A stretch of 64,000 bases of DNA from Nocardioides sp. zg-1228 (GTDB lineage: Bacteria; Actinomycetota; Actinomycetes; Propionibacteriales; Nocardioidaceae). The stretch spans positions 2,728,001 to 2,792,000 of the forward strand of contig NZ_CP070961.1 in NCBI RefSeq assembly GCF_017086465.1, read 5' to 3'. Both the position numbers and the translations under genes were made by a program. The stretch's first letter is position 1, and the number at the start of each line of letters is the position of its first letter. Below, one piece after another: positions 1-64,000 of this stretch. The notes under the pieces were generated by a model. The model was not told the origin of the DNA. It worked only from the letters and a program-made list of their open reading frames with translations, and ran no database searches.

Positions 1-1
1 C

Positions 2-298
2 CAGACGCCCGCCGGCTTCCCGGTCCTCAAGCACACGGTCCTGCTGCGCCTGCTCATCGGCCACGTGAGCGAGCCGCACCAGACCAGGCAGATGCTGCGC
101 GACTACATCGACGAGCTGCAGCAGGCCGCGTGGGACCTCGCCCACGTACGCGCGGCGCTGAAGGGCTCCGACGGGCCCGGCGAGCCGTTCCGGTTCCCCT
201 CGCTCGTGGCCGACTGGGGCCTGGACTACTTCGCCGCCGAGCAGCGGCACGCGCGCCGGGCCCTCGCCAGCCTCGCGGCCGACGAGCCCACTGAATGA
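2..298 (+). CDS. PadR-type transcriptional regulator, C-terminal part (5' truncated)
   Basis: The window begins inside this gene. About 98 in-frame codons remain, read from base 2, and they end in TGA. The visible protein is helical and acidic: a leucine-rich stretch (LLRLLIGHV), then MLRDYIDELQQAAWDL, then a Trp/Tyr-containing helix and an Arg-rich helix. This matches the C-terminal dimerisation helices of PadR regulators, which follow an N-terminal winged helix that lies outside the window. It ends 23 bases before an EamA exporter in the same direction and may control it. With no DNA-binding domain visible, the family call is moderate. Confidence 0.55.
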   Translation, partial: QTPAGFPVLKHTVLLRLLIGHVSEPHQTRQMLRDYIDELQQAAWDLAHVRAALKGSDGPGEPFRFPSLVADWGLDYFAAEQRHARRALASLAADEPTE

Positions 299-321
299 CG
301 ACGGCTGAATAGGGTGGCCGG

Positions 322-1242
322 GTGACCCGGCGACCCAGCAGCGCCCTGCTCGGGCCGGTCGGCCTGGTGCTCGTGGGCATCCTGTCCGTGCAGCTCGGCG
401 CGGCGATCGCCAAGGGGCTGTTCGACGAGATCTCGCCGACCTCGATGGTGTGGCTGCGCCTGGTCACCAGCGCGCTGGTGCTCGGCGCCATCACCCGCCC
501 CCGGCTCACCGGCCGCACGCGCCGGGACTGGCTGGTCGTGCTCGGGTTCGGCGCCAGCCTCGCCACGATGAACTGGGCGATCTACCAGTCCATGTCCCGG
601 ATCCCGCTGGGGATCGCGGTGACGATCGAGTTCATCGGGCCGTTGTCGCTCGCCATCCTCGGGTCGCGGCGCGCCCGCGACCTCGTCTGGGTCGGCCTGG
701 CCGGTGCCGGGGTCGCGCTCCTCGGCATCGAGCGCACGGGCCTCGACCTGCTCGGCGTGGCCTGCGCCCTGCTCGCCGGCGCGGCCTGGGCGGCGTACAT
801 CCTGCTCAGCGCGAGCACCGGCCGCCGGTGGGACGGGCTCGACGGGCTCGCCGTGGCCAGCGTCGTCGCCGCCACGGGGATGGCCCTGCCCGCCCTGATG
901 AGCGCCGGTACGTCACTGTGGGACGGCCGTCTGCTGCTCCTCGGAGCGCTGGTGGGACTGCTCAGCTCGGTCATCCCCTACAGCTGCGAGCTGATCGCGC
1001 TGCGCAGCCTGCGTCCCGCGGTCTTCGGGATCCTGATGAGCCTCGAGCCCGCAGCCGCGGCCCTCGCAGCGATCGTGGTGCTGCAGGAGCACCTCTCGCC
1101 GCTCCAGTGGCTGGCCATCGCCTGCGTGGTGGCGGCATCTGTCGGAGCCACCCGGTCCGGGTCCGCCCCCGGCGGGACGCCCGGCCGCCGCGACGGTGGC
1201 GGCGGTGAGCATTGGACAGCACCCGGCACACTGGCGACATGA
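322..1242 (+). CDS. EamA/DMT-family transporter, RhtA-like exporter
   Basis: This 306-residue hydrophobic protein has about ten predicted membrane segments in two EamA-like halves, the usual length and layout of drug/metabolite transporters. Motifs such as SPTSMVWLRL near residue 40 and the EFIGPLSLA stretch near residue 108 resemble RhtA-type threonine/homoserine exporters. The likely role is efflux of small amino acids or related metabolites across the cytoplasmic membrane, but the substrate cannot be read from sequence. The start is the GTG at 322. The stop overlaps the next gene's ATG (ATGA), so the two are probably translationally coupled. Confidence 0.85.
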   Translation: MTRRPSSALLGPVGLVLVGILSVQLGAAIAKGLFDEISPTSMVWLRLVTSALVLGAITRPRLTGRTRRDWLVVLGFGASLATMNWAIYQSMSRIPLGIAVTIEFIGPLSLAILGSRRARDLVWVGLAGAGVALLGIERTGLDLLGVACALLAGAAWAAYILLSASTGRRWDGLDGLAVASVVAATGMALPALMSAGTSLWDGRLLLLGALVGLLSSVIPYSCELIALRSLRPAVFGILMSLEPAAAALAAIVVLQEHLSPLQWLAIACVVAASVGATRSGSAPGGTPGRRDGGGGEHWTAPGTLAT

Positions 1243-2393
1243 CGAGCAGCCCCCTGAGATCGCGACTGCTCCTCAGCTCGCTGGTCCTGGCGCTCGGCGT
1301 CACCGCGGGCTGCGCGAGCACCGAGCCCGACCCGATGCCGCGCACCACCCAGCCGACGGACCTGCCCGAGCAGCCGACGCCCACCGAGGCGCCTGGCTCG
1401 GAGTCCACGTCCGGGGCGTCGTCCGGCCGGCCCGAGGTCGTCGACACCCTGGTGGAGGACCTGGAGGTGCCGTGGGGGGCTGACTTCCTGCCCGACGGCA
1501 CCGCCGTGGTCACCGAGCGCATCTCCGGCCGGGTCCTCGGCATCGACGAGGGCGGCGAGGTCACCACGCTCGGAACGATCGCGGACGCCGCCCCCCAGGG
1601 CGAGGCCGGGCTGCTCGGCGTCGCCGTGTCGCCGGACTTCGACTCCGACCGCACGCTCTTCCTCTACCTGACCACCGCCACCGACAACCGCGTCGTCAAG
1701 GCCCGGCTCGACGGCACCCGGCTCAGCAGCCCGACGGTCGTCCTCGACGGCATCCCGGCCGGGTTCATCCACGACGGCGGCCGGATCGCGTTCGGCCCCG
1801 ACGGCCACCTCTACGTGACGACCGGCGAGACGGGTGACCCCGACCTCGCCCAGGACCCCGAGAGCCTGGCCGGCAAGATCCTCCGGATCACTCCCGACGG
1901 CGACCCGGCGCCGGGCAATCCCGACCCCGACTCCCCCGTCTGGTCGCTGGGCCACCGCAACGTCCAGGGCCTGGCCTGGGACGACGAGGGCCGGCTGTGG
2001 GCCTCGGAGTTCGGCGACTCGGAGTGGGACGAGCTCAACCTCGTCGAGAAGGGCGGCAACTACGGCTGGCCCCGCATCGAGGGGGCCGGCGACGACCCGG
2101 ACTACGTCGACCCGCAGGTGGTCTGGCCCGTCGACCAGGCCTCGCCGAGCGGCTTGGCGTTCGCCGATGGGCACCTCTGGATGGCCGGTCTCCGCGGCCA
2201 GCGCCTGTGGCGCATCGCGGTCTCCGAGGACGGCGAGGCGGCCAAGCCCCGCGCGTTCCTCACCGAGGAGTTCGGCCGGCTGCGCACCGTCGCCGCGGCG
2301 CCCGACGGCCTGCTCTGGGTCACCACCTCCAACCGCGACGGGCGGGGCCAGCCGACCCCGGCCGACGACCGCATCGTCCGCGTCCGACCCTGA
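1239..2393 (+). CDS. Lipoprotein, glucose/sorbosone dehydrogenase-like beta-propeller (PQQ type)
   Basis: The 384-residue product begins with a lipoprotein signal peptide: Arg residues, a Leu-rich core and a lipobox ending VTAGC with Cys at about residue 25. A Pro/Thr/Ser-rich linker runs to about residue 70. The rest matches the soluble aldose sugar dehydrogenase (GSDH) family, with propeller motifs such as EVPWGADFLPDG, GEAGLLGVA, the HDGGRIAFGPDG segment and GHRNVQGLAW. These enzymes oxidise sugars or polyols with a quinone cofactor, here at the outer membrane face. The ATG overlaps the exporter stop. An upstream TTG at 1212 would add nine residues before the signal peptide and is less likely. 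Confidence 0.85.
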   Translation: MTSSPLRSRLLLSSLVLALGVTAGCASTEPDPMPRTTQPTDLPEQPTPTEAPGSESTSGASSGRPEVVDTLVEDLEVPWGADFLPDGTAVVTERISGRVLGIDEGGEVTTLGTIADAAPQGEAGLLGVAVSPDFDSDRTLFLYLTTATDNRVVKARLDGTRLSSPTVVLDGIPAGFIHDGGRIAFGPDGHLYVTTGETGDPDLAQDPESLAGKILRITPDGDPAPGNPDPDSPVWSLGHRNVQGLAWDDEGRLWASEFGDSEWDELNLVEKGGNYGWPRIEGAGDDPDYVDPQVVWPVDQASPSGLAFADGHLWMAGLRGQRLWRIAVSEDGEAAKPRAFLTEEFGRLRTVAAAPDGLLWVTTSNRDGRGQPTPADDRIVRVRP

Positions 2394-2429
2394 CCCAGCA
2401 CTGACCCGGCGCTGACCCGGCCGCGCTGC

Positions 2430-3254
2430 TCAGCCCGGACGTACGACGGCGCGGCGAGCCGCCCGGCGCAGCGTGGTGAGGATCGCCGGGCCCAGCACCA
2501 CGATCGCGATGCCGGTCGTGATGGCGCGACCGGTGTCCCAGCTGCCGGTGGAGGTGAGGAGCGTGTAGACGAGGAACCGGTGGGCGTTCTCGAGCAGTGG
2601 CGCGCCGGCGACGTAGGCGAGCGAGCCCTCGTGGCCGGGGACGACGATGCCGAGCGCGAACGGCCAGAAGCTGAGGTTCATCAGCATGCCGAAGAGGTAG
2701 GACGCGACGACCGCGTAGACCACCAGCATCGCGATCTCGGCACGACCGCCGACCCGGCGGGGCAGCAGGCCCGCGCCCATGCCGACCCAGGCCGAGCAGA
2801 TCATCTGGAACGGCAGCCACGGGCCGACCCCGGCGGTCAGCAGCGCCGAAGCGAAGATCGAGGTGCACCCGAGCACGAACCCGAACCCCGGCCCGAACAC
2901 CCGTCCACCCAGCACCAGCAGGAAGAACACCAGCTCGATGCCGCCCGTCCCCGCGCCGAGCGCCCGCATCACGGCGTTGATGGCGGACAGCACGCCCAGA
3001 ACGGCGAGGACGCGCGCGTCCATGCCGCCCTCCCCCATCTCCGCGAGGACGACGACCATCACGAGCGGGAGCAGCGCGAGGAAGAGGAACGGCGGCTCGA
3101 CCCGCTCCCCGGGCTGCACCTCCAGCAGCAGTGGCCAGCACAGCATCATCAGCCCCGCGACGGAGGCCAGGATCAGCACGGCCGCCGTGCGCGGCCCGAT
3201 GGGCAGGGCGACCCCGGACGCGACGTCGGACCGGGGCCGGTCGACGGTGCTCAC
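2430..3254 (-). CDS. ECF transporter substrate-binding (S) component, probable cobalamin specificity
   Basis: This 274-residue integral membrane protein has about six hydrophobic segments between residues 20 and 265, including the FGPGFGFVLGCTSIFASALL stretch that is typical of ECF S components. It is the last gene of the riboswitch-led operon. Its GTG start overlaps the stop of the fused ATPase gene (GTGA). By position and family it binds the vitamin and toggles in the membrane with EcfT and the ATPases. Cobalamin as substrate is inferred from the B12 riboswitch and the two exported binding-type proteins, not from residues in this protein. A GTG further upstream at 3329 exists, but it lies inside the ATPase gene and is unlikely. 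Confidence 0.82.
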   Translation of the reverse strand: MSTVDRPRSDVASGVALPIGPRTAAVLILASVAGLMMLCWPLLLEVQPGERVEPPFLFLALLPLVMVVVLAEMGEGGMDARVLAVLGVLSAINAVMRALGAGTGGIELVFFLLVLGGRVFGPGFGFVLGCTSIFASALLTAGVGPWLPFQMICSAWVGMGAGLLPRRVGGRAEIAMLVVYAVVASYLFGMLMNLSFWPFALGIVVPGHEGSLAYVAGAPLLENAHRFLVYTLLTSTGSWDTGRAITTGIAIVVLGPAILTTLRRAARRAVVRPG

Positions 3255-4900
3255 GGGCCCTCCCCCGTGCCGTCGCGCGTGGCCGCGCGGTCGGCCAGGG
3301 CGGCCGCGACCTCCTCGACGACCAGCCACGGCGGGCCGAGCACCTTGGTGACCTGCGGGGCGAACGACGGTGACTCGGCCAGCACCCGGCGCGGCGGACC
3401 GCTCGACACGACCTCCCCCTCGGCCATCACGACCACCTCGTCGGCGACGTGCGCGGCGAACTCCACGTCGTGCGTCGCCAGCAGGACGGCGTGGCCGTCG
3501 GCGGCGAGGCCCGCGACGATGCGGGCCAGCTCGGACTTGCCGGCGTAGTCGAGGCCGCGGGTCGGCTCGTCGAGCAGCACGACGGGCGGCCGCGCGGCGA
3601 GCACGACGGCGAGCGCGAGCGCGAGACGCTGCCCCTCCGACAGGTCACGGGGGTGGATCGTCTCGTCGATCCCCGGGGCGAGGCGGTCGAGGAGCGCGCG
3701 GCAGGTGCCGGGACCGGCGTCGGCACCGGTGTCTGCCGCCGCGCACTCCTCGGCGACGGTCTCCAGGTAGAGCAGGTCGGCGGCGGTCTGCGGCACCAGC
3801 CCGACGTGGGTACGCCGCGCCGCGGGCGCGAGCGTGGCGGGGTCCTCGCCCGCGACGTCCACCGAGCCCGCCCGTCGCTTGCCGGAGCCCTGGAGCGCCC
3901 AGATCAGGCTGGACTTGCCCGACCCGTTGCGCCCCATGAGGACGGTGACCCGGCCCGAGGACAGCGTCAGGTCCACCTCGCGCACGGCGACGTGGGAGCC
4001 GTGGACGACGGTGACCCCGCGCGCGACGAGGAGGGGGTCGGCGGCGGGCTGCGGCACTGGCACGGCGGGGGTGAGCTCGGGGAGCGAGCGGGCACGCCGC
4101 CGCGCGTCGCGCACGGTGAGCGGGAGGGGTTCCCAGCCGGCCAGGCGGCCGAGCTCCACCAGCGGTGGTGCGACCGGCGAGTCGGCGAGCACCACCTGGG
4201 GGTCGTCGACGCGGATGCCTCCGTCCCCCGTCACCAGGCAGATCCGGTCGGCGAAGGGCACGACCCGCTCGAGCCGGTGCTCGGCCAGTAGGACCGTCAG
4301 GCCCAGGTCGTGCACGAGCCGGGTGATCGTCGCGAGGACGTCCTCGGCGGCGGTCGGGTCGAGCGCGGAGGTCGGCTCGTCGAGGACCAGCACCCGCGGG
4401 CTGGTGGTGAGGACCGCGCCGATCGCGACCCGCTGCTGCTGGCCACCGGAGAGCGTACGGAGGTCGCGGGCCCGGAGGTCGGCGATCCCCAGCAGGTCGA
4501 GGGTCTCCTCCACGCGGCGTCGCATCGTCTCGGGAGCGGTGCCGAGCTGCTCCATGCCGTAGGCGAGCTCCTCCTCGACGGTGTCGGCGACGAACCCGGC
4601 GAGCGGGTCCTGCCCGACGTAGCCGACGAGGTGCGCCCGCTCGCGCGGCGGCTGCTCGACGATGCTGCGTCCGTCGAGCAGGACGTCCCCGGTGAGCACC
4701 CCGCCGGTGAAGCGCGGGACCAGCCCCGTGACGACGCCCAGGAGCGTCGACTTGCCCACCCCCGTGCGCCCCGAGACGAGCACCAGCTCGCCCTCCTCGA
4801 GGCTCAGGTCGACGCCGGCCAGCACCTGGCGCCGGTCGTAGCGGAAGCCGACGTCGCGCAGCTCGATGACCCCGGCACCAGGGGTCCGTGGCGCGCTCAT
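3251..4900 (-). CDS. ECF transporter fused ATPase subunits (EcfA-EcfA')
   Basis: The 549-residue protein contains two complete ABC domains in one chain. The first has Walker A GRTGVGKS at about 44-51, LSGGQ at 150-154 and Walker B LVLDEP at about 171-176. The second has Walker A GRNGSGKS at about 323-330, a variant signature LSEGQ at 420-424 and Walker B VLLDEP at about 441-446. In many ECF systems these are two genes; the fused form is common in actinobacteria. It powers vitamin uptake with EcfT and the S component. The ATG at 4900 overlaps the EcfT stop (ATGA), and the stop overlaps the S-component start. Confidence 0.93.
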   Translation of the reverse strand: MSAPRTPGAGVIELRDVGFRYDRRQVLAGVDLSLEEGELVLVSGRTGVGKSTLLGVVTGLVPRFTGGVLTGDVLLDGRSIVEQPPRERAHLVGYVGQDPLAGFVADTVEEELAYGMEQLGTAPETMRRRVEETLDLLGIADLRARDLRTLSGGQQQRVAIGAVLTTSPRVLVLDEPTSALDPTAAEDVLATITRLVHDLGLTVLLAEHRLERVVPFADRICLVTGDGGIRVDDPQVVLADSPVAPPLVELGRLAGWEPLPLTVRDARRRARSLPELTPAVPVPQPAADPLLVARGVTVVHGSHVAVREVDLTLSSGRVTVLMGRNGSGKSSLIWALQGSGKRRAGSVDVAGEDPATLAPAARRTHVGLVPQTAADLLYLETVAEECAAADTGADAGPGTCRALLDRLAPGIDETIHPRDLSEGQRLALALAVVLAARPPVVLLDEPTRGLDYAGKSELARIVAGLAADGHAVLLATHDVEFAAHVADEVVVMAEGEVVSSGPPRRVLAESPSFAPQVTKVLGPPWLVVEEVAAALADRAATRDGTGEGP

Positions 4901-5997
4901 GCGGCCGCCTCGCGTCGTACGGGGGCCGTGGCAGGCACCGGGGTGGTCACGGCCGGGAGCGTGCCGAGGACGCCGAGCACCAGGGCGAGCGGCGAGAGGT
5001 AGGGCGCGACGTCCACACCGGGGTAGGCGACCGCGACCTCCGTGTGGCTCACGTACCAGGCCAGCACGGCGACGGCGACGCCCACGCCCGCGGTGACGAG
5101 CTCGGGCCCGCGCCACGGGTCGGGGCGGTAGCGGGTGCGGTGCACGCGGCGCCCGGAGCTGACCATGCCGAGCACCGCGACGCTCGCGCCCGCCGCCAGC
5201 ATCGGGAGCGCGAGGACGCGGGGCGCGGTGGGGTCGAGCCAGGCGTACGTGCCGACGCAGATGCCGGTGAGGGCGAGCAGGAGCAGGGAGCCGGTCGTCC
5301 ATCGCTCTCGGGCCGTCGCGCCGCCCGAGCGGCCGTAGCCGCGGGCGTCCATCCCGGCGGCCAGGGCAAGGGAGCGTTCGAGAGCGTCCTCGAGCACCGG
5401 CACCAGGAAGCGGCGGAGCCGCCCGACGCCCGAGGTCGCGCCGCCGCGGAGCGCCTGCGCGGCGCGGACGCGGCGGGCGCTGTCGGCGAGCTGGGGGAAG
5501 ATCGTCACCGCGACGACGAGGGCGGTGCCGATCTCGTAGAGCGCGGGCGGCACCGACGCGAGCAGGCGCTTGGGGTTGGCCAGCGAGTTCGCGGCGCCGA
5601 CGCACAGGATGATCGTGGCCAGCCGGAGCCCGTCGTAGAGGCCGGCGAGGAGGGCCTCGCTGGTCACCGGCCCGAGCAGCCGGACGCCCGCCGCCCAGTC
5701 GGGCAGCGGCACCTCCGGCAGGTCGAGCAGGACGTGGCCGACCTCCTGCCCGCCGAAGACGATGCGGAAGACGACGCGCAGCACCACGGTCAGCAGCGCC
5801 AGGAGGACGTAGAGCCGGAACGATCGACCGAAGGGATGACCGGATCGGCGCGCCATCACGACCACCGTCGCCGACCCCATGACGAGGAGCAGCAGCAGCG
5901 GGTTGGTGGTGAGCGAGGCAGCAGTGGCCAGCCCGATCGCCCAGGTCCACCAGGCGAGCGGGTGCAGGTCACGCGGCAGCGCCGCCGATCCGGTCAC
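4897..5997 (-). CDS. ECF transporter transmembrane coupling protein EcfT
   Basis: This 366-residue membrane protein has the EcfT layout: N-terminal membrane helices, then a long amphipathic cytoplasmic region carrying the paired coupling motifs (ALRG at about 182-185 and ARG at about 218-220) that contact the two ATPases, then extra C-terminal helices. It is longer than minimal EcfT proteins (about 260 residues) because of about 130 hydrophobic residues after the second motif. The start is the GTG at 5997, five bases after the stop of the anchored beta-domain gene. Its stop overlaps the ATPase ATG, so the three transporter subunits should be made in a fixed ratio. Confidence 0.9.
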   Translation of the reverse strand: MTGSAALPRDLHPLAWWTWAIGLATAASLTTNPLLLLLVMGSATVVVMARRSGHPFGRSFRLYVLLALLTVVLRVVFRIVFGGQEVGHVLLDLPEVPLPDWAAGVRLLGPVTSEALLAGLYDGLRLATIILCVGAANSLANPKRLLASVPPALYEIGTALVVAVTIFPQLADSARRVRAAQALRGGATSGVGRLRRFLVPVLEDALERSLALAAGMDARGYGRSGGATARERWTTGSLLLLALTGICVGTYAWLDPTAPRVLALPMLAAGASVAVLGMVSSGRRVHRTRYRPDPWRGPELVTAGVGVAVAVLAWYVSHTEVAVAYPGVDVAPYLSPLALVLGVLGTLPAVTTPVPATAPVRREAAA

Positions 5998-6002
5998 GGG
6001 TG

Positions 6003-7097
6003 TCAGACCCCCCGTCGGCGGCGCGTCACGACCGCACCGACCGCGATCGCGACCCCGAGCAAGCCGAGCACGCCCCAGGTGAGGGCGGCCGGCACCCGCG
6101 TGGGCGCGTCGGCGCTGGGCGTGGCCGCCTCGGAGGACGCACCCGGCGCCTGGCCGTCGGAGGCCTCGCCGTCGGCGCTGGACGTTGAGTCTCCGGGAGA
6201 CTCACCGCGCCCGGACCCCTTCGCCCCCTTGGCCGACTCCTTGTCGGACAACGTGTCGGAGTCCTTGTCCGACCCCTTGTCCGACCCCTCGCCCGATCCG
6301 TCGCCGGCACCGTCGGGACCCTCGCTGCGCCGTGAGTCTCCTGGAGACTCACTGTCCAGTGCGGGCGCGGAGGGGTCGCCGGACGCGCTCGGGGACGATG
6401 ACGCCGACGGGCTCGAGCCACCCCCGGAGCCACCGGAGTTGGTGGCGGGGCCGCTGGGCTGCGAGCCGCCGCCCGAGGCGCCGGATCCACCCGATCCGCC
6501 TCCGGACCCGGCGGAGCCGCCGGTGCTGGGCGAGGCGCTCGGGGAGGTGCCCTGCGAGGGCGACGGCGTCGGGGACGACGGGGACGGGGAGGGCGACGGG
6601 GTCGCGGTCTTCGTCACCGGGGGCGCGATGCCCGGCGGGACGTTGGAGCCGGCCGAGCGGTCCTGCTGCCACGACCACGCCACCGAGCCGCCCGCCGGCA
6701 CCGTCTGCGAGCCGACGCCGGAGGAGGAGTAGGTCCACGCCGCCTTCGACCCGTCGGCCCACCACATGCCCCAGTAGGCGTTGGGCGGGGAGGTGTTGAC
6801 GCACGGGTCGCTCGCGGGGACGCCGTTGATCCGGCACACGAAGCCGGGCTGACGGGTGGCGTAGGTGATGCCGACCCCGACCGAGGCGAAGATCGCCGCG
6901 GCGCTCTTGCCGCCCCCGTCCGCTGCACAGGCGGTGACCATGCTGCCGCCGAGCTCGCGATAGTCGACGACCACGCTCACCCCGCCCGCGGAGGCGCAGG
7001 TCGCGGCGCCGGCCGGGGACGCCGCCCCGAGGGCGACCGCGGGAGCGAGGACCAGCAGCAGCGCGACGAGCACGCGGTGCACGGCGCGGGCCGTCAT
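6003..7097 (-). CDS. Exported, C-terminally anchored transcobalamin beta-domain-like protein (SCO2322-like)
   Basis: The 364-residue product has a Sec signal peptide (residues 1 to about 31, ending SPAGAA). A compact domain of about 120 residues follows, with four Cys and a Trp/Tyr-rich end (WGMWWADGSKAAWTYSSSG). This fits the DUF4430/transcobalamin C-terminal fold. Next come about 180 residues of Ser/Pro, Gly/Ser and Asp/Lys-rich low-complexity linker, then one membrane helix (about 337-357) and a basic RRRRGV tail. The domain would therefore be displayed outside on a flexible stalk. Its ATG overlaps the stop of the alpha-helical repeat gene, and the ECF genes follow. A role in presenting cobalamin to the transporter is inferred from this context. 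Confidence 0.75.
   Translation of the reverse strand: MTARAVHRVLVALLLVLAPAVALGAASPAGAATCASAGGVSVVVDYRELGGSMVTACAADGGGKSAAAIFASVGVGITYATRQPGFVCRINGVPASDPCVNTSPPNAYWGMWWADGSKAAWTYSSSGVGSQTVPAGGSVAWSWQQDRSAGSNVPPGIAPPVTKTATPSPSPSPSSPTPSPSQGTSPSASPSTGGSAGSGGGSGGSGASGGGSQPSGPATNSGGSGGGSSPSASSSPSASGDPSAPALDSESPGDSRRSEGPDGAGDGSGEGSDKGSDKDSDTLSDKESAKGAKGSGRGESPGDSTSSADGEASDGQAPGASSEAATPSADAPTRVPAALTWGVLGLLGVAIAVGAVVTRRRRGV
6187..6350. repeat. Two copies of a 17-bp palindrome (GAGTCTCCNGGAGACTC)
   Basis: Two near-identical palindromes lie at 6187-6203 and 6334-6350 inside the low-complexity linker of the anchored beta-domain gene. They differ only at the central base. Similarity extends one or two bases further on each side (TGAGTCTCC / GGAGACTCA). 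In the reading frame each encodes ESPGDS. Codon choice alone does not require perfect dyad symmetry, so this may be a dispersed palindromic element tolerated in a disordered linker. I saw no further copy in the window. Confidence 0.6.
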
Positions 7098-8968
7098 CGC
7101 GACGCCACCGTCGTCGAGCCGGAGCGCAGGGCGGCGAACTGCCCGACGGCCCGGATCCGGACCTTACCCCGCCCCCCGGGCAGCGCGACGCGGGCGAGGA
7201 ACCTGCCCTTGGCGTCGGCGCGACCCGTGGCGACCGTCGTGCCGGCGATCCGCAGGCGCACCTTCTCCCCTGCGGCGAGACGACGGACCAGCACCCGCGT
7301 GCGGGGGCCGTCGCTGGCGAGCGTGGACACGGCGAGGGTCCGCTTGCCGAGCACGCGGACCCGGCCGGTGGCCCGGCCGTCCGAGCCGGTCAGGACGTAC
7401 GTCGCCGCACCGGTCGTGCGCGGCAGCCGCACCACGCGGGCCAGCACGCCGTCGGAGCCGACGACGACGGTGGCGCCCGAGATCCCGGGACCACGGAGGG
7501 CGAAGCGGGCGCCCGGAGTCGCGCCGATCACCTCCAATGCCACCTTGCTGCCGCCCTTGTGGAAGCCGGCCGGCCCGGCGAGGCGGACGCCGGCGACCGA
7601 CCCGCGCGCGGACTCGGCCGCCCCGACGAGGACGGTGTGGGTGGTGGCGCCGTCGCGGCCGGTGAGCGTGTAGGTCGCCGCGCCGGCGGCAGCGGGAAGG
7701 ACGACCAGGGCGGTCAGGATGCCGTCGGAGCCCACGACGGCGGTGCGGGTGCCGTCGATGCCGGGCCCGGTGAGGCAGAAGCGGTCCCCCGGCGCCCCGC
7801 CGGTCGCGGTGAGGGTGGCGGTCGATCCCGGCTCGCTCCCGGTGGAGGTCGCGGTGAGCGCCTTCGCCGAGCCGCGGGCGTGGGTGAGACCGGCGACGGC
7901 CTGCACGGTCGCGCGCCACCACTGGTCGCGGCCGGCTCCGATGCCGGCCGTCGCGGCGCCGTCCAGCGCCGCCCGGTCGTAGGCGAGGGCCCCCTCCTCG
8001 TCGGCGAGCGGCGAGCCGTCCGGCTGGGCGCCGACCTGGAGCGTGGCGACCCAGTCGGCCGCGCGTCCGGACCGCTCGCAGGCGCCCGTGACGGCGAACG
8101 CGCTCGCGGCGAGCCCGGTGCTGTTGGTGTTGGGGTCTGGGGTGAAGGGGCTGCCGCCGAACGAGCCGTCGGCGCGCTGGGTGGTCGCGAGCCACTCGAC
8201 GGCCCGGGTGATCGCCCGGTCGACGGCCGCGGGCCGCGGCGAGACCTTCGCGAGCTGGACGACCGCGAAGGCGGTGGCGTCGGTGTCGGCCGGGTCGGTG
8301 CCGTCCACGCATGACTGGTCCGCCGCGGTGGCGTCGGGCGTGAAGAGCACGCGGAAGTAGCCGGACGCGCACTGCTGCTGCAGCAGGAAGTCGGTGGTGG
8401 CGGCGGCCTTGGCGGACCCCGCGACCGACAGGCCCCGTGCGGCCAGCGCCTGGCCGAAGAGGTTGGCGTAGTCGCCGTAGGCCGACTCGTCACGCAGGCG
8501 GCCTGCGCTCGGACCGCTCGCGACGACTCGCGCCTCCGTCTGGGCGACGAGGTCGACCCCGCCGTAGGTGCGCGGGTCGGCGCCGGAGACCTGCGCGAAG
8601 ACCATCGACTTGGCCAGCGAGCCGGCGTAGCGCTCGGTCGCGGACGGCGCGGCGTACTCCTCGACCCGGCCGGCGAGCGAGGACCGGATCTGGCGCACCA
8701 TGGCCTGGTCGCCGCCGACCTCGTCCATGCTGAGCCCGATGTCCATGGTCAGGCCGAGGTCGTCGAAGTCGTAGGTGTCGTTGTGGATGACACCGCCGGT
8801 GAGCTGTGTCGCCAGCCAGCCGGTGGCCGCGCGCGCGGCCCCGGATGCCGGGGCACCGGCGGCGCCTGCCGCGTGGGCGGGCGGGGCGAGGAGCGGCTGC
8901 GCGAACGTGGCAGCGGCCAGGGTGAGAGCGAGACCCGACAGGGCGGATCCCGACGCGGAGAACTTCAT
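7094..8968 (-). CDS. Secreted alpha-alpha-barrel repeat protein with Ig-like C-terminal repeats, probable cobalamin binder
   Basis: The 624-residue product begins with a signal peptide (about 1-33, ending APPAHA). Residues about 40-370 are helical repeats of the prenyltransferase/squalene-oxidase-like type, with motifs such as AATGWLATQL, ATTDFLLQQQCASGYFR and AVEWLATTQRADGSFGG. The same toroid underlies the intrinsic factor/transcobalamin alpha domain. The C-terminal part carries three beta-rich repeats built around GSDGxLxxxVxLP and GAATYxLTGxDG. There is no membrane anchor or LPXTG motif. It is the first gene after the cobalamin riboswitch and overlaps the beta-domain gene. The ATG at 8968 has the GGAAGGAA ribosome site nine bases upstream. 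Cobalamin binding is inferred, and a polysaccharide or terpene substrate is not excluded. Confidence 0.72.
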   Translation of the reverse strand: MKFSASGSALSGLALTLAAATFAQPLLAPPAHAAGAAGAPASGAARAATGWLATQLTGGVIHNDTYDFDDLGLTMDIGLSMDEVGGDQAMVRQIRSSLAGRVEEYAAPSATERYAGSLAKSMVFAQVSGADPRTYGGVDLVAQTEARVVASGPSAGRLRDESAYGDYANLFGQALAARGLSVAGSAKAAATTDFLLQQQCASGYFRVLFTPDATAADQSCVDGTDPADTDATAFAVVQLAKVSPRPAAVDRAITRAVEWLATTQRADGSFGGSPFTPDPNTNSTGLAASAFAVTGACERSGRAADWVATLQVGAQPDGSPLADEEGALAYDRAALDGAATAGIGAGRDQWWRATVQAVAGLTHARGSAKALTATSTGSEPGSTATLTATGGAPGDRFCLTGPGIDGTRTAVVGSDGILTALVVLPAAAGAATYTLTGRDGATTHTVLVGAAESARGSVAGVRLAGPAGFHKGGSKVALEVIGATPGARFALRGPGISGATVVVGSDGVLARVVRLPRTTGAATYVLTGSDGRATGRVRVLGKRTLAVSTLASDGPRTRVLVRRLAAGEKVRLRIAGTTVATGRADAKGRFLARVALPGGRGKVRIRAVGQFAALRSGSTTVASR

Positions 8969-8970
8969 GG

Positions 8971-9028
8971 TTCCTTCCCTCGCTGCAACAACGAGGGAGG
9001 GGGCAACGGCCGGTCCGCCCTCGCTGCA
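8971..9028 (-). promoter_or_regulatory. Expression platform: alternative sequestor/antisequestor hairpins over the ribosome site
   Basis: The minus-strand motif TGCAGCGAGGG occurs twice, at 9028-9018 and 8987-8977. Between them lies CCCTCG (8997-8992), which can pair with CGAGGG of either copy. Pairing with the proximal copy gives a hairpin with a nine-base loop that buries the ribosome site of the gene starting at 8968. Pairing with the distal copy (20-base loop) would leave the site free. This is the mutually exclusive geometry expected of a translation-controlling riboswitch. The pairing is seen in the sequence; the switching is inferred. Confidence 0.6.
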
Positions 9029-9030
9029 TT

Positions 9031-9180
9031 CCTCGACAGCGATGGTGATCAAGACGCGTCGAGGCAGGTGTTCCGGCTCGCACGGGATCGCTCCCGTGCC
9101 CACGGTTGCGGGTCAGCGCCGGTTTCGGACCGGCTTTCCCCAGCTCGGGCGTGTGTGGTGCCGACCCGGACGGGACGGCC
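9031..9180 (-). ncRNA. Cobalamin (B12) riboswitch
   Basis: The minus strand carries the conserved cobalamin aptamer core. GGGGAAAGCCGGTCCGAAA followed by CCGGCGCTGACCCGCAACCGTG covers 9141-9101, and GAGCCGGAACACCTGCC covers 9079-9063. These correspond to the GGGAA...CGGTG...AATCC core, the CCCGCNACTGT-like segment and the GCCAGRAGACCTGCC-like segment of the family. A seven-base-pair hairpin (9064-9058 with 9037-9031) with a 20-base loop sits where the regulatory kissing-loop helix P13 is expected. A TACGCT -10-like hexamer at 9191-9186 places the transcript start near 9180. It should lower expression of the five-gene ECF operon when adenosyl- or methylcobalamin is plentiful. Confidence 0.93.
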
Positions 9181-9212
9181 CGTGCAGCGTATCCCCCGCC
9201 GCTGCCCGGACG

Positions 9213-9250
9213 CACCTCGGCCCGGCGTCGTGGGACGCCGGGCCGAGGTG
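9213..9250 (-). terminator. Strong hairpin terminator after the second repeat protein gene
   Basis: A perfect 17-bp stem (9213-9229 with 9234-9250) closes a four-base loop, 37 bases past the stop codon at 9288. No U-tract follows, which is common in actinobacteria. It separates the paralogous gene from the riboswitch promoter and supports independent transcription of the two units. Confidence 0.8.
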
Positions 9251-9287
9251 GTGGTGCCGTGCAGCTGGTGGTGCCTTCAGGAGTGCG

Positions 9288-10697
9288 TCAGTTGCGCACT
9301 CGCAGCGACGTACGCGCCTCGTCGTCCGCGGTCTTCACGAGAGCCACGCGGCGCTGGTTGCCGGTCGGCAGCACGAGCTTGCGCACGATCTTGCCGCCGT
9401 TCTTCTTGCCCGTCAGGTGCAGGAAGTCGCCCTTGACCTGCAGGCAGGCGCTCTCGCTGGGAGCGAGGCCGAAGACCCGGAACTGGACGCGGTCACCGGC
9501 GCGGGCCTGCTTGCGCACCGAGACGATCCGCAGCTTCTCCGTGCTCGCCGGGGCGAACTGGAGACCGAGGATCGCCTGTGCGGTGGCCCGACGCCACTCG
9601 TCGCGGGCCGTGGCGGGGATGCCGGTGGTCTCGGCGGGCGCGATCTCCTGCGGGCGGTAGGCCACCGCCCCCGTGTCCTTGGTCAGCGCGGTGCGGCACT
9701 TGAACTTGTCGACCGGCTGGTTCTTGCGCACCCACAGCGCGGCCTTGAGCGCCGCGTCGCGGTTCTTCAGCAGGCCGAGGGCGTAGCCGCCGAGGGCCGT
9801 GGTGTTGGTGTTGATCTTGCTGACCGGCGCGGCGGCGCGGAACGCTCCGCTCCCCCTCTGGCGCTTGGCGAGCCACGTGCCGGCCTTGGCCAGCGCGCCC
9901 ACGACGGCGGGGCTGGTGTCGCCCGACTCGACCAGGTTGATCACCGCGAGGGCGGTGGCGTCCGGGTCGGCCGCGCTGCCGGCCGCGCCCTCGGTGCACG
10001 ACTGGTTGGGCACGTCGGCGTTGGCGAAGGCGACACGGAAGTAGCCCGACGAGCACTGCTGCTTGAGCAGGAAGTCACGCGCCGCGGCGGCCTCGGTCGA
10101 CTGGGCCAGCGTGAGGACACGCACGGCGTAGGACTGGCCGATCACGTTGGCGTAGTTGCCGGACGCCGACTTGTCGAAGATCCGGCCGGCGATGGCGGCG
10201 GCCTGCGGCTGGGCGGCGGGGTCCGCCGGCACGTCGGCGGTGCGCTCCTGGAGGCGGGCGATCAGGTTGACCCCGCCGTAGCTGGTCGGGTTCTGCTTGG
10301 CGGTCCAGGCGAACACGGCGGCCTTGGCGAGCGGACCGGCGTAGGACTCCGTGGTGCCGTCGCCGACGTAGTCGGCGATGCGCGGCTCGAGGGAGTTGTT
10401 GATCGCCGTGATGGTGCCGCCCTGGTTGGCGACGGTCGAGAGGCCGAGGCCCGTGTCGACCGTGAGGCCGAGGTCCGGGCCGGACTGGCCGACGATCAGC
10501 CCGTTGCTGAGCTCTCCGGCGAGCCATTGGGCGGCGATCGTGGACGGGGTGCTGTCGGTGTTGACTGCGGCCTTGGCGGCGCGCAGGGCAGGCGTGGGCT
10601 CCGCCGACGCGGGCGGAGCGGCGAGTACGCCGACCCCCAGGGCTGCGGTCGACAGGGCGACCAGAGCCGTGCGGACGGGTCGAATGCGATGGTGCAT
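9288..10697 (-). CDS. Secreted alpha-helical repeat protein, paralogue of the 7094-8968 product
   Basis: This 469-residue protein has a signal peptide (about 1-32, ending PPASAEP) and helical repeats that line up with the riboswitch-controlled protein. Shared landmarks include LAGELSNGLI versus LATQLTGGVI, TYGGVDL versus SYGGVNL, DFLLKQQCSSGYFRVAF versus DFLLQQQCASGYFRVLF, and DPDATALAVINL versus DTDATAFAVVQL. The three C-terminal beta repeats are replaced by one domain of about 90 residues that is richer in Lys and Arg. There is no anchor. The ATG at 10697 has GGAAGGAAG upstream. A promoter-like element lies upstream and a strong terminator downstream, and no riboswitch is visible. It may bind the same ligand class, but this is untested. 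Confidence 0.7.
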   Translation of the reverse strand: MHHRIRPVRTALVALSTAALGVGVLAAPPASAEPTPALRAAKAAVNTDSTPSTIAAQWLAGELSNGLIVGQSGPDLGLTVDTGLGLSTVANQGGTITAINNSLEPRIADYVGDGTTESYAGPLAKAAVFAWTAKQNPTSYGGVNLIARLQERTADVPADPAAQPQAAAIAGRIFDKSASGNYANVIGQSYAVRVLTLAQSTEAAAARDFLLKQQCSSGYFRVAFANADVPNQSCTEGAAGSAADPDATALAVINLVESGDTSPAVVGALAKAGTWLAKRQRGSGAFRAAAPVSKINTNTTALGGYALGLLKNRDAALKAALWVRKNQPVDKFKCRTALTKDTGAVAYRPQEIAPAETTGIPATARDEWRRATAQAILGLQFAPASTEKLRIVSVRKQARAGDRVQFRVFGLAPSESACLQVKGDFLHLTGKKNGGKIVRKLVLPTGNQRRVALVKTADDEARTSLRVRN

Positions 10698-10804
10698 GAC
10701 TTCCTTCCCGCTCGCAGAGGTCGTCACGGCCGCAGGCCGCGGCCGACCACTCCCCCGGTGCTGCGAGCGTTGGTTGGTGATGTGACCAATGTGACTCGCC
10801 ATCA

Positions 10805-10835
10805 CCCTAACAAGTTGTCTAGACCTGGCGGTCAA
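10805..10835 (-). promoter_or_regulatory. Candidate promoter of the 9288-10697 gene
   Basis: On the minus strand TTGACC (10835-10830) is followed by TAGGGT (10810-10805), or alternatively TTGTTA 16 bases downstream of the -35 box. The leader to the ATG would be about 100 bases. The TTGACC and TANNNT hexamers fit actinobacterial housekeeping promoters, but the spacing to TAGGGT (about 19-20) is long. Confidence 0.4.
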
Positions 10836-10859
10836 CACCGAATCCGCCGAAAGTCGCCC

Positions 10860-12368
10860 TCAGGTGAGCTTCTCCAGGATCAGCTCGCGGACCCGTCCGG
10901 CGTCCGCCTGCCCGCGCATCTCCTTCATCACCGCGCCGATGAGGGCACCTGCCGCGGCGACCTTGCCGTCGCGGATCTTGTCGGCCACGTCGGGGTTGGC
11001 GGCGATCGCGTTGTCCACCGCCGCGCCGAGCGCGCCGTCGTCGGAGACCACGGCCAGGCCGCGCTTCTCCACGACCTCGTCGGGCGTGCCCTCGCCCGCG
11101 AGGACGCCCTCGAAGACCTGGCGCGCGAGCTTGTCGTTGACGACCTTCTCGTCGACGAGCGCCTGGATGCGCGCCACGTCGGCGGGGGTGATGGGCAGGT
11201 CGACGAGGTCGACGCCGTCCTCGTTGCTGCGGCGGGCCAGCTCACCGAGCCACCACTTGCGGGCGGCCTGGGGGGCGGCGCCCTCGGCGATGGTCTGCTC
11301 CACGAGCCCCAGCGCGCCGGCACCGACGGTGTCGCGCATCTCGAGGTCGCTGAAGCCCCACTCGGCCTGCAGTCGCGCCCGGCGCACCGTGGGGTTCTCC
11401 GGCAGCGTCCCGCGCAGCTCGTCGACCCACTCGCGGCTCGGGGCCACGGGCACCAGGTCGGGCTCGGGGAAGTAGCGGTAGTCCTCCGCGTCGGACTTCT
11501 CGCGGCCGCTCGTGGTGATGCCGGTGTCCTCGTGCCAGTGGCGGGTCTCCTGCAGGATCGTCCCTCCGCTGCTGAGGATCGCGGCGTGCCGCTGCATCTC
11601 GAAGCGCACGGCTCGCTCGACGGAGCGGAACGAGTTGACGTTCTTGGTCTCGGTGCGGGTGCCGAGCGTGCCGGTGCCCTTGGGCGCGAGCGACAGGTTG
11701 ACGTCGGCGCGCAGGTTGCCCTGGTCCATCCGGGCCTCGGACACGCCGAGCGCGACGATCAGCTCGCGCAGCTGGGCGACGTAGGCCCGGGCGACCTCGG
11801 GCGCCCTGGCCCCGGCGCCCATGATCGGGCGGGTGACGATCTCGATGAGCGGGATCCCCGCGCGGTTGTAGTCGACCAGCGAGTAGTCGGCGCCGTGGAT
11901 GCGCCCGGTCGAGCCGCCGACGTGCAGCGACTTCCCGGTGTCCTCCTCCATGTGGGCGCGCTCGATCTCGACCCGGTAGGTCTCGTCGTCGCCCCCCTCG
12001 ACCGGCACCGTGACGTCCATCCAGCCGTCGAAGCAGATCGGCTCGTCGTACTGCGAGGTCTGGAAGTTCTTCGGCATGTCCGGGTAGAAGTAGTTCTTCC
12101 GGGCGAAGCGACACCACTCGGCGATGTCGCAGTTGAGCGCGAGGCCGATGCGGATCGCGGACTCGACGGCCTTGCGGTTGACCACGGGCATCGCCCCGGG
12201 CAGGCCGAGGCAGGTCGGGCAGACACCCGCGTTGGGCTCGCCGCCGAAGACGGCCGGGCAGCCGCAGAACATCTTGGAGGCCGTGTTGAGCTCCACGTGG
12301 ACCTCGAGGCCGAGGGCGGGGTCGTAGGCCGCCAGCACGTCGTCGAAGGGCATCAGGGTCTCGGTCAC
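10860..12368 (-). CDS. gatB: Aspartyl/glutamyl-tRNA(Asn/Gln) amidotransferase subunit B
   Basis: The 502-residue protein has the full GatB structure. The N-terminal GatB/E cradle carries GLEVHVEL near residue 20 and the zinc-binding CGCP...CPTC cysteines near 34-53, and the C-terminal YqeY-like helical tail carries [20 protein letters not shown]. It phosphorylates and helps amidate mischarged Glu-tRNA(Gln) or Asp-tRNA(Asn) together with GatA and GatC. The start is the GTG at 12368, one base after the gatA stop. Its stop is 162 bases downstream of the start of the second repeat protein gene. The gene order gatC-gatA-gatB is the usual one. Confidence 0.97.
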
Positions 12369-12369
12369 G

Positions 12370-13914
12370 TCAGTTCACCTCGGCGGTCGGGGCGCCGGCC
12401 AGCGCCGGAGCCTTGTCGAGCAGCGGGCCGCCCCACTGGTCGGCGTGCAGGGCCTCCAGGGCGGCACCGACGCGGTAGACGCGGTCGTCGGCCAGGGCGG
12501 GGGCGAGCACCTGGAACCCGGTCGGCAGGCCGTCCTCGTCGGCGAGGCCGTTGGGCACCGAGATGCCCGGGACGCCGGCGAGGTTGGCGGGGATGGTGGC
12601 GAGGTCGTTGAGGTACATCGCCATCGGGTCGTCGAGCTTCTCGCCCAGCCGGAACGCGGTCGTCGGGGCGGTCGGCGACACCAGCACGTCGACCTCGCCG
12701 AACGCCGCGTCGAAGTCGCGGCTGATGAGCGTGCGGATCTTCTGCGCCTGCCCGTAGTAGGCGTCGTAGTAGCCGCTGGACAGGGCGTAGGTGCCGAGGA
12801 TGATGCGGCGCTTGACCTCGTCGCCGAAGCCGGCGTCGCGGGTCGCGCGCATCACCTCCTCGGCGCTCGGCGGTGTTCCGTTGGGGGCAGCCTCGGGGGT
12901 CACCCGGAGGCCGTAGCGCATCGCGTCGAACTTCGCGAGGTTGCTCGAGGCCTCGGCGGGGAGGATGAGGTAGTAGGCGGCGAGGGCGTGCACGAAGGAC
13001 GGGCACAACACCTCCACGACCTCGGCGCCGGCCTCGACCAGCAGGTCGACCGACTCCTGGAAGCGCGCCATCACGCCCGGCTGCCAGCCGTCGCCGGCCA
13101 GCTCGGTGATCACGCCGACCTTGACGCCGCTCATGTCGCCAGCGGCACCGGCCCGCGCGGCCTCGGTGAACGAGGGCCAGTCCTGCTGGATCGAGGTGGA
13201 GTCGCGCGGGTCGTGACCACCGATCACGTCGTGGAGCATCGCCGCGTCGAGCACCGTGCGGGTGACCGGCCCGGCCTGGTCGAGGCTGTTGGCCAGCGCG
13301 ACGAGGCCGTAGCGCGACACCCCGCCGTAGGTCGGCTTCACGCCGACGGTGCCGGTGACGGCGCCGGGCTGGCGGATCGAGCCGCCGGTGTCGGTGCCGA
13401 TGGCGAGGGGCGCCTCGAACGCCGCGACCGCGGCGGCCGAGCCGCCGCCGGACCCGCCCGGGATCCGGTCGAGGTCCCACGGGTTGCGGGTGGGTCCGTA
13501 GGCCGAGTGCTCGGTCGAGGAGCCCATCGCGAACTCGTCCATGTTGGTCTTGCCCAGGATCGGCAGGCCGGCCTCGCGCAGGCGGGCCACGACCGTGGCG
13601 TCGTAGGGCGGCACCCAGCCCTCGAGGATCTTCGAGCCACAGGTGGTGGGCAGGCCGCGGGTGGTCAGCACGTCCTTGACGGCGATCGGTACGCCGTCGA
13701 GCGGGCCACGCGCCTCGCCGCGGGCGCGACGGGCGTCGGACTCGGCGGCCTCGGCGAGGGCCCCGTCGCGGTCCACGTGCAGGAAGGCGTGCACGGCCCC
13801 GTCGACGGCCTCGATGCGGTCGAGGTGGGCCTCGGTGAGCTCGACCGAGGTGACCTCGCCGGCGGCGAGGCCCTCGGCGAGGGCGGCAGCGGTGCCGCGG
13901 GTGACGTCGTTCAT
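12370..13914 (-). CDS. gatA: Aspartyl/glutamyl-tRNA(Asn/Gln) amidotransferase subunit A
   Basis: The 514-residue amidase subunit releases ammonia from glutamine for transamidation. The amidase-signature triad is visible: Lys80 in AVKDVL, Ser155 in GGSGGGS and the nucleophile Ser179 in [10 protein letters not shown]. These match the Lys79/Ser154/Ser178 arrangement known from the family. The ATG shares one base with the gatC stop (TGATG), and gatB follows after one base, so the three subunits form a coupled operon. Length and motifs are normal. Confidence 0.97.
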
Positions 13915-14213
13915 CAGGCCTCCTCGCCCAGGATCCGCGGGACGGAGAAGCGGTGGCCCTCGACCGCGGGGGCGCCGGACAGCGCCTCCTCCGCGGTCAG
14001 GCCGGGCACCACCACGTCGTCGCGGAAGACGTTGGTCAGCGGGAGCGGGTGCGAGGTGGGTGGCACGTCGTCACCCGCGACCCCGTTGATGGAGGCGACC
14101 GAGTCGAGGATGACGCTCAGCTGGGGGGCCAGGTGGTCGAGCTCGGCGTCGGAGAGGTCGATGCGGGCGAGCATGGCCAGGTGGGCCACCTCGTCCCGGG
14201 AAATCTCGGGCAT
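13914..14213 (-). CDS. gatC: Aspartyl/glutamyl-tRNA(Asn/Gln) amidotransferase subunit C
   Basis: The 99-residue GatC is the small subunit that wraps around and stabilises GatA and GatB. It shows the conserved opening [22 protein letters not shown] and the C-terminal LRDD-like region ([18 protein letters not shown]). It is first in the gatCAB operon. No ribosome site precedes the ATG (the bases are CACCCC), and a TAGGAT -10 hexamer ends six bases upstream, so the mRNA is probably leaderless. Confidence 0.96.
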
Positions 14214-14219
14214 GGGGTG

Positions 14220-14225
14220 ATCCTA
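14220..14225 (-). promoter_or_regulatory. -10 element of a leaderless gatCAB promoter
   Basis: TAGGAT on the minus strand ends six bases before the gatC ATG, which puts transcription start on the A of the start codon. The absence of any Shine-Dalgarno sequence agrees with leaderless translation, which is frequent in actinobacteria. No convincing -35 element is visible. Confidence 0.55.
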
Positions 14226-14271
14226 GGTCCACCCCCGGTGCGCGCCCGCCCCCGGTCGGGGCCCGTGGGCG

Positions 14272-14296
14272 GATCGTCGCGACCGTGTCGACGATC
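14272..14296 (-). terminator. Hairpin downstream of the RTX-like gene
   Basis: GATCGTCG (14272-14279) pairs with CGACGATC (14289-14296) around a nine-base loop, about 35 bases past the RTX-like gene stop and upstream of the gatC promoter. There is no U-tract, so it is a plausible but unproven terminator. Confidence 0.45.
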
Positions 14297-14330
14297 GCCT
14301 CCGCGAGCCGAGGACGGGCGTGCGAGTCAC

Positions 14331-15578
14331 TCAGCAGCTCGACCGCTTCTCCGCGGCCTTGCAGGTGTCGTTGCCGCCCCGGCCGCGCGCGATGTCGAAG
14401 CCCTTGCCGCCGTCGAGCCGGTCGGGCTGCGAGGAGCCGGTCATCACGTCGGCGCCGCCGCGGCCGTAGATCTTCACGCGGTGGTCGGGGTCGGCGGTGA
14501 TGACCTCGGAGTCGTTGCTGCCCTTGAAGATCGACAGAGTCCGGGCCGGCAGCACGATGTCGCTGAACCCGTTGATCCTGCCCTCGACGGTGGCGGGGAT
14601 CAGGCCGCGGATGGTGGTCCTCTTCAGCTGGTCGATGCGCACCGTGGGCTTGACGGCCAGGTTGGAGCTGGGCAGCAGTCGCAGCTTGTCCTGCCCGCCG
14701 TTGCCCCGCGCGGAGAAGCCCGACTCGGTGGGGAGCGGGAAGGTGACGGTGTCGACGCCGCTGCCGCCACGGAGCTGCTGGGGCAGCTCGGAGGTGGACG
14801 TCAGGGTGTCGGACCCGCTGCCGCCGACGAAGGAGTCGGAGCCGGACGTGCCGCTCAGGGTGTCGTCGCCGGCGTCGCCGTAGAGGCGGTCGTTGCCCAC
14901 GGCGTCGGACGCGTCGGCGAGGATCGTGTCGTCGCCGCCCCGGCCGAAGACCGTGTCGTCGCCCCCGCGGCCGTGGATGGTGTCGGCGGAGTTGGTGCCC
15001 TTGACGGTGTCGGCGTGCGGGGAGGCGATGAGCCGGACGCCGCCGTCGAAGCCGGTCACGGTGTCGTTGCCGTCCGCGGTGATGGGGACGGTCGCGGCCG
15101 CGCCGAAGTCGACCACCACCGGCGCCGGCGCGTGGACGTAGGTCACCCCGTCGGGCGTGACGGTGGTGCCGTCGCTGGCCGGGCGCGGATCGTGACCGAG
15201 GTCGATGGCGTCGTCGCCGGCTCCGCCGGAGAGGGTGTCGCCCGTCTTCACCACCCGCCCGAACTGGTCGGTCCGGACCAGGTCGGCCTCGCCGTAGAGG
15301 CGGTCGTTGCCGTCGCCGCCCATGATCGTGTCGGCGCCCTCTCCCCCGCAGATCACGTCGTTGCCGCCGAGCCCGCGGATCGTGTCGTTGCCGCCGCGGC
15401 CCACGATGACGTCGCGCTGCGGGGTGCCGGTGAGGGAGTTGGCCTTGTCGTCGCCCACGATGGTGGCCCGCAGGCCGCCACAGCTGGGCGCGGCGTACGC
15501 GACGGGGGCCACGGCGAGCGGCGCGGTGAGACCGGCCGCCGCGACGACGGCGGGGACGAGGTGACGGGCGAGGCGCAT
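14331..15578 (-). CDS. Secreted RTX-like calcium-binding repeat protein
   Basis: The 415-residue product has a Sec signal peptide (about 1-29, ending AYAAP). Hemolysin-type nonapeptide repeats follow (for example GRGGNDTIRGLGGNDVICGGEGADTIMGGDGNDRL in overlapping units) at about residues 40-100, 190-260 and 345-405. These form calcium-binding parallel beta-rolls. A non-repetitive beta-rich segment separates the last two blocks. The tail GGNDTCKAAEKRSSC carries two Cys that could form a disulphide. Classical RTX proteins leave through type I systems, but this one carries a Sec signal and no type I genes are nearby. The function is unknown; an extracellular structural or adhesive role is a guess. 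Confidence 0.8.
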   Translation of the reverse strand: MRLARHLVPAVVAAAGLTAPLAVAPVAYAAPSCGGLRATIVGDDKANSLTGTPQRDVIVGRGGNDTIRGLGGNDVICGGEGADTIMGGDGNDRLYGEADLVRTDQFGRVVKTGDTLSGGAGDDAIDLGHDPRPASDGTTVTPDGVTYVHAPAPVVVDFGAAATVPITADGNDTVTGFDGGVRLIASPHADTVKGTNSADTIHGRGGDDTVFGRGGDDTILADASDAVGNDRLYGDAGDDTLSGTSGSDSFVGGSGSDTLTSTSELPQQLRGGSGVDTVTFPLPTESGFSARGNGGQDKLRLLPSSNLAVKPTVRIDQLKRTTIRGLIPATVEGRINGFSDIVLPARTLSIFKGSNDSEVITADPDHRVKIYGRGGADVMTGSSQPDRLDGGKGFDIARGRGGNDTCKAAEKRSSC

Positions 15579-15658
15579 GCTGACTCCAGGACGTAGGTGG
15601 GTGCAGGGTTCCTGACCCTCAGGCGGGCTCGCCAAACCTCGCGGGCGTCACGAAGTGC

Positions 15659-17945
<2,287 letters not shown>

Positions 17946-17968
17946 ACTTCGACGCAGGGAGGTGTGCA

Positions 17969-18571
17969 GTGATCCCGACCGCGGCCTGCATCCGCCCGCG
18001 CGTGAAGGGCCAGCGCGAGCTCGAGATCCTCGAGGCGACGCTGGAGGTGCTCGACGAGGTCGGCTACGACCTGCTGACCATGGATGCCGTCGCGAGCCGC
18101 GCCAAGGCGTCCAAGGCCACGCTCTACCGCCGCTGGAAGGGCAAGCCCGAGCTCGTCGTGGCGGCGATCATGGCGCACAAGGGCCAGAACGTCGTCCCCG
18201 ACACCGGCACCCTGCGCGGCGACCTGATGGCCGCCTACTGCGGTGCCGGCGGGCTCAACGACCCGCTGGCGCAGACCGTGCTGACGGCGGTGGTCACCGC
18301 GATGGGTCGCGACCCCGAGTTCGCCGAGATCTACCGTCGCGACCTCATCGGACCCAAGATCGCCATCTCGCGGGTGATCTACGAGCGGGCGCGCGAGCGC
18401 GGCGAGGTCCACCCCGACACCGACCTCACCATCCTCGCGCCCTCGCTCGCCGGCATCGTCCTGCACCGGGCGTTCCTCCTCGGCGAGGCCGTCACTCCCG
18501 AGCTCGTCGGGCGGGTGCTCGACGAGGTCATCCTCCCCGCGGCCCTCCGCGGACCCGCGCCCACGGCCTAG
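17969..18571 (+). CDS. TetR/AcrR-family transcriptional regulator
   Basis: The 200-residue protein has an N-terminal TetR helix-turn-helix (about residues 20-65), with LLTMDAVASRAKASKATLYRRW as the recognition region, and a helical C-terminal ligand domain (TetR_C_33-like, with DPLAQTVLTAVVTAMGRDPEF). It starts at the GTG at 17969, behind a GGGAGG ribosome site. The neighbouring DHA2 efflux gene begins 90 bases downstream in the same direction, so this is probably the local repressor of the pump, acting at the inverted repeat near 17938. The inducer is unknown. Confidence 0.9.
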   Translation: MIPTAACIRPRVKGQRELEILEATLEVLDEVGYDLLTMDAVASRAKASKATLYRRWKGKPELVVAAIMAHKGQNVVPDTGTLRGDLMAAYCGAGGLNDPLAQTVLTAVVTAMGRDPEFAEIYRRDLIGPKIAISRVIYERARERGEVHPDTDLTILAPSLAGIVLHRAFLLGEAVTPELVGRVLDEVILPAALRGPAPTA

Positions 18572-18661
18572 CCCGTCCTCGGGCCACGCCCACACCACGT
18601 CCGGCGCCGCTGTCGGACCCTCCTGCTCCACTCGACTGCACGACCGTTCGAAGGACGTCCC

Positions 18662-20281
18662 ATGACCGACAGCACCCTGGTCGCCGACGAGGTGACCCCC
18701 GAGCAGCAGCACCGACTGCGGTGGGCCCTCGTGCTCATCTCCCTCGCGCAGCTGATGGTGGTGCTCGACAGCACCATCGCCAACATCGCCCTGCCCTACA
18801 TCGGCACCGACCTGTCGATCGACCAGGCCAACCTCCAGTGGATCGTCACGGGCTACGCCCTGACCTTCGGCGGCTTCCTGCTGCTCGGCGGCCGGCTCGC
18901 CGACCTCTACGGCCGACGGCTGGTCTTCATCGCCGGCGTCCTCGTGTTCGCCGTCGCCTCGCTGGTGGGCGGCTTTGCGCAGAACGAGGTCATGCTGCTC
19001 AGCGCACGTGGCCTGCAGGGCCTCGGCGCCGCGATGGCCTCCCCCGCCGCGCTGGCGCTGATCACGACGACGTTCCCGGCGGGTCGTGAGCGCAACCGCG
19101 CCTTCGCGGTCTACGCCGCCATGGCGGGCATCGGCGCCGCCGTGGGCCTGATCCTCGGCGGCTGGCTGACCGGCCTCGACCCGATCCTGGGCCTCGAGGG
19201 GTGGCGCTACACGTTCCTCATCGTCGTGCCCATCGGGCTGACCGCGGCCCTGCTCGCGCCCCGGTTCTTCGACGAGTCCGAGCGCCACACCGGGTGGCTC
19301 GACGTGCCCGGCGCGATCACCGGCACCGGAGCGCTCCTCGCCATCGTCTACGGCCTGTCCCGGGCCGGCGACGAGCGCTACGGGTGGAGCGACACGACGA
19401 CCGTCGCGAGCCTCGCCGTGGGCGTCGCGCTGCTGGGCGCCTTCCTGCTCGTGGAGTCCCGCGTCCAGCACCCGCTGATGCCGTTCCGCATCTTCCGCAG
19501 CAAGAACCGCGCCGCCGCGTTCGCCGTGATGATGATCGTGCCGGCCGCGATGTTCGCGATGTTCTTCTTCCTCTCGCTCTTCATCCAGCTCGTGGTGGGC
19601 TACTCCCCGCTCCACACCGGCGTGGCGTTCCTGCCGTTCTCGGTCGCGATGATCATCTCGGCCACCGCCGCCTCGAGACTGATCAGCCACGTCGACCCCC
19701 GGCTGCTCTCCGGGGTCGGCACCCTGTTGTCGGCCGCGGCGCTCTACGGCTTCAGCCGGATCACGGTCCCCGAGGACCCGGGCTCGATCCTGGCGACCCT
19801 GCCGCAGTCCATGGGTGGCCAGGGCGTCGCGCTGGGCGACGGCGTCAACTACTGGACCGAGCTGCTGCCCTTCATCGTCTTGATGGCGTTCGGCATGGGG
19901 CTCAACTTCGTGCCGCTCACCCTGGTCGCCGTGCACCACCTGCGCGCGCAGGACACCGGCATCGGCTCCGGGGTGCTCAACACGATGCAGCAGGTGGGCG
20001 GCGCGCTCGGCCTGGCGACGCTCAGCACCGTCTCGCTCCACTTCGCCCAGTCGCGCGCCGACGACATCGCGCCGGCCATCGCCGCCGCGTCGCCCCGGCT
20101 CGACGAGTCGGCGCTCGGCCAGCTGGCCTCGCTCGGCTCGTTCACCGAGGGCGCCACGATGGCGTTCTTCGTGGGCTCGCTGATGATGCTCGCCGCCTCG
20201 GCGATCGTGTGGCTGTTCCTCGACGTCACGCACGAGGAGCTCGCCACCGAGGCGGCTCCCGAGGGCGTCGGCGCGCACTGA
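18662..20281 (+). CDS. MFS efflux transporter, DHA2 (EmrB/QacA) family
   Basis: This 539-residue membrane protein has about 14 hydrophobic segments. It carries DHA2 hallmarks: LDSTIANIALPYIG in the first helix and the motif-A region GGRLADLYGRR after helix 2. It is a proton-driven drug/H+ antiporter in the cytoplasmic membrane. It starts at the ATG at 18662, preceded by GAAGGACG, and follows the TetR gene, which probably regulates it. It converges with the MetE-like gene, with nine bases between the stops. The substrate is unknown. Confidence 0.92.
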   Translation: MTDSTLVADEVTPEQQHRLRWALVLISLAQLMVVLDSTIANIALPYIGTDLSIDQANLQWIVTGYALTFGGFLLLGGRLADLYGRRLVFIAGVLVFAVASLVGGFAQNEVMLLSARGLQGLGAAMASPAALALITTTFPAGRERNRAFAVYAAMAGIGAAVGLILGGWLTGLDPILGLEGWRYTFLIVVPIGLTAALLAPRFFDESERHTGWLDVPGAITGTGALLAIVYGLSRAGDERYGWSDTTTVASLAVGVALLGAFLLVESRVQHPLMPFRIFRSKNRAAAFAVMMIVPAAMFAMFFFLSLFIQLVVGYSPLHTGVAFLPFSVAMIISATAASRLISHVDPRLLSGVGTLLSAAALYGFSRITVPEDPGSILATLPQSMGGQGVALGDGVNYWTELLPFIVLMAFGMGLNFVPLTLVAVHHLRAQDTGIGSGVLNTMQQVGGALGLATLSTVSLHFAQSRADDIAPAIAAASPRLDESALGQLASLGSFTEGATMAFFVGSLMMLAASAIVWLFLDVTHEELATEAAPEGVGAH

Positions 20282-20290
20282 TCGGCGGCG

Positions 20291-21280
20291 TCAGAGGTTG
20301 CGGGCCACCGCGGCCGAGAGGCGTACGGCCCTGCCGGCCCACCCCGGGGTGGCGCCGGCGAGGCCGCACGCCGGCGTGACCACCAGGTGCTCGCCGACGG
20401 CGTCCGGGTCGAGGCCCAGCATCTCGAGCCAGCGCTGCACCCGCTCGGTGGTGCGCACCTCCGAGGCCTCACCCGTGGGGTCGGTGGACGGCACCACGCC
20501 CAGCGCGGCGGTGCGGCCCGACTCCAGCGCCTCCGCGAACGTGTCGAGGTCGGCCGGGCCGAGCGTGTCGAGGTCGGCCGACAGCCCCCGCGCCCCGGTG
20601 CCCGCCACGAGCGACCACGGCGTCTGCGCGGCGCACGAGTGCACCCACGCCTCTCCCCCGGCCTCCTCCACCGCCGCGACCAGCCACTCGAGGTGGGCCG
20701 AGGCCTCAGGCAGGTCGACCGTGCGGTGTCGGCCGAAGCCGCTGGCGGTCGGCACCCGGCCGCCCACGACGGCGGCGAGGGAGGGCTCGTCGACCTGCAC
20801 GATCCAGCGCTCGACCCCACGGATGCGTCGCTGGAGGTCGGCCAGGTGGGCGCGCACGCCCTCGGCGAGCGCCTGGGCGAGGTCGCGCCGGGCGCCGTGG
20901 TCGCTGAGCACCTTGTCGCCGCGGGGCTTCTCGACCGTGGCGGCGAGCGTCCACGGGCCGACGACCTGGGTCTTGAAGGCGCCTGCGTAGTCCTGTGCCT
21001 GCTCCTCGACGGTGTCGAGGTCCTGGGCGAGGAGCGACCGCGCCCGCCGGTGGTCGACGCCGTCCGCGTCGGTGAGCCGCCAGCCGGCCGGCTGGAGGTC
21101 GGCGCCCAGCCCGTCGACGACCGCGAGCCCGCGCCCGATCATCCCGGCCGTGACGCCCCGACCCGGCACCTCGGGCACGTGCGCGAGGTCGGACAGCTCG
21201 CCCAGCACGAGACGGGTCGCCTCGGCGTGGTCGGCGTCGGTGGTGCCCGGCATCGAGCCCACCCCGGTCGCGCGCGTCAC
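20291..21280 (-). CDS. MetE-like (cobalamin-independent methionine synthase C-terminal type) protein
   Basis: The 329-residue protein resembles the catalytic barrel of cobalamin-independent methionine synthase/UROD-like proteins. It keeps likely zinc ligands His214 and Cys216 (AWVHSCAAQ) and Cys305 (VTPACGLAG), as well as the QVDEPSLA segment near residue 162. It lacks the N-terminal half of full MetE (about 750 residues), so it may be a methyltransferase using a different methyl donor. The start is the GTG at 21280 ([12 protein letters not shown]), which overlaps the serine hydrolase stop (GTGA). It is last in a four-gene run beginning with the cysteine desulfurase. Confidence 0.8.
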   Translation of the reverse strand: MTRATGVGSMPGTTDADHAEATRLVLGELSDLAHVPEVPGRGVTAGMIGRGLAVVDGLGADLQPAGWRLTDADGVDHRRARSLLAQDLDTVEEQAQDYAGAFKTQVVGPWTLAATVEKPRGDKVLSDHGARRDLAQALAEGVRAHLADLQRRIRGVERWIVQVDEPSLAAVVGGRVPTASGFGRHRTVDLPEASAHLEWLVAAVEEAGGEAWVHSCAAQTPWSLVAGTGARGLSADLDTLGPADLDTFAEALESGRTAALGVVPSTDPTGEASEVRTTERVQRWLEMLGLDPDAVGEHLVVTPACGLAGATPGWAGRAVRLSAAVARNL

Positions 21281-22230
21281 GAGTCGCCTGCCTCGGCCAG
21301 CAGCCGTGCGGCGGCGCCGTCGACGGAGCGGGTCGAGGCGCTCACCAGGGCCACCCCGGTGCCGCTCTCGCGGTCGACGCCGACGAACGACCGGAAGCCG
21401 CCCGTCCCGCCGTTGTGCCACGTCACCGTGCTGCCCAGCAGCGGTCCGGTCAGCCAGCCGGCGCCGATGCGCATCCTGCCGGCGAGGGGGGCGACCGGGT
21501 CCATCGCGTCCGCGCCGACCACGGTCCGGTCGAGCATCGCCCGCAGGAGCAGCGCGAGGTCCGTGGCGGACGACCGCACACCCCCGGCGGGCGCGAGGGA
21601 CTCGTTGGCCCACGGCTCGGTCTCGCGGCCGCTCCGGCCGCGCGGTGCGACGGCCCCGGCTCGCAGGTGCTCGGTCGCGGTGGGCACGTAGGTGTCGGTG
21701 AGCCCGAGCGGCCCGGCGAGCCGCTCCGCGACCAGGTCGGCGTAGGGCCGTCCCGCCGCAGCCGCGACCGCGTGGCCGAGCAGCTCGAAGCCGAGGTTGG
21801 AGTAGGAGGGCCGCGACGAGCGGCGCACCCGGACGGAGCCGAGCAGGGCCAGCAGGTCGTCGAGGTCCTCGCGGTAGGGGTTGCGACCGTGACGCCAGAG
21901 GTCCCACGTGCGGCGCGCCATGTCGGGCCCGACGACCCGCGGCAGCCCCGAGCTGTGCGTGGCGAGGGCCGTGAGCGGGATCCGCGCCAGCCGGGGCGGG
22001 ACGTCGAGGTGGTCGCCGAGCAGCGCGTCCTGCGCGAGCTCGCCCCGTGCGATCGCGTCGCGCCAGAGGAAGCCGGTGACGCCCTTGCTCACCGAGCCGA
22101 GCTCGACGTCGGCGTGGTCGTCGGCGCGGACGGCGCCCACCTCCACGCTGCCCGGGCGCACCAGCGCGACGACGTACGTCGTGTGGCGCGGACCGAGCAC
22201 CCGCCCGGCGCGCGCGGCGAGGTCGCTCAT
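21277..22230 (-). CDS. Beta-lactamase-family serine hydrolase
   Basis: The 317-residue protein belongs to the class C beta-lactamase/DD-peptidase-like group. The catalytic motifs are visible: Ser46-x-x-Lys49 (SVSK), Tyr143-Ser-Asn145 (YSN) and HNGG near residue 281 in place of KTG. It has no signal peptide or membrane segment, so it is probably cytoplasmic and more likely an esterase or peptidase than a wall enzyme. The ATG overlaps the mnmA stop (ATGA), and its own stop overlaps the MetE-like gene. The substrate is unknown. Confidence 0.85.
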
Positions 22231-23354
22231 CGGGCCACTCCCGCGGGCCGCGTCGCGGCGATCGTCGCCGAGCCGACGACGCGGGTGCCGTCGTAGATCA
22301 CCGCGGCCTGGCCGGGGGCGATGCCCTCGGCCGGGTCGATCAGGTCGATGTCCACCCGGTCGCCCGCCACCGTGACGACCGCACGGTGCTCGGCGCCGTG
22401 GGCGCGCAGCTGCACGGTGCCGTCGACGCGCTCGGGCACCGTGCCGCACCAGCGGGGCCGGATGCCGGACACGTGGTCGACGGCGAGCCGCTCGCGCGGC
22501 CCGACGGTGACGGTGCCGCTGACCGGCTCGATGTCGAGGACGAACCGCGGCTTGCCGTCGACCGCGGGCACGCCGAGCCGCAGGCCCCGGCGCTGGCCGA
22601 TCGTGAACCCGTAGGTGCCGGTGTGGGTGCCGACCGTCTCCCCCGTCGTCGCATCGACGATGGCGCCGCCGTGGTTGGGCGCGCGGTCGCCGAGCTTCTC
22701 GCGAAGCCAGCCGGCGTTGTCACCGTCGGCGACGAAGCAGATGTCGTGGGAGTCTGGCTTGTCGGCCACCAGCAACCCGCGCGCCTCGGCCTCGCGGCGC
22801 ACGGCCGGCTTGTCGGTGTCGCCGAGCGGGAAGAGGGAGTGCCGCAGCTGCTGCTGGTCGAGCACGCCGAGGACGTAGGACTGGTCCTTGGCGTGGTCGG
22901 CGCCGCGGTGCATCTCGATCAGGCCGTCGGCACCGGTGCGCAGCTGGGCGTAGTGACCGGTGGCGACGGCGTCGAATCCCAGCGCCAGCGCCCGGTCGAG
23001 CACGGCGGCGAACTTGATCTTCTCGTTGCAGCGCAGGCAGGGGTTGGGCGTGCGGCCGGCGGCGTACTCGTCCATGAAGTCCTCCACGACGTCCTCGTGG
23101 AAGCGGTCGGAGAGGTCCCAGACGTAGAACGGGATGCCGATCACGTCCGCGGCGCGGCGCGCGTCGTTGCTGTCCTCGATGGTGCAGCACCCCCGTGCGC
23201 CCGTGCGGTAGGACGCCGGGTTGCGGCTCAGGGCCAGGTGCACGCCGGTCACGTCGTGGCCGGCCTCGACCGCGCGGGCGGCCGCGACGGCGGAGTCGAC
23301 GCCGCCGGACATCGCGGCGACGACCCGCAGCGGACCGGTCGCCGGTGCTGTCAT
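22227..23354 (-). CDS. mnmA: tRNA-specific 2-thiouridylase MnmA
   Basis: The 375-residue enzyme thiolates U34 of tRNAs for Lys, Glu and Gln. It has the PP-loop SGGVDS at about 16-21, catalytic Cys106 (NPCLRCN) and the second catalytic Cys206 (HDICFV), which together form the persulfide/disulfide couple. The FTIGQRRGL segment and C-terminal beta domain are also present. It directly follows the cysteine desulfurase with an ATGA overlap, so the sulfur donor is made from the same transcript. It is of normal length. Confidence 0.97.
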
Positions 23355-24532
23355 CGGGCCCGGGCGGCCCGCGCCCGCTCCACGACCGGGCCGATCGCCT
23401 CGACGAGGGCGTCGACGTCGGCAGAGGTGGACGTGTGGCCGAGGGTGAAGCGCAGCGAGTGCCGAGCCTGGTCGTCGTCACATCCCATGGCGAGCAGGAC
23501 GTGCGAGGGCTGCGGGACGCCCGCGGAGCAGGCCGACCCGGTGGAGCACTCGATGCCCCGGGCGTCGAGCAGCATCAGGAGCGAGTCGCCCTCGCAGCCG
23601 GGGAAGCCGATGTGGGCGTTGCCGGGCAGCCGGCGCGACCCGGGAGGGGTGCCGTGCAGGTGCGCGTCGGGCACCACCTCGATCACGCGGCGCACCAGGT
23701 CGTCGCGCAGGGCGGCGACGCGCAGGGCGTGCTCGGGCTGCTGTTTGACCGACGCCTCGACGGCAGCGGCCAGGCTGGCGATGGCCGGCACGTCGAGGGT
23801 GCCGCTGCGGATGTCGCGCTCCTGCCCGCCGCCGTGCACGAGGGGGCTCACGGCCAGGTCACGTCGTACGACGAGGGCGCCCACGCCGATGGGCCCGCCG
23901 AGCTTGTGCCCGGTGAAGGTGAGCGCGTCCACCCCGCTCGCGCCGAAGTCGAGGGGCACGTGGCCCACCGCCTGGACGGCGTCCGTGTGCACGGGGATGC
24001 CGTGCTCGGCGGCGACGGCGACGACCTCGTCGATCGGCTGCATGGAGCCGACCTCGTTGTTGGCCCACATCACCGAGACCAGGGCCACGGACGCCGGGTC
24101 CCGGGCGATGGACTCGCGGAGGGCGTCGACGTCGAGGACACCCTCGGACGTCACCGGCAGCAGCTCGACGTCGGCCCCGTCGGTCTCGGCGAGCCAGTGG
24201 AGCGGGTCGAGCACGGCGTGGTGCTCGATGGCGGTGGCCAGGATGCGGGTGCGCCGCGGGTCGTCGGCGCGGCGCGCCCAGAAGACCCCCTTGACGCCGA
24301 GGTTGTCGGACTCGGTGCCACCGGAGGTGAAGACGACGTCGCCCGGCCGGGCGCCGATCACGCCCGCGATGGTCTCGCGAGACTCCTCGACCACCCGCCT
24401 CGCGCCGCGTCCCGAGGCGTGCAGCGAGCTGGCGTTGCCCACGTCGCCGAGGTGGCGGGTCAGTGCCTCGACCGCGACCGGCAGCATCGGCGTGGTCGCA
24501 GCGTGGTCGAGGTAGACGAGCGGCTGGTTCAT
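23351..24532 (-). CDS. Cysteine desulfurase (IscS/NifS type)
   Basis: The 393-residue class V aminotransferase-fold enzyme takes sulfur from cysteine. The PLP-binding Lys210 lies in FTGHKLGGP and the catalytic Cys335 in STGSACSAG. The opening LDHAATTP and the ATEHHAVL-like region (AIEHHAVL) are typical. It heads an overlapping run with mnmA, which suggests that its main job is tRNA thiolation; a role in Fe-S assembly is also possible. The start is the ATG at 24532. Confidence 0.95.
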
Positions 24533-24585
24533 GTCCAGCCAAGCGTACGCGGCGACCCGCGCCGCCCTGCCACCGTCCCCGTAGC

Positions 24586-24660
24586 CGCGCGGACGTTGCT
24601 CGCGCCCGGACCGCGTGGTCCGCGGTGCCCGATCACGCCCGGCGGACCAATGTCCGCGCG
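24586..24660 (-). terminator. Structured spacer after proB, possible terminator
   Basis: The 144-bp spacer between proB and the cysteine desulfurase gene contains CGCGCGGAC (24586-24594) and its complement GTCCGCGCG (24652-24660), enclosing smaller GGACC/GGTCC pairings. It begins 17 bases past the proB stop. It could terminate proB transcripts or be a branched RNA structure; no U-tract is present. Confidence 0.35.
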
Positions 24661-24676
24661 CCTGCGTCGTGGCGGG

Positions 24677-25798
24677 TCAGAGCAGGACGAGGTCGTCGCG
24701 GTGGACGACCTCGCGCTCGTAGGCCGCGCCGAGCGCCGCCTTGAGCTCGCTGGTGGAGCGGCCGAGGAGGGCGGGCAACTCGTCGGCGTCGAAGTTGACC
24801 AGGCCGCGGCCCACGAGCGCGCCGGACGGGTCGAGGAGGTCGACGGCGTCGCCGGCGACGAAGCTGCCGTCGACGGCCGTGATGCCGGCGGCCAGCAGGG
24901 AGGCGCAACGCTCGACCACCGCGCGCACCGCGCCGGCGTCGAGGCTGAGGGTGCCCTGCCCCGACGTGGCGTGGGCCAGCCAGAGCAGACGGGTGGGCCG
25001 GCGCTTGCCGGTGGCCTCGAAGTGCGTGCCCACCTCAGCGCCGGTGAGCGCGGCAGCGGCCTGCTCGGCGGAGGTGAGGAGCACGTCGATGCCGGCGCCC
25101 GTCGCGATGCGTGCCGCGTCGACCTTGGTGGTCATGCCGCCCGTGCCGACACCCGCCGCGCCGGTCGACCCGATGGTGACCGTGGCGAGGTCGTCCTCGG
25201 AGCGCACGACGGGCACCAGGCGGGACCCGGCGCGCGACGGCGGGCCGTCGTAGAGGCCGTCGACGTCGGAGAGCAGCACGAGCAGGTCGGCGTGCACGAG
25301 GTGCGCGACCAGGGCGGCGAGGCGGTCGTTGTCACCGAAGCGGATCTCCGAGGTGGCGACGGTGTCGTTCTCGTTGACGATCGGCACGACACCGAGCTCG
25401 AGCAGCTTGGCGAAGGTCTGGTGGGCGTTGCGATAGTGGGCGCGGCGGGTGACGTCGTCGACGGTCAGCAGCACCTGGCCGGTGACGATGCCGTGGCGGG
25501 CGAACTCCTCCTGGTAGCGGTGGGCCAGGAGCCCCTGCCCCACCGACGCGGCCGCCTGCTGCGCGGCGAGGCCACGCGGACGCCGCTTCAAGCCGAGCGG
25601 CGCCAGGCCCGCGGCGATCGCGCCGGACGACACCAGCACGACCTCGGCGCCGCGGTCACGTACGGCGGCGAGCACCTCGACCAGCTGGCGCACCCGAGCG
25701 GGGTCGATGCCACCGGCGGCGGTGGTCAGCGACGACGAGCCGACCTTGACGACGATGCGGCGGGCGCCGTCGACCAGGGTCGAGCGGTCAGTCGTCAC
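24677..25798 (-). CDS. proB: Glutamate 5-kinase
   Basis: The 373-residue ProB makes glutamyl-5-phosphate, the first step of proline synthesis. The amino-acid kinase domain (about 1-265) shows [20 protein letters not shown], the VNENDTVA segment and [12 protein letters not shown] domain fills the C-terminus. The only good in-frame start is the GTG at 25798, which overlaps the obg 3' end by 11 bases and gives a length close to the 367 residues of E. coli ProB. No proA is visible nearby. Confidence 0.95.
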
Positions 25799-27356
25799 TG
25801 CCGTCCCAGTCGGGGTCGTCCTTGCTGCCGATCTCGTAGGCCATCGGGCCGACGCCGGAGCTGCCCGTGCTGCGGGAGCGGCCCTTCGCCTTGCGCTCCT
25901 CGTCGAGTCGGCGGGCCACGTCGGCGCGGGCCTCCTCCTCGGACTTGGTCTCCATCGCCTCGGCGATGTCGCGGCGCCGCTCGCGGGCCGGGCGGTTCTC
26001 GCGGAGCCGCTCGTCCTCGCCACGGCGGCCGAGCATCTCCGCGCCCGCGGCCTCGATGCTGGGCTTGAAGTCGAAGACGACCGAGTTGTCCTCGGGGCCG
26101 ATGAGGACCGTGTCGCCCTCCTGCGCGCCCATCTTGGCGAGCTTGAGCTCGACCCCGAGCCGGTTGAGGCGGTCGGCGAGGAATCCCACGGCCTCCTCGT
26201 TGCTGAAGTCGGTCTGGCGCACCCAGCGCTCGGGCTTGGGACCGCGCACCCGCCAGCCCTCCTCGGTCTGCACGACCGTGAAGTCGCCGCCGCCGTCGAC
26301 CGCGGGAGGACGCAGCACGATGCGCTGCGGCTCGACGGACGGCTTCTCGGCGCGGGCGGCCTGGACGATCTCGGCCATCGCGAACGTCAGCTCGCGCAGG
26401 CCGGCACCGGACGCCGCGCTGACCTGGAAGACCCGGTGCCCACGCTCGCGCAGGTCGTCGGCGACCATGTCGGCGATGTCCTGGCCGTCGGGCACGTCGA
26501 CCTTGTTGAGGGCGACCAGCCGCGGCCGGTCCTCGAGCCCGCCGTAGCGGGCCAGCTCGTTCTCGATCACCTCGAGGTCGTCGAGCGGGTTGCGCCCCGG
26601 CTCGATGGAGGCGGTGTCGACCACGTGCACCAGCGCGGCGCACCGCTCGATGTGGCGCAGGAAGTCGTGGCCGAGGCCGCGGCCCTCCGCGGCGCCCTCG
26701 ATCAGGCCGGGCACGTCGGCGACGGTGAAGGTGGTCTCCCCCGCCGTCACGACGCCGAGGTTGGGCACGAGGGTGGTGAACGGGTAGTCGGCGATCTTGG
26801 GCCGCGCCCGCGAGATCGCGGCGATCAGCGACGACTTGCCGGCGCTCGGGAACCCGACGAGACCGATGTCGGCGACGACCTTCAGCTCGAGGCGTACGTC
26901 GAGCTCGTCGCCGGGCTCGCCCAGCAGCGCGAAGCCGGGGGCCTTGCGCTTGGACGAGGCGAGGGCGGCGTTGCCGAGCCCGCCGCGACCGCCTTGGGCC
27001 ACGACCAGCGTCGTGCCGGCACCGACCAGGTCGGCGAGCACGTTGCCGTCGGCGTCCTTGACCAGGGTGCCGTCGGGGACCGCGAGGACCAGGTCCTTGC
27101 CGTGGGCGCCGTTGCGGTGCCCGCCCGCCCCGTGGCCGCCGTGCTCGGCGCGGCGCCGGGGGCTGTGGTGGTAGTCGACGAGCGTGGTGACGCTGGGGTC
27201 GACCTCGAGGATCACCGACCCGCCGGGGCCGCCGTTGCCGCCGTCGGGGCCGCCGAGGGGCTTGAACTTCTCGCGGTGGACCGAGGCCACACCGTTGCCA
27301 CCTCGTCCCGCTGCGACGTGCAGCGTCACGTGGTCGACGAACGTGGGGAGGGCCAT
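25788..27356 (-). CDS. obg: GTPase Obg/CgtA
   Basis: The 522-residue GTPase acts in ribosome maturation and stress control. It has the glycine-rich Obg fold (about 1-160), a G domain with GFPSAGKSS, the DVPG switch and NKVD, and an OCT C-terminal domain (about 350-430). A charged tail of about 90 residues is rich in Glu, Arg and Lys. It lies in the conserved order rplU-rpmA-obg-proB. The ATG at 27356 starts [14 protein letters not shown], the family's usual beginning. Confidence 0.97.
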
Positions 27357-27384
27357 GGGTGTCCTAACGGGGGGTGGTGAAGCA

Positions 27385-27416
27385 CGAAGGGCGCCCCCAG
27401 ACAGGGACGCCCTTCG
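27385..27416 (-). terminator. Hairpin between rpmA and obg
   Basis: A nine-base stem (27385-27393 with 27408-27416) with a 14-base loop lies in the 86-bp rpmA-obg spacer. It may terminate part of the ribosomal-protein transcript or stabilise its 3' end. There is no U-tract. Confidence 0.5.
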
Positions 27417-27442
27417 CAGGAATGCTCAGTGTCGCGGTGACG

Positions 27443-27697
27443 TCACTCGCCGGGGACGATGTTGACGACCTTGCGACCGCGGCGGGTGCCGAACTCGACG
27501 GCGCCGGCCTGCAGGGCGAAGAGGGTGTCGTCGCCACCGCGGCCCACGCCGGTGCCCGGGTGGAAGTGGGTGCCGCGCTGGCGCACGATGATCTCGCCGG
27601 CGCCGACGACCTGACCGCCGAAGCGCTTCACGCCGAGGCGCTGGGAGTTGGAGTCACGGCCGTTCTTGGTGCTCGCAGCACCCTTCTTGTGAGCCAT
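27443..27697 (-). CDS. rpmA: 50S ribosomal protein L27
   Basis: The 84-residue L27 shows the conserved [22 protein letters not shown] start and the [10 protein letters not shown] segment. Its N-terminal tail reaches the peptidyl transferase centre. It begins directly at MAHKK, without the cleaved leader found in Firmicutes. It follows rplU after 45 bases in the usual order. Confidence 0.98.
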
Positions 27698-27742
27698 TGT
27701 TCAGTCCTTCTGGCGAGTGGGTGGTCGACCTCGAGCGCGAGC

Positions 27743-28042
27743 TCAGAGGGAGATGTCGGTGACCTTGACCTGGGTGTACTTCTGGCGGTGACCCTGGCGC
27801 TTCTTGTAGCCGGTCTTGTTCTTGTACTTCTGGATGATGATCTTCGGGCCCTTGGTGCGGCCGGTGACCTCGACGGTCACGCTCGCCTTGTCGAGGCCGG
27901 TGGCGGTGACCTTGTCACCGTCGACGACCATCACCACGGGCAGGGTGAGGGTGTCGCCGGCGGCGGCCATCGCGTCGATCTCGATGACGTCGCCCACGGC
28001 AACCTTCTGCTGCTTGCTGCCACTGCGCACGACTGCGTACAC
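27743..28042 (-). CDS. rplU: 50S ribosomal protein L21
   Basis: The 99-residue L21 starts with MYAVVRSGSKQQKVAVGD from the GTG at 28042 and ends with the basic KNKTGYKKRQGHRQKYT region that binds 23S rRNA. It is the first gene after the rne terminator and has its own promoter-like sequence about 100 bases upstream. It is co-transcribed with rpmA. Confidence 0.98.
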   Translation of the reverse strand: MYAVVRSGSKQQKVAVGDVIEIDAMAAAGDTLTLPVVMVVDGDKVTATGLDKASVTVEVTGRTKGPKIIIQKYKNKTGYKKRQGHRQKYTQVKVTDISL

Positions 28043-28139
28043 GGCGAGTCACTCTCCTCGATACGAACTTCAGGATGAAAAACTGTCGGACTGCGCACGA
28101 CACCGCCTGGTGGGCGGGTACGCCGCGGGGCGGGCGCGC

Positions 28140-28169
28140 AGAATCGGTGTGTCGAGCACCGAGGGTCAA
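28140..28169 (-). promoter_or_regulatory. Promoter of rplU-rpmA
   Basis: On the minus strand TTGACC (28169-28164) and GATTCT (28145-28140) are 18 bases apart. The start would give a leader of about 90 bases before rplU. The site lies just downstream of the rne terminator hairpin, so rplU can be expressed independently of rne. Confidence 0.5.
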
Positions 28170-28185
28170 GACTACGGGATCGGGT

Positions 28186-28215
28186 GCCGACCGGGCAAAA
28201 CGAGGCCCGGTCGGC
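28186..28215 (-). terminator. Terminator of rne
   Basis: A perfect 11-bp stem (28186-28196 with 28205-28215) with an eight-base loop lies 12 bases past the rne stop and ahead of the rplU promoter. It is GC-rich without a U-tract, as is usual in this type of genome. Confidence 0.75.
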
Positions 28216-28227
28216 GCCCACCCGGGC

Positions 28228-31200
28228 TCAGCGCTTGCGCGAGCCCTTCTTCTTGATCGGGACGTGCCCGACGACCGGGAGCTCCCCGGGACCGCCGCCC
28301 GCGGCGTCGGGGGCACCGTCCACGGCAGCATCCGCGGCACCGTCCGCCGCCGCCTGAGCGCCGGCGGCGGGGGCCACTCCGGGCGCAGCCTCGGCACCAG
28401 TCGCGGCCGCCGAGCCGGCACCTGCCGGCGGACCGGCAGGACGACTCGCGGAGCGGCGGCGCGTACGCGTCACCACGCGCGGCTTCTCGACCTCGACCGG
28501 CGCCGCCTCCACTGGGGCGGCGGTCTCGGCGGGGGGAGCCGTGATCTCGGTGATCTCGGCCGCCGTCTCGGGCTCGGCCGCCGTCTCGGGCTCGGCCGCC
28601 GTCTCGGGCTCGGCCGCCGTCTCGGGCTCGGCCGCCGTCTCGGGCTCAGCCGCCGTCTCGGGCTCGGCCGCCGTCTCGGGCTCGGCCGCGGGAGCCTCCG
28701 TGGACTCGGTGGGCTCCTCGGCGTCCGACGACTCGGACCCGGCCTCGTCCGCGGGACGCTCCTGACGCGCCATGGCGGCCACGTCCTTGGGCGAGGGCGC
28801 GTGGGAGGTCTCGGTGGGCTTCGCGCCGGCGTCGCCGTTGCCGGAGTCGTCGCCGGCTGCACCGCGGCGCCCGCCGCGGCGCCGCCCGCCGCGGCGGCCC
28901 TCGCCGCCGTCGTCGGAGTGGGCGTCGGGGTCGACGGGCTGGTCCTTGATGACCACCCCGCGTCCGTGGCACTGCTCACAGGGCTCGCTGAACGCCTCGA
29001 GCAGGCCGGTGCCGATCCGCTTGCGGGTCATCTGCACCAGGCCGAGCGAGGTCACCTCGGCGACCTGGTGGCGGGTGCGGTCGCGGCCCAGGCACTCGAC
29101 GAGGCGGCGCACCACGAGGTCGCGGTTGGACTCCAGCACCATGTCGATGAAGTCGACGACGATGATGCCGCCGATGTCGCGCAGCCGGAGCTGGCGCACG
29201 ATCTCCTCGGCCGCCTCGAGGTTGTTCTTGGTGACCGTCTCCTCGAGGTTGCCCCCGGAGCCGGTGAACTTGCCCGTGTTGACGTCGACCACGGTCATGG
29301 CCTCGGTGCGGTCGATGACCAGCGAGCCGCCCGAGGGCAGCCAGACCTTGCGGTCGAGGCCCTTCTGGATCTGCTCGTCGATGCGGTAGGTCGCGAACAC
29401 GTCTCCGCCGGTCGCCCCCCGCTCGAACCGCTCGAGCCGCGACGCGAGGTCGGGAGCGACCGACTCCACGTAGTCGTGGACGGTGTCCCACGCGTCGTTA
29501 CCCTCGATGACGAGCTTGGAGAAGTCCTCGGTGAAGAGGTCGCGCACCACCTTGAGGGTCAGGTCGGGCTCGCCGTAGAGCATCTGAGGACCGGAGCCCT
29601 TGTTGGTCGCCTTCTTCTCGATGGACTCCCAGCGGGCCTTGAGCCGCTCGACGTCGCGCGTCAGCTCCTCCTCGCTGGCGCCCTCCGCCGCGGTGCGCAC
29701 GATCACGCCCGCGGTGTCGGGGACGATCTCCTTGAGCAGCGACTTCAGCCGGCTGCGCTCGGTGTCGGGCAGCTTGCGCGAGATGCCGGAGGTGGTGCCG
29801 TCGGGGACGTAGACCAGGAAGCGCCCCGCGAGGCTGACCTGGCTGGTCAGGCGCGCGCCCTTGTGGCCGACCGGGTCCTTGGTGACCTGCACCAGCACCA
29901 TCTGGCCGCTGGAGAGCACCGACTCGATCTTGCGCGGCTGGCCCTCCTTGTGCCCGAGGGACTGCCAGTTGACCTCACCGGCGTAGAGGACCGCGTTGCG
30001 GCCCTTGCCGATGTCGATGAAGGCGGCCTCCATCGACGGGAGCACGTTCTGCACCCGGCCGAGGTAGACGTTGCCGATGAGCGAGGTCTGCGACTTGCGC
30101 GCGACGTAGTGCTCGACGAGGACCTTGTCCTCCAGCACGGCGATCTGCGTGAGGTCCTCGCGCTGGCGCACCACCATCACGCGCTCGACCGACTCGCGCC
30201 GGGCGAGGAACTCCGCCTCGCTGACGATCGGGGCGCGGCGACGGCCGGCCTCGCGGCCCTCGCGGCGGCGCTGCTTCTTGGCCTCGAGGCGGGTGGAGCC
30301 CGAGACGGCGGTGATCTGGTCCTCCGCGGAGCGGGCCTTGCGGACCCGCGTCACGGTGTTGGCATCGCCGTCGTCGGATGAGCCCTCGTCGCCGGAGCGG
30401 CGGCGGCGGCGACGCCGCCGCGAGCTGCCCTCGCCACTCTCGCCCGAGTCCGAGTCCGAGTCGGAGTCGCCCTGGCCGGTCGACCCGCCGCTGCTGCCGG
30501 CGTCCTCGGGCGCCTCGGCCGAGCCGGTGTCACCGGGCTCGTCGCCGGAGTCGGCAGTCGTCTCGCCGCTGCCCTCACCGGACTTGCGGCGGCGACGACC
30601 GCCGCGGCGGCGGCGACGGCGACCGCCACCCTCGCCGTCGGACTCGTCGCTGTCGTCGGTGTCGTCACTGCCCTCGGTGGGGGCCTCTGCGCTGGCCTCG
30701 GCGCTGGCCTCGGTGGTCGCCTCGTCCGTCGCCTCGTCGGCGTCCTCGTCCTCGTCGGCGGTCAGCGACGCGTCGATGTCCGGCTCGACCGGGGCTGCGG
30801 CGGCCGCCTTCCTGCCGGACCGGCGAGCAGACTTCCGCGGGGCCCTCTCGGCGCCCTCGGCCGAGACCTCGGCGACGTCCTCGGAGGTCGCCTCGCCGGC
30901 GGCAGCGTCGGCGGGACTGCCGGCAGCCTTCTTCGCGGTCGACCTGCGGGTGGTGGACCTCTTGGCCGGGGCAGGAGCCTCGGCGGACCCAGTGTCCGCC
31001 GTCGGCGTCGCGGCGTCGGTGGGCTCGTCGGCGACCTCGGCCGGAGCCGGCTTCTTGCGCGTGCGGCGGGTGGTGGTGGTCACGACCGGCGGCTGGAACA
31101 GCACGGCGTGGCCGGTGGCGGCGTCGGTGCCCTCGTCGGTGGTCTCAGGGGCGGCGGTGGTCCCGGCCGGCGCGCCGGCGTCCTCGGCGGCGGGGGCGGC

Positions 31201-31716
31201 TGCGGCCTTCTTGGCGCCGGTCCGCCTGGTGGGTGCCTTCTTGGCCGGGGTCTTGGCCGCGGTCTTGCGTGCCCCCCGCCTGGCGGGAGCCGCAGGCGCC
31301 TCGGAGGTGCCCTCGGCCACCGCGGGCGCGTCGGGCGCGTCGGTAGTGCTCGGAAGGTCGGCGGTCACCGGCTCGGGAGCGTCGGACTCCGGAGCCTGGG
31401 CGGTCTTCTTGGCGGCGCTCTTGCGCGCCGGCGCCTTCTTGGCGGGCGCGCGGCGCGTGGCCGTCTTGCGCACCGCGGGTGCGTCACCGGCCTGCTCACC
31501 GCTCGGCTCACCGGCTGCGGGCTGCGCGGCGGTGCTCTCGGCGGTGCTCTGGACGGGGTGGTCCGCGGCGGGCGCGGAGGCGGGCGCCGCCTTCTTGGCG
31601 GGTGCCTTGCGCGTGCGGCGCGTCACGACGGGCGCGGCCGGCTCGGTCGCGGCCTCCGGAGCCGGGGTCCCCGACTCGGTGCGGCCGGGCTGGGCGTTCT
31701 GGTCATCACTGAGCAT
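28228..31716 (-). CDS. rne: Ribonuclease E/G family protein with long disordered extensions
   Basis: The 1162-residue endoribonuclease processes rRNA and turns over mRNA. A low-complexity N-terminal half (to about residue 490), rich in Ala, Pro, Lys and Glu, precedes the catalytic core. The core has an S1 RNA-binding domain (NVYLGRVQNVLPSMEAAF, about 545), the active-site aspartate segments VDVNTGKFTGSGG (about 810) and VVDFIDM (about 850), and the zinc-link cysteines CEQCHGRG (about 912). The C-terminal tail holds GRRGGRRRGGR runs and seven EPETAA repeats. The ATG at 31716 has a GAGGAG ribosome site. The N-terminal extension is typical of actinobacterial enzymes, while E. coli has its disordered region at the C-terminus. 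Confidence 0.93.
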   Translation of the reverse strand: MLSDDQNAQPGRTESGTPAPEAATEPAAPVVTRRTRKAPAKKAAPASAPAADHPVQSTAESTAAQPAAGEPSGEQAGDAPAVRKTATRRAPAKKAPARKSAAKKTAQAPESDAPEPVTADLPSTTDAPDAPAVAEGTSEAPAAPARRGARKTAAKTPAKKAPTRRTGAKKAAAAPAAEDAGAPAGTTAAPETTDEGTDAATGHAVLFQPPVVTTTTRRTRKKPAPAEVADEPTDAATPTADTGSAEAPAPAKRSTTRRSTAKKAAGSPADAAAGEATSEDVAEVSAEGAERAPRKSARRSGRKAAAAAPVEPDIDASLTADEDEDADEATDEATTEASAEASAEAPTEGSDDTDDSDESDGEGGGRRRRRRGGRRRRKSGEGSGETTADSGDEPGDTGSAEAPEDAGSSGGSTGQGDSDSDSDSGESGEGSSRRRRRRRRSGDEGSSDDGDANTVTRVRKARSAEDQITAVSGSTRLEAKKQRRREGREAGRRRAPIVSEAEFLARRESVERVMVVRQREDLTQIAVLEDKVLVEHYVARKSQTSLIGNVYLGRVQNVLPSMEAAFIDIGKGRNAVLYAGEVNWQSLGHKEGQPRKIESVLSSGQMVLVQVTKDPVGHKGARLTSQVSLAGRFLVYVPDGTTSGISRKLPDTERSRLKSLLKEIVPDTAGVIVRTAAEGASEEELTRDVERLKARWESIEKKATNKGSGPQMLYGEPDLTLKVVRDLFTEDFSKLVIEGNDAWDTVHDYVESVAPDLASRLERFERGATGGDVFATYRIDEQIQKGLDRKVWLPSGGSLVIDRTEAMTVVDVNTGKFTGSGGNLEETVTKNNLEAAEEIVRQLRLRDIGGIIVVDFIDMVLESNRDLVVRRLVECLGRDRTRHQVAEVTSLGLVQMTRKRIGTGLLEAFSEPCEQCHGRGVVIKDQPVDPDAHSDDGGEGRRGGRRRGGRRGAAGDDSGNGDAGAKPTETSHAPSPKDVAAMARQERPADEAGSESSDAEEPTESTEAPAAEPETAAEPETAAEPETAAEPETAAEPETAAEPETAAEPETAAEITEITAPPAETAAPVEAAPVEVEKPRVVTRTRRRSASRPAGPPAGAGSAAATGAEAAPGVAPAAGAQAAADGAADAAVDGAPDAAGGGPGELPVVGHVPIKKKGSRKR
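28559..28684 (-). repeat. Seven tandem 18-bp repeats in rne
   Basis: Seven direct repeats of an 18-base unit (GCCGCCGTCTCGGGCTCG on the plus strand) run without interruption. The fifth unit differs by one base. They encode seven EPETAA hexapeptides in the disordered C-terminal tail of RNase E. Near-identity at the DNA level suggests recent slippage expansion, so copy number may vary between strains. Confidence 0.95.
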
Positions 31717-32038
31717 GTGGCGCTCCTCGGGCACCGTCGCGGTGCCGATACGGCGTCCGCCGCTCACGCGGGACGATCACGGGGACGCAAAGCTTCTGTG
31801 GCGGCGACCCCCTCCGCGGGTGCGTCTCCGAGCGAGGCGGGGCGCCACCCGCCGCGGTCGCCGGGCCACCCGAGTCGCTGTCACCGACTCTTGTGACCGC
31901 GTCGCGGTCCGGTGACGTCCATCCCGCTCGGGGTGCCGACCACGGGTGCGGCCGGCGAGAACGTCGTCGGCTCGACGGATCCCGACGGTGATCGGGGCGT
32001 CGAACGTGGCGAGTATCGCACACCGGGCCCGGGGAGAC
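31717..32038 (-). other. 322-bp spacer: 5' leader of rne
   Basis: This gap between the TIGR03936-type gene and rne holds no convincing gene. On the minus strand it ends in a GAGGAG ribosome site (31728-31723). It contains a small hairpin, GAGTCG (31872-31877) with CGACTC (31885-31890). A GATACT hexamer at 32017-32012 is a weak -10 candidate that would give a leader of nearly 300 bases. RNase E genes are often autoregulated through a long 5' UTR; whether that applies here is unknown. Confidence 0.4.
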
Positions 32039-32785
32039 CTACGCGCGAGCCGCCAGCGGGTCGCCGATCTCTCCGGACGGGAGCAACGGGCCCTGGGCCA
32101 GCCGGGTCATCAACGGCGCCTCGCCGACCGAGAGACCAGCGACGGCCTCCAGGGCGCGGAGCACGTCGTCGGGGCGCACCGACGGCGTGCCGTGCCGCAG
32201 CACCACGTCGAGCGTGGTCCGGCCCTCCCCGTCGTCGGGCAGCACGACCAGCGACGCCACGGCGTCGCGCGCGTCGAACTCGCGCATCCCCTTCTTGGTC
32301 ATCCGCTCCACCAGGACCTCGTCGGCGGCGAGGAAGCGCGCGACGGCGTCGACGACGGTGGCCCGGTCGGCCACGACCGCGATGCGCCAGCGGCTCGCCT
32401 CCAGCAGGTCGGCCAGCGACCCGCCCGTCGACTCGACGACATCCAGGACGTCGAGGCCGGGCGGCAGCGCCTCGTCGAGCACCGCGTGCACCTCCGCGGG
32501 GACGAGCACCTCGGCGAGCGCCAGCTCGAGGTACTCCGCCTCGCTCGCCGAGCCGGTCGGAGCCGCGCCGGCGTAGGAGATCCGCGGGTGCGGGTTGAAG
32601 CCCGAGGAGTACGCCATCGGGATCCGGGCGCGGAACACGGCGCGCTCGAACGCCCGGCTGAAGTCACGGTGGCTGGTGAAGCGGAGCCGACCCCGCTTGG
32701 CGTAGCGCACGCGGAGACGCTGGACGGGCGGGGCCTGCTGCTCGGGCTGCTGCTGGGGCACGGACGACGAGCGTAGCCGTGGCAC
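32039..32785 (-). CDS. TIGR03936-type (DUF2344) radical SAM-associated protein
   Basis: The 248-residue protein matches the TIGR03936/DUF2344 family: RLRVRYAKRGRLRFTSHRDFSRAFERA near the N-terminus and SSGFNPHPRISYAGA after it. The family normally sits beside, or is fused to, a TIGR03960-type radical SAM protein. Here that partner is about 22 kb away (54765-56738), with a glycan gene island between them. The biochemical role is unknown. The start is the GTG at 32785; a GTG eight codons later is an alternative. The next gene downstream is rne, as in related genomes. Confidence 0.88.
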   Translation of the reverse strand: MPRLRSSSVPQQQPEQQAPPVQRLRVRYAKRGRLRFTSHRDFSRAFERAVFRARIPMAYSSGFNPHPRISYAGAAPTGSASEAEYLELALAEVLVPAEVHAVLDEALPPGLDVLDVVESTGGSLADLLEASRWRIAVVADRATVVDAVARFLAADEVLVERMTKKGMREFDARDAVASLVVLPDDGEGRTTLDVVLRHGTPSVRPDDVLRALEAVAGLSVGEAPLMTRLAQGPLLPSGEIGDPLAARA

Positions 32786-32846
32786 GGGCTAGTCTTCCGC
32801 GCGGGCACGGCAGGAGGCGCACGGGACGAACGGGGGCGGAGCAGGA

Positions 32847-34277
32847 GTGCGGGACAACACGATCCACCACGCCGGACGGCCGCACGAGAGCAGGCGGGGT
32901 GCCTACATCCTCTGCGGCCTCGTGCTGGCGGTGCTGGCGATCGGCCTCTGGGTGCGAGCGGGCGAGGCGATGCCGATGAGCGCCGTCGACGAGCACATGC
33001 ACCTCGACACCCACCAGCGCGTGCACGACGGCGGCTATCCGCACCGCGGATCACTCATGACGATGGCGGTCGTGCGCGAGTGGGCGTGCGGAGTGGGTCA
33101 CGAGGCCGGCGCAGCCATGGCGCCGTGCGACCACCCGGACCTCGGGCCGAACTCCCTGCCGTCCGGGATCCACACCACCGGGTACATCCACTACCCCACC
33201 TACTTCGTCGTCGGCGAGGGCTACCGCGCCGTCGAGGAGGCCGTCGCCGACCCGGACTCGTGGGTCGACACCTACCGCCGCTACGCGGCGCTGGTGGCCA
33301 TCGCCGGACTCCTGGCCTGCTTCGCCGGCGCCTGGGCCCTGGGCATGCGTGGCGCCGCCCTCGTCGCCGGCACCCTCGGGCCATCAGCGGCGGCCGGCGT
33401 GCTCCTGTACGGCACCATCGCCAACCCCCAGTCCGCGGCGGTGCTGGCGGGGGCGCTGATCGCCGGGACGGGCATCCGGTGGATGCTCACCGGCCGTGGC
33501 TTCTGGTGGCTGGCCGCAGCCACGGCGCTGGCGTCCGGGATCGCGGTGACGCACACGCTGCCGGCCGGGGCCTTCATGCTGGCGACCACGGCCGCTCTCG
33601 TCCTGCGCCGGTTCGGCTGGCACGTGACCGGCCGCTGGGATCCACGATGGTGGCAGGTCGGCGTGCTCGGCGTCATCGTCGTCACGCCCGTGATCGTCTT
33701 CAGCTGGTGGATCTCGTCCCACGCCACCATCCCCAACGACGAGCTGTACTCCTTCGCCACCCTCGATTCCTGGCGCACCGTCGTCGCCGGGGCCGCCGAG
33801 GAGCTCGCGACCATCCACAGCCCGTGGTACGCGGCGGGCTCGCTGGGGGCCGGCGCGGACGGCAACCTGGCGCAGAACGTGCTCCGTGCGAGCGTGCACG
33901 GTCTGCCCGCGTGGCAGACGATCGTCGTCTACGCCGTCCTCGCCACCGCGACCGTTCGCTTCACCCGGCCGGTGCTGGCCGGCCGGCGCGCTGCCGCCAC
34001 CGACGCGCAGGCCGGTGCCGAGCGCACTCTCTCCCCCACCATGCTGCTCGCCGCGTCCACCCTCGTCGGCATCATGGTCTACCCGGTCCTCCTGCGGGTC
34101 AGCAACGCCCTCAACGTCGGTTTCGACTACCCGATCGTCGCGCGCTACTCGATCGGCTTCGCGCCGCTCCTGGTGTGGCTCGTGGTCCTGCTGTGCCACG
34201 ACCGACCGCTGCTCACCAAGGGACTCGCTGCGCTCGCGGCGGTCACGCCCCTCGCCGTCGGTCTGGCGATCTGGTGA
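32847..34277 (+). CDS. GT-C-like polytopic membrane protein 1 (DEHxHxDT motif)
   Basis: This 476-residue protein has one N-terminal membrane helix (about 19-40), then a large polar loop, then eight or more hydrophobic segments. The loop opens with AVDEHMHLDT (residues 46-55) and contains HPDL, TGYIHYPTYF and three Cys. Acidic residues just after the first helix are typical of GT-C glycosyltransferases that use lipid-linked sugar donors, so I infer an extracytoplasmic glycosyltransferase, although the family is not one I can name. It begins at the GTG at 32847, divergent from the TIGR03936-type gene. Its stop overlaps a paralogous gene (GTGA). Confidence 0.6.
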   Translation: MRDNTIHHAGRPHESRRGAYILCGLVLAVLAIGLWVRAGEAMPMSAVDEHMHLDTHQRVHDGGYPHRGSLMTMAVVREWACGVGHEAGAAMAPCDHPDLGPNSLPSGIHTTGYIHYPTYFVVGEGYRAVEEAVADPDSWVDTYRRYAALVAIAGLLACFAGAWALGMRGAALVAGTLGPSAAAGVLLYGTIANPQSAAVLAGALIAGTGIRWMLTGRGFWWLAAATALASGIAVTHTLPAGAFMLATTAALVLRRFGWHVTGRWDPRWWQVGVLGVIVVTPVIVFSWWISSHATIPNDELYSFATLDSWRTVVAGAAEELATIHSPWYAAGSLGAGADGNLAQNVLRASVHGLPAWQTIVVYAVLATATVRFTRPVLAGRRAAATDAQAGAERTLSPTMLLAASTLVGIMVYPVLLRVSNALNVGFDYPIVARYSIGFAPLLVWLVVLLCHDRPLLTKGLAALAAVTPLAVGLAIW

Positions 34278-35698
34278 CCGACAACCGCCGACGGGTCGTC
34301 GACCTCGCCACGCTCGCGGTCTTGGTCGCGCTGCTCGGCGTCGTGCTCGTCACGCTCTGGCGCGTGGCCGGCGACGGCCACCCCTTCTCGGCCATCGACG
34401 AGCACGTGCACGCCGACACCCAGGCGCGGGTCCATGACGGCGGGTTCCCTCGTCGCGGCGACCTGATCGGCCAGGAGGTCGTGGACGACTGGGTGTGCCG
34501 CCTCGGGCACCAGACCATCACGTGGGAGGTCGAGTGCGGCTCGCCCGACGCGGTCCCGGCGAACATCCCGACCGGCAAGTACACCGCCGGATACATCCAC
34601 TACCCGACCTACTTCCTGGGTGGTGAGGTCTTCCGGGCCGGCGCCGACGTGGTGTCCCCGGACCGCGAGCCGGTGGACACCTACCGGCTGTACGCCGCTG
34701 CGGTGATGGCGCTCGGCATCCTCGTCTCGCTGGTCCTCGCGATGCGGATCGGGCTGCGGGGGGCCGCCCTGGCCGCCGCCACCTTCGCGCCGGTCGCGGG
34801 CACCCCCATCCTCGTCTTCGGCACCATCGAGAACCCGACGGCCGCCGCGCCCCTGTGCGGCGCCCTCGTCGCCGGCACCGGCCTTCGCTGGGTGCTGACC
34901 GGGCGCGGGTTCTGGTGGCTGGCGGCGGCGTCCGCCGTGGCGGCCGCCACGGCGGTGACGGCGTCCCTGCCGACCGGGGTCTTCGTGCTCGCCTGCCTGG
35001 GCGCGATGCTGCAGCGCCGCCGCGGGCGCGTCCCGGACACCGGCTGGGAGCCGCGGTGGCGGCACGTCGTCGTGCTCGGCACGATCCTCGTCGTGCCCGT
35101 CGTCGTCTTCGGCGCGTGGACCAGCGCCCGCGCGACGGTCGGCAACGACGACCTCTACTCCGGCTACGGATTCGAGTCCTGGTCCGACATCCTCGTCGGG
35201 GTGGTCTTCGAGCTGGCCACGCCCCACGTGCCGTGGGGCGCCGACGGCAACCTCACCAGCATCGAACCGGACCTGCTCCAGCGGGTGCTCATGTCGGTGC
35301 TCAACGGTGCTCCCTTCCTGCTCTCGGTGCTCGTCGGTGGCGCGCTCGCCCTGGGCGCCATGGGGGCGCTGCGGCCCACGCCCGCCGTCGATGCCGGCGC
35401 GGACGCCGACGCCGACGGCGTCTGCGACACGGGTGCCGCGCCGCGCCGGGTCTCCCCCCTCCCCCTGCTCGCGGGCGCGTGCATCCTCGGGATGGTGCTC
35501 TACCCGCCGCTCCTGCGGCTGTCCAACGCCGTCAACGTGGGCATCGACCACCCCGTCGTGTCCCGCTACTCCATCTCCCTCCTGCCGCTGCTCGTCTGGG
35601 TGGCGCTGCTCCAGGTGCGCGCGACACCGGCGTACGGTCGCGTGCTGGGGATCGTCGCGGCGGGCACCGTGCTCGCCGTCTGCGCCGGCGCGTGGTGA
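34274..35698 (+). CDS. GT-C-like polytopic membrane protein 2, tandem paralogue
   Basis: The 474-residue product aligns along its whole length with the preceding protein. Shared landmarks are AIDEHVHADT (41-50), RVHDGGFPRRGDL, AGYIHYPTYF, the LTGRGFWWLAAA helix and the C-terminal LSNAVNVGIDHPVVSRYSI, against LSNALNVGFDYPIVARYSI-like residues in the first copy. It starts at the GTG at 34274 inside the stop of copy 1. The pair probably arose by tandem duplication and could work as a heterodimer or act on different acceptors. The function is inferred as for copy 1. Confidence 0.6.
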   Translation: MTDNRRRVVDLATLAVLVALLGVVLVTLWRVAGDGHPFSAIDEHVHADTQARVHDGGFPRRGDLIGQEVVDDWVCRLGHQTITWEVECGSPDAVPANIPTGKYTAGYIHYPTYFLGGEVFRAGADVVSPDREPVDTYRLYAAAVMALGILVSLVLAMRIGLRGAALAAATFAPVAGTPILVFGTIENPTAAAPLCGALVAGTGLRWVLTGRGFWWLAAASAVAAATAVTASLPTGVFVLACLGAMLQRRRGRVPDTGWEPRWRHVVVLGTILVVPVVVFGAWTSARATVGNDDLYSGYGFESWSDILVGVVFELATPHVPWGADGNLTSIEPDLLQRVLMSVLNGAPFLLSVLVGGALALGAMGALRPTPAVDAGADADADGVCDTGAAPRRVSPLPLLAGACILGMVLYPPLLRLSNAVNVGIDHPVVSRYSISLLPLLVWVALLQVRATPAYGRVLGIVAAGTVLAVCAGAW

Positions 35699-35725
35699 CG
35701 CGCCCGTCGGCTCGTGCCCGCCGTC

Positions 35726-35755
35726 TTGGGGCGTGACGGTGCCGACGACTAGGTT
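35726..35755 (+). promoter_or_regulatory. Candidate promoter for the aminotransferase-acyltransferase genes
   Basis: TTGGGG (35726-35731) and TAGGTT (35750-35755) are 18 bases apart in the 91-bp spacer before the first aminotransferase gene. The leader would be about 28 bases and ends with an AGGAAGG ribosome site. Confidence 0.4.
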
Positions 35756-35789
35756 GGTGCGCCGCACGCACTCAGGAAGGTGACGACAC

Positions 35790-36935
35790 ATGCAGTCTGT
35801 TCGACAGGTGGCCCTCGGCCAGCCCACGGTCGGCGAGGAGGAGATCGAGGCACTGCGCGAGGTCTTCGCCAGCGGGTGGCTCTCGGGTGCCGGTCCGACG
35901 TGTGTCGCCTTCGAGGGTGAGCTCGCCGAGGTCGTCGGCACGAGCCACGCGCTCGCGACCTCCAACTGCGGCTCGTCGCTCCACCTCGCGCTGCAGGTCC
36001 TCGGCGCCGGCCCCGGCGACGAGGTCATCGTGGCGGACTACACCTTCCCCGCCACCGGCCACTCGGTGGTGTGGACCGGCGCGACGCCCCGCTTCGCCGA
36101 CGTGCGCCCCGACATCGGCACCATCGACGTCGACTCCGCCGCCGCACTGGTCAACGAGCGCACCGTCGGCATCATCGCCGTCGACATGGTCGGCCAGCCG
36201 GCCGACTACGACGAGCTGGCCTCGCTCGCGAAGCGCCACGGGCTCTGGTTGCTGGAGGACGCCGCATGCTCGGCCGGCGCCACGTACAAGGGTCGCCCCG
36301 CGGGCAGCCTCGCCGACCTGGCGGCGTTCAGCTTCCACGGCCGCAAGGGCATCACCGCAGGTGAGGGAGGCGCCCTCGTCGGCTCCGACGCCGAGCGCAT
36401 GGCCCTGGCCCGCAAGCTGCACACCTACGGCATCGCGCCGGCCGTCAGCCGCGAGGGCACGTCCTCGCTGGCCGTGCCGTCGTTCGACACCGCGGGCTAC
36501 AACTACCGGATGTCCGACGTCCAGGCGGCCATGATGCGCGTCCAGCTCAAGCGCCTCCCCGACCTGGTCGCCTCGCGCTCCGCCGCCGCGGACGGCTACG
36601 CCGAGCGGCTCGCCGACGTGGACGGCATCGACCTGCCGGTCGTGCTCGAGGACCGCACCCACCCGTGGCAGTCCTACCTCGTGACCGCCCACGACTCCGT
36701 CGACCGCGACGCCGTCGTCATGGCACTGCGCGAGCGGGGCGTGGGCAGCAACTTCGGCACCTACGCCTCGCACGTCCAGCCGGTCTACGGCACCAGCGAC
36801 GTGTGCCCGGTGTCCGCCAGGTTGTTTACCTCGCAGTTCGCGCTGCCGATGCACGCCAACCTGGTGGCCGACGACCTCGACTACGTCGCCGAGCAGCTGC
36901 GCGCCGTCCTGGCCGACCCCGGCGTACGCCGCTGA
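35790..36935 (+). CDS. DegT/DnrJ/EryC1/StrS-type sugar aminotransferase 1
   Basis: The 381-residue PLP enzyme has the family fold, with the cofactor lysine in FHGRKGITAGEGG (about residue 188), the LEDAACSAGA segment and a C-terminal FALPMHANL region. It would transfer an amino group from glutamate to a ketosugar nucleotide. It lies 25 bases before the LpxA-like acyltransferase gene. That pairing matches GnnB-LpxA logic, in which a 3-amino group is installed and then acylated. The start is the ATG at 35790 behind AGGAAGG. The exact substrate is not certain. Confidence 0.88.
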   Translation: MQSVRQVALGQPTVGEEEIEALREVFASGWLSGAGPTCVAFEGELAEVVGTSHALATSNCGSSLHLALQVLGAGPGDEVIVADYTFPATGHSVVWTGATPRFADVRPDIGTIDVDSAAALVNERTVGIIAVDMVGQPADYDELASLAKRHGLWLLEDAACSAGATYKGRPAGSLADLAAFSFHGRKGITAGEGGALVGSDAERMALARKLHTYGIAPAVSREGTSSLAVPSFDTAGYNYRMSDVQAAMMRVQLKRLPDLVASRSAAADGYAERLADVDGIDLPVVLEDRTHPWQSYLVTAHDSVDRDAVVMALRERGVGSNFGTYASHVQPVYGTSDVCPVSARLFTSQFALPMHANLVADDLDYVAEQLRAVLADPGVRR

Positions 36936-36960
36936 CCCGCACCAGAGGAGCGCTGCACCC

Positions 36961-37656
36961 GTGAGCAACCGGATCCACCCCACAGCAGTGGTCGGGCCCG
37001 AGGTCACCCTCGGCGAGGGCAACACCATCGGCCCCTACTGCGTGCTGCAGGGCCGGGTCACACTCGGCGACGACAACTACCTCGCCTCCCACGTCGTGGT
37101 GGGTGGGGCCGCTGAGGTCCGCGGGCACGACATGACGGCCTCGTGGGAGGAGCCGTTCGACGGCGGTCCGGTGCGCATCGGATCGCGCAACGTGCTCAAG
37201 GAGCTCGTCACGATCAGCGGCGGGTGGGCCCACGAGACCTCGGTCGGAGACGACGGGTTCTTCATGACCAAGGCGCACATCAACCACGACGGCCGCGTCG
37301 GCGACGAGGTGACCGTGTCCGCCATGGTGGTGGCGGCCGGTCACGTCACCATCGGCGACGGCGCCAACCTGGGCCTCGGCACCGTCGTGCACCAGAGGCT
37401 CACCGTGCCGGAGGGATCGATGATCGGCATGCAGTCGGCCGTCACCCGCCAGCTGCCGCCCTTCGTGGTGAGCATGGGCGTGCCCGCCCGCGCCGCACGC
37501 CTCAACACCCACCGCCTCGATCGACTGGGCGTGCCGGCCGACCAGCACGTGCCGCTCGCAGCCGTGCTCCTCCACGGCTCGCGCGACACCTCCGCGATCC
37601 AGGAGTCGCTGCGCCCGTCCGTGGACGCATGGCTCGAGCGCTCCGCGTCCCACTGA
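36961..37656 (+). CDS. LpxA-like acyltransferase (left-handed beta-helix)
   Basis: The 231-residue protein resembles UDP-GlcNAc acyltransferase LpxA in its hexapeptide coils. The active-site segment AHINHD places His109 and Asp110 where LpxA has its catalytic His125 and Asp126. It also resembles LpxA in AAGHVTIGD, the VHQ turn, and a C-terminal helical region beginning ARLNTHRLDRLG. Actinobacteria do not make lipid A, so the product is probably an N- or O-acylated amino sugar for a surface glycan. The donor could be an acyl-ACP or acyl-CoA. The start is the GTG at 36961. The acyl chain length cannot be predicted. Confidence 0.8.
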   Translation: MSNRIHPTAVVGPEVTLGEGNTIGPYCVLQGRVTLGDDNYLASHVVVGGAAEVRGHDMTASWEEPFDGGPVRIGSRNVLKELVTISGGWAHETSVGDDGFFMTKAHINHDGRVGDEVTVSAMVVAAGHVTIGDGANLGLGTVVHQRLTVPEGSMIGMQSAVTRQLPPFVVSMGVPARAARLNTHRLDRLGVPADQHVPLAAVLLHGSRDTSAIQESLRPSVDAWLERSASH

Positions 37657-37708
37657 CACCCTCACCACCAGCCCGCACCAGCAGCCCACCAGCCCCGAAA
37701 GGCACCCC

Positions 37709-38821
37709 ATGTCCGCCGAGTCCCTCCCGTTCATCCCGCCCGCCAAGCCGATCGTCGGCGACGACGAGCGCGCGGCCGTGGACCGCGTCATGCGCTCCGG
37801 CATGATCGCCCAGGGCCCCGAGGTCGCCGCGTTCGAGCAGGAGTTCGGCGACACGGTCACCGGCGGGCGCACGTGCGTGGCGGTCAACTCCGGCACCTCC
37901 GCCCTGCACCTGGGTCTGCTCGCCGCCGGCATCGGGCCCGGCGACGAGGTCATCGTCCCGTCCTTCACCTTCGCCGCGACCGCCAACTCGGTCGCCCTCA
38001 CCGGCGCGACCCCGGTCTTCGCCGACGTCGAGCCCGACTACTTCTGCCTCGACGCCGACAGCGTGCGCGCCGCCGTGACCGAGCGCACCGCCGCGATCAT
38101 GCCGGTCCACCTCTACGGCCACCCGGCCGACGTCGACGGCCTGCGCGCCGTCGCCGACGAGCACGGCCTGCGCATGTTCGAGGACGCCGCCCAGGCCCAC
38201 CTCGCCACCTGGCAGGGGGCGCAGGTCGGCACCTTCGGTGACTTCGCGATGTTCAGCCTCTACCCCACGAAGAACATGACCTCGGGCGAGGGCGGCATGG
38301 TCTCGTGCGCCACCGACGAGATCGCCCGGATGGTGCGGCTGCTGCGCAACCAGGGCATGGAGAAGCAGTACGCCAACGAGGTCGTGGGGTTCAACGCGCG
38401 CATGACCGACATCCACGCCGCCATCGGCCGCGTGCAGCTGACGAAGGTCCAGGGCTGGACCAAGGTCCGCCAGGACAACGCCGCCTACCTCGACAGCCAC
38501 CTCGAGGGCGTCGTCGTGCCGCCGGTGGCCGAGGGGGCGACCCACGTCTACCACCAGTACACGATCAAGGTCGACGGCGACGAGCGCGACAGGATCGTCG
38601 CGGCGATGCGCGAGGAGCACCAGGTCGGCTCGGGCGTCTACTACCCGATCCCCAACCACCAGCTCGCGTCCCTGACGACGTACGCCGAGGGTGTCGAGCT
38701 GCCGGTCACGCAGCAGCTCGCGCGCGAGGTCATCTCGCTGCCGGTCCACCCGTCCCTGACGGAGGCCGACCTCGAGCGCATCGTGACCGCGGTCAACACC
38801 ACGGTGCGCGCCGGCGCCTGA
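37709..38821 (+). CDS. DegT/DnrJ/EryC1/StrS-type sugar aminotransferase 2
   Basis: The 370-residue PLP enzyme is only distantly similar to the one at 35790. It carries VNSGTSALHLGLLA (about 55-68), EDAAQAH and the cofactor lysine in YPTKNMTSGEGG (about residue 188), which puts it closer to WbpE/Per-type aminotransferases. It would aminate a 3- or 4-keto sugar nucleotide. It begins 52 bases after the acyltransferase gene and ends at a strong terminator, so it closes this operon. Two aminotransferases suggest either a diamino sugar or two different amino sugars. Confidence 0.9.
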   Translation: MSAESLPFIPPAKPIVGDDERAAVDRVMRSGMIAQGPEVAAFEQEFGDTVTGGRTCVAVNSGTSALHLGLLAAGIGPGDEVIVPSFTFAATANSVALTGATPVFADVEPDYFCLDADSVRAAVTERTAAIMPVHLYGHPADVDGLRAVADEHGLRMFEDAAQAHLATWQGAQVGTFGDFAMFSLYPTKNMTSGEGGMVSCATDEIARMVRLLRNQGMEKQYANEVVGFNARMTDIHAAIGRVQLTKVQGWTKVRQDNAAYLDSHLEGVVVPPVAEGATHVYHQYTIKVDGDERDRIVAAMREEHQVGSGVYYPIPNHQLASLTTYAEGVELPVTQQLAREVISLPVHPSLTEADLERIVTAVNTTVRAGA

Positions 38822-38837
38822 GCGCCCGCCGACGGGT

Positions 38838-38879
38838 CGAGGCCCGGCCGACGTCCTACGAGACGTCGGCCGGGCCTCG
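38838..38879. terminator. Bidirectional terminator, 18-bp perfect stem
   Basis: Complementary arms 38838-38855 and 38862-38879 enclose a six-base loop between two convergent genes (stops at 38821 and 38891). Because the stem is perfectly symmetric it can work on both strands. Confidence 0.88.
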
Positions 38880-38890
38880 TGCGTTGCGGC

Positions 38891-40921
38891 TCAGCCCCGG
38901 TCGCGGAGCTGGTAGACGTACTGGGTGCCGCCGTACCAGGTGAAGGTGCGCAGCGGCTTCGCGCAGCGTGCGGTGATCTCCAGGGTGGAGACGACGTAGC
39001 CCACGTCGAGGTCGCTCTCCGCGAGCCAGCACGGGTGGACGTGTACGACGATCACGTCCGGAGCCGCCTCCTCGACCCACGGCGCGCCACGCTCGCCGTC
39101 GAAGGCGACGTAGAGGTAGCTCGCGCCACGGTTCCAGACGTCCTCGTACTCGTGGTCGGGGTCGATCTTCTCCCACTCCGACACGCGCGGACCGGTGACC
39201 TGGTTGCCCGTGAGGGTCGGGGCGCCGTTGGCGATCAGGAGCGCGTTGGTGGCCATCGAGTTGGTGGCGATGAGGCTGCCGTCGGCCTCCGCCCGGTCGG
39301 CGAGGGCGCGGGCTGCCGCGGCGGCGGGGCTGGTGCGCAGCTCCCCGACCCCGTGGACGAGAGGGTTGGTGTCGGCACCCGCAGCGAGGCAGAGCACGAG
39401 GGTGCCGACGACGGGCCACGTCCGTGCGGGCCATCGGGTGACGGCGTACGCGACCGCGGAGACGGCCAGCACCGCCAGCCACACCTGCCAGGTGGCCAGG
39501 TCGGGCAGGGCACGGCGGGCGTCGGAGGCGCCGTAGGCCGTGACGACGCCCACGGTCGCCGCGGCCGCGACCGCGAGTCGTGTGGTGTCGCCCTTGAGGC
39601 GGGACGCGAGGAGCACCAGCAGCAGGGTGGCCGGGAATCCGACGGTCTGCGCTGCGCGGACCGGCAGCACGGAGCTGAGGAGTGGGATGTGCTCGCCGAG
39701 GGAACCCCAGTCGAACAACGCCCATGCGCTCCAGAGACCGGTCGCCGCGGCCAGCGTGACGATCGCGCCCCGCTGGGCACGGGTGGCCTCGGCCCACGCC
39801 CGGCGCCAGATGACGATCGCCCAGAGGCCGCAGACGAGGAAGCCCGAGGAGATCTCGCTCTGGTTGAGGAGGGTGGGCGCGGCTCCGTCCTCCATCTCGA
39901 AGAGCGCCGGGCCGCCGACCAGCTGGACCGGCGACTGTGCGGCGCCCGTGACGCGGCGCAGCCCGGGGTAGACGGTGTTGAGCTCGGCGGACAGGGCAGC
40001 GGCGTTCTCGATGAGCGTGCCTGCGAGCACGAGCAGCGACACCGCCGCGCCGGCACCGATGGTGAGGAGGGCCTGGCGTCGCGTGACGCGGTCCATCACG
40101 AGGTAGACGCCGGTGGCGATGACGAGGGGCACCCCGAGGGTGAGTGACCACGGCACGTAGTAGGTCACCAGTCGCGCCAGGAGGATGCCGGCGAGACCGG
40201 CCTGCAGCAGCGCCGTCACGCGCTTGCCGGCGACCATCCGGTCTCGCGCCAGCCACAGCACGTAGCTGCCGGCGGCCGCGAAGGCCATGATGCGCACCGG
40301 CATGAACGACCACCACAGCGAGGCCGGGGCGAGGAACACCAGCACCAGGCCGAGCCACGACATCGGGCGCGAGGCTCCCATCCTGCGCAGCAGGGGCGGG
40401 AGGGCGAGCACCAGGAGCAGCCACGGCCACGCACGGAAGGCCGCGAACAGCATCTCGTCGGGCAGGACGGGGCCCAGGCGCAGCAGGTTGCCCTCGTGGA
40501 ACAGCACCGACTCCACCCACTGGCCGGACGAGATCTGGTAGATGAGATCGGGGTCCTGGGAGAGCGACGGCGCCTGGGAGCTGCCGTGGGCCAGGACCGA
40601 GAGATCGATCGGGGCCTGGGTGAGCCACTCGTCGCTACGGATCGGAAGCGAGGTCCCCCACTGCTCCGCGCCGTCCCCCGAGCCGTCGACCGACAGCAGC
40701 CCGAGCGAGGAGGTGCTGAGGCTGCCGAGCACCACGACGGCGTACGCCAGCAGCGGCAGCAGCACCTCGAGGCGATCGGCCCAGCCGCCGAAGATCCGCC
40801 AGGACCGCCATACGGGAGCATGCTCGGATGCCGGCTCCTCCGAGGTCGACTCCCCGGCGGCCGGCTCCCCTTCGGGGACCGTCCGCTCCGGCGACGTGGT
40901 GTCGATGACAGGCCTCCCCAT
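38891..40921 (-). CDS. Large polytopic membrane protein, possible GT-C glycosyltransferase
   Basis: This 676-residue protein has a cytoplasmic acidic N-terminus (about 1-50). About a dozen hydrophobic helices follow (51-530), then a soluble extracytoplasmic C-terminal domain (about 535-676). After the first helix the sequence LPIRSDEWLTQAP gives an Asp-Glu pair in the position of GT-C catalytic acids. Such proteins occur in actinobacterial surface polysaccharide clusters and are often annotated only as conserved membrane proteins. A role in sugar transfer or glycan export is inferred. The ATG at 40921 faces the glycosyltransferase gene at 41049. Confidence 0.6.
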   Translation of the reverse strand: MGRPVIDTTSPERTVPEGEPAAGESTSEEPASEHAPVWRSWRIFGGWADRLEVLLPLLAYAVVVLGSLSTSSLGLLSVDGSGDGAEQWGTSLPIRSDEWLTQAPIDLSVLAHGSSQAPSLSQDPDLIYQISSGQWVESVLFHEGNLLRLGPVLPDEMLFAAFRAWPWLLLVLALPPLLRRMGASRPMSWLGLVLVFLAPASLWWSFMPVRIMAFAAAGSYVLWLARDRMVAGKRVTALLQAGLAGILLARLVTYYVPWSLTLGVPLVIATGVYLVMDRVTRRQALLTIGAGAAVSLLVLAGTLIENAAALSAELNTVYPGLRRVTGAAQSPVQLVGGPALFEMEDGAAPTLLNQSEISSGFLVCGLWAIVIWRRAWAEATRAQRGAIVTLAAATGLWSAWALFDWGSLGEHIPLLSSVLPVRAAQTVGFPATLLLVLLASRLKGDTTRLAVAAAATVGVVTAYGASDARRALPDLATWQVWLAVLAVSAVAYAVTRWPARTWPVVGTLVLCLAAGADTNPLVHGVGELRTSPAAAAARALADRAEADGSLIATNSMATNALLIANGAPTLTGNQVTGPRVSEWEKIDPDHEYEDVWNRGASYLYVAFDGERGAPWVEEAAPDVIVVHVHPCWLAESDLDVGYVVSTLEITARCAKPLRTFTWYGGTQYVYQLRDRG

Positions 40922-40979
40922 GACTGGATCCGAGCGGCGGTCAGGCTACTCCATGCACGCGGGGCGAGCCGCGGCCGGA

Positions 40980-41010
40980 TTGGGAGGAGGCCGCTGGCCA
41001 TCGCTATGGT
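40980..41010 (+). promoter_or_regulatory. Candidate promoter of the glycosyltransferase-epimerase operon
   Basis: TTGGGA (40980-40985) and TATGGT (41005-41010) with a 19-base spacer lie in the 127-bp divergent region. The leader before the GTG at 41049 would be about 32 bases. Confidence 0.4.
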
Positions 41011-41048
41011 GAACCGGTTTGTCAGCGCAGAACTGAACGGGGTCATAC

Positions 41049-42302
41049 GTGCGCATCGTCGTGGTCAACAACTTCTACCCGCCGCGGGTCGGAGGCAGCG
41101 CCCACCTGAGTGACGCCCTGGCGCGCGGCTACGCCGCCCGGGGCCACGAGGTCCTCGTCGTGACGGCGGCCTACCAGGACGCGCCCGCGGAGGAGTGGCG
41201 CGACGGTGTGCGGGTGGTGCGGTTCCCGGCCTTCGTGCTGCCCGAGAGCCGTCTGGCGGTCTCGTTCGACATCTCGTTCGCGACCCGGCCCTCGCTGCGC
41301 CGCAGGCTGGCCGCGCTGCTCGACGACTTCCAGCCCGACGTGATCCACCAGCACGGCCAGTTCATGGACCTCACCTGGGCCACCGGCGCTTACGCGCGCC
41401 GACGCGACATCCCGGTGCTGCTGAGCATCCACACGCGGCTCGAGAACCCCGCGGCCGCCTACCGGCACGCCTTCCGCTTCCTCGACGCCACCCTCGTGGC
41501 CACCCGCCTGCGCCGTTTCAAGCCCTCGCTCGTGGTGATGGACTCCTACATGGACGAGTACATCAAGGAGCGCTACCGCGGCCGCTACCGCGACCTGGTC
41601 GCCATTCCCGTCGGCGTCGACCCGGACTGGGTCCGCTCGGGCGACGCGGTCCGCGGGCGCGAGCTCGCCGGCGTGGGCCCGGACGCGCCCATCATCCTCT
41701 CGGTCGGGCACGTCATCCCGGTACGCGACCGGCTCGGCCTCGTCGAGGCGATGCCGGCAGTGCTCGCCAAGCACCCGGACGCCCGGCTCGTCGTGGTCGG
41801 CCGGGTCTACTACGACCTGTTCCAGAAGCGCGCGGAGGAGCTCGGCGTGGCCCATGCCGTGCACAGCCTCGGCGCCGTCCCCAAGTCCGACGTGCCCCAC
41901 CTGCTGGCCGCGGCCACGGTCGAGAGCCACGAGCAGGGCCTGGGCCTCGGCACCGCCACGCTCGAGTCGATGGCCGCTGGCACGCCCGTCGTGGCGTGGG
42001 GCCGCATCGACAACTTCCCGGGCGTGCCCATGGTCGACGGGGACGACATCTTCATGTGCGACCCCGGCGACGTCGAGGGTCTGGCCGAGCGCATCGTGCT
42101 GGCACTGGACGACCCGGCCGCGACCCGCCAGGTGGGCGCCAGCGCCAAGACGATCGTCGACCAGCACTTCGCCCTCAACCGGGTGCTCGACCGGCACCTC
42201 GAGGTGCTGACCGAGCTGGCGGCGCCCCCGGAGCCGCAGCCCGCCGCCGACCCCCCGCTGACCACCCCGATCACACGACCCACGAGGAGAACCATCAGAT
42301 GA
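41049..42302 (+). CDS. GT4-family glycosyltransferase
   Basis: The 417-residue enzyme has the GT-B fold: an N-terminal acceptor domain with NNFYPPRVGGSAHL and VIHQHGQF, and a C-terminal nucleotide-sugar domain with ILSVGHVIPVRDRLGLVEAM and the E-x7-E-like segment SHEQGLGLGTATLESMAAGTPVV. It adds a sugar from an NDP donor to a lipid-linked intermediate on the inner membrane face. The start is the GTG at 41049. Its stop overlaps the epimerase ATG (ATGA). The last 30 residues or so are proline-rich and probably disordered. Confidence 0.9.
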   Translation: MRIVVVNNFYPPRVGGSAHLSDALARGYAARGHEVLVVTAAYQDAPAEEWRDGVRVVRFPAFVLPESRLAVSFDISFATRPSLRRRLAALLDDFQPDVIHQHGQFMDLTWATGAYARRRDIPVLLSIHTRLENPAAAYRHAFRFLDATLVATRLRRFKPSLVVMDSYMDEYIKERYRGRYRDLVAIPVGVDPDWVRSGDAVRGRELAGVGPDAPIILSVGHVIPVRDRLGLVEAMPAVLAKHPDARLVVVGRVYYDLFQKRAEELGVAHAVHSLGAVPKSDVPHLLAAATVESHEQGLGLGTATLESMAAGTPVVAWGRIDNFPGVPMVDGDDIFMCDPGDVEGLAERIVLALDDPAATRQVGASAKTIVDQHFALNRVLDRHLEVLTELAAPPEPQPAADPPLTTPITRPTRRTIR

Positions 42303-43222
42303 GCTCGAAGGAGACCGTCTTCTTCACCGGCGGTGCCGGCTTCATCGGCCTGCACGTCGTACCCATGCTGCTCGAGAAGGACTACAAGGTCCGCATCTTC
42401 GACAACATGTTCCGCGGCGACCGCGAGGCCGTGGCAGCGCTCGGCGACGACGTCGAGCTCATCGACCAGGACGTGCGCTACGGCGGCGCCGTGCACGCGG
42501 CGATGAAGGGCTGCTCGAAGGTCATCCACGCGGCCGCGGTGTCGATCAACAAGAGCCAGGCCGACCCGTACGAGTCCATGGACATCAACATGATCGGCAA
42601 CCACAACGTGTTCGCCGCCGCGGCCGACCACGGTGTCGACCGCCTGGTCTACTGCTCGTCCGCGTCGGTCTACGGCGACCCCGAGCGCCTGCCGATGCAC
42701 GAGGACGACAAGCTCCTCCCCATCACGCCCTACTGCATCGCCAAGCGCGCCGGCGAGGACCTGCTCGGCTACTACAACCGGCGCGCCGGGCTGTCCTGGG
42801 TCGCGCTGCGGTTCTTCAACGTCTACGGACCGGGCCAGAAGACGACCGCCTACTACACCTCGGTCATCAACCACTTCGTCAACCGGATCAAGAACGGGGA
42901 GCCGCCGGTCATCGACGGCAAGGGCGAGCAGTCGATGGACTTCATCCACGTCCACGACATCGCGCGCTCCGTCGTCCTCGCGCTCGAGTCGGAGCAGTCC
43001 AACGTGCCGGTCAACATCGGCACCGGCATCGACACCTCGATCGCCGACCTGGCCGGCATCCTCATCGACGCCGTCGGCGCCGACGTGGAGCCGCAGTTCA
43101 ACCCCCGCGACGTGCTCGTCAGCCGCCGTGCGGCCGACACCACCCGGGCCAAGGAGATCCTCGGCTTCGAGCCGACGATCGACGTGCGCACCGGCATGAC
43201 CGAGCTCATCCGCGGTCAGTGA
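42299..43222 (+). CDS. NAD-dependent epimerase/dehydratase (extended SDR, NDP-sugar)
   Basis: The 307-residue protein has the NAD-binding TGGAGFIG at about 10-17, the catalytic Ser region YCSSASVYG and the Tyr-x3-Lys pair in YCIAKRAGE. It ends with the usual substrate-domain FNPRDVLVSRRAADTTRAKEILG. It most resembles UDP-glucose/UDP-GlcNAc 4-epimerases. It is translationally coupled to the upstream glycosyltransferase and followed after seven bases by an acyltransferase gene, so the three probably supply and transfer one modified sugar. Confidence 0.9.
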   Translation: MSSKETVFFTGGAGFIGLHVVPMLLEKDYKVRIFDNMFRGDREAVAALGDDVELIDQDVRYGGAVHAAMKGCSKVIHAAAVSINKSQADPYESMDINMIGNHNVFAAAADHGVDRLVYCSSASVYGDPERLPMHEDDKLLPITPYCIAKRAGEDLLGYYNRRAGLSWVALRFFNVYGPGQKTTAYYTSVINHFVNRIKNGEPPVIDGKGEQSMDFIHVHDIARSVVLALESEQSNVPVNIGTGIDTSIADLAGILIDAVGADVEPQFNPRDVLVSRRAADTTRAKEILGFEPTIDVRTGMTELIRGQ

Positions 43223-43229
43223 GCGAGCG

Positions 43230-43667
43230 GTGAGCGCGTCCTTCCCGCCCAACCCGTGGAACGAGCACGCGTGGGTGGTCGGCGAGCCGACGGTCGGTGA
43301 GGGCACCTGGATCGGTGCCTTCACGATGATCGACGGCTCGGGCGGGCTCACCATCGGCCGGGGGTGCGACATCTCCTCCGGCGTGCACATCTACACCCAC
43401 TCCTCGGCGAAGCGGTGCGTCTCCGGCCGCCGCTTCGCCGAGGTGGAGCGTCGCCCGGTCGCCATCGGCGACCACGTGTTCATCGGGGCCAACGCCGTCA
43501 TCAACATGGGTGTCACGATCGGCGACGAGGCCGTCGTCGGCGCAGGCGCCGTGGTCACTGCCGACGTCCCGGCGCGCGCCATCGTGGGCGGCGTACCGGC
43601 GCGCCAGATCGGCCGGGTCGACCTGACCGACCCGACCGACCCCGGTTTCGTCGTCAGCGGGTCCTGA
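43230..43667 (+). CDS. Hexapeptide-repeat acyltransferase (WbbJ/Maa type)
   Basis: The 145-residue protein forms a short left-handed beta-helix, with GEGTWIGAFTMIDGSGGLTIGRGC, the HIYTHSS segment whose histidine is probably catalytic, and VFIGANAVINMGVTIGDEAVVGAGAVVTADVP. This is typical of O- or N-acetyltransferases that use acetyl-CoA on sugars. It starts at the GTG at 43230 and ends 14 bases inside the 3' end of the convergent Gfo/Idh/MocA gene. It is the shortest member of the cluster but complete. Confidence 0.85.
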   Translation: MSASFPPNPWNEHAWVVGEPTVGEGTWIGAFTMIDGSGGLTIGRGCDISSGVHIYTHSSAKRCVSGRRFAEVERRPVAIGDHVFIGANAVINMGVTIGDEAVVGAGAVVTADVPARAIVGGVPARQIGRVDLTDPTDPGFVVSGS

Positions 43668-44607
43668 GGACCTCGTCCACCACGCGGTGCGCCGGCAGGA
43701 TGCTGGCGCGCTCGGCGTCGGCGTCGACCGACCCCTCGACGAGGTCGACGAAGTGGTCGAGCTGCGAGACGAGCGGCTCCGCGCCGCCGATCTCGGGGAC
43801 CTCGATCTCGGTGAACTGGCGGAAGCCGACGAACGCGTCGTCGCCCTCGATGCTCGAGTGCCGGTAGCTGGTCAGTCCGCGGCGGAGCAGGTCGATCTCG
43901 ATCATCCGGTCGAGCTCCTGGATGACCATCGAGCGCACCTTGACCTGACCGAGCCTGCTCGCGGACACCGAGGCGATGCCGCCGCCGGAGAACCGGACGC
44001 CCGCCTCGACGATGTCCTCCGCGCCGGCGACGCTCTGCGGGTGGAACTGCCCGACCTTGACGTCGAACGACTCCGGGTGCTCACCGCCGAAGGCACGGAC
44101 GACGAGGTCCACGTCGTGCACCAGCAGGTCCCACGCGACGCCCGTCTTGATGCGAGGGGCGTACGGCGAGTGGCGCTGGGCCCGGACGTAGAGCGGGGCC
44201 TCGACCATCTTCATGGCCGTCATGACCGCCGGGTTGAAACGCTCGAGGAAGCCGCACATCAGCGGTGTGCCGGCGGCCGCGGAGGCGTCGACGAGCTCCT
44301 GCGACTCCTCCAGCGAGGGGCACAGCGGCTTCTCCACCAGCAGGGGGAGGCCGGCGTCGATGACCTGTGCCGCGAGCTCGCGGTGGGCCTCGGTCGCGGC
44401 CGCGATGACGACCGCGTCGTAGGTTCCGATCCCGTCGAGGTCGGCCTGCCACGCGGAGTCGTACTGGTCGGCGACGGCACGGCCGCTCTCCTCGTGCGGG
44501 TCGATCACAGCAGCCAGCGCGGTCCTCGGACCCGTGGCGATGACACGTGCATGGTTGCGGCCCATGGACCCGGATCCGATGAGTGCGATACGCAATGGTT
44601 CAGCCAT
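43654..44607 (-). CDS. Gfo/Idh/MocA-family dehydrogenase, probable NDP-sugar 3-dehydrogenase
   Basis: The 317-residue oxidoreductase has a Rossmann motif GSGSMGRNHA (11-20), the conserved EKP in LVEKPL (about 94-99) and the catalytic-site DLLVHDVDLV (about 167-176) where His and Asp are expected. Relatives such as GnnA and WbpB/WlbA oxidise the 3-hydroxyl of UDP-GlcNAc or its uronic acid before transamination. With two aminotransferases and an LpxA-like enzyme in the cluster, this is the most economical reading. The ATG at 44607 follows a TATGGT hexamer by six bases, so the mRNA is probably leaderless. Confidence 0.82.
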   Translation of the reverse strand: MAEPLRIALIGSGSMGRNHARVIATGPRTALAAVIDPHEESGRAVADQYDSAWQADLDGIGTYDAVVIAAATEAHRELAAQVIDAGLPLLVEKPLCPSLEESQELVDASAAAGTPLMCGFLERFNPAVMTAMKMVEAPLYVRAQRHSPYAPRIKTGVAWDLLVHDVDLVVRAFGGEHPESFDVKVGQFHPQSVAGAEDIVEAGVRFSGGGIASVSASRLGQVKVRSMVIQELDRMIEIDLLRRGLTSYRHSSIEGDDAFVGFRQFTEIEVPEIGGAEPLVSQLDHFVDLVEGSVDADAERASILPAHRVVDEVLRTR

Positions 44608-44613
44608 GGCGGC

Positions 44614-44642
44614 ACCATATCGACGCGGCGCGTTTTGGTCGC
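44614..44642 (-). promoter_or_regulatory. Leaderless promoter of the Gfo/Idh/MocA gene
   Basis: GCGACC (44642-44637) and TATGGT (44619-44614) are 17 bases apart on the minus strand, and the -10 ends six bases before the ATG. There is no ribosome site between them. Confidence 0.5.
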
Positions 44643-44752
44643 ATCGCGCCCCGGTGCGGCAAGATGGCTGTCCGGACGCCGCTTGCGGCGTCGTCTCACC
44701 AGGTGCCGCTCCCGGCGGCCACCCGACGAAGGGATCCGTCACGTCCTCCGAA

Positions 44753-45736
44753 GTGCAGCCCGCGCACACCACGCGCGGCCGGCTCATCCACTGGGCGCGC
44801 ATCCTCCTCGTCGTCGCCGTCGTGCTGGCCGCCGGCTACGCACTCTGGTCCAACCACGAGGTGGTGCAGGAGACCCTCGCCGAGCTCTCGTGGCGCGACT
44901 GGCTCCCCTCGTTCGTGGCCCTGCCCGTCGCGATCCTGCTCTCGACGCTCAGCTGGCAGCTGCTCGTCGACGAGCTCGGCGAGCCCATCGGCGTGGCGCG
45001 CGGCGCCCAGATCTTCCTCGTGGGCCAGCTCGGCAAGTACCTCCCGGGCTCGGTGTGGGCCTACGTCCTGCAGATCGAGCTCGGTCGCCGCGCCGGTCTG
45101 GCCCGCGCCCGCATCTTCACCGCCACCCTCTTCTCCCTCGCCGTGGCCGTCGTCGCCGCGCTGCTGGCGGGCTCCCTCGTGCTGCCCGGCTTCGTCCGCG
45201 ACTACGAGGCGCTGCGCGGCCTGGTGTGGCTCTACCTCCTGCTTCCTGTCGGGCTGGTGTGCCTGCACCCCGCGATCCTCCAGCGGGTCGTCTCCATCGG
45301 CTTCAAGGTGCTGCGCCGCCCCCAGCCCGACCACCCGGTGCGGATGCGCGCGGTCGCCCTCTCCCTCCTCGCGGCCGTGGCGTCCTACGGGTTCTTCGGC
45401 CTGCACCTGTGGTTGCTCGTCCGGGGCGTGTCGAACGTCGACGGCAACGCCGCGTTCCTGCTCGTGTGCATCGGCACGATGGCCATCGCGATGATCTCGG
45501 GCCTCTTCTTCTTCCTGCTGCCCTCCGGCGCCGGCGTGCGCGAGCTGATCATCGTCACCGCCCTGGCGCCCACCATCGGCTCGGGCGAGGCCATCGCCCT
45601 CGCGGCGGTGTCCCGGGTGCTCATCGTGGTCGCCGACCTGCTCACCGCGGCCTCGGCCGCCGGCCTCGGGTGGTGGGAGCGGCGCCACTTCGGCCCGACC
45701 CCGCACGACCCGGGCGTCGACGACGACGAGGCCTGA
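44753..45736 (+). CDS. Lysylphosphatidylglycerol synthase TM-type (UPF0104) membrane protein
   Basis: The protein of about 327 residues has some eight membrane helices. It shows the family's LGQLGKYLPGSVWAYVLQ segment near residue 93 and the LLPSGAGVRELI segment near residue 260. UPF0104/LPG_synthase_TM proteins are flippase-like membrane proteins often found in surface glycan clusters. The start is uncertain. I chose the GTG at 44753, shortly before the first helix; an in-frame GTG at 44654 would add a poor 33-residue leader. Its last base is two bases from the stop of the convergent oxidase gene. A polyprenyl-glycan transport role is a guess. Confidence 0.75.
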   Translation: MQPAHTTRGRLIHWARILLVVAVVLAAGYALWSNHEVVQETLAELSWRDWLPSFVALPVAILLSTLSWQLLVDELGEPIGVARGAQIFLVGQLGKYLPGSVWAYVLQIELGRRAGLARARIFTATLFSLAVAVVAALLAGSLVLPGFVRDYEALRGLVWLYLLLPVGLVCLHPAILQRVVSIGFKVLRRPQPDHPVRMRAVALSLLAAVASYGFFGLHLWLLVRGVSNVDGNAAFLLVCIGTMAIAMISGLFFFLLPSGAGVRELIIVTALAPTIGSGEAIALAAVSRVLIVVADLLTAASAAGLGWWERRHFGPTPHDPGVDDDEA

Positions 45737-45738
45737 GC

Positions 45739-46941
45739 TCAGGCGCGCGCCTCGTCCACCCGGTCGACGATGAGGTCGGCGATCGGCAGGGCCGAGGTCG
45801 CTGCCGGCGACGGTGCGTTGACGACGTGCAGCGTGCGCGCGGTGTCGCGCATCAAGAAGTCGTGCACGAACGAGCCGTCGCGCATGACCGCCTGCGCCCG
45901 GATGCCGGCCTCCCGTGGCGTGAGGTCGTCCAGGCGCAGCTCGGGGCAGTACTTCTGGCACAGCCGGAGGTAGGCCTTCTTGGACAGCGAGTTGCGCATC
46001 TCGCGCGCACCGGTGCGGACGTTGGCGCGCGCGACGTGCCACATCCCGGGGAAGGTCACGATGTCGTGAGCGTCGCGTCGGTCGAAGGAGAACTTGGGAT
46101 AGCCCTCGCGCGAGAGCCCGAGGACGGCGTTGGGCCCCACGTTGAGGCCCCCGTCGACGGTCGGGGTGAGGTGGACGCCGAGGAACGGCAGCTCGGGGTC
46201 GGGGACGGGATAGATCAGCGTGCCGACGAGGTCGGCCCGCTCGGGGCGCACGTCGTAGTACTCGCCGCGGAACGGCACCATGGCGAAGTCGACCTCGAGC
46301 CCGGCCATCCGGGCCACGCGGTCGGCCTGCACGCCGGCGCAGAACACGACGTGCGAGCCGCGCACGTCACCGCGGCTCGTCGTCAGCACCACCTCCTGCG
46401 CGCTCTCGCGGATCCCCAGCACCCGGGTGTCGCGCAGGAGCGTCCCACCGGCCTCCTCGACCAGCGTCGCGAGCCGGCGGTTGATCAGGCCGTAGTCGGT
46501 GATGCCCGTCGCCGCGACGTGCAGCGCTCCCACACCGGCCACGTGCGGCTCGCGCTCCCGCAGCTCCGCACCCGACAAGACGGTGGTCGCGATCCCGTTG
46601 ACGACAGCGCGCTCCGCCAGCGCCTGCATGGCGGCGAGCTCGCGCTCGTCCGTGGCGACCAGGAGCTTGCCGATCCGCCGCCACGGGATGCCGTGCTGCT
46701 CGGCGAACTGCTCGGTGGCGGTCGCGCCGCGTCGGCACAGGTCTGCCTTGAGGCTGCCGGGGGTGTAGTAGATCCCGGAGTGGATCACGCCGCTGTTGTG
46801 ACCGGTCTGGTGCCGGCCGAACTCCGCCTCCTTGTCGAGGAGCAGCACGCGCCGGTCGGGGTGGCGCCGGCTGATGGTCCACGCGGTCGCGGCTCCCACG
46901 ATGCCACCGCCCACGACGACGTGATCAAAGATGTCGGCCAC
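45739..46941 (-). CDS. lhgO: L-2-hydroxyglutarate oxidase
   Basis: The 400-residue FAD protein has the dinucleotide motif VVGGGIVGAATAW near the N-terminus, GRHQTGHNSGVIHSGIYY (about 43-60) and the C-terminal ALPIADLIV. All are typical of LhgO, which oxidises L-2-hydroxyglutarate to 2-oxoglutarate and feeds electrons to the membrane. The start is the GTG at 46941 with GAGGATCC upstream. In this cluster it may recycle hydroxyglutarate made by an oxoglutarate-dependent sugar dehydrogenase. That is inference, and the enantiomer would have to match. Confidence 0.88.
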   Translation of the reverse strand: MADIFDHVVVGGGIVGAATAWTISRRHPDRRVLLLDKEAEFGRHQTGHNSGVIHSGIYYTPGSLKADLCRRGATATEQFAEQHGIPWRRIGKLLVATDERELAAMQALAERAVVNGIATTVLSGAELREREPHVAGVGALHVAATGITDYGLINRRLATLVEEAGGTLLRDTRVLGIRESAQEVVLTTSRGDVRGSHVVFCAGVQADRVARMAGLEVDFAMVPFRGEYYDVRPERADLVGTLIYPVPDPELPFLGVHLTPTVDGGLNVGPNAVLGLSREGYPKFSFDRRDAHDIVTFPGMWHVARANVRTGAREMRNSLSKKAYLRLCQKYCPELRLDDLTPREAGIRAQAVMRDGSFVHDFLMRDTARTLHVVNAPSPAATSALPIADLIVDRVDEARA

Positions 46942-46978
46942 GGGATCCTCCGAAGGTGTTCGTGCGAGGTCGGGCGAC

Positions 46979-47008
46979 AGCATAGGTTCTGCGTGCCGAG
47001 GGTAGGGT
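46979..47008. promoter_or_regulatory. Divergent -10 elements between lhgO and the coiled-coil gene
   Basis: In the 75-bp divergent spacer, TATGCT on the minus strand (46984-46979) faces lhgO. TAGGGT on the plus strand (47003-47008) ends eight bases before the GTG at 47017, suggesting a nearly leaderless transcript. No clear -35 boxes are visible. Confidence 0.4.
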
Positions 47009-47016
47009 GCTGCCCC

Positions 47017-47607
47017 GTGGAGAACCGGGGAGACGAGACCGACGACCCGCGTGTGGCTGCCAGGCTCGCCCGCGCGGAGAAGGCACTGCGACAGTCCGGG
47101 CGCGAGCTGAAGTGGTGGCAGATCGAGCTCGAGCACACCACGGAGTCGCTCCAGCGGGCCCGCCGCCAGCGCGCACGGCTGCGCGAGCAGGTGGACACCT
47201 TCTCCGATGCCCTCGCCGCGACGCTGTCGCGGGCCTATTGGGCCGACCGGGAGTCGCGGGGCACCGGTGTCGCCCGCCTGGTCGGACGACGCCCGTCGGG
47301 CGAGCGCGAGGCAGGCCTCGTGCGGCAGGTCGAGGCCAGCGGCGCCTTCGACGGAGGCTGGTACCTCCGGGCCCATCCGCAGGCGCTCCGCTCGGGCCTG
47401 AGCCCTGCCCTGCACTACGTCCGCCACGGCAACGCCAAGCGGCTCGATCCCGGGCCGTCGTTCAGCACCGCCGCGTACCTCGAGCGGCATCCCGAGGCGA
47501 CCCAGGAGGACCTGCCCGCCCTGGTCCACGCGATCCGCCACGACCGGCTCGGGGAGACGTCCCACGACGACGCGGCCGCGTCCCCGGCCAGCGACCTGCA
47601 CCTGTGA
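47017..47607 (+). CDS. Coiled-coil protein with YLxxxPxxxxG/HYxxxG repeats (module copy 1)
   Basis: The 196-residue protein has a charged coiled-coil (about 12-70, Leu/Ala/Arg/Glu-rich). A C-terminal pair of short repeats (about 105-180) follows: FDGGWYLRAHPQ...LHYVRHG, then FSTAAYLERHPE...LVHAIRH. The same repeat precedes many polysaccharide glycosyltransferases. Its stop overlaps the start of the rhamnan-synthesis-F-like gene (GTGA). A matching small gene sits in the mirror module at 52652-53182. It may tether or orient the large partner; no catalytic motif is visible. Confidence 0.7.
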   Translation: MENRGDETDDPRVAARLARAEKALRQSGRELKWWQIELEHTTESLQRARRQRARLREQVDTFSDALAATLSRAYWADRESRGTGVARLVGRRPSGEREAGLVRQVEASGAFDGGWYLRAHPQALRSGLSPALHYVRHGNAKRLDPGPSFSTAAYLERHPEATQEDLPALVHAIRHDRLGETSHDDAAASPASDLHL

Positions 47608-50189
47608 CCGACATGCTGGACCTCGCCGAGTTCGTCTCCCGCTGGCGCGCCTTCGTCTCGCGATGGGCCGCTGCGTCCGAGGACGAACGCTCCCGCCTCG
47701 TCCAGGACGCGATGGACCACGGGCTGCCGGATGGCGAGCCGGGCGAGGCACCCGACCGCGACGCGGTCCTGGCGGCGGAGGTGGCCGTCATCCGCGCGAG
47801 CGGGGAGTTCGACGAGTTCGGCTACATGTGGCACAACCCCGACCTGCGCTGGCACCTGTGCACCGGGCCCGAGCAGGCCATCCACTTCGCGGAGCGCGGA
47901 TGGCACGAGATGCGGCACCCCTCCCCCGGCTTCGACCTGTGGCACTACACCAACGCGTACCTCGACCCGGAGGACGACGAGGTCAACCCGGTGGTCCACT
48001 ACGCGCTCGAGGGCCGGCGCCACGGCCTCGACACCTTGCCGCAGGTGCGCGAGCTGCCGGCGCCGACAGCGCCGACCGGTGCGCCCCGGCGGGTCTGCCT
48101 CTTCGCGGCCTTCGACGTCGACGGCATCGTGGACCCGACCGTCGTGTCCTACCTCGCCGACCTCAGCCGGTTCGCCGACGTCTACTACCTCGCGGACTGC
48201 GAGCTCGAGGACGGCGAGCTCGACAAGCTCGCGCCCTACACGAAGGGCGCCTGGGCCGTGCGGCACGGCCGCTACGACTTCGGCTCGTACTCGATGCTCG
48301 CCACCGACCTCGTCGGGTGGGACGTCATCGACCAGTACGACGAGATGATGCTGGCCAACGACTCGTGCTGGCTCGTGCAGCCGCTCGACACCGTCTTCGC
48401 CAAGATGGACGCCACGGCGTGCGACTGGTGGGGCCTGCAGGCCACCTACGAGGACTTCGGCGTCAAGGAGCACGAGGCGCTCGGACGACCGCTGTCGCTC
48501 GACGACGTCGAGGAGCAGATGCGCCAGCAGGACCTGTGGCGCTACTCCGACTTCATCCACGTGGGGTCGTACTTCCTCGTCTACCGTCGACGCGTGCTGG
48601 ACGACCCGGAGTTCCGCCGCCGGCTCGAGACGGTCGCCAAGCAGCGTGACAAGACCGCGATCATCTTGAAGTACGAGATCGGGTTCTCCCGGTTGCTCAT
48701 CCTGGGGGGCTACCACCTCGCGACCTTCGTCGACGGGATCCTGCCCTACCACCCCGTCTACCGCGCCTCCGCCTTCGACGTGATGGCCGACGGGTTCCCA
48801 CTGCTGAAGAGGCAGTTCCTCTACGAGAACCCCTTCTCCGCGCCCGACCTGCGCCTGTGGAAGCAGCGGGTGCTCGAGCACGTCCCGGACGCCGACGTCG
48901 ACGCGATGGAGTCCAACCTGCGTCGCATCGCGCCGGCGTGGAGCCTGCATCGCAGCTTCGCGATCCGGTCCGGTCCCGACGGGACCGCGGTGCTGCCTGA
49001 GCCGCTCGGCTCGGAGACGTTCCCCGACGAGGACCGGTGGGTCCCGTCGTTCGACCACTGGTGGGGATTCCCGGTCGACCCGCGCACCGGCCTGCTCAGC
49101 GGTGCGGTCCGCGCCGTGTTCGACGCCGTGCGCGACGACCCCTCGGTGAAGAAGATCGTGCTCGAGGGCTCGCGCCCGCTCGACGTCTCCGGCCAGAACG
49201 TCGTGCGGATCGCCACCGAGAGCCCGCCGGGACAGATGTACGGCCTGCGGATGGGCACCATCCTCACCACCGTGGGACCACGCAGCGACGTCAACCACCC
49301 CCTCTCCCCGCGATACCACCGCTTCCTCCAGCTCGGCCGCCCCACCGGCCTGTCGTCGCCGGACGTCGGACTCGACGGCAGCGGCGACACCTGGGGCCTG
49401 CGCGACGCCAGCGCCGTGGAGCTCGACGACTCGCTCACCCGGGCCGTCGTGGTGTCCGGCGCGCGGGGTGCCGAGGCCGCTGCCCGGCTCGCGCGGCTCG
49501 ACCCCGACGGCGTGTGGGAGCTCGGTTCGCCCCGGATCGACCTGCTCGTCACCGGCGAGGCCGCCCTGGCCCCGGCGCACCGGGCCGAGATCGACCGGCT
49601 GCGCACGGTCCTCGCAGGCCGCCGACTCGTCGTCGTGGAGCCGTGGGGCGGTTCCGTCGACCTCGACGTGCTCGCCGCGTGGGCCGTGGCGCACCCGGAG
49701 GTCGCCGTCGGCGTACGCCCTCGCACGGGCGGCGGCGGCTCGCTCCCCGAGCCGCTTCTCGACCTCTCCGACGAGTCCCTGATCTCCGAGGACGCCAGGA
49801 CGCTGTTTCCGGTGCACCCGGAGACCGCCTGGCGCTGCGCGGACGTGCTGGTGTCCGGCTCCGTTGCCGACCTCGCTGACTGGGCTGTCCTCGGCCGCCC
49901 GGCCATCAGCCTCGTGGCGACGGACGAGGCGCTGGCCGCCGGGCTCCCGCTTCCGAAGACCGCGCGCGACGACCTCGGAGCAGCGCTCGACACCGCCCTC
50001 GGGGGACGTGCGGTCGAGGAGGCCTACGCGGACTGGGGCCGCGCCCTGCACGCGGCCAGCGACGGCCACGCTGCCGAGCGGGTCGTCCGCGCGATCAAGC
50101 GCACCTACCTGCCGATCGACGAGTGGGAGGCGGAGGAGGCGGCCGTGGACGCTGCTACGGGCACCGGGCCCGCCGTGTCCTTGTCCTGA
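47604..50189 (+). CDS. Rhamnan synthesis protein F-like glycosyltransferase with degenerate TagF-like domain (copy 1)
   Basis: The 861-residue protein has three parts. The N-terminal part (1-150) carries the same YxxxNPDL/HFAERG and YLDP/HYALEG repeats as its small partner. The middle part (about 165-440) matches RgpF-type proteins, with LFAAFDVDGIVD, VYYLADCEL, MMLANDSCWLV, CDWWGLQ and GSYFLVYRR. The C-terminal part (about 480-855) resembles a CDP-glycerol glycerophosphotransferase fold. There the motif WHGTPLK is replaced by QLGRPTGL and DYSS by GSVA, so that activity is doubtful. A role in rhamnose-containing surface glycan assembly is inferred. Its stop is nine bases from that of its convergent paralogue. 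Confidence 0.78.
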   Translation: MTDMLDLAEFVSRWRAFVSRWAAASEDERSRLVQDAMDHGLPDGEPGEAPDRDAVLAAEVAVIRASGEFDEFGYMWHNPDLRWHLCTGPEQAIHFAERGWHEMRHPSPGFDLWHYTNAYLDPEDDEVNPVVHYALEGRRHGLDTLPQVRELPAPTAPTGAPRRVCLFAAFDVDGIVDPTVVSYLADLSRFADVYYLADCELEDGELDKLAPYTKGAWAVRHGRYDFGSYSMLATDLVGWDVIDQYDEMMLANDSCWLVQPLDTVFAKMDATACDWWGLQATYEDFGVKEHEALGRPLSLDDVEEQMRQQDLWRYSDFIHVGSYFLVYRRRVLDDPEFRRRLETVAKQRDKTAIILKYEIGFSRLLILGGYHLATFVDGILPYHPVYRASAFDVMADGFPLLKRQFLYENPFSAPDLRLWKQRVLEHVPDADVDAMESNLRRIAPAWSLHRSFAIRSGPDGTAVLPEPLGSETFPDEDRWVPSFDHWWGFPVDPRTGLLSGAVRAVFDAVRDDPSVKKIVLEGSRPLDVSGQNVVRIATESPPGQMYGLRMGTILTTVGPRSDVNHPLSPRYHRFLQLGRPTGLSSPDVGLDGSGDTWGLRDASAVELDDSLTRAVVVSGARGAEAAARLARLDPDGVWELGSPRIDLLVTGEAALAPAHRAEIDRLRTVLAGRRLVVVEPWGGSVDLDVLAAWAVAHPEVAVGVRPRTGGGGSLPEPLLDLSDESLISEDARTLFPVHPETAWRCADVLVSGSVADLADWAVLGRPAISLVATDEALAAGLPLPKTARDDLGAALDTALGGRAVEEAYADWGRALHAASDGHAAERVVRAIKRTYLPIDEWEAEEAAVDAATGTGPAVSLS

Positions 50190-50198
50190 CCGGCCGGG

Positions 50199-52655
50199 TC
50201 AGGGGCGCGCCAGCCCCCGTTGGCGCACCCGCCGCACGAACCGGCGGGCCGCCGTCCCGTCGAGCGGCACCACGTCGCCCGCAGGGCTCCCGGGGGCCGG
50301 CCAGCCGGTGGCTGCGGCGCTCGACAGATGCTCCAGGAGCCCCGTGGCGGGCTCGCCGGGCGAGTGCACCACGTGGGCGTGACCGGCGGCCCGGGCGTCG
50401 AGGATCCCGGCCGCGGAGTCGCCGACGACTGCGGACGCCACGCGCAGCACGACCGCCTCGGACACCACGCTGCGGTCGCTGAGGCCGATCGGCGCGACCT
50501 GCCGGAGCGCGTGCGTCAGACCGGCGGGGTCGTCCGGGCGGTGCTCGCGCACCCCCAGGGCCACACCGGCGCCGACGGCCCACTCGCCGAGCCGCGCCAC
50601 GTCGTCGGACGCCAGGTCCGCGAGCCCGGGAGCCGCGAGCACGACGAGGGCGCGGCCGGCCAACCGGGCTCGCAGCCGCTCCTCGGCCAGCGCCAGGTCG
50701 TCGGGCAGCACGTCGGCGCGGAGGAGGTCGTGGCGCGGCAGGCCGGTCAGCCACACGTCGTCGTCGCCGAGGTGCGGATCCGCCACGCGACGCGTGACGG
50801 CCTCGTGGTCGGAGGTGGCGGCGACGGCGTCCACCGCGCCGAGAACCGGTGCGGCACGGCCGACGGCCCAGGGCGACCCCACGTGGACGACCCGGTGCCG
50901 GGCCGGCAGTGGCGCATGCGGGAGGGCGGCGTCGAGCGGGTCGGCGACCACGATCACGCCGCATCGCACCACGGCCTCCTGGCCGTCGAGGGTGGCGATC
51001 GGGACCACCCTCACGTTGCTGCCCGTGACGTCGTCGTGCAGGGGCCGGGTCCGGGTGAGCACGACCTTGCGCAGGCTCGGATCGTGCCGGACCTCCTCGA
51101 ACACCGCACGCACGCCGGGGTCGAGCCGACCCGACGGCCCTGCCGCGAAGGCCCACCAGTGGCCGAAGGACGGCGTCTCGCGGTCCAGGCGCCGGAACGG
51201 GTGTCCGGCGAGGGCGGAGGTGCGCACGGTGCGTCGTCCCGTCGCGGGGTCCACCGTGACGTCGTACGCGTCGTACAGCCTGGCCGGGTCGGTGACCCGC
51301 TCGACGTCGGCGGCCATCTCCTCGATCCGCGCTGCGGGCGCCAGCTCACGCAGCCTCTCGCGCCACTCCCCCACGCCGGGAGCACGGCGCGGGTTCTCGC
51401 CGAGGAAGTTGCGCTTGACCAGGGGGAAGCCCCGACCGATCAGCTCGAAGACGTGGCGGGAGTAGAGCGGGTGGAAGGGCTCGAGCTCGGGCAACCACGT
51501 GCCGAAGTCGTAGCCCGCGTTCATCAGGTGCCGGCTGAGCCCGATCTCGTACTTGTGCACCACGAGCCCCTTGGCCTCCTGGGGCACCACGGTGTCGAGG
51601 CGCCAGCGGAATCCGGGGTCGGCCAGCACCGGTCTGCGGAAGACGAGGAAGTACGAGCTCAGGTGGAGGTAGCGCACGTCGCTGAAGTGGCGCGACCCCA
51701 GGAAGCGCTGCTTGGCCTCTGCGAGCGACATCGCGGAGTCGTCGCGGAAGTAGTTCTCGTCGTGCTCCATCGTCGTGGCCTGGAGGCTCCACCAGTCGCA
51801 CGCTCTCGCGTCCATCGTCGCGAAGACCTCGTCGAGCGGTCGCAGCAGGAAGCACGAGTCGTTGGCGAGCAGCAGCTCGTCGTAGGTGTCGACGACGTCC
51901 CAGCCCACCAGGTCGCGGGCGAGCATCGAGAAGGAGCCGAAGTCGTAGCCGCCGTGCGGCACGCTCCACGCACCTGCGGTGACGTCGGCGAGGCGGTCGA
52001 GCTGGCCCGGCTCGAGCACGCCGTCGGCGAGGTAGTACACGTCGGCGTGCCGGGAGAGCTCGCGCAGGTAGGTCACGACGTAGTCGTCGACGAGGCCGTC
52101 GGCGTCGTACGCGGCGAAGAAGCAGATCCGGCGCGGCGGCGCGCCCTCGGCCGAGGGCAGCGGCGGCCGCTCCGGGGCCGGCGGCGGCAGCGCATCCCAG
52201 CCCAGGTGTCGGCCCAGCACCAGCCAGTGGAGCAGCGGGTCCGCCCCGTCGCGGGTCGGGTCGAGGTGGTCGACCCAGTAGGACCAGAGATCGAAGCGGG
52301 GACTGGGGTTCTGCAGCAGCCGCCAGCCGGTCTCCACGTGGTGGCGGTAGGGGTCGGTGCCGCGCCGCAGCCGGTGACGCACGACGTACTCGTCGGCGTC
52401 GAGGTAGCCGCTGGCCGCCACGACGGCGCGAGCGGCCGCGAGCGAGAACCGCTCCGCGGGCTCGTCGTCGGTCCGCCCCTCGGGCAGCCCGTCTCGCAGG
52501 ACCTCCTCGACCAGCGCCCAGGCGGCCTCAGGACCCTCCGCCGCAGCGCGGCGCCACCGACGCACGAACACAGCCCACCGGGCGTGGAAGTCGTCCAGGA
52601 GCGCGCGGCGCTGGGCCAGCTGCTCCTCGAGCGCCGAGTGCTCGAGGCCCGTCAC
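50199..52655 (-). CDS. Rhamnan synthesis protein F-like glycosyltransferase with degenerate TagF-like domain (copy 2)
   Basis: The 818-residue paralogue of the 47604 product has the same three-part structure. Its RgpF-like core has FFAAYDADGLVD, VYYLADGVL, LLLANDSCFLL, CDWWSLQ and SSYFLVFRR. The C-terminal part keeps TGLPRHDLL and VVGDSAAGILD, which recall TagF-type enzymes, but has HVGSPW where WHGTP is expected. It starts at the GTG at 52655, which overlaps the stop of its coiled-coil partner (GTGA). Divergence between the copies is considerable, so the duplication is old and the two may add different residues. Confidence 0.78.
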   Translation of the reverse strand: MTGLEHSALEEQLAQRRALLDDFHARWAVFVRRWRRAAAEGPEAAWALVEEVLRDGLPEGRTDDEPAERFSLAAARAVVAASGYLDADEYVVRHRLRRGTDPYRHHVETGWRLLQNPSPRFDLWSYWVDHLDPTRDGADPLLHWLVLGRHLGWDALPPPAPERPPLPSAEGAPPRRICFFAAYDADGLVDDYVVTYLRELSRHADVYYLADGVLEPGQLDRLADVTAGAWSVPHGGYDFGSFSMLARDLVGWDVVDTYDELLLANDSCFLLRPLDEVFATMDARACDWWSLQATTMEHDENYFRDDSAMSLAEAKQRFLGSRHFSDVRYLHLSSYFLVFRRPVLADPGFRWRLDTVVPQEAKGLVVHKYEIGLSRHLMNAGYDFGTWLPELEPFHPLYSRHVFELIGRGFPLVKRNFLGENPRRAPGVGEWRERLRELAPAARIEEMAADVERVTDPARLYDAYDVTVDPATGRRTVRTSALAGHPFRRLDRETPSFGHWWAFAAGPSGRLDPGVRAVFEEVRHDPSLRKVVLTRTRPLHDDVTGSNVRVVPIATLDGQEAVVRCGVIVVADPLDAALPHAPLPARHRVVHVGSPWAVGRAAPVLGAVDAVAATSDHEAVTRRVADPHLGDDDVWLTGLPRHDLLRADVLPDDLALAEERLRARLAGRALVVLAAPGLADLASDDVARLGEWAVGAGVALGVREHRPDDPAGLTHALRQVAPIGLSDRSVVSEAVVLRVASAVVGDSAAGILDARAAGHAHVVHSPGEPATGLLEHLSSAAATGWPAPGSPAGDVVPLDGTAARRFVRRVRQRGLARP

Positions 52656-53182
52656 CGGCGGGCCGGCGGGTAGGCGTCGGCGCCCTCGGACTCCGCGGAG
52701 GCCAGGAAGTGCACGAGCGGGTTCACCCGCTCGACGAGCACCTCCGGGTGGTCGAGGACGTACTGGGCGATGTCGAAGGCCTCGCTGGGCCTGCGGAACG
52801 GATGGTCCCAGTGCCGCAGGAAGTGGACGCCGGGGTCCTCGCCGCGGCGGGCCACGTCGAGGTGGCTGCGGAGGTAGTAGGCCGCGTCGAAGAGCGGCGA
52901 CTGGCGGATCAGCTCGAGCTGCCCAGCCTCCTCCGGCGTCACGGTCGCCGCGCCGCGCCGCCACCACGAGCGCTCCGCCGCGCCCGCCACAGCCGTCTCG
53001 CCGCGCAGTCGCTCGGCGAGGAGCGCCGAGAGCACGTCGGCCGCCTTGACGGCGCGGTCGCGCGACTTGCGGAGCCGCGCCTCGCGCTCGCCGGCCCTCT
53101 CCTGGTCGGCGCGCGCTGCCGCGAGCTCACGGCGCAGCAGGTCCACCTCGTCGTGGAGGCTGTCGGGGTCGGACTCGCTCAC
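52652..53182 (-). CDS. Coiled-coil protein with YLxxxPxV/HFLRHW repeats (module copy 2)
   Basis: The protein of about 176 residues mirrors the 47017 product. A coiled-coil (about 5-60, with the heptad-like LHDEVDLLRRELAAARADQERAG) is followed by FDAAYYLRSHLDV...VHFLRHW and FDIAQYVLDHPEV...LVHFLAS. The GTG at 53182 gives the start VSESDPDS; another GTG at 53191 would add three residues. It follows the CrtA-like gene by ten bases and overlaps its large partner. The function is unknown and probably structural. Confidence 0.7.
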   Translation of the reverse strand: MSESDPDSLHDEVDLLRRELAAARADQERAGEREARLRKSRDRAVKAADVLSALLAERLRGETAVAGAAERSWWRRGAATVTPEEAGQLELIRQSPLFDAAYYLRSHLDVARRGEDPGVHFLRHWDHPFRRPSEAFDIAQYVLDHPEVLVERVNPLVHFLASAESEGADAYPPARR

Positions 53183-53192
53183 GCGCCGCACT

Positions 53193-53900
53193 CTAGCGAG
53201 CCGCTGGTCGGGGGACGATGCCCGTGCGGCCCTGCCACGCGCCGTGCTCGGAGAGCGGGCGGAAGCGGTAGGTCGCGAACTCGTGGTGGAAGTCGCGACG
53301 CTCGCGCTCGGCCATGGCCGCCGCGTGCCGCGCCGGCTCGGGCACCGCGGAGCGCCCGTGGACCATCTCCTCCATCTCGTGCACCGTGCGCCAGACGGAG
53401 AACGTGGAGATCGTGCGCGGCGGACGCAGTGCGGCCACCGCCAGGGTGGTGGCCGGGTGGTCGCGGACGAGGCGCTCGACGGGCCGCCCGCTGTGCAGGA
53501 AGCGTGGCAGCTCGGGCAGCCGCATCCGGGCGAGCGTCACGGCCACGACGGGCTCGTCGCGGTCCCATCGCCCGGCGCGGACGGGGAGGTCGGGGAGGGC
53601 CGCGATGCTCGACCACCGGCGCAGGAACTCCAGGCGGACGTGCCATCCGTGGGCGAGCTCGCGCCCGAGCGGGTCGCGCTCGAGGAAGCGGTCGAGGGAG
53701 GCCTCGTCGCGCCACTGCGCGAAGACCGCGAGCCGGCTCAGCTGAAGGCGTTCGGGGGACACCACGGGCGCACCGAGGCGCATCAGGGACAGGCACTCGA
53801 CGTGGTCGAGGCCAGGCGTCGTGGCGCCGGGAGGCCGGAGCAGCGCCCGCGCACCGACCCGGTGCGGCACCTCGGCGAGGTGGAAGGAGTGCAGGGTCAC
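53193..53900 (-). CDS. Spheroidene monooxygenase (CrtA)-like protein
   Basis: The 235-residue protein resembles the CrtA family: DEASLDRFLERDPLGRELAHGWHVRLE near residues 65-95, then a C-terminal ISTFSVWRTVHEMEEMVHG segment of the ferredoxin-like fold seen in antibiotic-biosynthesis monooxygenases. CrtA oxidises spheroidene in phototrophs, but no carotenoid genes are visible here, so the true substrate is unknown. The GTG at 53900 overlaps the stop of the upstream unknown gene. Co-transcription with that gene is likely. Confidence 0.65.
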   Translation of the reverse strand: MTLHSFHLAEVPHRVGARALLRPPGATTPGLDHVECLSLMRLGAPVVSPERLQLSRLAVFAQWRDEASLDRFLERDPLGRELAHGWHVRLEFLRRWSSIAALPDLPVRAGRWDRDEPVVAVTLARMRLPELPRFLHSGRPVERLVRDHPATTLAVAALRPPRTISTFSVWRTVHEMEEMVHGRSAVPEPARHAAAMAERERRDFHHEFATYRFRPLSEHGAWQGRTGIVPRPAAR

Positions 53901-54757
53901 GGGCGGCGCTCCAGCTTGTAGTGCAGCCGGACGGCCGACGCGCGACCCAGCCGCAGCTCGTGGTCGGTGCGCAGCACCCCGTCGGGGTCGACGTGGACAT
54001 GGAAGGACTCGTGCAGGGGCACCCGGGCGGCGTGGACCTTCCGGTCGGCGACCACGATGTAGGCGCCGTCGTCGCCGAACCGGCCGGACTGCGAGGACAG
54101 CAGGAGCCCGCCGTCGGTGGTGACCTCGGGGCGCAGGAACACCTGGACGTTGCCCGACTCGAGCGGGAACGCGACGTGGACGCTCGCGCGGTCGGCGCCC
54201 GGAAGGGTCCGAGCCGAGTAGGCGCCGCTGAACACCGGCCTCCCGCTGCCGCGCAGGGTGCGCGTCCAAGCGGCCGCGACCTGCTCGCCCTGCCGGTCGA
54301 GGATCGGGGTGATGCGGCTGTCCATGCCGCGGGCGACCTCGAGGGGGCGCATCGGCAGGGCGAGCTGCTCGACCCGCCGGCCCCACAGCCGAGAGACGAC
54401 CTCGCCGGCTGGCCAGAAGAGCGGCGACCAGCCCGTCCAGACCTCCATGTGCCACTGCGTCGTGCACTCGTAGAAGTCGCGGACCTCGGGGCGGAGCCGC
54501 GCGGCGTCGAAGCCGGGGCCGTCGAGCACCGCCATCGACGGCAGCAACCCGGCGTGCGGGCCGGGCTCGCCCGTCACGCCCCCGTGCCGGGCGGCCTCGG
54601 CCGCCGCCCACTCCTCGCCGACCCGCGGCGACGCGCTCACGGGCGCGTCCAGCCAGCGCTCGGCGCCCTGGAGGTCGACCCGGCGCCCGGTGAGCCGCCA
54701 GAGCCTCCGGGACCCGAGGTCGAGCAGCTGCGACGCGTGGGGCACGCGCCGGATCAT
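53897..54757 (-). CDS. Conserved-looking protein of unknown function
   Basis: I do not recognise this 286-residue protein. It has no signal peptide or clear membrane helix. It is rich in Trp in one stretch (YECTTQWHMEVWTGWSPLFW, about residues 95-114), followed by beta-rich sequence with SAYSAR-like, HVAFPL and FHVHVDPDG segments. The base composition matches its neighbours. It starts seven bases after the radical SAM gene stop and is coupled to the CrtA-like gene by a GTGA overlap. The pair may act together on a hydrophobic substrate, but that is speculation. Confidence 0.6.
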   Translation of the reverse strand: MIRRVPHASQLLDLGSRRLWRLTGRRVDLQGAERWLDAPVSASPRVGEEWAAAEAARHGGVTGEPGPHAGLLPSMAVLDGPGFDAARLRPEVRDFYECTTQWHMEVWTGWSPLFWPAGEVVSRLWGRRVEQLALPMRPLEVARGMDSRITPILDRQGEQVAAAWTRTLRGSGRPVFSGAYSARTLPGADRASVHVAFPLESGNVQVFLRPEVTTDGGLLLSSQSGRFGDDGAYIVVADRKVHAARVPLHESFHVHVDPDGVLRTDHELRLGRASAVRLHYKLERRP

Positions 54758-54764
54758 GCCAGTC

Positions 54765-56738
54765 TCAGACCACGCTGAGCGGCAGGAGCGTCTGTCCCGT
54801 CGGGCCGACCTGGATCTCGGTGCCCATCTCGGGGCACACGCCGCAGTCGTAGCAGGGCGTCCAGCGGCAGTCCTCGACCTCGATGTCGGCGCCGTCGGCG
54901 GCCGCGAGCGCGTCCTCCCAGTCGCTCCAGAGCCAGTCCTTGTCGAGGCCGGAGTCGAGGTGCTCCCAGGGCAGCACCTCGTCGTAGTCGCGCTCGCGGG
55001 TGGTGTACCAGTCGACGTCGACGCCCGTGCCGGCCAGCGCCTTCTCGGCCGACGCCATCCAGCGGTCGTAGGAGAAGTGCTCGCTCCAGCCGTCGAAGCG
55101 GCCGCCGTCGCGCCACACCTCCTCGATGACCCGCCCGACGCGCCGGTCGCCGCGCGAGAGCAGGCCCTCGACGATGCCGGGCTTGCCGTCGTGGTAGCGG
55201 AAGCCGATGGCCCGGGCGTACTTCTTGTCCTCGCGCACGACCTCGCGCAGCAGCCGCAGCCGCTCGTCGGTCGCCACGTGGTCGAGCTGGGCGGCCCACT
55301 GGAACGGCGTGTGCGGCTTGGGCACGAAGCCGCCGATGGAGACCGTGCAGCGGATGTCGTTGCGCCCGGAGACCTCGCGACCGGTCTTGATGACGCGCTT
55401 GGCGAGGTCGGCGATGGCGAGCACGTCCTCGTCGGTCTCCTGCGGCAGGCCGCACATGAAGTAGAGCTTCACCTGGCGCCAGCCGTGGGAGTAGGCCGCG
55501 GCGACGGTGCGGATCAGGTCGTCCTCGCTGACCATCTTGTTGATGACCTTGCGCATCCGCTCCGAGCCGCCCTCGGGGGCGAACGTCAGGCCGGAGCGCC
55601 GGCCGTTGCGGGAGAACTCGTTGGCCAGGGTGATGTTGAACGCGTCGACGCGCGTGCTCGGCAGGGACAGGGAGACGTTGGAGCCCTCGTAGCGGTCGGC
55701 GAGGCCCTTGGCCACGTCGCCGATCTCGGTGTGGTCGGCGCTTGACAGCGACAGCAGGCCGACCTCCTCGAAGCCGGTCTTGCGGATGCCGTTCTCGACC
55801 ATGTCGCCGATGGTCTTGATCGAGCGCTCGCGCACCGGGCGGGTGATCATGCCGGCCTGGCAGAAGCGGCACCCGCGCGTGCAGCCGCGGAAGATCTCGA
55901 CGGAGAACCGCTCGTGGACGGTCTCGGCGAGCGGCACCAGCGGGTTGGCCGGGTAGGGCCACTGGTCCAGGTCCATCAGCGTGTGCTTGCGGACCCGGAA
56001 CGGGATGCCGGGGCGGTTGGGCACGACGGCCTCGATCGCGCCGTCGGCGCCGTAGGCCACGTCGTAGAAGCGCGGCACGTAGATGTTGCCGGTGACGGCC
56101 AGGCGGCGCAGCAGCTCCTCGCGTCCGCCGGGACGCCCCTGCGCCTTCCACTCGCGGACGACCTCGGAGATCGCCAGCACGACCTCCTCGCCGTCACCGA
56201 GCACGGCGGCGTCGACGAAGTCGGCGATCGGCTCGGGGTTGAAGGCGGCGTGCCCGCCGGCGATGACGATCGGGGCGTCCTCGCCGCGGTCGGCGGCGTG
56301 GATCGGGATGCCGGCCAGGTCGAGCGCGTTGAGCATGTTGGTGTAGCCGAGCTCGGTCGAGAAGCTCAGGCCGAAGAGGTCGAACGCGCCGACCGGGCGG
56401 TGGCTGTCGACGGTGAACTGCGGGATCGGGCCGTGCTCGTCACCCTCGCGCATCACCCGCTCCATGTCGGGCCACACCGAGTAGGTGCGCTCGGCGAGGA
56501 TCCAGTCGCGCTCGTTGAGCACCTCGTAGAGGATCTGCACGCCCTGGTTGGGCAGGCCGACCTCGTAGGCGTCGGGATACATCAGCGCCCACCGCACGGT
56601 GGGTCCGCCGGACTCCGAGGCGTCCGCGCAGTCCCAGTCCTTGACGACGGAGTTGAGCTCGCCGCCGACGTACTGGATGGGCTTCTGCACCGAGGGAAGC
56701 CTGGCCTCCAGGCGCGGGAAGACCGACGCGACGGACAT
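54765..56738 (-). CDS. TIGR03960-type B12-binding-domain radical SAM protein
   Basis: The 657-residue protein has an N-terminal Rossmann-like region of the B12-binding type (about 60-190, with the PDAYEVGLPNQGVQILYEVLN start). A radical SAM domain follows, with the 4Fe-4S ligands in RGCTRGCRFCQAGM (Cys-x3-Cys-x2-Cys, about 295-308). The TIGR03960-like C-terminal region ends with CRWTPCYDCGVCPEMG. The family's usual partner TIGR03936 is 22 kb away. The reaction is unknown. The start is the ATG at 56738 (MSVASVFPRLE). It follows rodA, as in related genomes. Confidence 0.9.
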   Translation of the reverse strand: MSVASVFPRLEARLPSVQKPIQYVGGELNSVVKDWDCADASESGGPTVRWALMYPDAYEVGLPNQGVQILYEVLNERDWILAERTYSVWPDMERVMREGDEHGPIPQFTVDSHRPVGAFDLFGLSFSTELGYTNMLNALDLAGIPIHAADRGEDAPIVIAGGHAAFNPEPIADFVDAAVLGDGEEVVLAISEVVREWKAQGRPGGREELLRRLAVTGNIYVPRFYDVAYGADGAIEAVVPNRPGIPFRVRKHTLMDLDQWPYPANPLVPLAETVHERFSVEIFRGCTRGCRFCQAGMITRPVRERSIKTIGDMVENGIRKTGFEEVGLLSLSSADHTEIGDVAKGLADRYEGSNVSLSLPSTRVDAFNITLANEFSRNGRRSGLTFAPEGGSERMRKVINKMVSEDDLIRTVAAAYSHGWRQVKLYFMCGLPQETDEDVLAIADLAKRVIKTGREVSGRNDIRCTVSIGGFVPKPHTPFQWAAQLDHVATDERLRLLREVVREDKKYARAIGFRYHDGKPGIVEGLLSRGDRRVGRVIEEVWRDGGRFDGWSEHFSYDRWMASAEKALAGTGVDVDWYTTRERDYDEVLPWEHLDSGLDKDWLWSDWEDALAAADGADIEVEDCRWTPCYDCGVCPEMGTEIQVGPTGQTLLPLSVV

Positions 56739-56840
56739 GCTGCGAACACCTCGACTGAGCTCGGGGAAAGGGAGGACGGGGCGGGGCACGACACACGACC
56801 CGCGGCCGACCACCAAGACTACGTCGCGCCAGGTGGCACG

Positions 56841-56888
56841 GCCTACTCAGCGGCCTGCTCAGCGGCCTGCTCAGCGACCTGCTCAGCG
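56841..56888 (-). repeat. Four tandem 12-bp repeats across the rodA stop codon
   Basis: Four 12-base units (GCCTGCTCAGCG on the plus strand, two with one change) run from 56841 to 56888. The last contains the rodA stop. Each unit repeats GCTGA on the coding strand, so the stop region itself seems to have been duplicated into the spacer by slippage. Confidence 0.9.
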
Positions 56889-58067
56889 GCGGACGGGTCC
56901 GGCCGAGCGGAGGTGGATGTTCTGGAGCAGGCCGAGGGCCAGCATGCCGGCGAAGAGCGAGCTGCCGCCGTAGGACACGAACGGCAGCGGCACGCCGGTG
57001 ACCGGCATGATGCCCAGGCACATGCCGATGTTCTGGAAGGCCTGGAAGCCCCACCAGCAGGCGATGCCGGCCGCCGCGACCCGGCCGAAGAGGTCGTCGG
57101 CGCGCGCGGAGATCGCGAGGGCGCGCCAGATGACGACGGCGACCAGCAGGATCAGCAGCCCGGCACCCACGAGGCCGAGCTCCTCACCGGCGACGGTGAA
57201 GATGAAGTCGGTGTGCTGCTCGGGCACGAAGCCGGAGCGCGTCTGCGAGCCGTCGAAGAGCCCCTGGCCGAACAGGCCGCCGTTGCCCACCGCGATGCGC
57301 GCCTGCTCGGTGTTGTAGCCGGCCCCGCGCGGGTCGAGGCCGGGATCGGTGAAGGCGAGGAAGCGGTCGACCTGGTAGGGCTTCAGCACCCCCAACGACA
57401 CCGCCGCGACCGCGCCGACCACCCCGCCGAGGGTGAGCCCGGCCAGCCACAGCCGGCCGGCTCCCGCGACCGCCAGCACGCCGAAGACGGTCGCGGCCAG
57501 CACGAGCATGGTGCCCAGGTCGGGCTGCAGCAGGATGAGCGCGGCCGGGACGGCGGCGATGGCGAGCATCGCGACGACCTCCAGGCTGCCCACGCCCCTG
57601 CCCCACCGGCGTTCGGTGCGCTCGGCCACCACCAGCGCCATGCCCACCACCACCGCCAGCTTGGCGAACTCGGCGGGCTGGATGGACATGCCGCCGAGCT
57701 GGATCCACGACCGGGAACCGTTGATCGTGCTGCCGGCCACGAGCACCATCACCAGCCCGCCGACGCTCGCGAGGTAGGCCAGCGGCGCGAGGATGCGCAC
57801 CCACCGGTGGTCGGTGGCGATCACCGAGACCATCAGCACCAGGCCGATGGCGACGTTGACCAGCTGCTTGCGCAGGTAGGCGTTGGGGTCACCGCCGGTC
57901 AGGTCGGTCCGCGTCGAGGTGGCGGACCACACGAGCAGGGTGCCGAGGACCACCAGCAGCCCGGCAGCGAGCATCAGGGACCAGTCGAGGCCGGGGGCGC
58001 GCAGGCTCGACCCGCGCAGGGGACGCTGTCCCGGTCGGGTGGCGGGACGGGTCGACAGGACGGTCAT
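56883..58067 (-). CDS. rodA: SEDS-family peptidoglycan polymerase RodA
   Basis: The 394-residue membrane protein has about ten helices and the SEDS signatures PDLGTMLV (about 187) and GIMPVTGVPLPFVSYGGSS (about 353-371). It polymerises lipid II into glycan strands for cell elongation, working with the class B PBP encoded just upstream. The ATG at 58067 is four bases after the mrdA stop. The stop lies in a tandem repeat. Length is normal. Confidence 0.95.
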   Translation of the reverse strand: MTVLSTRPATRPGQRPLRGSSLRAPGLDWSLMLAAGLLVVLGTLLVWSATSTRTDLTGGDPNAYLRKQLVNVAIGLVLMVSVIATDHRWVRILAPLAYLASVGGLVMVLVAGSTINGSRSWIQLGGMSIQPAEFAKLAVVVGMALVVAERTERRWGRGVGSLEVVAMLAIAAVPAALILLQPDLGTMLVLAATVFGVLAVAGAGRLWLAGLTLGGVVGAVAAVSLGVLKPYQVDRFLAFTDPGLDPRGAGYNTEQARIAVGNGGLFGQGLFDGSQTRSGFVPEQHTDFIFTVAGEELGLVGAGLLILLVAVVIWRALAISARADDLFGRVAAAGIACWWGFQAFQNIGMCLGIMPVTGVPLPFVSYGGSSLFAGMLALGLLQNIHLRSAGPVRR

Positions 58068-58071
58068 CGCA

Positions 58072-60204
58072 TCACTTCCGTGCCTTCTCGGGGACCGGCG
58101 GCATGATCGATCCGTCCTCCAGGAACTGCGGCAGCCGGGCGGGCGGGACCGTGCCGGGGATCGCCGCCCGCGCCGGGCGTACGGCCTCGCCCTCGATGCC
58201 GTAGAGCGCCTCCCAGATGGCGCGGATGCCGTCACCGGTGGAGCCGGAGCCGGTGCCGCCCTGGCTGATCATCATCACCACGACGTAGTCCTCGGAGTAG
58301 GACGCCACCCACCCCGTCGACTGCTTGCCGTAGACCTCGGCGGAGCCGGTCTTGGCGCGGATGGTCACCTCGTCGATCGGGAAGCCGCCGAGCTTCCAGG
58401 CCATGGTGCCGACCCGGGAGACGTTCTCCAGCGCGCCGTCGATGTAGTCGAGGTACTTCCTCGGCACGTCGACCCGGCCGATCCTGCGCGGTGCGATGCG
58501 GCGCAGCACCTTGCCCTCGGGGCTCACGATGGCCTTGGCCACGGTGGGCGCCCAGAGCGTGCCGCCGTTGCTCAGCGCGGCATAGCCGCGGGCGAGCTGC
58601 AGCGGCGTGACGATCGTGTCGCCCTGGCCGATGGAGAAGTTGACGGCGTCGCCGGCGCGGTAGAGGTTGCCCTCGAGGCAGAACTCGCGGGCGAACCGGT
58701 AGACGAAGTCGCTCGTGTCGGCGGTCTGCGGCTTGTCGCTCAGCTCGCAGTAGTAGTCCTTCTGCGACTCGTAGTAGGCCTGCTTCCAGTGCCGGTCGGC
58801 GATGCGCCCGGGCGCCTCGCCCGGCAGGTCGATGCCGGTGCGCGAGCCGAACCCGAACTCCTTCGCCTCCTCGACCAGCGGGTCCTCCGCGTCGATGTCG
58901 GCCGGGTCGCTGCCGAGGCGCTGCCAGAAGTCGTAGCCGATGCGGTAGAAGAAGGTGTTGCAGGAGACCTCGAGCGCCTTGGCGAAGCCGATGTTGCCGT
59001 AGGCGCCCGACTCGTAGTTCTTGAACACGCGGTTGCCGACCTGCAACCCCGACGTGCACGGCAGCGTGGTGTCCATGGAGTAGCCGTGGGTGAGCGCGCC
59101 GGCGGTCATGAACGGCTTCCATGTCGACCCGGGCGCGAACTGGCCCTGGGTGGCGCGGGAGAGCAGCGGTGTGCCGGCCTTCTCCGAGTAGAGCCGGGTG
59201 AGCTGCGCCTCGCTGATGCCGCCGGTCCACACGTCGGGGTCGTACGTCGGCTGGCTCGCCATCGCGATCACCCGGCCGGTCTTCGCGTCGAGCACCACGG
59301 CAGCCCCGGAGTCGGCGGCGAACCGGCGCCCGGTCACCGTGTCGACCTGGGTGCGCTGGAAGGCGATGCGCTGGGCGAGCTGGCGCTCCACGACCGACTG
59401 CACCTTCGCGTCGATGGAGGTGACGAGCGTGTCGCCCGGGGTGCTCTCGACCAGGGAGTCGTCGCCCAGCACCCGGCCCATCGAGTCGACGGCCACGCGG
59501 CGGTAGCCGGGCAGGCCCCGCAGCCACTCGTCGTACTGCTTCTCCACGCCGGCGCGGCCCACGACCGAGGCGCCGTTGAGGGACCGGTCGTCGCGCTCGG
59601 CGGCGAGGTCGTACTCGTCCTCGGTCACCGGGCTCAGGTAGCCGAGCACGTGGGCGAGGTTGATGCCGAAGGGGCGCGGGTAGGAGCGGACGCTCTGCTG
59701 CTCGGCGAGGACGCCGGGATAGTCCTCGGACTGCTCGAGCACCCGCAGCGCGACGTCCTTGGGCACGTCGACGGCGACCGGCACGGGCTGGTAGGGCGAG
59801 CCGTTCCAGCAGACGTCGCGGACGCTGCCGGGGTCGCCGCAGGTGACGAGGCGCGCCTCGACGTCCTCGGGGGTCGCGTCGACGACGACCGCGACACGGC
59901 GCACCAGCTCGGTGCGCTGCTTGTCGCCGAGCTTGCCGAGCACCGTGCGGTCGAGCGAGATCACCCAGGAGGTGCGGTTGGCCACGAGCGGACGGCCCTG
60001 GCTGTCGACGATGAGCCCACGCTGGGGCTGGACGACGATGTCGCGCACCGATTGGTCGGCCGCCTGCGCCTGGTAGGACTCGCCGCCGATGACCTGGAGG
60101 TAGTAGAGGCGGACGAACAGGGTGGCGAAGAGCGAGAACACCAGCGCCTGCACCACGACGAGGCGGAGCCGGCTCTTCGCGGCCCCGGACCCGGCAGCGG
60201 TCAC
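58072..60204 (-). CDS. mrdA: Penicillin-binding protein 2 (class B transpeptidase)
   Basis: The 710-residue protein crosslinks peptidoglycan during elongation. It has a short cytoplasmic N-terminus, one membrane helix (about 12-33), a PBP dimerisation domain and a transpeptidase domain with the active-site SxxK (GSTWKPF), SCN (VSCNTFF) and KTGSAEV motifs. The start is the GTG at 60204, which overlaps the mreD stop (GTGA). RodA follows immediately, so the polymerase-transpeptidase pair is made together. Confidence 0.95.
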   Translation of the reverse strand: MTAAGSGAAKSRLRLVVVQALVFSLFATLFVRLYYLQVIGGESYQAQAADQSVRDIVVQPQRGLIVDSQGRPLVANRTSWVISLDRTVLGKLGDKQRTELVRRVAVVVDATPEDVEARLVTCGDPGSVRDVCWNGSPYQPVPVAVDVPKDVALRVLEQSEDYPGVLAEQQSVRSYPRPFGINLAHVLGYLSPVTEDEYDLAAERDDRSLNGASVVGRAGVEKQYDEWLRGLPGYRRVAVDSMGRVLGDDSLVESTPGDTLVTSIDAKVQSVVERQLAQRIAFQRTQVDTVTGRRFAADSGAAVVLDAKTGRVIAMASQPTYDPDVWTGGISEAQLTRLYSEKAGTPLLSRATQGQFAPGSTWKPFMTAGALTHGYSMDTTLPCTSGLQVGNRVFKNYESGAYGNIGFAKALEVSCNTFFYRIGYDFWQRLGSDPADIDAEDPLVEEAKEFGFGSRTGIDLPGEAPGRIADRHWKQAYYESQKDYYCELSDKPQTADTSDFVYRFAREFCLEGNLYRAGDAVNFSIGQGDTIVTPLQLARGYAALSNGGTLWAPTVAKAIVSPEGKVLRRIAPRRIGRVDVPRKYLDYIDGALENVSRVGTMAWKLGGFPIDEVTIRAKTGSAEVYGKQSTGWVASYSEDYVVVMMISQGGTGSGSTGDGIRAIWEALYGIEGEAVRPARAAIPGTVPPARLPQFLEDGSIMPPVPEKARK

Positions 60205-60713
60205 GACGCCGCCCACTGCGGGCTCAGCCGGCCGAAGAGCCTCATCAGCGGCGGGAGCACGAACGGCGTGAGCAGCACGTCCCACACGACGGCGACCAGG
60301 ACGACCTCGAGGAGCCCCACGACCGACATGGCGGGGTCCTGGAGGATGACGCCGGACAGCGCGAACAGCGAGGTGGCCACGAAGGACGCGGCGGCGACGG
60401 TGCCGATCACGGCGAGGGCGGTGGGCTTCTGGTCCTGGCGCACCCGGGCGGCGAGGAACGCCGCGATCGTGAGGGCGAGCGCCCAGCGTCCGGCGACGTG
60501 GTCGGCGGGCGGCGCGAGGTCGAGCGTCAGCCCCGCGACGAAGCCGAGGACGAGGGCGAACGGCGCCTCGACGGTCAGCGCGGCGGCCACGACGACCAGC
60601 AGGCACAGGTTGGGCACGATGCCGTGCCAGGCGACGTGCGGGAAGAGCGTGACCTGGACGACGAGGGCGACGACGACGGCCGCCAGGGCGACGACCCAGC
60701 GCAGGCGGCTCAT
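60201..60713 (-). CDS. mreD: Rod shape-determining protein MreD
   Basis: The 170-residue membrane protein has about five helices and the MreD-like opening with a Val-rich first helix, then VPNLCLLVVVAAAL and FVAGLTLDLAPPADH. It is part of the elongasome, linking cytoplasmic MreB to the wall synthases. Its ATG overlaps the mreC stop and its stop overlaps the mrdA GTG. The sequence is poorly conserved, as usual, and position is the main support. Confidence 0.9.
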   Translation of the reverse strand: MSRLRWVVALAAVVVALVVQVTLFPHVAWHGIVPNLCLLVVVAAALTVEAPFALVLGFVAGLTLDLAPPADHVAGRWALALTIAAFLAARVRQDQKPTALAVIGTVAAASFVATSLFALSGVILQDPAMSVVGLLEVVLVAVVWDVLLTPFVLPPLMRLFGRLSPQWAAS

Positions 60714-61648
60714 CGCAGGCTCCCGTCGGCCTCGATGACGGCCCGGTCGCTCCGTGAGCCGCTGGGCACCATCACCCCGACCACGTCGAGGGCCGAGAAG
60801 TCGACGAACGGCTTCACGACCGCCCGCTGGGAGGCCTCGCGCAGCGAGCTGTAGACCTCGGTGATCGTGCCGATCGGCACGCCCGGCGCGTAGGGGCCGG
60901 TGGAGCTGCCCCAGGTCACGACGGTGTCGTGGCGGGCGGGCACGGAGGCGTCGTCGACGAGGCGCAGGTCGAGCCCGGCCTTCTGGTCGAGCGAGCCGCT
61001 GCCGGTGACGAACCCGATCTCCATGCTCGAGCCGACCCGACCGCCGACGGTGGAGTCGGGGTCGATGACCAGCAGCACGGTCGCGGTGCTCCGCGTGACC
61101 CGCAGCACCCGGCCGACGAGTCCGTCGTTGTTGACGACCGTCATGTCGGGACCGACGCCCGACTCGGAGCCGGCGTCGATGGTGACGGTGAAGCTCTGGG
61201 ACTGGCGCGGGCCCATCGCGACCACGCGGGCCGGCACGAGGGCGGACCCGAGGTCGGTCGCGGCGGTGGTGAGGCCGTCGTACTGCTCGAGGCGGTTGCG
61301 GTCGAAGCCGGCGAGCTCCACGCGGCCGCGCAGCTCGGCGTTGCTGGCCTCGAGGTCGCGCACCCGGTCGGTGAGGTCGCCCTTGCTGCGGAACCACGCG
61401 GGCACGGCGGTGAAGGGGCGTACGGCGGCCGCAGCGCCCGCCTCGGCGGGCCCGAACGCCTCGCCCACCACGCGCCGCGCCGGCTCGACGGGAGAGTCGG
61501 CGCCGCCGGAGACGTCGAGGGTGATCAGGGTGACGCTGGCCAGGACCAGCGCCACGAGCAGCGACCGGGGCGTGCGGTTGCGCGACTCGAGCTTGTCGAG
61601 GCCGGTCCAGCGACGCTCGCGCACCTCGTGCCCCCCGAGGGCGCCCAT
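60710..61648 (-). CDS. mreC: Rod shape-determining protein MreC
   Basis: The 312-residue bitopic protein has one N-terminal helix (about 29-47), a coiled-coil around RVRDLEASNAELRGRVEL (about 92-109) and the beta-barrel domain with VVNNDGLVGRVLRV and GAPxGxV-like PGVPIGTITEV. It scaffolds PBP2 and RodA at the outer face of the membrane. The ATG shares one base with the mreB stop (TGATG). The TGA at 60710 overlaps mreD. Confidence 0.94.
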   Translation of the reverse strand: MGALGGHEVRERRWTGLDKLESRNRTPRSLLVALVLASVTLITLDVSGGADSPVEPARRVVGEAFGPAEAGAAAAVRPFTAVPAWFRSKGDLTDRVRDLEASNAELRGRVELAGFDRNRLEQYDGLTTAATDLGSALVPARVVAMGPRQSQSFTVTIDAGSESGVGPDMTVVNNDGLVGRVLRVTRSTATVLLVIDPDSTVGGRVGSSMEIGFVTGSGSLDQKAGLDLRLVDDASVPARHDTVVTWGSSTGPYAPGVPIGTITEVYSSLREASQRAVVKPFVDFSALDVVGVMVPSGSRSDRAVIEADGSLR

Positions 61649-62676
61649 CAGAAGCGCCTCGGGTCGGACACCAGGACCTGCTGGAGCGCCTCGAACTCCT
61701 CCACGCACCTGCCGGCGCCGAGGGCCACCGAGGACAGCGGGTCCTCCGCGACATGGACGGGCATGCCGGTCTCGTGACGCAGCCGCTCGTCGAGGCCGCG
61801 CAGCATCGCGCCGCCCCCGGTGAGGACGATGCCGCGGTCCATGATGTCGCCGGCGAGCTCGGGAGGCGTCTGGTCGAGGGTGGTGCGGACGGCGTCGATG
61901 ATGTTGTGGAGCGGCTCCTCGAGGGCCTGGCGCAGCTCGGAGCTGGAGACCACGACCGTGCGCGGCAGCCCGGAGACCATGTCGCGCCCGCGGACCTCGG
62001 CGTCGGGCTCGCTCGGGAGCGGGAAGGCCGACCCGAGGGTCATCTTCATCTCCTCGGCGGTGCGCTCCCCCAGCATGAGGGAGTACTCCTTCTTCATCCA
62101 CGCGATGATCGCCTGGTCGAGGTCGTCGCCCGCGGTGCGCACCGACAGGCTGGTCACGATGCCACCGAGGCTGATCACCGCCACCTCGGTCGTGCCGCCG
62201 CCCACATCGACGACCATGTTGCCGGTGGCCTCGTGCACCGGCAGCCCGGCGCCGATCGCGGCCGCCATCGGCTCCTCGACGATGTAGACCCGGCGGGCGC
62301 CGGCCTGGTAGCCGGCCTCCTTGACCGCGCGCTGCTCGACCGCGGTGATGCCGCTCGGCACGCAGATGACCATCCGCGGCTTGGCGAAGTAGCGGCGGCG
62401 GTGGACCTGGTGGATGAAGTAGCGCAGCATCTGCTCGGTCGCCTCGAAGTCGGCGATCACACCGTCCTTGAGCGGACGGATCGCCGCGATGCTGTCGGGG
62501 GTGCGCCCGATCATCCGCTTGGCCTCGTGGCCGACGGCGAGGACCTCCCCGGTGGCGGTGTTCATCGCCACGACGGACGGCTCGTCGAGCACCACGCCCC
62601 GGCCGCGGACATAGACCAGCGTGTTGGCGGTGCCGAGGTCGACGGCCATGTCTCGACCGATGAAGCTGTTTGCCAT
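61648..62676 (-). CDS. mreB: Rod shape-determining protein MreB
   Basis: The 342-residue actin homologue has the phosphate-binding DLGTANTLVY (about 13-22), the DVGGGTTEVAVIS segment and the adenosine-binding LTGGGAMLRGLDE. It polymerises under the membrane and steers the elongasome. It is the first gene of the mreB-mreC-mreD-mrdA-rodA series. The ATG at 62676 gives MANSFIGRDMAVDLG; an earlier in-frame start would add an unlikely leader. Confidence 0.97.
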   Translation of the reverse strand: MANSFIGRDMAVDLGTANTLVYVRGRGVVLDEPSVVAMNTATGEVLAVGHEAKRMIGRTPDSIAAIRPLKDGVIADFEATEQMLRYFIHQVHRRRYFAKPRMVICVPSGITAVEQRAVKEAGYQAGARRVYIVEEPMAAAIGAGLPVHEATGNMVVDVGGGTTEVAVISLGGIVTSLSVRTAGDDLDQAIIAWMKKEYSLMLGERTAEEMKMTLGSAFPLPSEPDAEVRGRDMVSGLPRTVVVSSSELRQALEEPLHNIIDAVRTTLDQTPPELAGDIMDRGIVLTGGGAMLRGLDERLRHETGMPVHVAEDPLSSVALGAGRCVEEFEALQQVLVSDPRRF

Positions 62677-62979
62677 GCCGCTGCTGCCCTTGCAGGTCGG
62701 TCGTACCGGGAAGTGGGGACGACCGCTGCAGCCGACCCGCACTCAGGCTAAGGAGCGCGGCCCGGTGTTCTGGGGAGGACACGCGCGGGGCGGCGCAAGT
62801 CCGGCCGCGACGTACGCACCCGGGGCGCGCTTGTACGCCCGGGCCAGCGGGTTGACGTCACGCCACACTTGGTGAGCGAGTCCGACACTTCGAGGCCGTT
62901 GCAACCCCCTCCAAGTGACGAAGTCCCCGCTCGAGCGGGGACTCCGACAAACGAAGAAAGGCTCAGCCAGAACGCCCGC
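62677..62979 (-). other. 303-bp spacer between ndk and mreB
   Basis: No gene is visible. Next to ndk is the perfect palindrome listed separately. Near mreB, TAGCCT (62750-62745) is a weak -10 candidate giving a leader of about 60 bases, and an AAGGG lies upstream of the ATG. An eight-base palindrome, TGACGTCA, sits at 62853-62860 and could be a regulator site. Confidence 0.4.
62922..62943 (-). terminator. Terminator of ndk: 22-bp perfect palindrome
   Basis: The sequence from 62922 (AGTCCCCGCT) to 62943 (AGCGGGGACT) is perfectly self-complementary, 36 bases past the ndk stop. It can form a GC-rich hairpin on either strand, so it also insulates the mreB promoter region. Confidence 0.7.
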
Positions 62980-63411
62980 TCAGCGGGCGAGGGCGGGGAA
63001 CCAGATGCCGATCTCGCGGGCGGCCGACTCCTCGGAGTCCGAGCCGTGGACGAGGTTCTGCTGGACGGCGAGGCCCCAGTCGCGGCCGAGGTCGCCGCGG
63101 ATGGTGCCGGGGGCGGCGACGGTGGGGTCGGTCGCGCCGGCGAGGGAGCGGAAGCCCTCGATGCAGCGCTCGCCCTCGATCACGACGGCGAGCACGGGGC
63201 CGGACAGCATGAACTCCACGAGCGGGGCGTAGAACGGCTTGCCCTCGTGCTCGGCGTAGTGCTCGGCGAGGAGCTCGGGCGTCGCGGAGCGCAGCTCGGC
63301 GGCGGCGAGGGTGTAGCCCTTGGCCTCGATCCGGCGCAGCACCTCGCCCGAGAGGCCGCGGCGTACGCCGTCGGGCTTGACGAGGACGAGGGAGCGCTGG
63401 ACGTCGGTCAT
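62980..63411 (-). CDS. ndk: Nucleoside diphosphate kinase
   Basis: The 143-residue enzyme balances NTP pools by phosphate transfer through His122 in NLVHGSDS. The opening RSLVLVKPDGVRRGL and the middle FRSLAGATDP are diagnostic. It follows the DUF4233 gene by 22 bases in the common actinobacterial order folC-DUF4233-ndk. Confidence 0.98.
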   Translation of the reverse strand: MTDVQRSLVLVKPDGVRRGLSGEVLRRIEAKGYTLAAAELRSATPELLAEHYAEHEGKPFYAPLVEFMLSGPVLAVVIEGERCIEGFRSLAGATDPTVAAPGTIRGDLGRDWGLAVQQNLVHGSDSEESAAREIGIWFPALAR

Positions 63412-63433
63412 GCGGGCAGCCTAGCGAGGAGCC

Positions 63434-63832
63434 TCAGCCCTGCTCCGCGCGGTACGCCGCCCACGCGGCGGCGCGCTCCCGCTCGATCTTGCGCCCGAGG
63501 AGGTCGGCCGCCGTCCAGAGCGCGGCGAAGATCGCCCCGAGGGCGAACATCACCGGGACGACGAAGCCCAGCGCGATGGCGGCCACCTGCACGGCGTAGC
63601 CGGCGAGGTAGGCCCACTCGGCGCGCAGCATCCCGGCCAGCAGCAGGCACACGAGCGCCAGGCCGAGCCCCACCGTCAGCGCGGTGCCGGTCGGGACGCC
63701 GGCGATGGTGATCATCACGGGAGTGCTCAGACCGAGGGTGATCGCCTCCAGGCTCAGCACGGCCGCGGCCATGCCGCGCCGCGGCGAGCGCTCGGTGTTG
63801 GCCGGCACCTGCTCGGGAGTGTTCTCGCTCAT
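63434..63832 (-). CDS. DUF4233 membrane protein
   Basis: The 132-residue protein has about four hydrophobic segments between residues 20 and 110, starting with RRGMAAAVLSLEAITLGLSTPV, which is typical of DUF4233. The C-terminus is charged (RKIERERAAAWAAYRAEQG). It overlaps the folC stop (ATGA) and precedes ndk. The family occurs almost only beside folC in actinobacteria, and its function is unknown. Confidence 0.88.
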   Translation of the reverse strand: MSENTPEQVPANTERSPRRGMAAAVLSLEAITLGLSTPVMITIAGVPTGTALTVGLGLALVCLLLAGMLRAEWAYLAGYAVQVAAIALGFVVPVMFALGAIFAALWTAADLLGRKIERERAAAWAAYRAEQG

Positions 63833-64000
63833 CGGCGCCCCTTCAGCAGCGCGCGGGCCTCGCCCACGGTGACGACGGAGCCGGTGACGAGCACGGCGCC
63901 GGACCCGATCGAGACGTCGATGGCCTCGCCCGCCTCCGCGAGCGTCGCGGCGCGGTCGATCGCCTCGGCCAGGTCGGGCACGACGCTGACGCGGTCCTCG
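63829..64000 (-). CDS. folC: Folylpolyglutamate/dihydrofolate synthase, C-terminal end (5' part outside window)
   Basis: Only the last 57 codons are present; the rest lies beyond the window. The visible protein ends with SGAVLVTGSVVTVGEARALLKGRR, the recognisable FolC C-terminus. The enzyme adds glutamates to folates. The stop overlaps the DUF4233 ATG (ATGA). Confidence 0.82.
   Translation of the reverse strand, partial: EDRVSVVPDLAEAIDRAATLAEAGEAIDVSIGSGAVLVTGSVVTVGEARALLKGRR

Follow-up and report, generated by a model that had tools for sequence, protein, structure and literature searches.

Convergent small-large gene pairs in Nocardioides encode putative glycopolymer synthases with an RgpF domain and a degenerate TagF-fold domain

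In a 64,000-nucleotide stretch of the genome of Nocardioides sp. zg-1228 (hereafter the window), we found two convergent gene pairs, each encoding a small protein (s) and a large protein (L), and each pair is probably the builder of a cell-surface sugar polymer. Our preferred reading, to which we assign a probability of roughly 0.6, is that the locus encodes a glycopolymer synthase whose coiled-coil/repeat subunit is a separate protein and whose TagF part is a pseudo-domain; the two large proteins, LA and LB, would form a sugar-only pair. What is new is that L combines RgpF with TagF and that both copies have lost the TagF site; our literature search found no account of an RgpF-TagF fusion or of RgpF in Nocardioides.

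Two convergent gene pairs

The layout of the locus is given in Table 1. An earlier note on this DNA had described an s-L pair on the plus strand (47017-50189) and its mirror image on the minus strand (53182-50199), with the large genes tail to tail nine bases apart and each small gene joined to its large partner by a GTGA overlap. This description proved right to the base, and the GTGA overlap is present at both the sA-LA and the sB-LB joint. A scan of positions 46900-53400 found no promoter- or terminator-like sites. LA and LB share 39% identity across 823 aa (E 6e-143), and sA and sB share 29% (E 2e-14), so that both pairs are, by these alignments, homologous far above chance.

The neighbouring genes at 35.8-45.7 kb encode two DegT aminotransferases, a hexapeptide acyltransferase, a GT4 glycosyltransferase, an epimerase, a Gfo/Idh protein, and a flippase-like membrane protein, a set that would suit glycan synthesis. 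The window is part of a 4.05-Mb single-contig genome. This genome also encodes a small separate RgpF protein (L133:3305-4249, 314 aa) with neither s nor a TagF domain.

Table 1. Features of the convergent s-L locus (coordinates of the window)
Feature	Position	Strand	Description or basis
sA	47017-47607	+	ORF, 196 aa
LA	47604-50189	+	ORF, 861 aa
LA RgpF domain region, about aa 150-415	48051-48848	+	orthologue identity and motifs
LA TagF-fold pseudo-domain, about aa 454-841	48963-50126	+	degenerate motifs; fold model; no PF04464 match
Gap between convergent LA and LB stop codons	50190-50198		9 bp; sequence
LB	50199-52655	- (52655 to 50199)	ORF, 818 aa
LB domain order as in LA; TagF motifs degenerate			motif table
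sB	52652-53182	- (53182 to 52652)	ORF, 176 aa; alternative GTG start at 53191

Domain architecture of the large protein

RgpF (PF05045) is the rhamnan synthesis protein F of streptococci, and the large genes had been called RgpF-like. The Pfam model indeed matches both LA (aa 197-409, 1.8e-17, 63.7 bits) and LB (aa 209-417, 1.7e-18, 67 bits), with a cut-off of 25 bits. The RgpF motifs YDFGSY, ANDS, DWWG, and KYEIG are intact in LA according to the motif table, and across all LA and LB proteins the blocks YDFGS, NDS, DWWG, SYF, and KYEIG are either intact or altered only conservatively. The natural reading, by analogy with the family, is that this domain would extend a wall polysaccharide chain by glycosyltransferase-type chemistry. 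However, the match spans only about 210 residues of the 818-861-aa proteins, and the RgpF-like label, although correct for that region, missed the TagF-fold half of the protein.

PF04464 represents the CDP-glycerol:poly(glycerophosphate) glycerophosphotransferases, and its profile gave no match in LA or LB at the curated cut-off. An L copy of N. terrae matches it at 2e-47, C-terminal to RgpF in one chain; values of 3e-50 and 3e-52 are found for L proteins of other relatives, and those of degenerate copies run from 5e-21 to no match. In an AF2 model of LA (13 sequences, mean pLDDT 82.8), aa 454-841 superpose on TagF (3l7l) with a Z score of 27.4 and an rmsd of 4.2 Å over 340 residues. The next fold matches are the Cps3D capsule polymerase (Z 24.8) and TarL (Z 20.9); TagF-domain matches fill the list, so this comparison hardly tests the RgpF domain. 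The profile of the L family also picks up TarL, TagF, and Cps3D by sequence. Given the PF04464 matches of the relatives, the superposition of the LA model, and the matches of the family profile, L consists of an N-terminal helical-repeat (HR) domain, an RgpF domain, and a C-terminal TagF-fold domain.

The small protein and its association with L

The small protein had been described as a coiled-coil repeat protein. An AF2 model of sA (7 sequences, mean pLDDT 81.5) has a single helix at aa 11-82 (72 residues), predicted to be coiled-coil-like, and a compact helical-repeat domain at aa 94-180. The HR domains of s and of the L N-terminus are homologues (hhalign probability 99.2%, E 1e-19, against E 0.36 for another stretch of L used as a control), and the repeat carries the motif FD..YL..hP....G..P..HY...G. 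None of the Pfam models matched the repeat, and a Foldseek search with the small protein returned no meaningful PDB match. The motif is widespread: the HR stretch of Demequina, used in tblastn, matched 98 plasmid records, many of which carry a glycosyltransferase annotation and one of which is labelled an M10 metallopeptidase.

A complete, separate s gene lies directly upstream of 36 of the 39 operon-leading full-length L genes, and the 4-nt start/stop overlap is found exactly at 25 of these 36 joints when L starts are set by alignment. The s tree repeats the A/B/tandem structure of the L tree and mirrors it (r = 0.888, 0 of 2000 permutations), values that partly reflect shared species history, although the A/B split inside one genome does not. 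The conserved pairing proposed in the earlier note is thus borne out in that the two genes are inherited as a unit, but the pairing is not strictly one-to-one, and the suggestion of an obligate partnership was too strong. A tandem locus has one s for two L genes, its second L lacking an s of its own, and a second tandem locus in genome G215 (L132) has no s at all; neither do the short, RgpF-only L genes. Therefore, some RgpF proteins do without s, and the expectation that the small gene would always precede an RgpF-like gene holds for 36 of the 39 operon-leading full-length genes just counted and fails for the short L genes and L132.

Two further exceptions involve fusion. Demequina has the repeats, RgpF, and TagF in one long chain and no separate s, and in N. 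agariphilus the upstream ORF is coil-like throughout, and an extra repeat is found at the N-terminus of L1. Domains that are fused in one species and separate in another are a classical hint of interaction. From co-inheritance, gene coupling, and fusion, all of them read from sequence, we infer that s and L may form a complex.

Distribution and gene order

Genes for L were found in 16 of 198 family-wide genomes, in 20 of 147 same-genus genomes, and, by protein searches, in 10 of 395 class-wide genomes (3 of the 137 genera sampled), Demequina having been found by a search other than the class-wide protein search. The convergent order s-L/L-s occurs in ten genomes, namely G000, G082 (N. ganghwensis), G142 (N. 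cavernae), G173, G206, G097, G253, G282, G200, and G214. Eleven genomes have the tandem order s-L1-L2, with a single s for two L genes; four have a solo s-L locus, and four have a short RgpF-only L without s. The nine-base gap of the window is not conserved, with gaps of 16 bp or 223 bp, or overlaps of 4-14 bp, found elsewhere. In G206 and G173, 6.7-9.5 kb of inserted genes, including transposase-like ORFs, separate the two modules, and both modules are intact.

The integrity of the modules in G173 and G206 speaks for a different explanation, namely that LA and LB are independent enzymes that make different linkages or polymers, that their convergent layout is accidental, and that s is a general stabiliser of L. 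The existence of solo s-L loci and the age of the two copies, discussed below, fit this explanation as well. We nevertheless consider it unlikely. In all ten convergent genomes both copies share one orthologous locus, and in tandem loci a TagF-intact L is always combined with a TagF-degenerate one: in 13 of the 13 two-copy tandem loci tabulated, which include N. agariphilus and Demequina, exactly one L keeps the LWHGIPLKR-type, REHMAD, and S/TDYSS sequences. The joint presence of both copies, together with the intact/degenerate pairing in tandem loci, suggests that the two L chains work together, as our preferred reading of LA and LB as a synthase pair would have it.

Loss of the TagF site and constraint on the C-terminal domain

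In TagF, the likely base is H444, the histidine of the WHG motif, and the enzyme also requires a second histidine (PMC11666461). No L copy in the ten convergent genomes keeps WHG, REH, and SDYSS. The WHG block is replaced in every LA and LB of these genomes, with a histidine at that position left only in the LA of G200 and G214 (2 of 10 LA), and SDYSS is lost from all LA and LB. The REH histidine is lost in 10/10 LA and 9/10 LB, being kept only in the LB of the window. Across whole genomes, the PF04464 matches in nine of the ten do not exceed 46 bits, and these matches are partial and fall in other proteins of about 380 aa. The LA of G214, the deepest-branching convergent genome, still scores 96 bits, and the tandem genomes have PF04464 matches of at least 148 bits. 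TagD (TIGR01518) served as a marker for the supply of CDP-glycerol; a cytidylyltransferase related to it is present in 28 of 28 genomes, only three of which exceed the cut-off of that model.

Mean identity in the RgpF and C-terminal domains is 0.76 and 0.555 for LA, 0.766 and 0.538 for LB, 0.647 and 0.46 for L1, and 0.535 and 0.663 for L2, in which the TagF site is intact. Measured in this way, constraint moves between the domains, and RgpF is the conserved part in the convergent clade. The reverse case is found in G127, where an L2 with an intact TagF site has a degenerate RgpF domain. The C-terminal domain of LA and LB has a dN/dS of 0.23-0.29; by this estimate, the dead TagF-fold domain is still under purifying selection, which suggests that it persists either as a folded part of the protein or with a changed activity.

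A changed activity is the core of a second alternative, in which the C-terminal domain is alive and has switched donor, with a non-WHG GT-B site for a sugar or a hexose phosphate, so that LA and LB would be bifunctional. A dN/dS well below 1 could equally mean a changed but active enzyme, the LA model retains a full-length TagF fold, and the variants QHG and QYA stand in for WHG in other GT-B transferases (PMC11666461). However, the motif residues lost, and the manner of their loss, differ between LA and LB, each of the three blocks is hit, and the C-terminal domain is the least conserved part of both proteins, or nearly so. A donor switch therefore seems to us quite improbable, and we favor a TagF pseudo-domain.

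History of the two copies

In trees from FastTree and from a quick run of IQ-TREE, LA and LB each form a monophyletic group across the ten convergent Nocardioides genomes (SH-aLRT 100 and 99), and LB joins solo s-L loci from another genus of the same family. A tree constrained to unite LA and LB in a single clade is 23 log units worse (AU p 0.031). On the evidence of these trees, LA and LB are old paralogues, and the mirror-image duplication described in the earlier note is therefore not recent, although the pair is duplicated, as the note had held. It is possible that better sampling would join LA and LB, in which case the layout would reflect an old inverted duplication. That the s-L module was duplicated recently in inverted orientation within this strain, as the mirror layout and the homology of both pairs might suggest, is highly improbable given the low identity between the copies, the orthologues of each copy in ten genomes, the rejection of the joint clade, and the affinity of LB to loci in another genus.

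Proposed function and evolution

We propose that each s-L pair would act as a cytoplasmic glycopolymer glycosyltransferase, with L as the catalytic chain and s as a detached accessory subunit. The ancestral machine probably alternated sugar transfer by RgpF with polyol-phosphate transfer by TagF, and the ancestral locus may have had two L chains that shared this work, the TagF site being kept in only one of them. In the lineage of the window, the TagF site would have been lost from both L chains, and from nearly all convergent genomes altogether, and the phosphate step dropped. LA and LB would then be two RgpF-type sugar transferases, because the TagF site is lost from both copies, and they might serve two linkages of one neutral polymer. 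The TagF-fold domain may have been retained as a folded scaffold or a binding surface. The small protein would add one repeat domain on a long helix and would most likely dock on the N-terminal repeats of L; once docked, it could oligomerise or position the enzyme. We put forward only tentatively the evolutionary scenario in which a whole Nocardioides lineage converted a polymerase with two activities into two synthases that transfer only sugars, with the TagF domain as a scaffold and a detached coiled-coil/repeat subunit.

If this model is correct, polymer chemistry could be read from how many s and L genes a locus has and in what order, and the detached coiled-coil/repeat subunit would be a feature so far undescribed for TagF-like polymerases. 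Annotations such as "rhamnan synthesis F" and "hypothetical coiled coil" could then be replaced by a defined module, consisting of an RgpF+TagF chain and an adaptor encoded by its own gene. Close relatives, in which the TagF sites range from intact through half-intact to dead, would provide a natural experiment on the change from phosphate-containing to neutral wall polymers, and they also bear on whether dead transferase domains persist as scaffolds. The model predicts that s binds L, and that the C-terminal site is dispensable in the convergent clade and needed in the tandem relatives.

Comparison with known systems

Streptococcal RgpF has been proposed to extend polyrhamnose (PMC8327497). 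LA and LB resemble it in having an RgpF domain with intact family motifs, and differ in that RgpF is only one of three domains. TagF and TarL (PF04464) share the GT-B fold with the C-terminus of LA, and the tandem relatives have all of their active-site motifs, whereas LA and LB in the window lack WHG and SDYSS and have no PF04464 score.

The closest template for an ancestral L may be Cps3D-type polymerases, which alternate sugar and glycerol-phosphate transfer within one chain (PMC11666461). Cps3D of Actinobacillus pleuropneumoniae (8qoy), like L, combines helical repeats, a glycosyltransferase, and a TagF-like transferase in one chain; L has this architecture in the window and in the tandem relatives, and an active TagF site only in the latter. 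L differs from Cps3D in that its second glycosyltransferase is of the RgpF type and in that its repeat is another short motif, one with neither a Pfam model nor a PDB match. Finally, all CpsD homologues analysed have TPR and catalytic modules in one chain (PMC11666461), whereas the Nocardioides locus encodes some of the repeat in a protein of its own, s.

Neighboring genes and related loci

Two genes lie immediately upstream of sB, the small gene of the minus-strand module, and on its strand. The nearer one, judged by eye to be spheroidene-monooxygenase-like, matched no Pfam family, and the gene order upstream of sB, including a radical SAM gene, is kept in related genomes. In two related genomes, the convergent modules are split by inserted genes, including transposase-like ORFs, and both small-large modules are still intact despite these insertions.

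Positions of the neighboring and related features
Feature	Position	Strand or context
Two genes upstream of sB	window 53193-54757	strand of sB
Spheroidene-monooxygenase-like gene	window 53193-53900	strand of sB
Inserted genes between the convergent modules	L036:5632-15089	related genome
Inserted genes between the convergent modules	L076:7499-14174	related genome
Tandem large genes	L132:3566-8532	G215
Probable sulfotransferase gene	L132:8532-9149	G215, directly after the tandem pair
Third RgpF (314 aa) with adjoining genes	L133:3305-7004	own genome, at 2.609 Mb
Second large gene	L047:10464-13040	G127

An additional tandem pair of large genes, lacking the small gene, was found in one genome (G215). 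The small gene is also absent beside a third RgpF in the own genome, which is of the ordinary type; its neighbors are an ammonium-transporter-like gene and one for a large glycosyltransferase-like protein that carries similar repeats. The helical-repeat motif (FD..YL / P..HY..G), which no Pfam model matched in this analysis, has matches in 98 plasmid records, where the proteins are mostly annotated as glycosyltransferases, with an M10 metallopeptidase also present.

In the second large protein of G127, the TagF active site is intact and the RgpF domain is degenerate, with altered motifs (YDFGSY to SATAKG and NDS to DDD). This pattern is the opposite of that in both window copies, LA and LB, in which TagF is degenerate and RgpF is kept.
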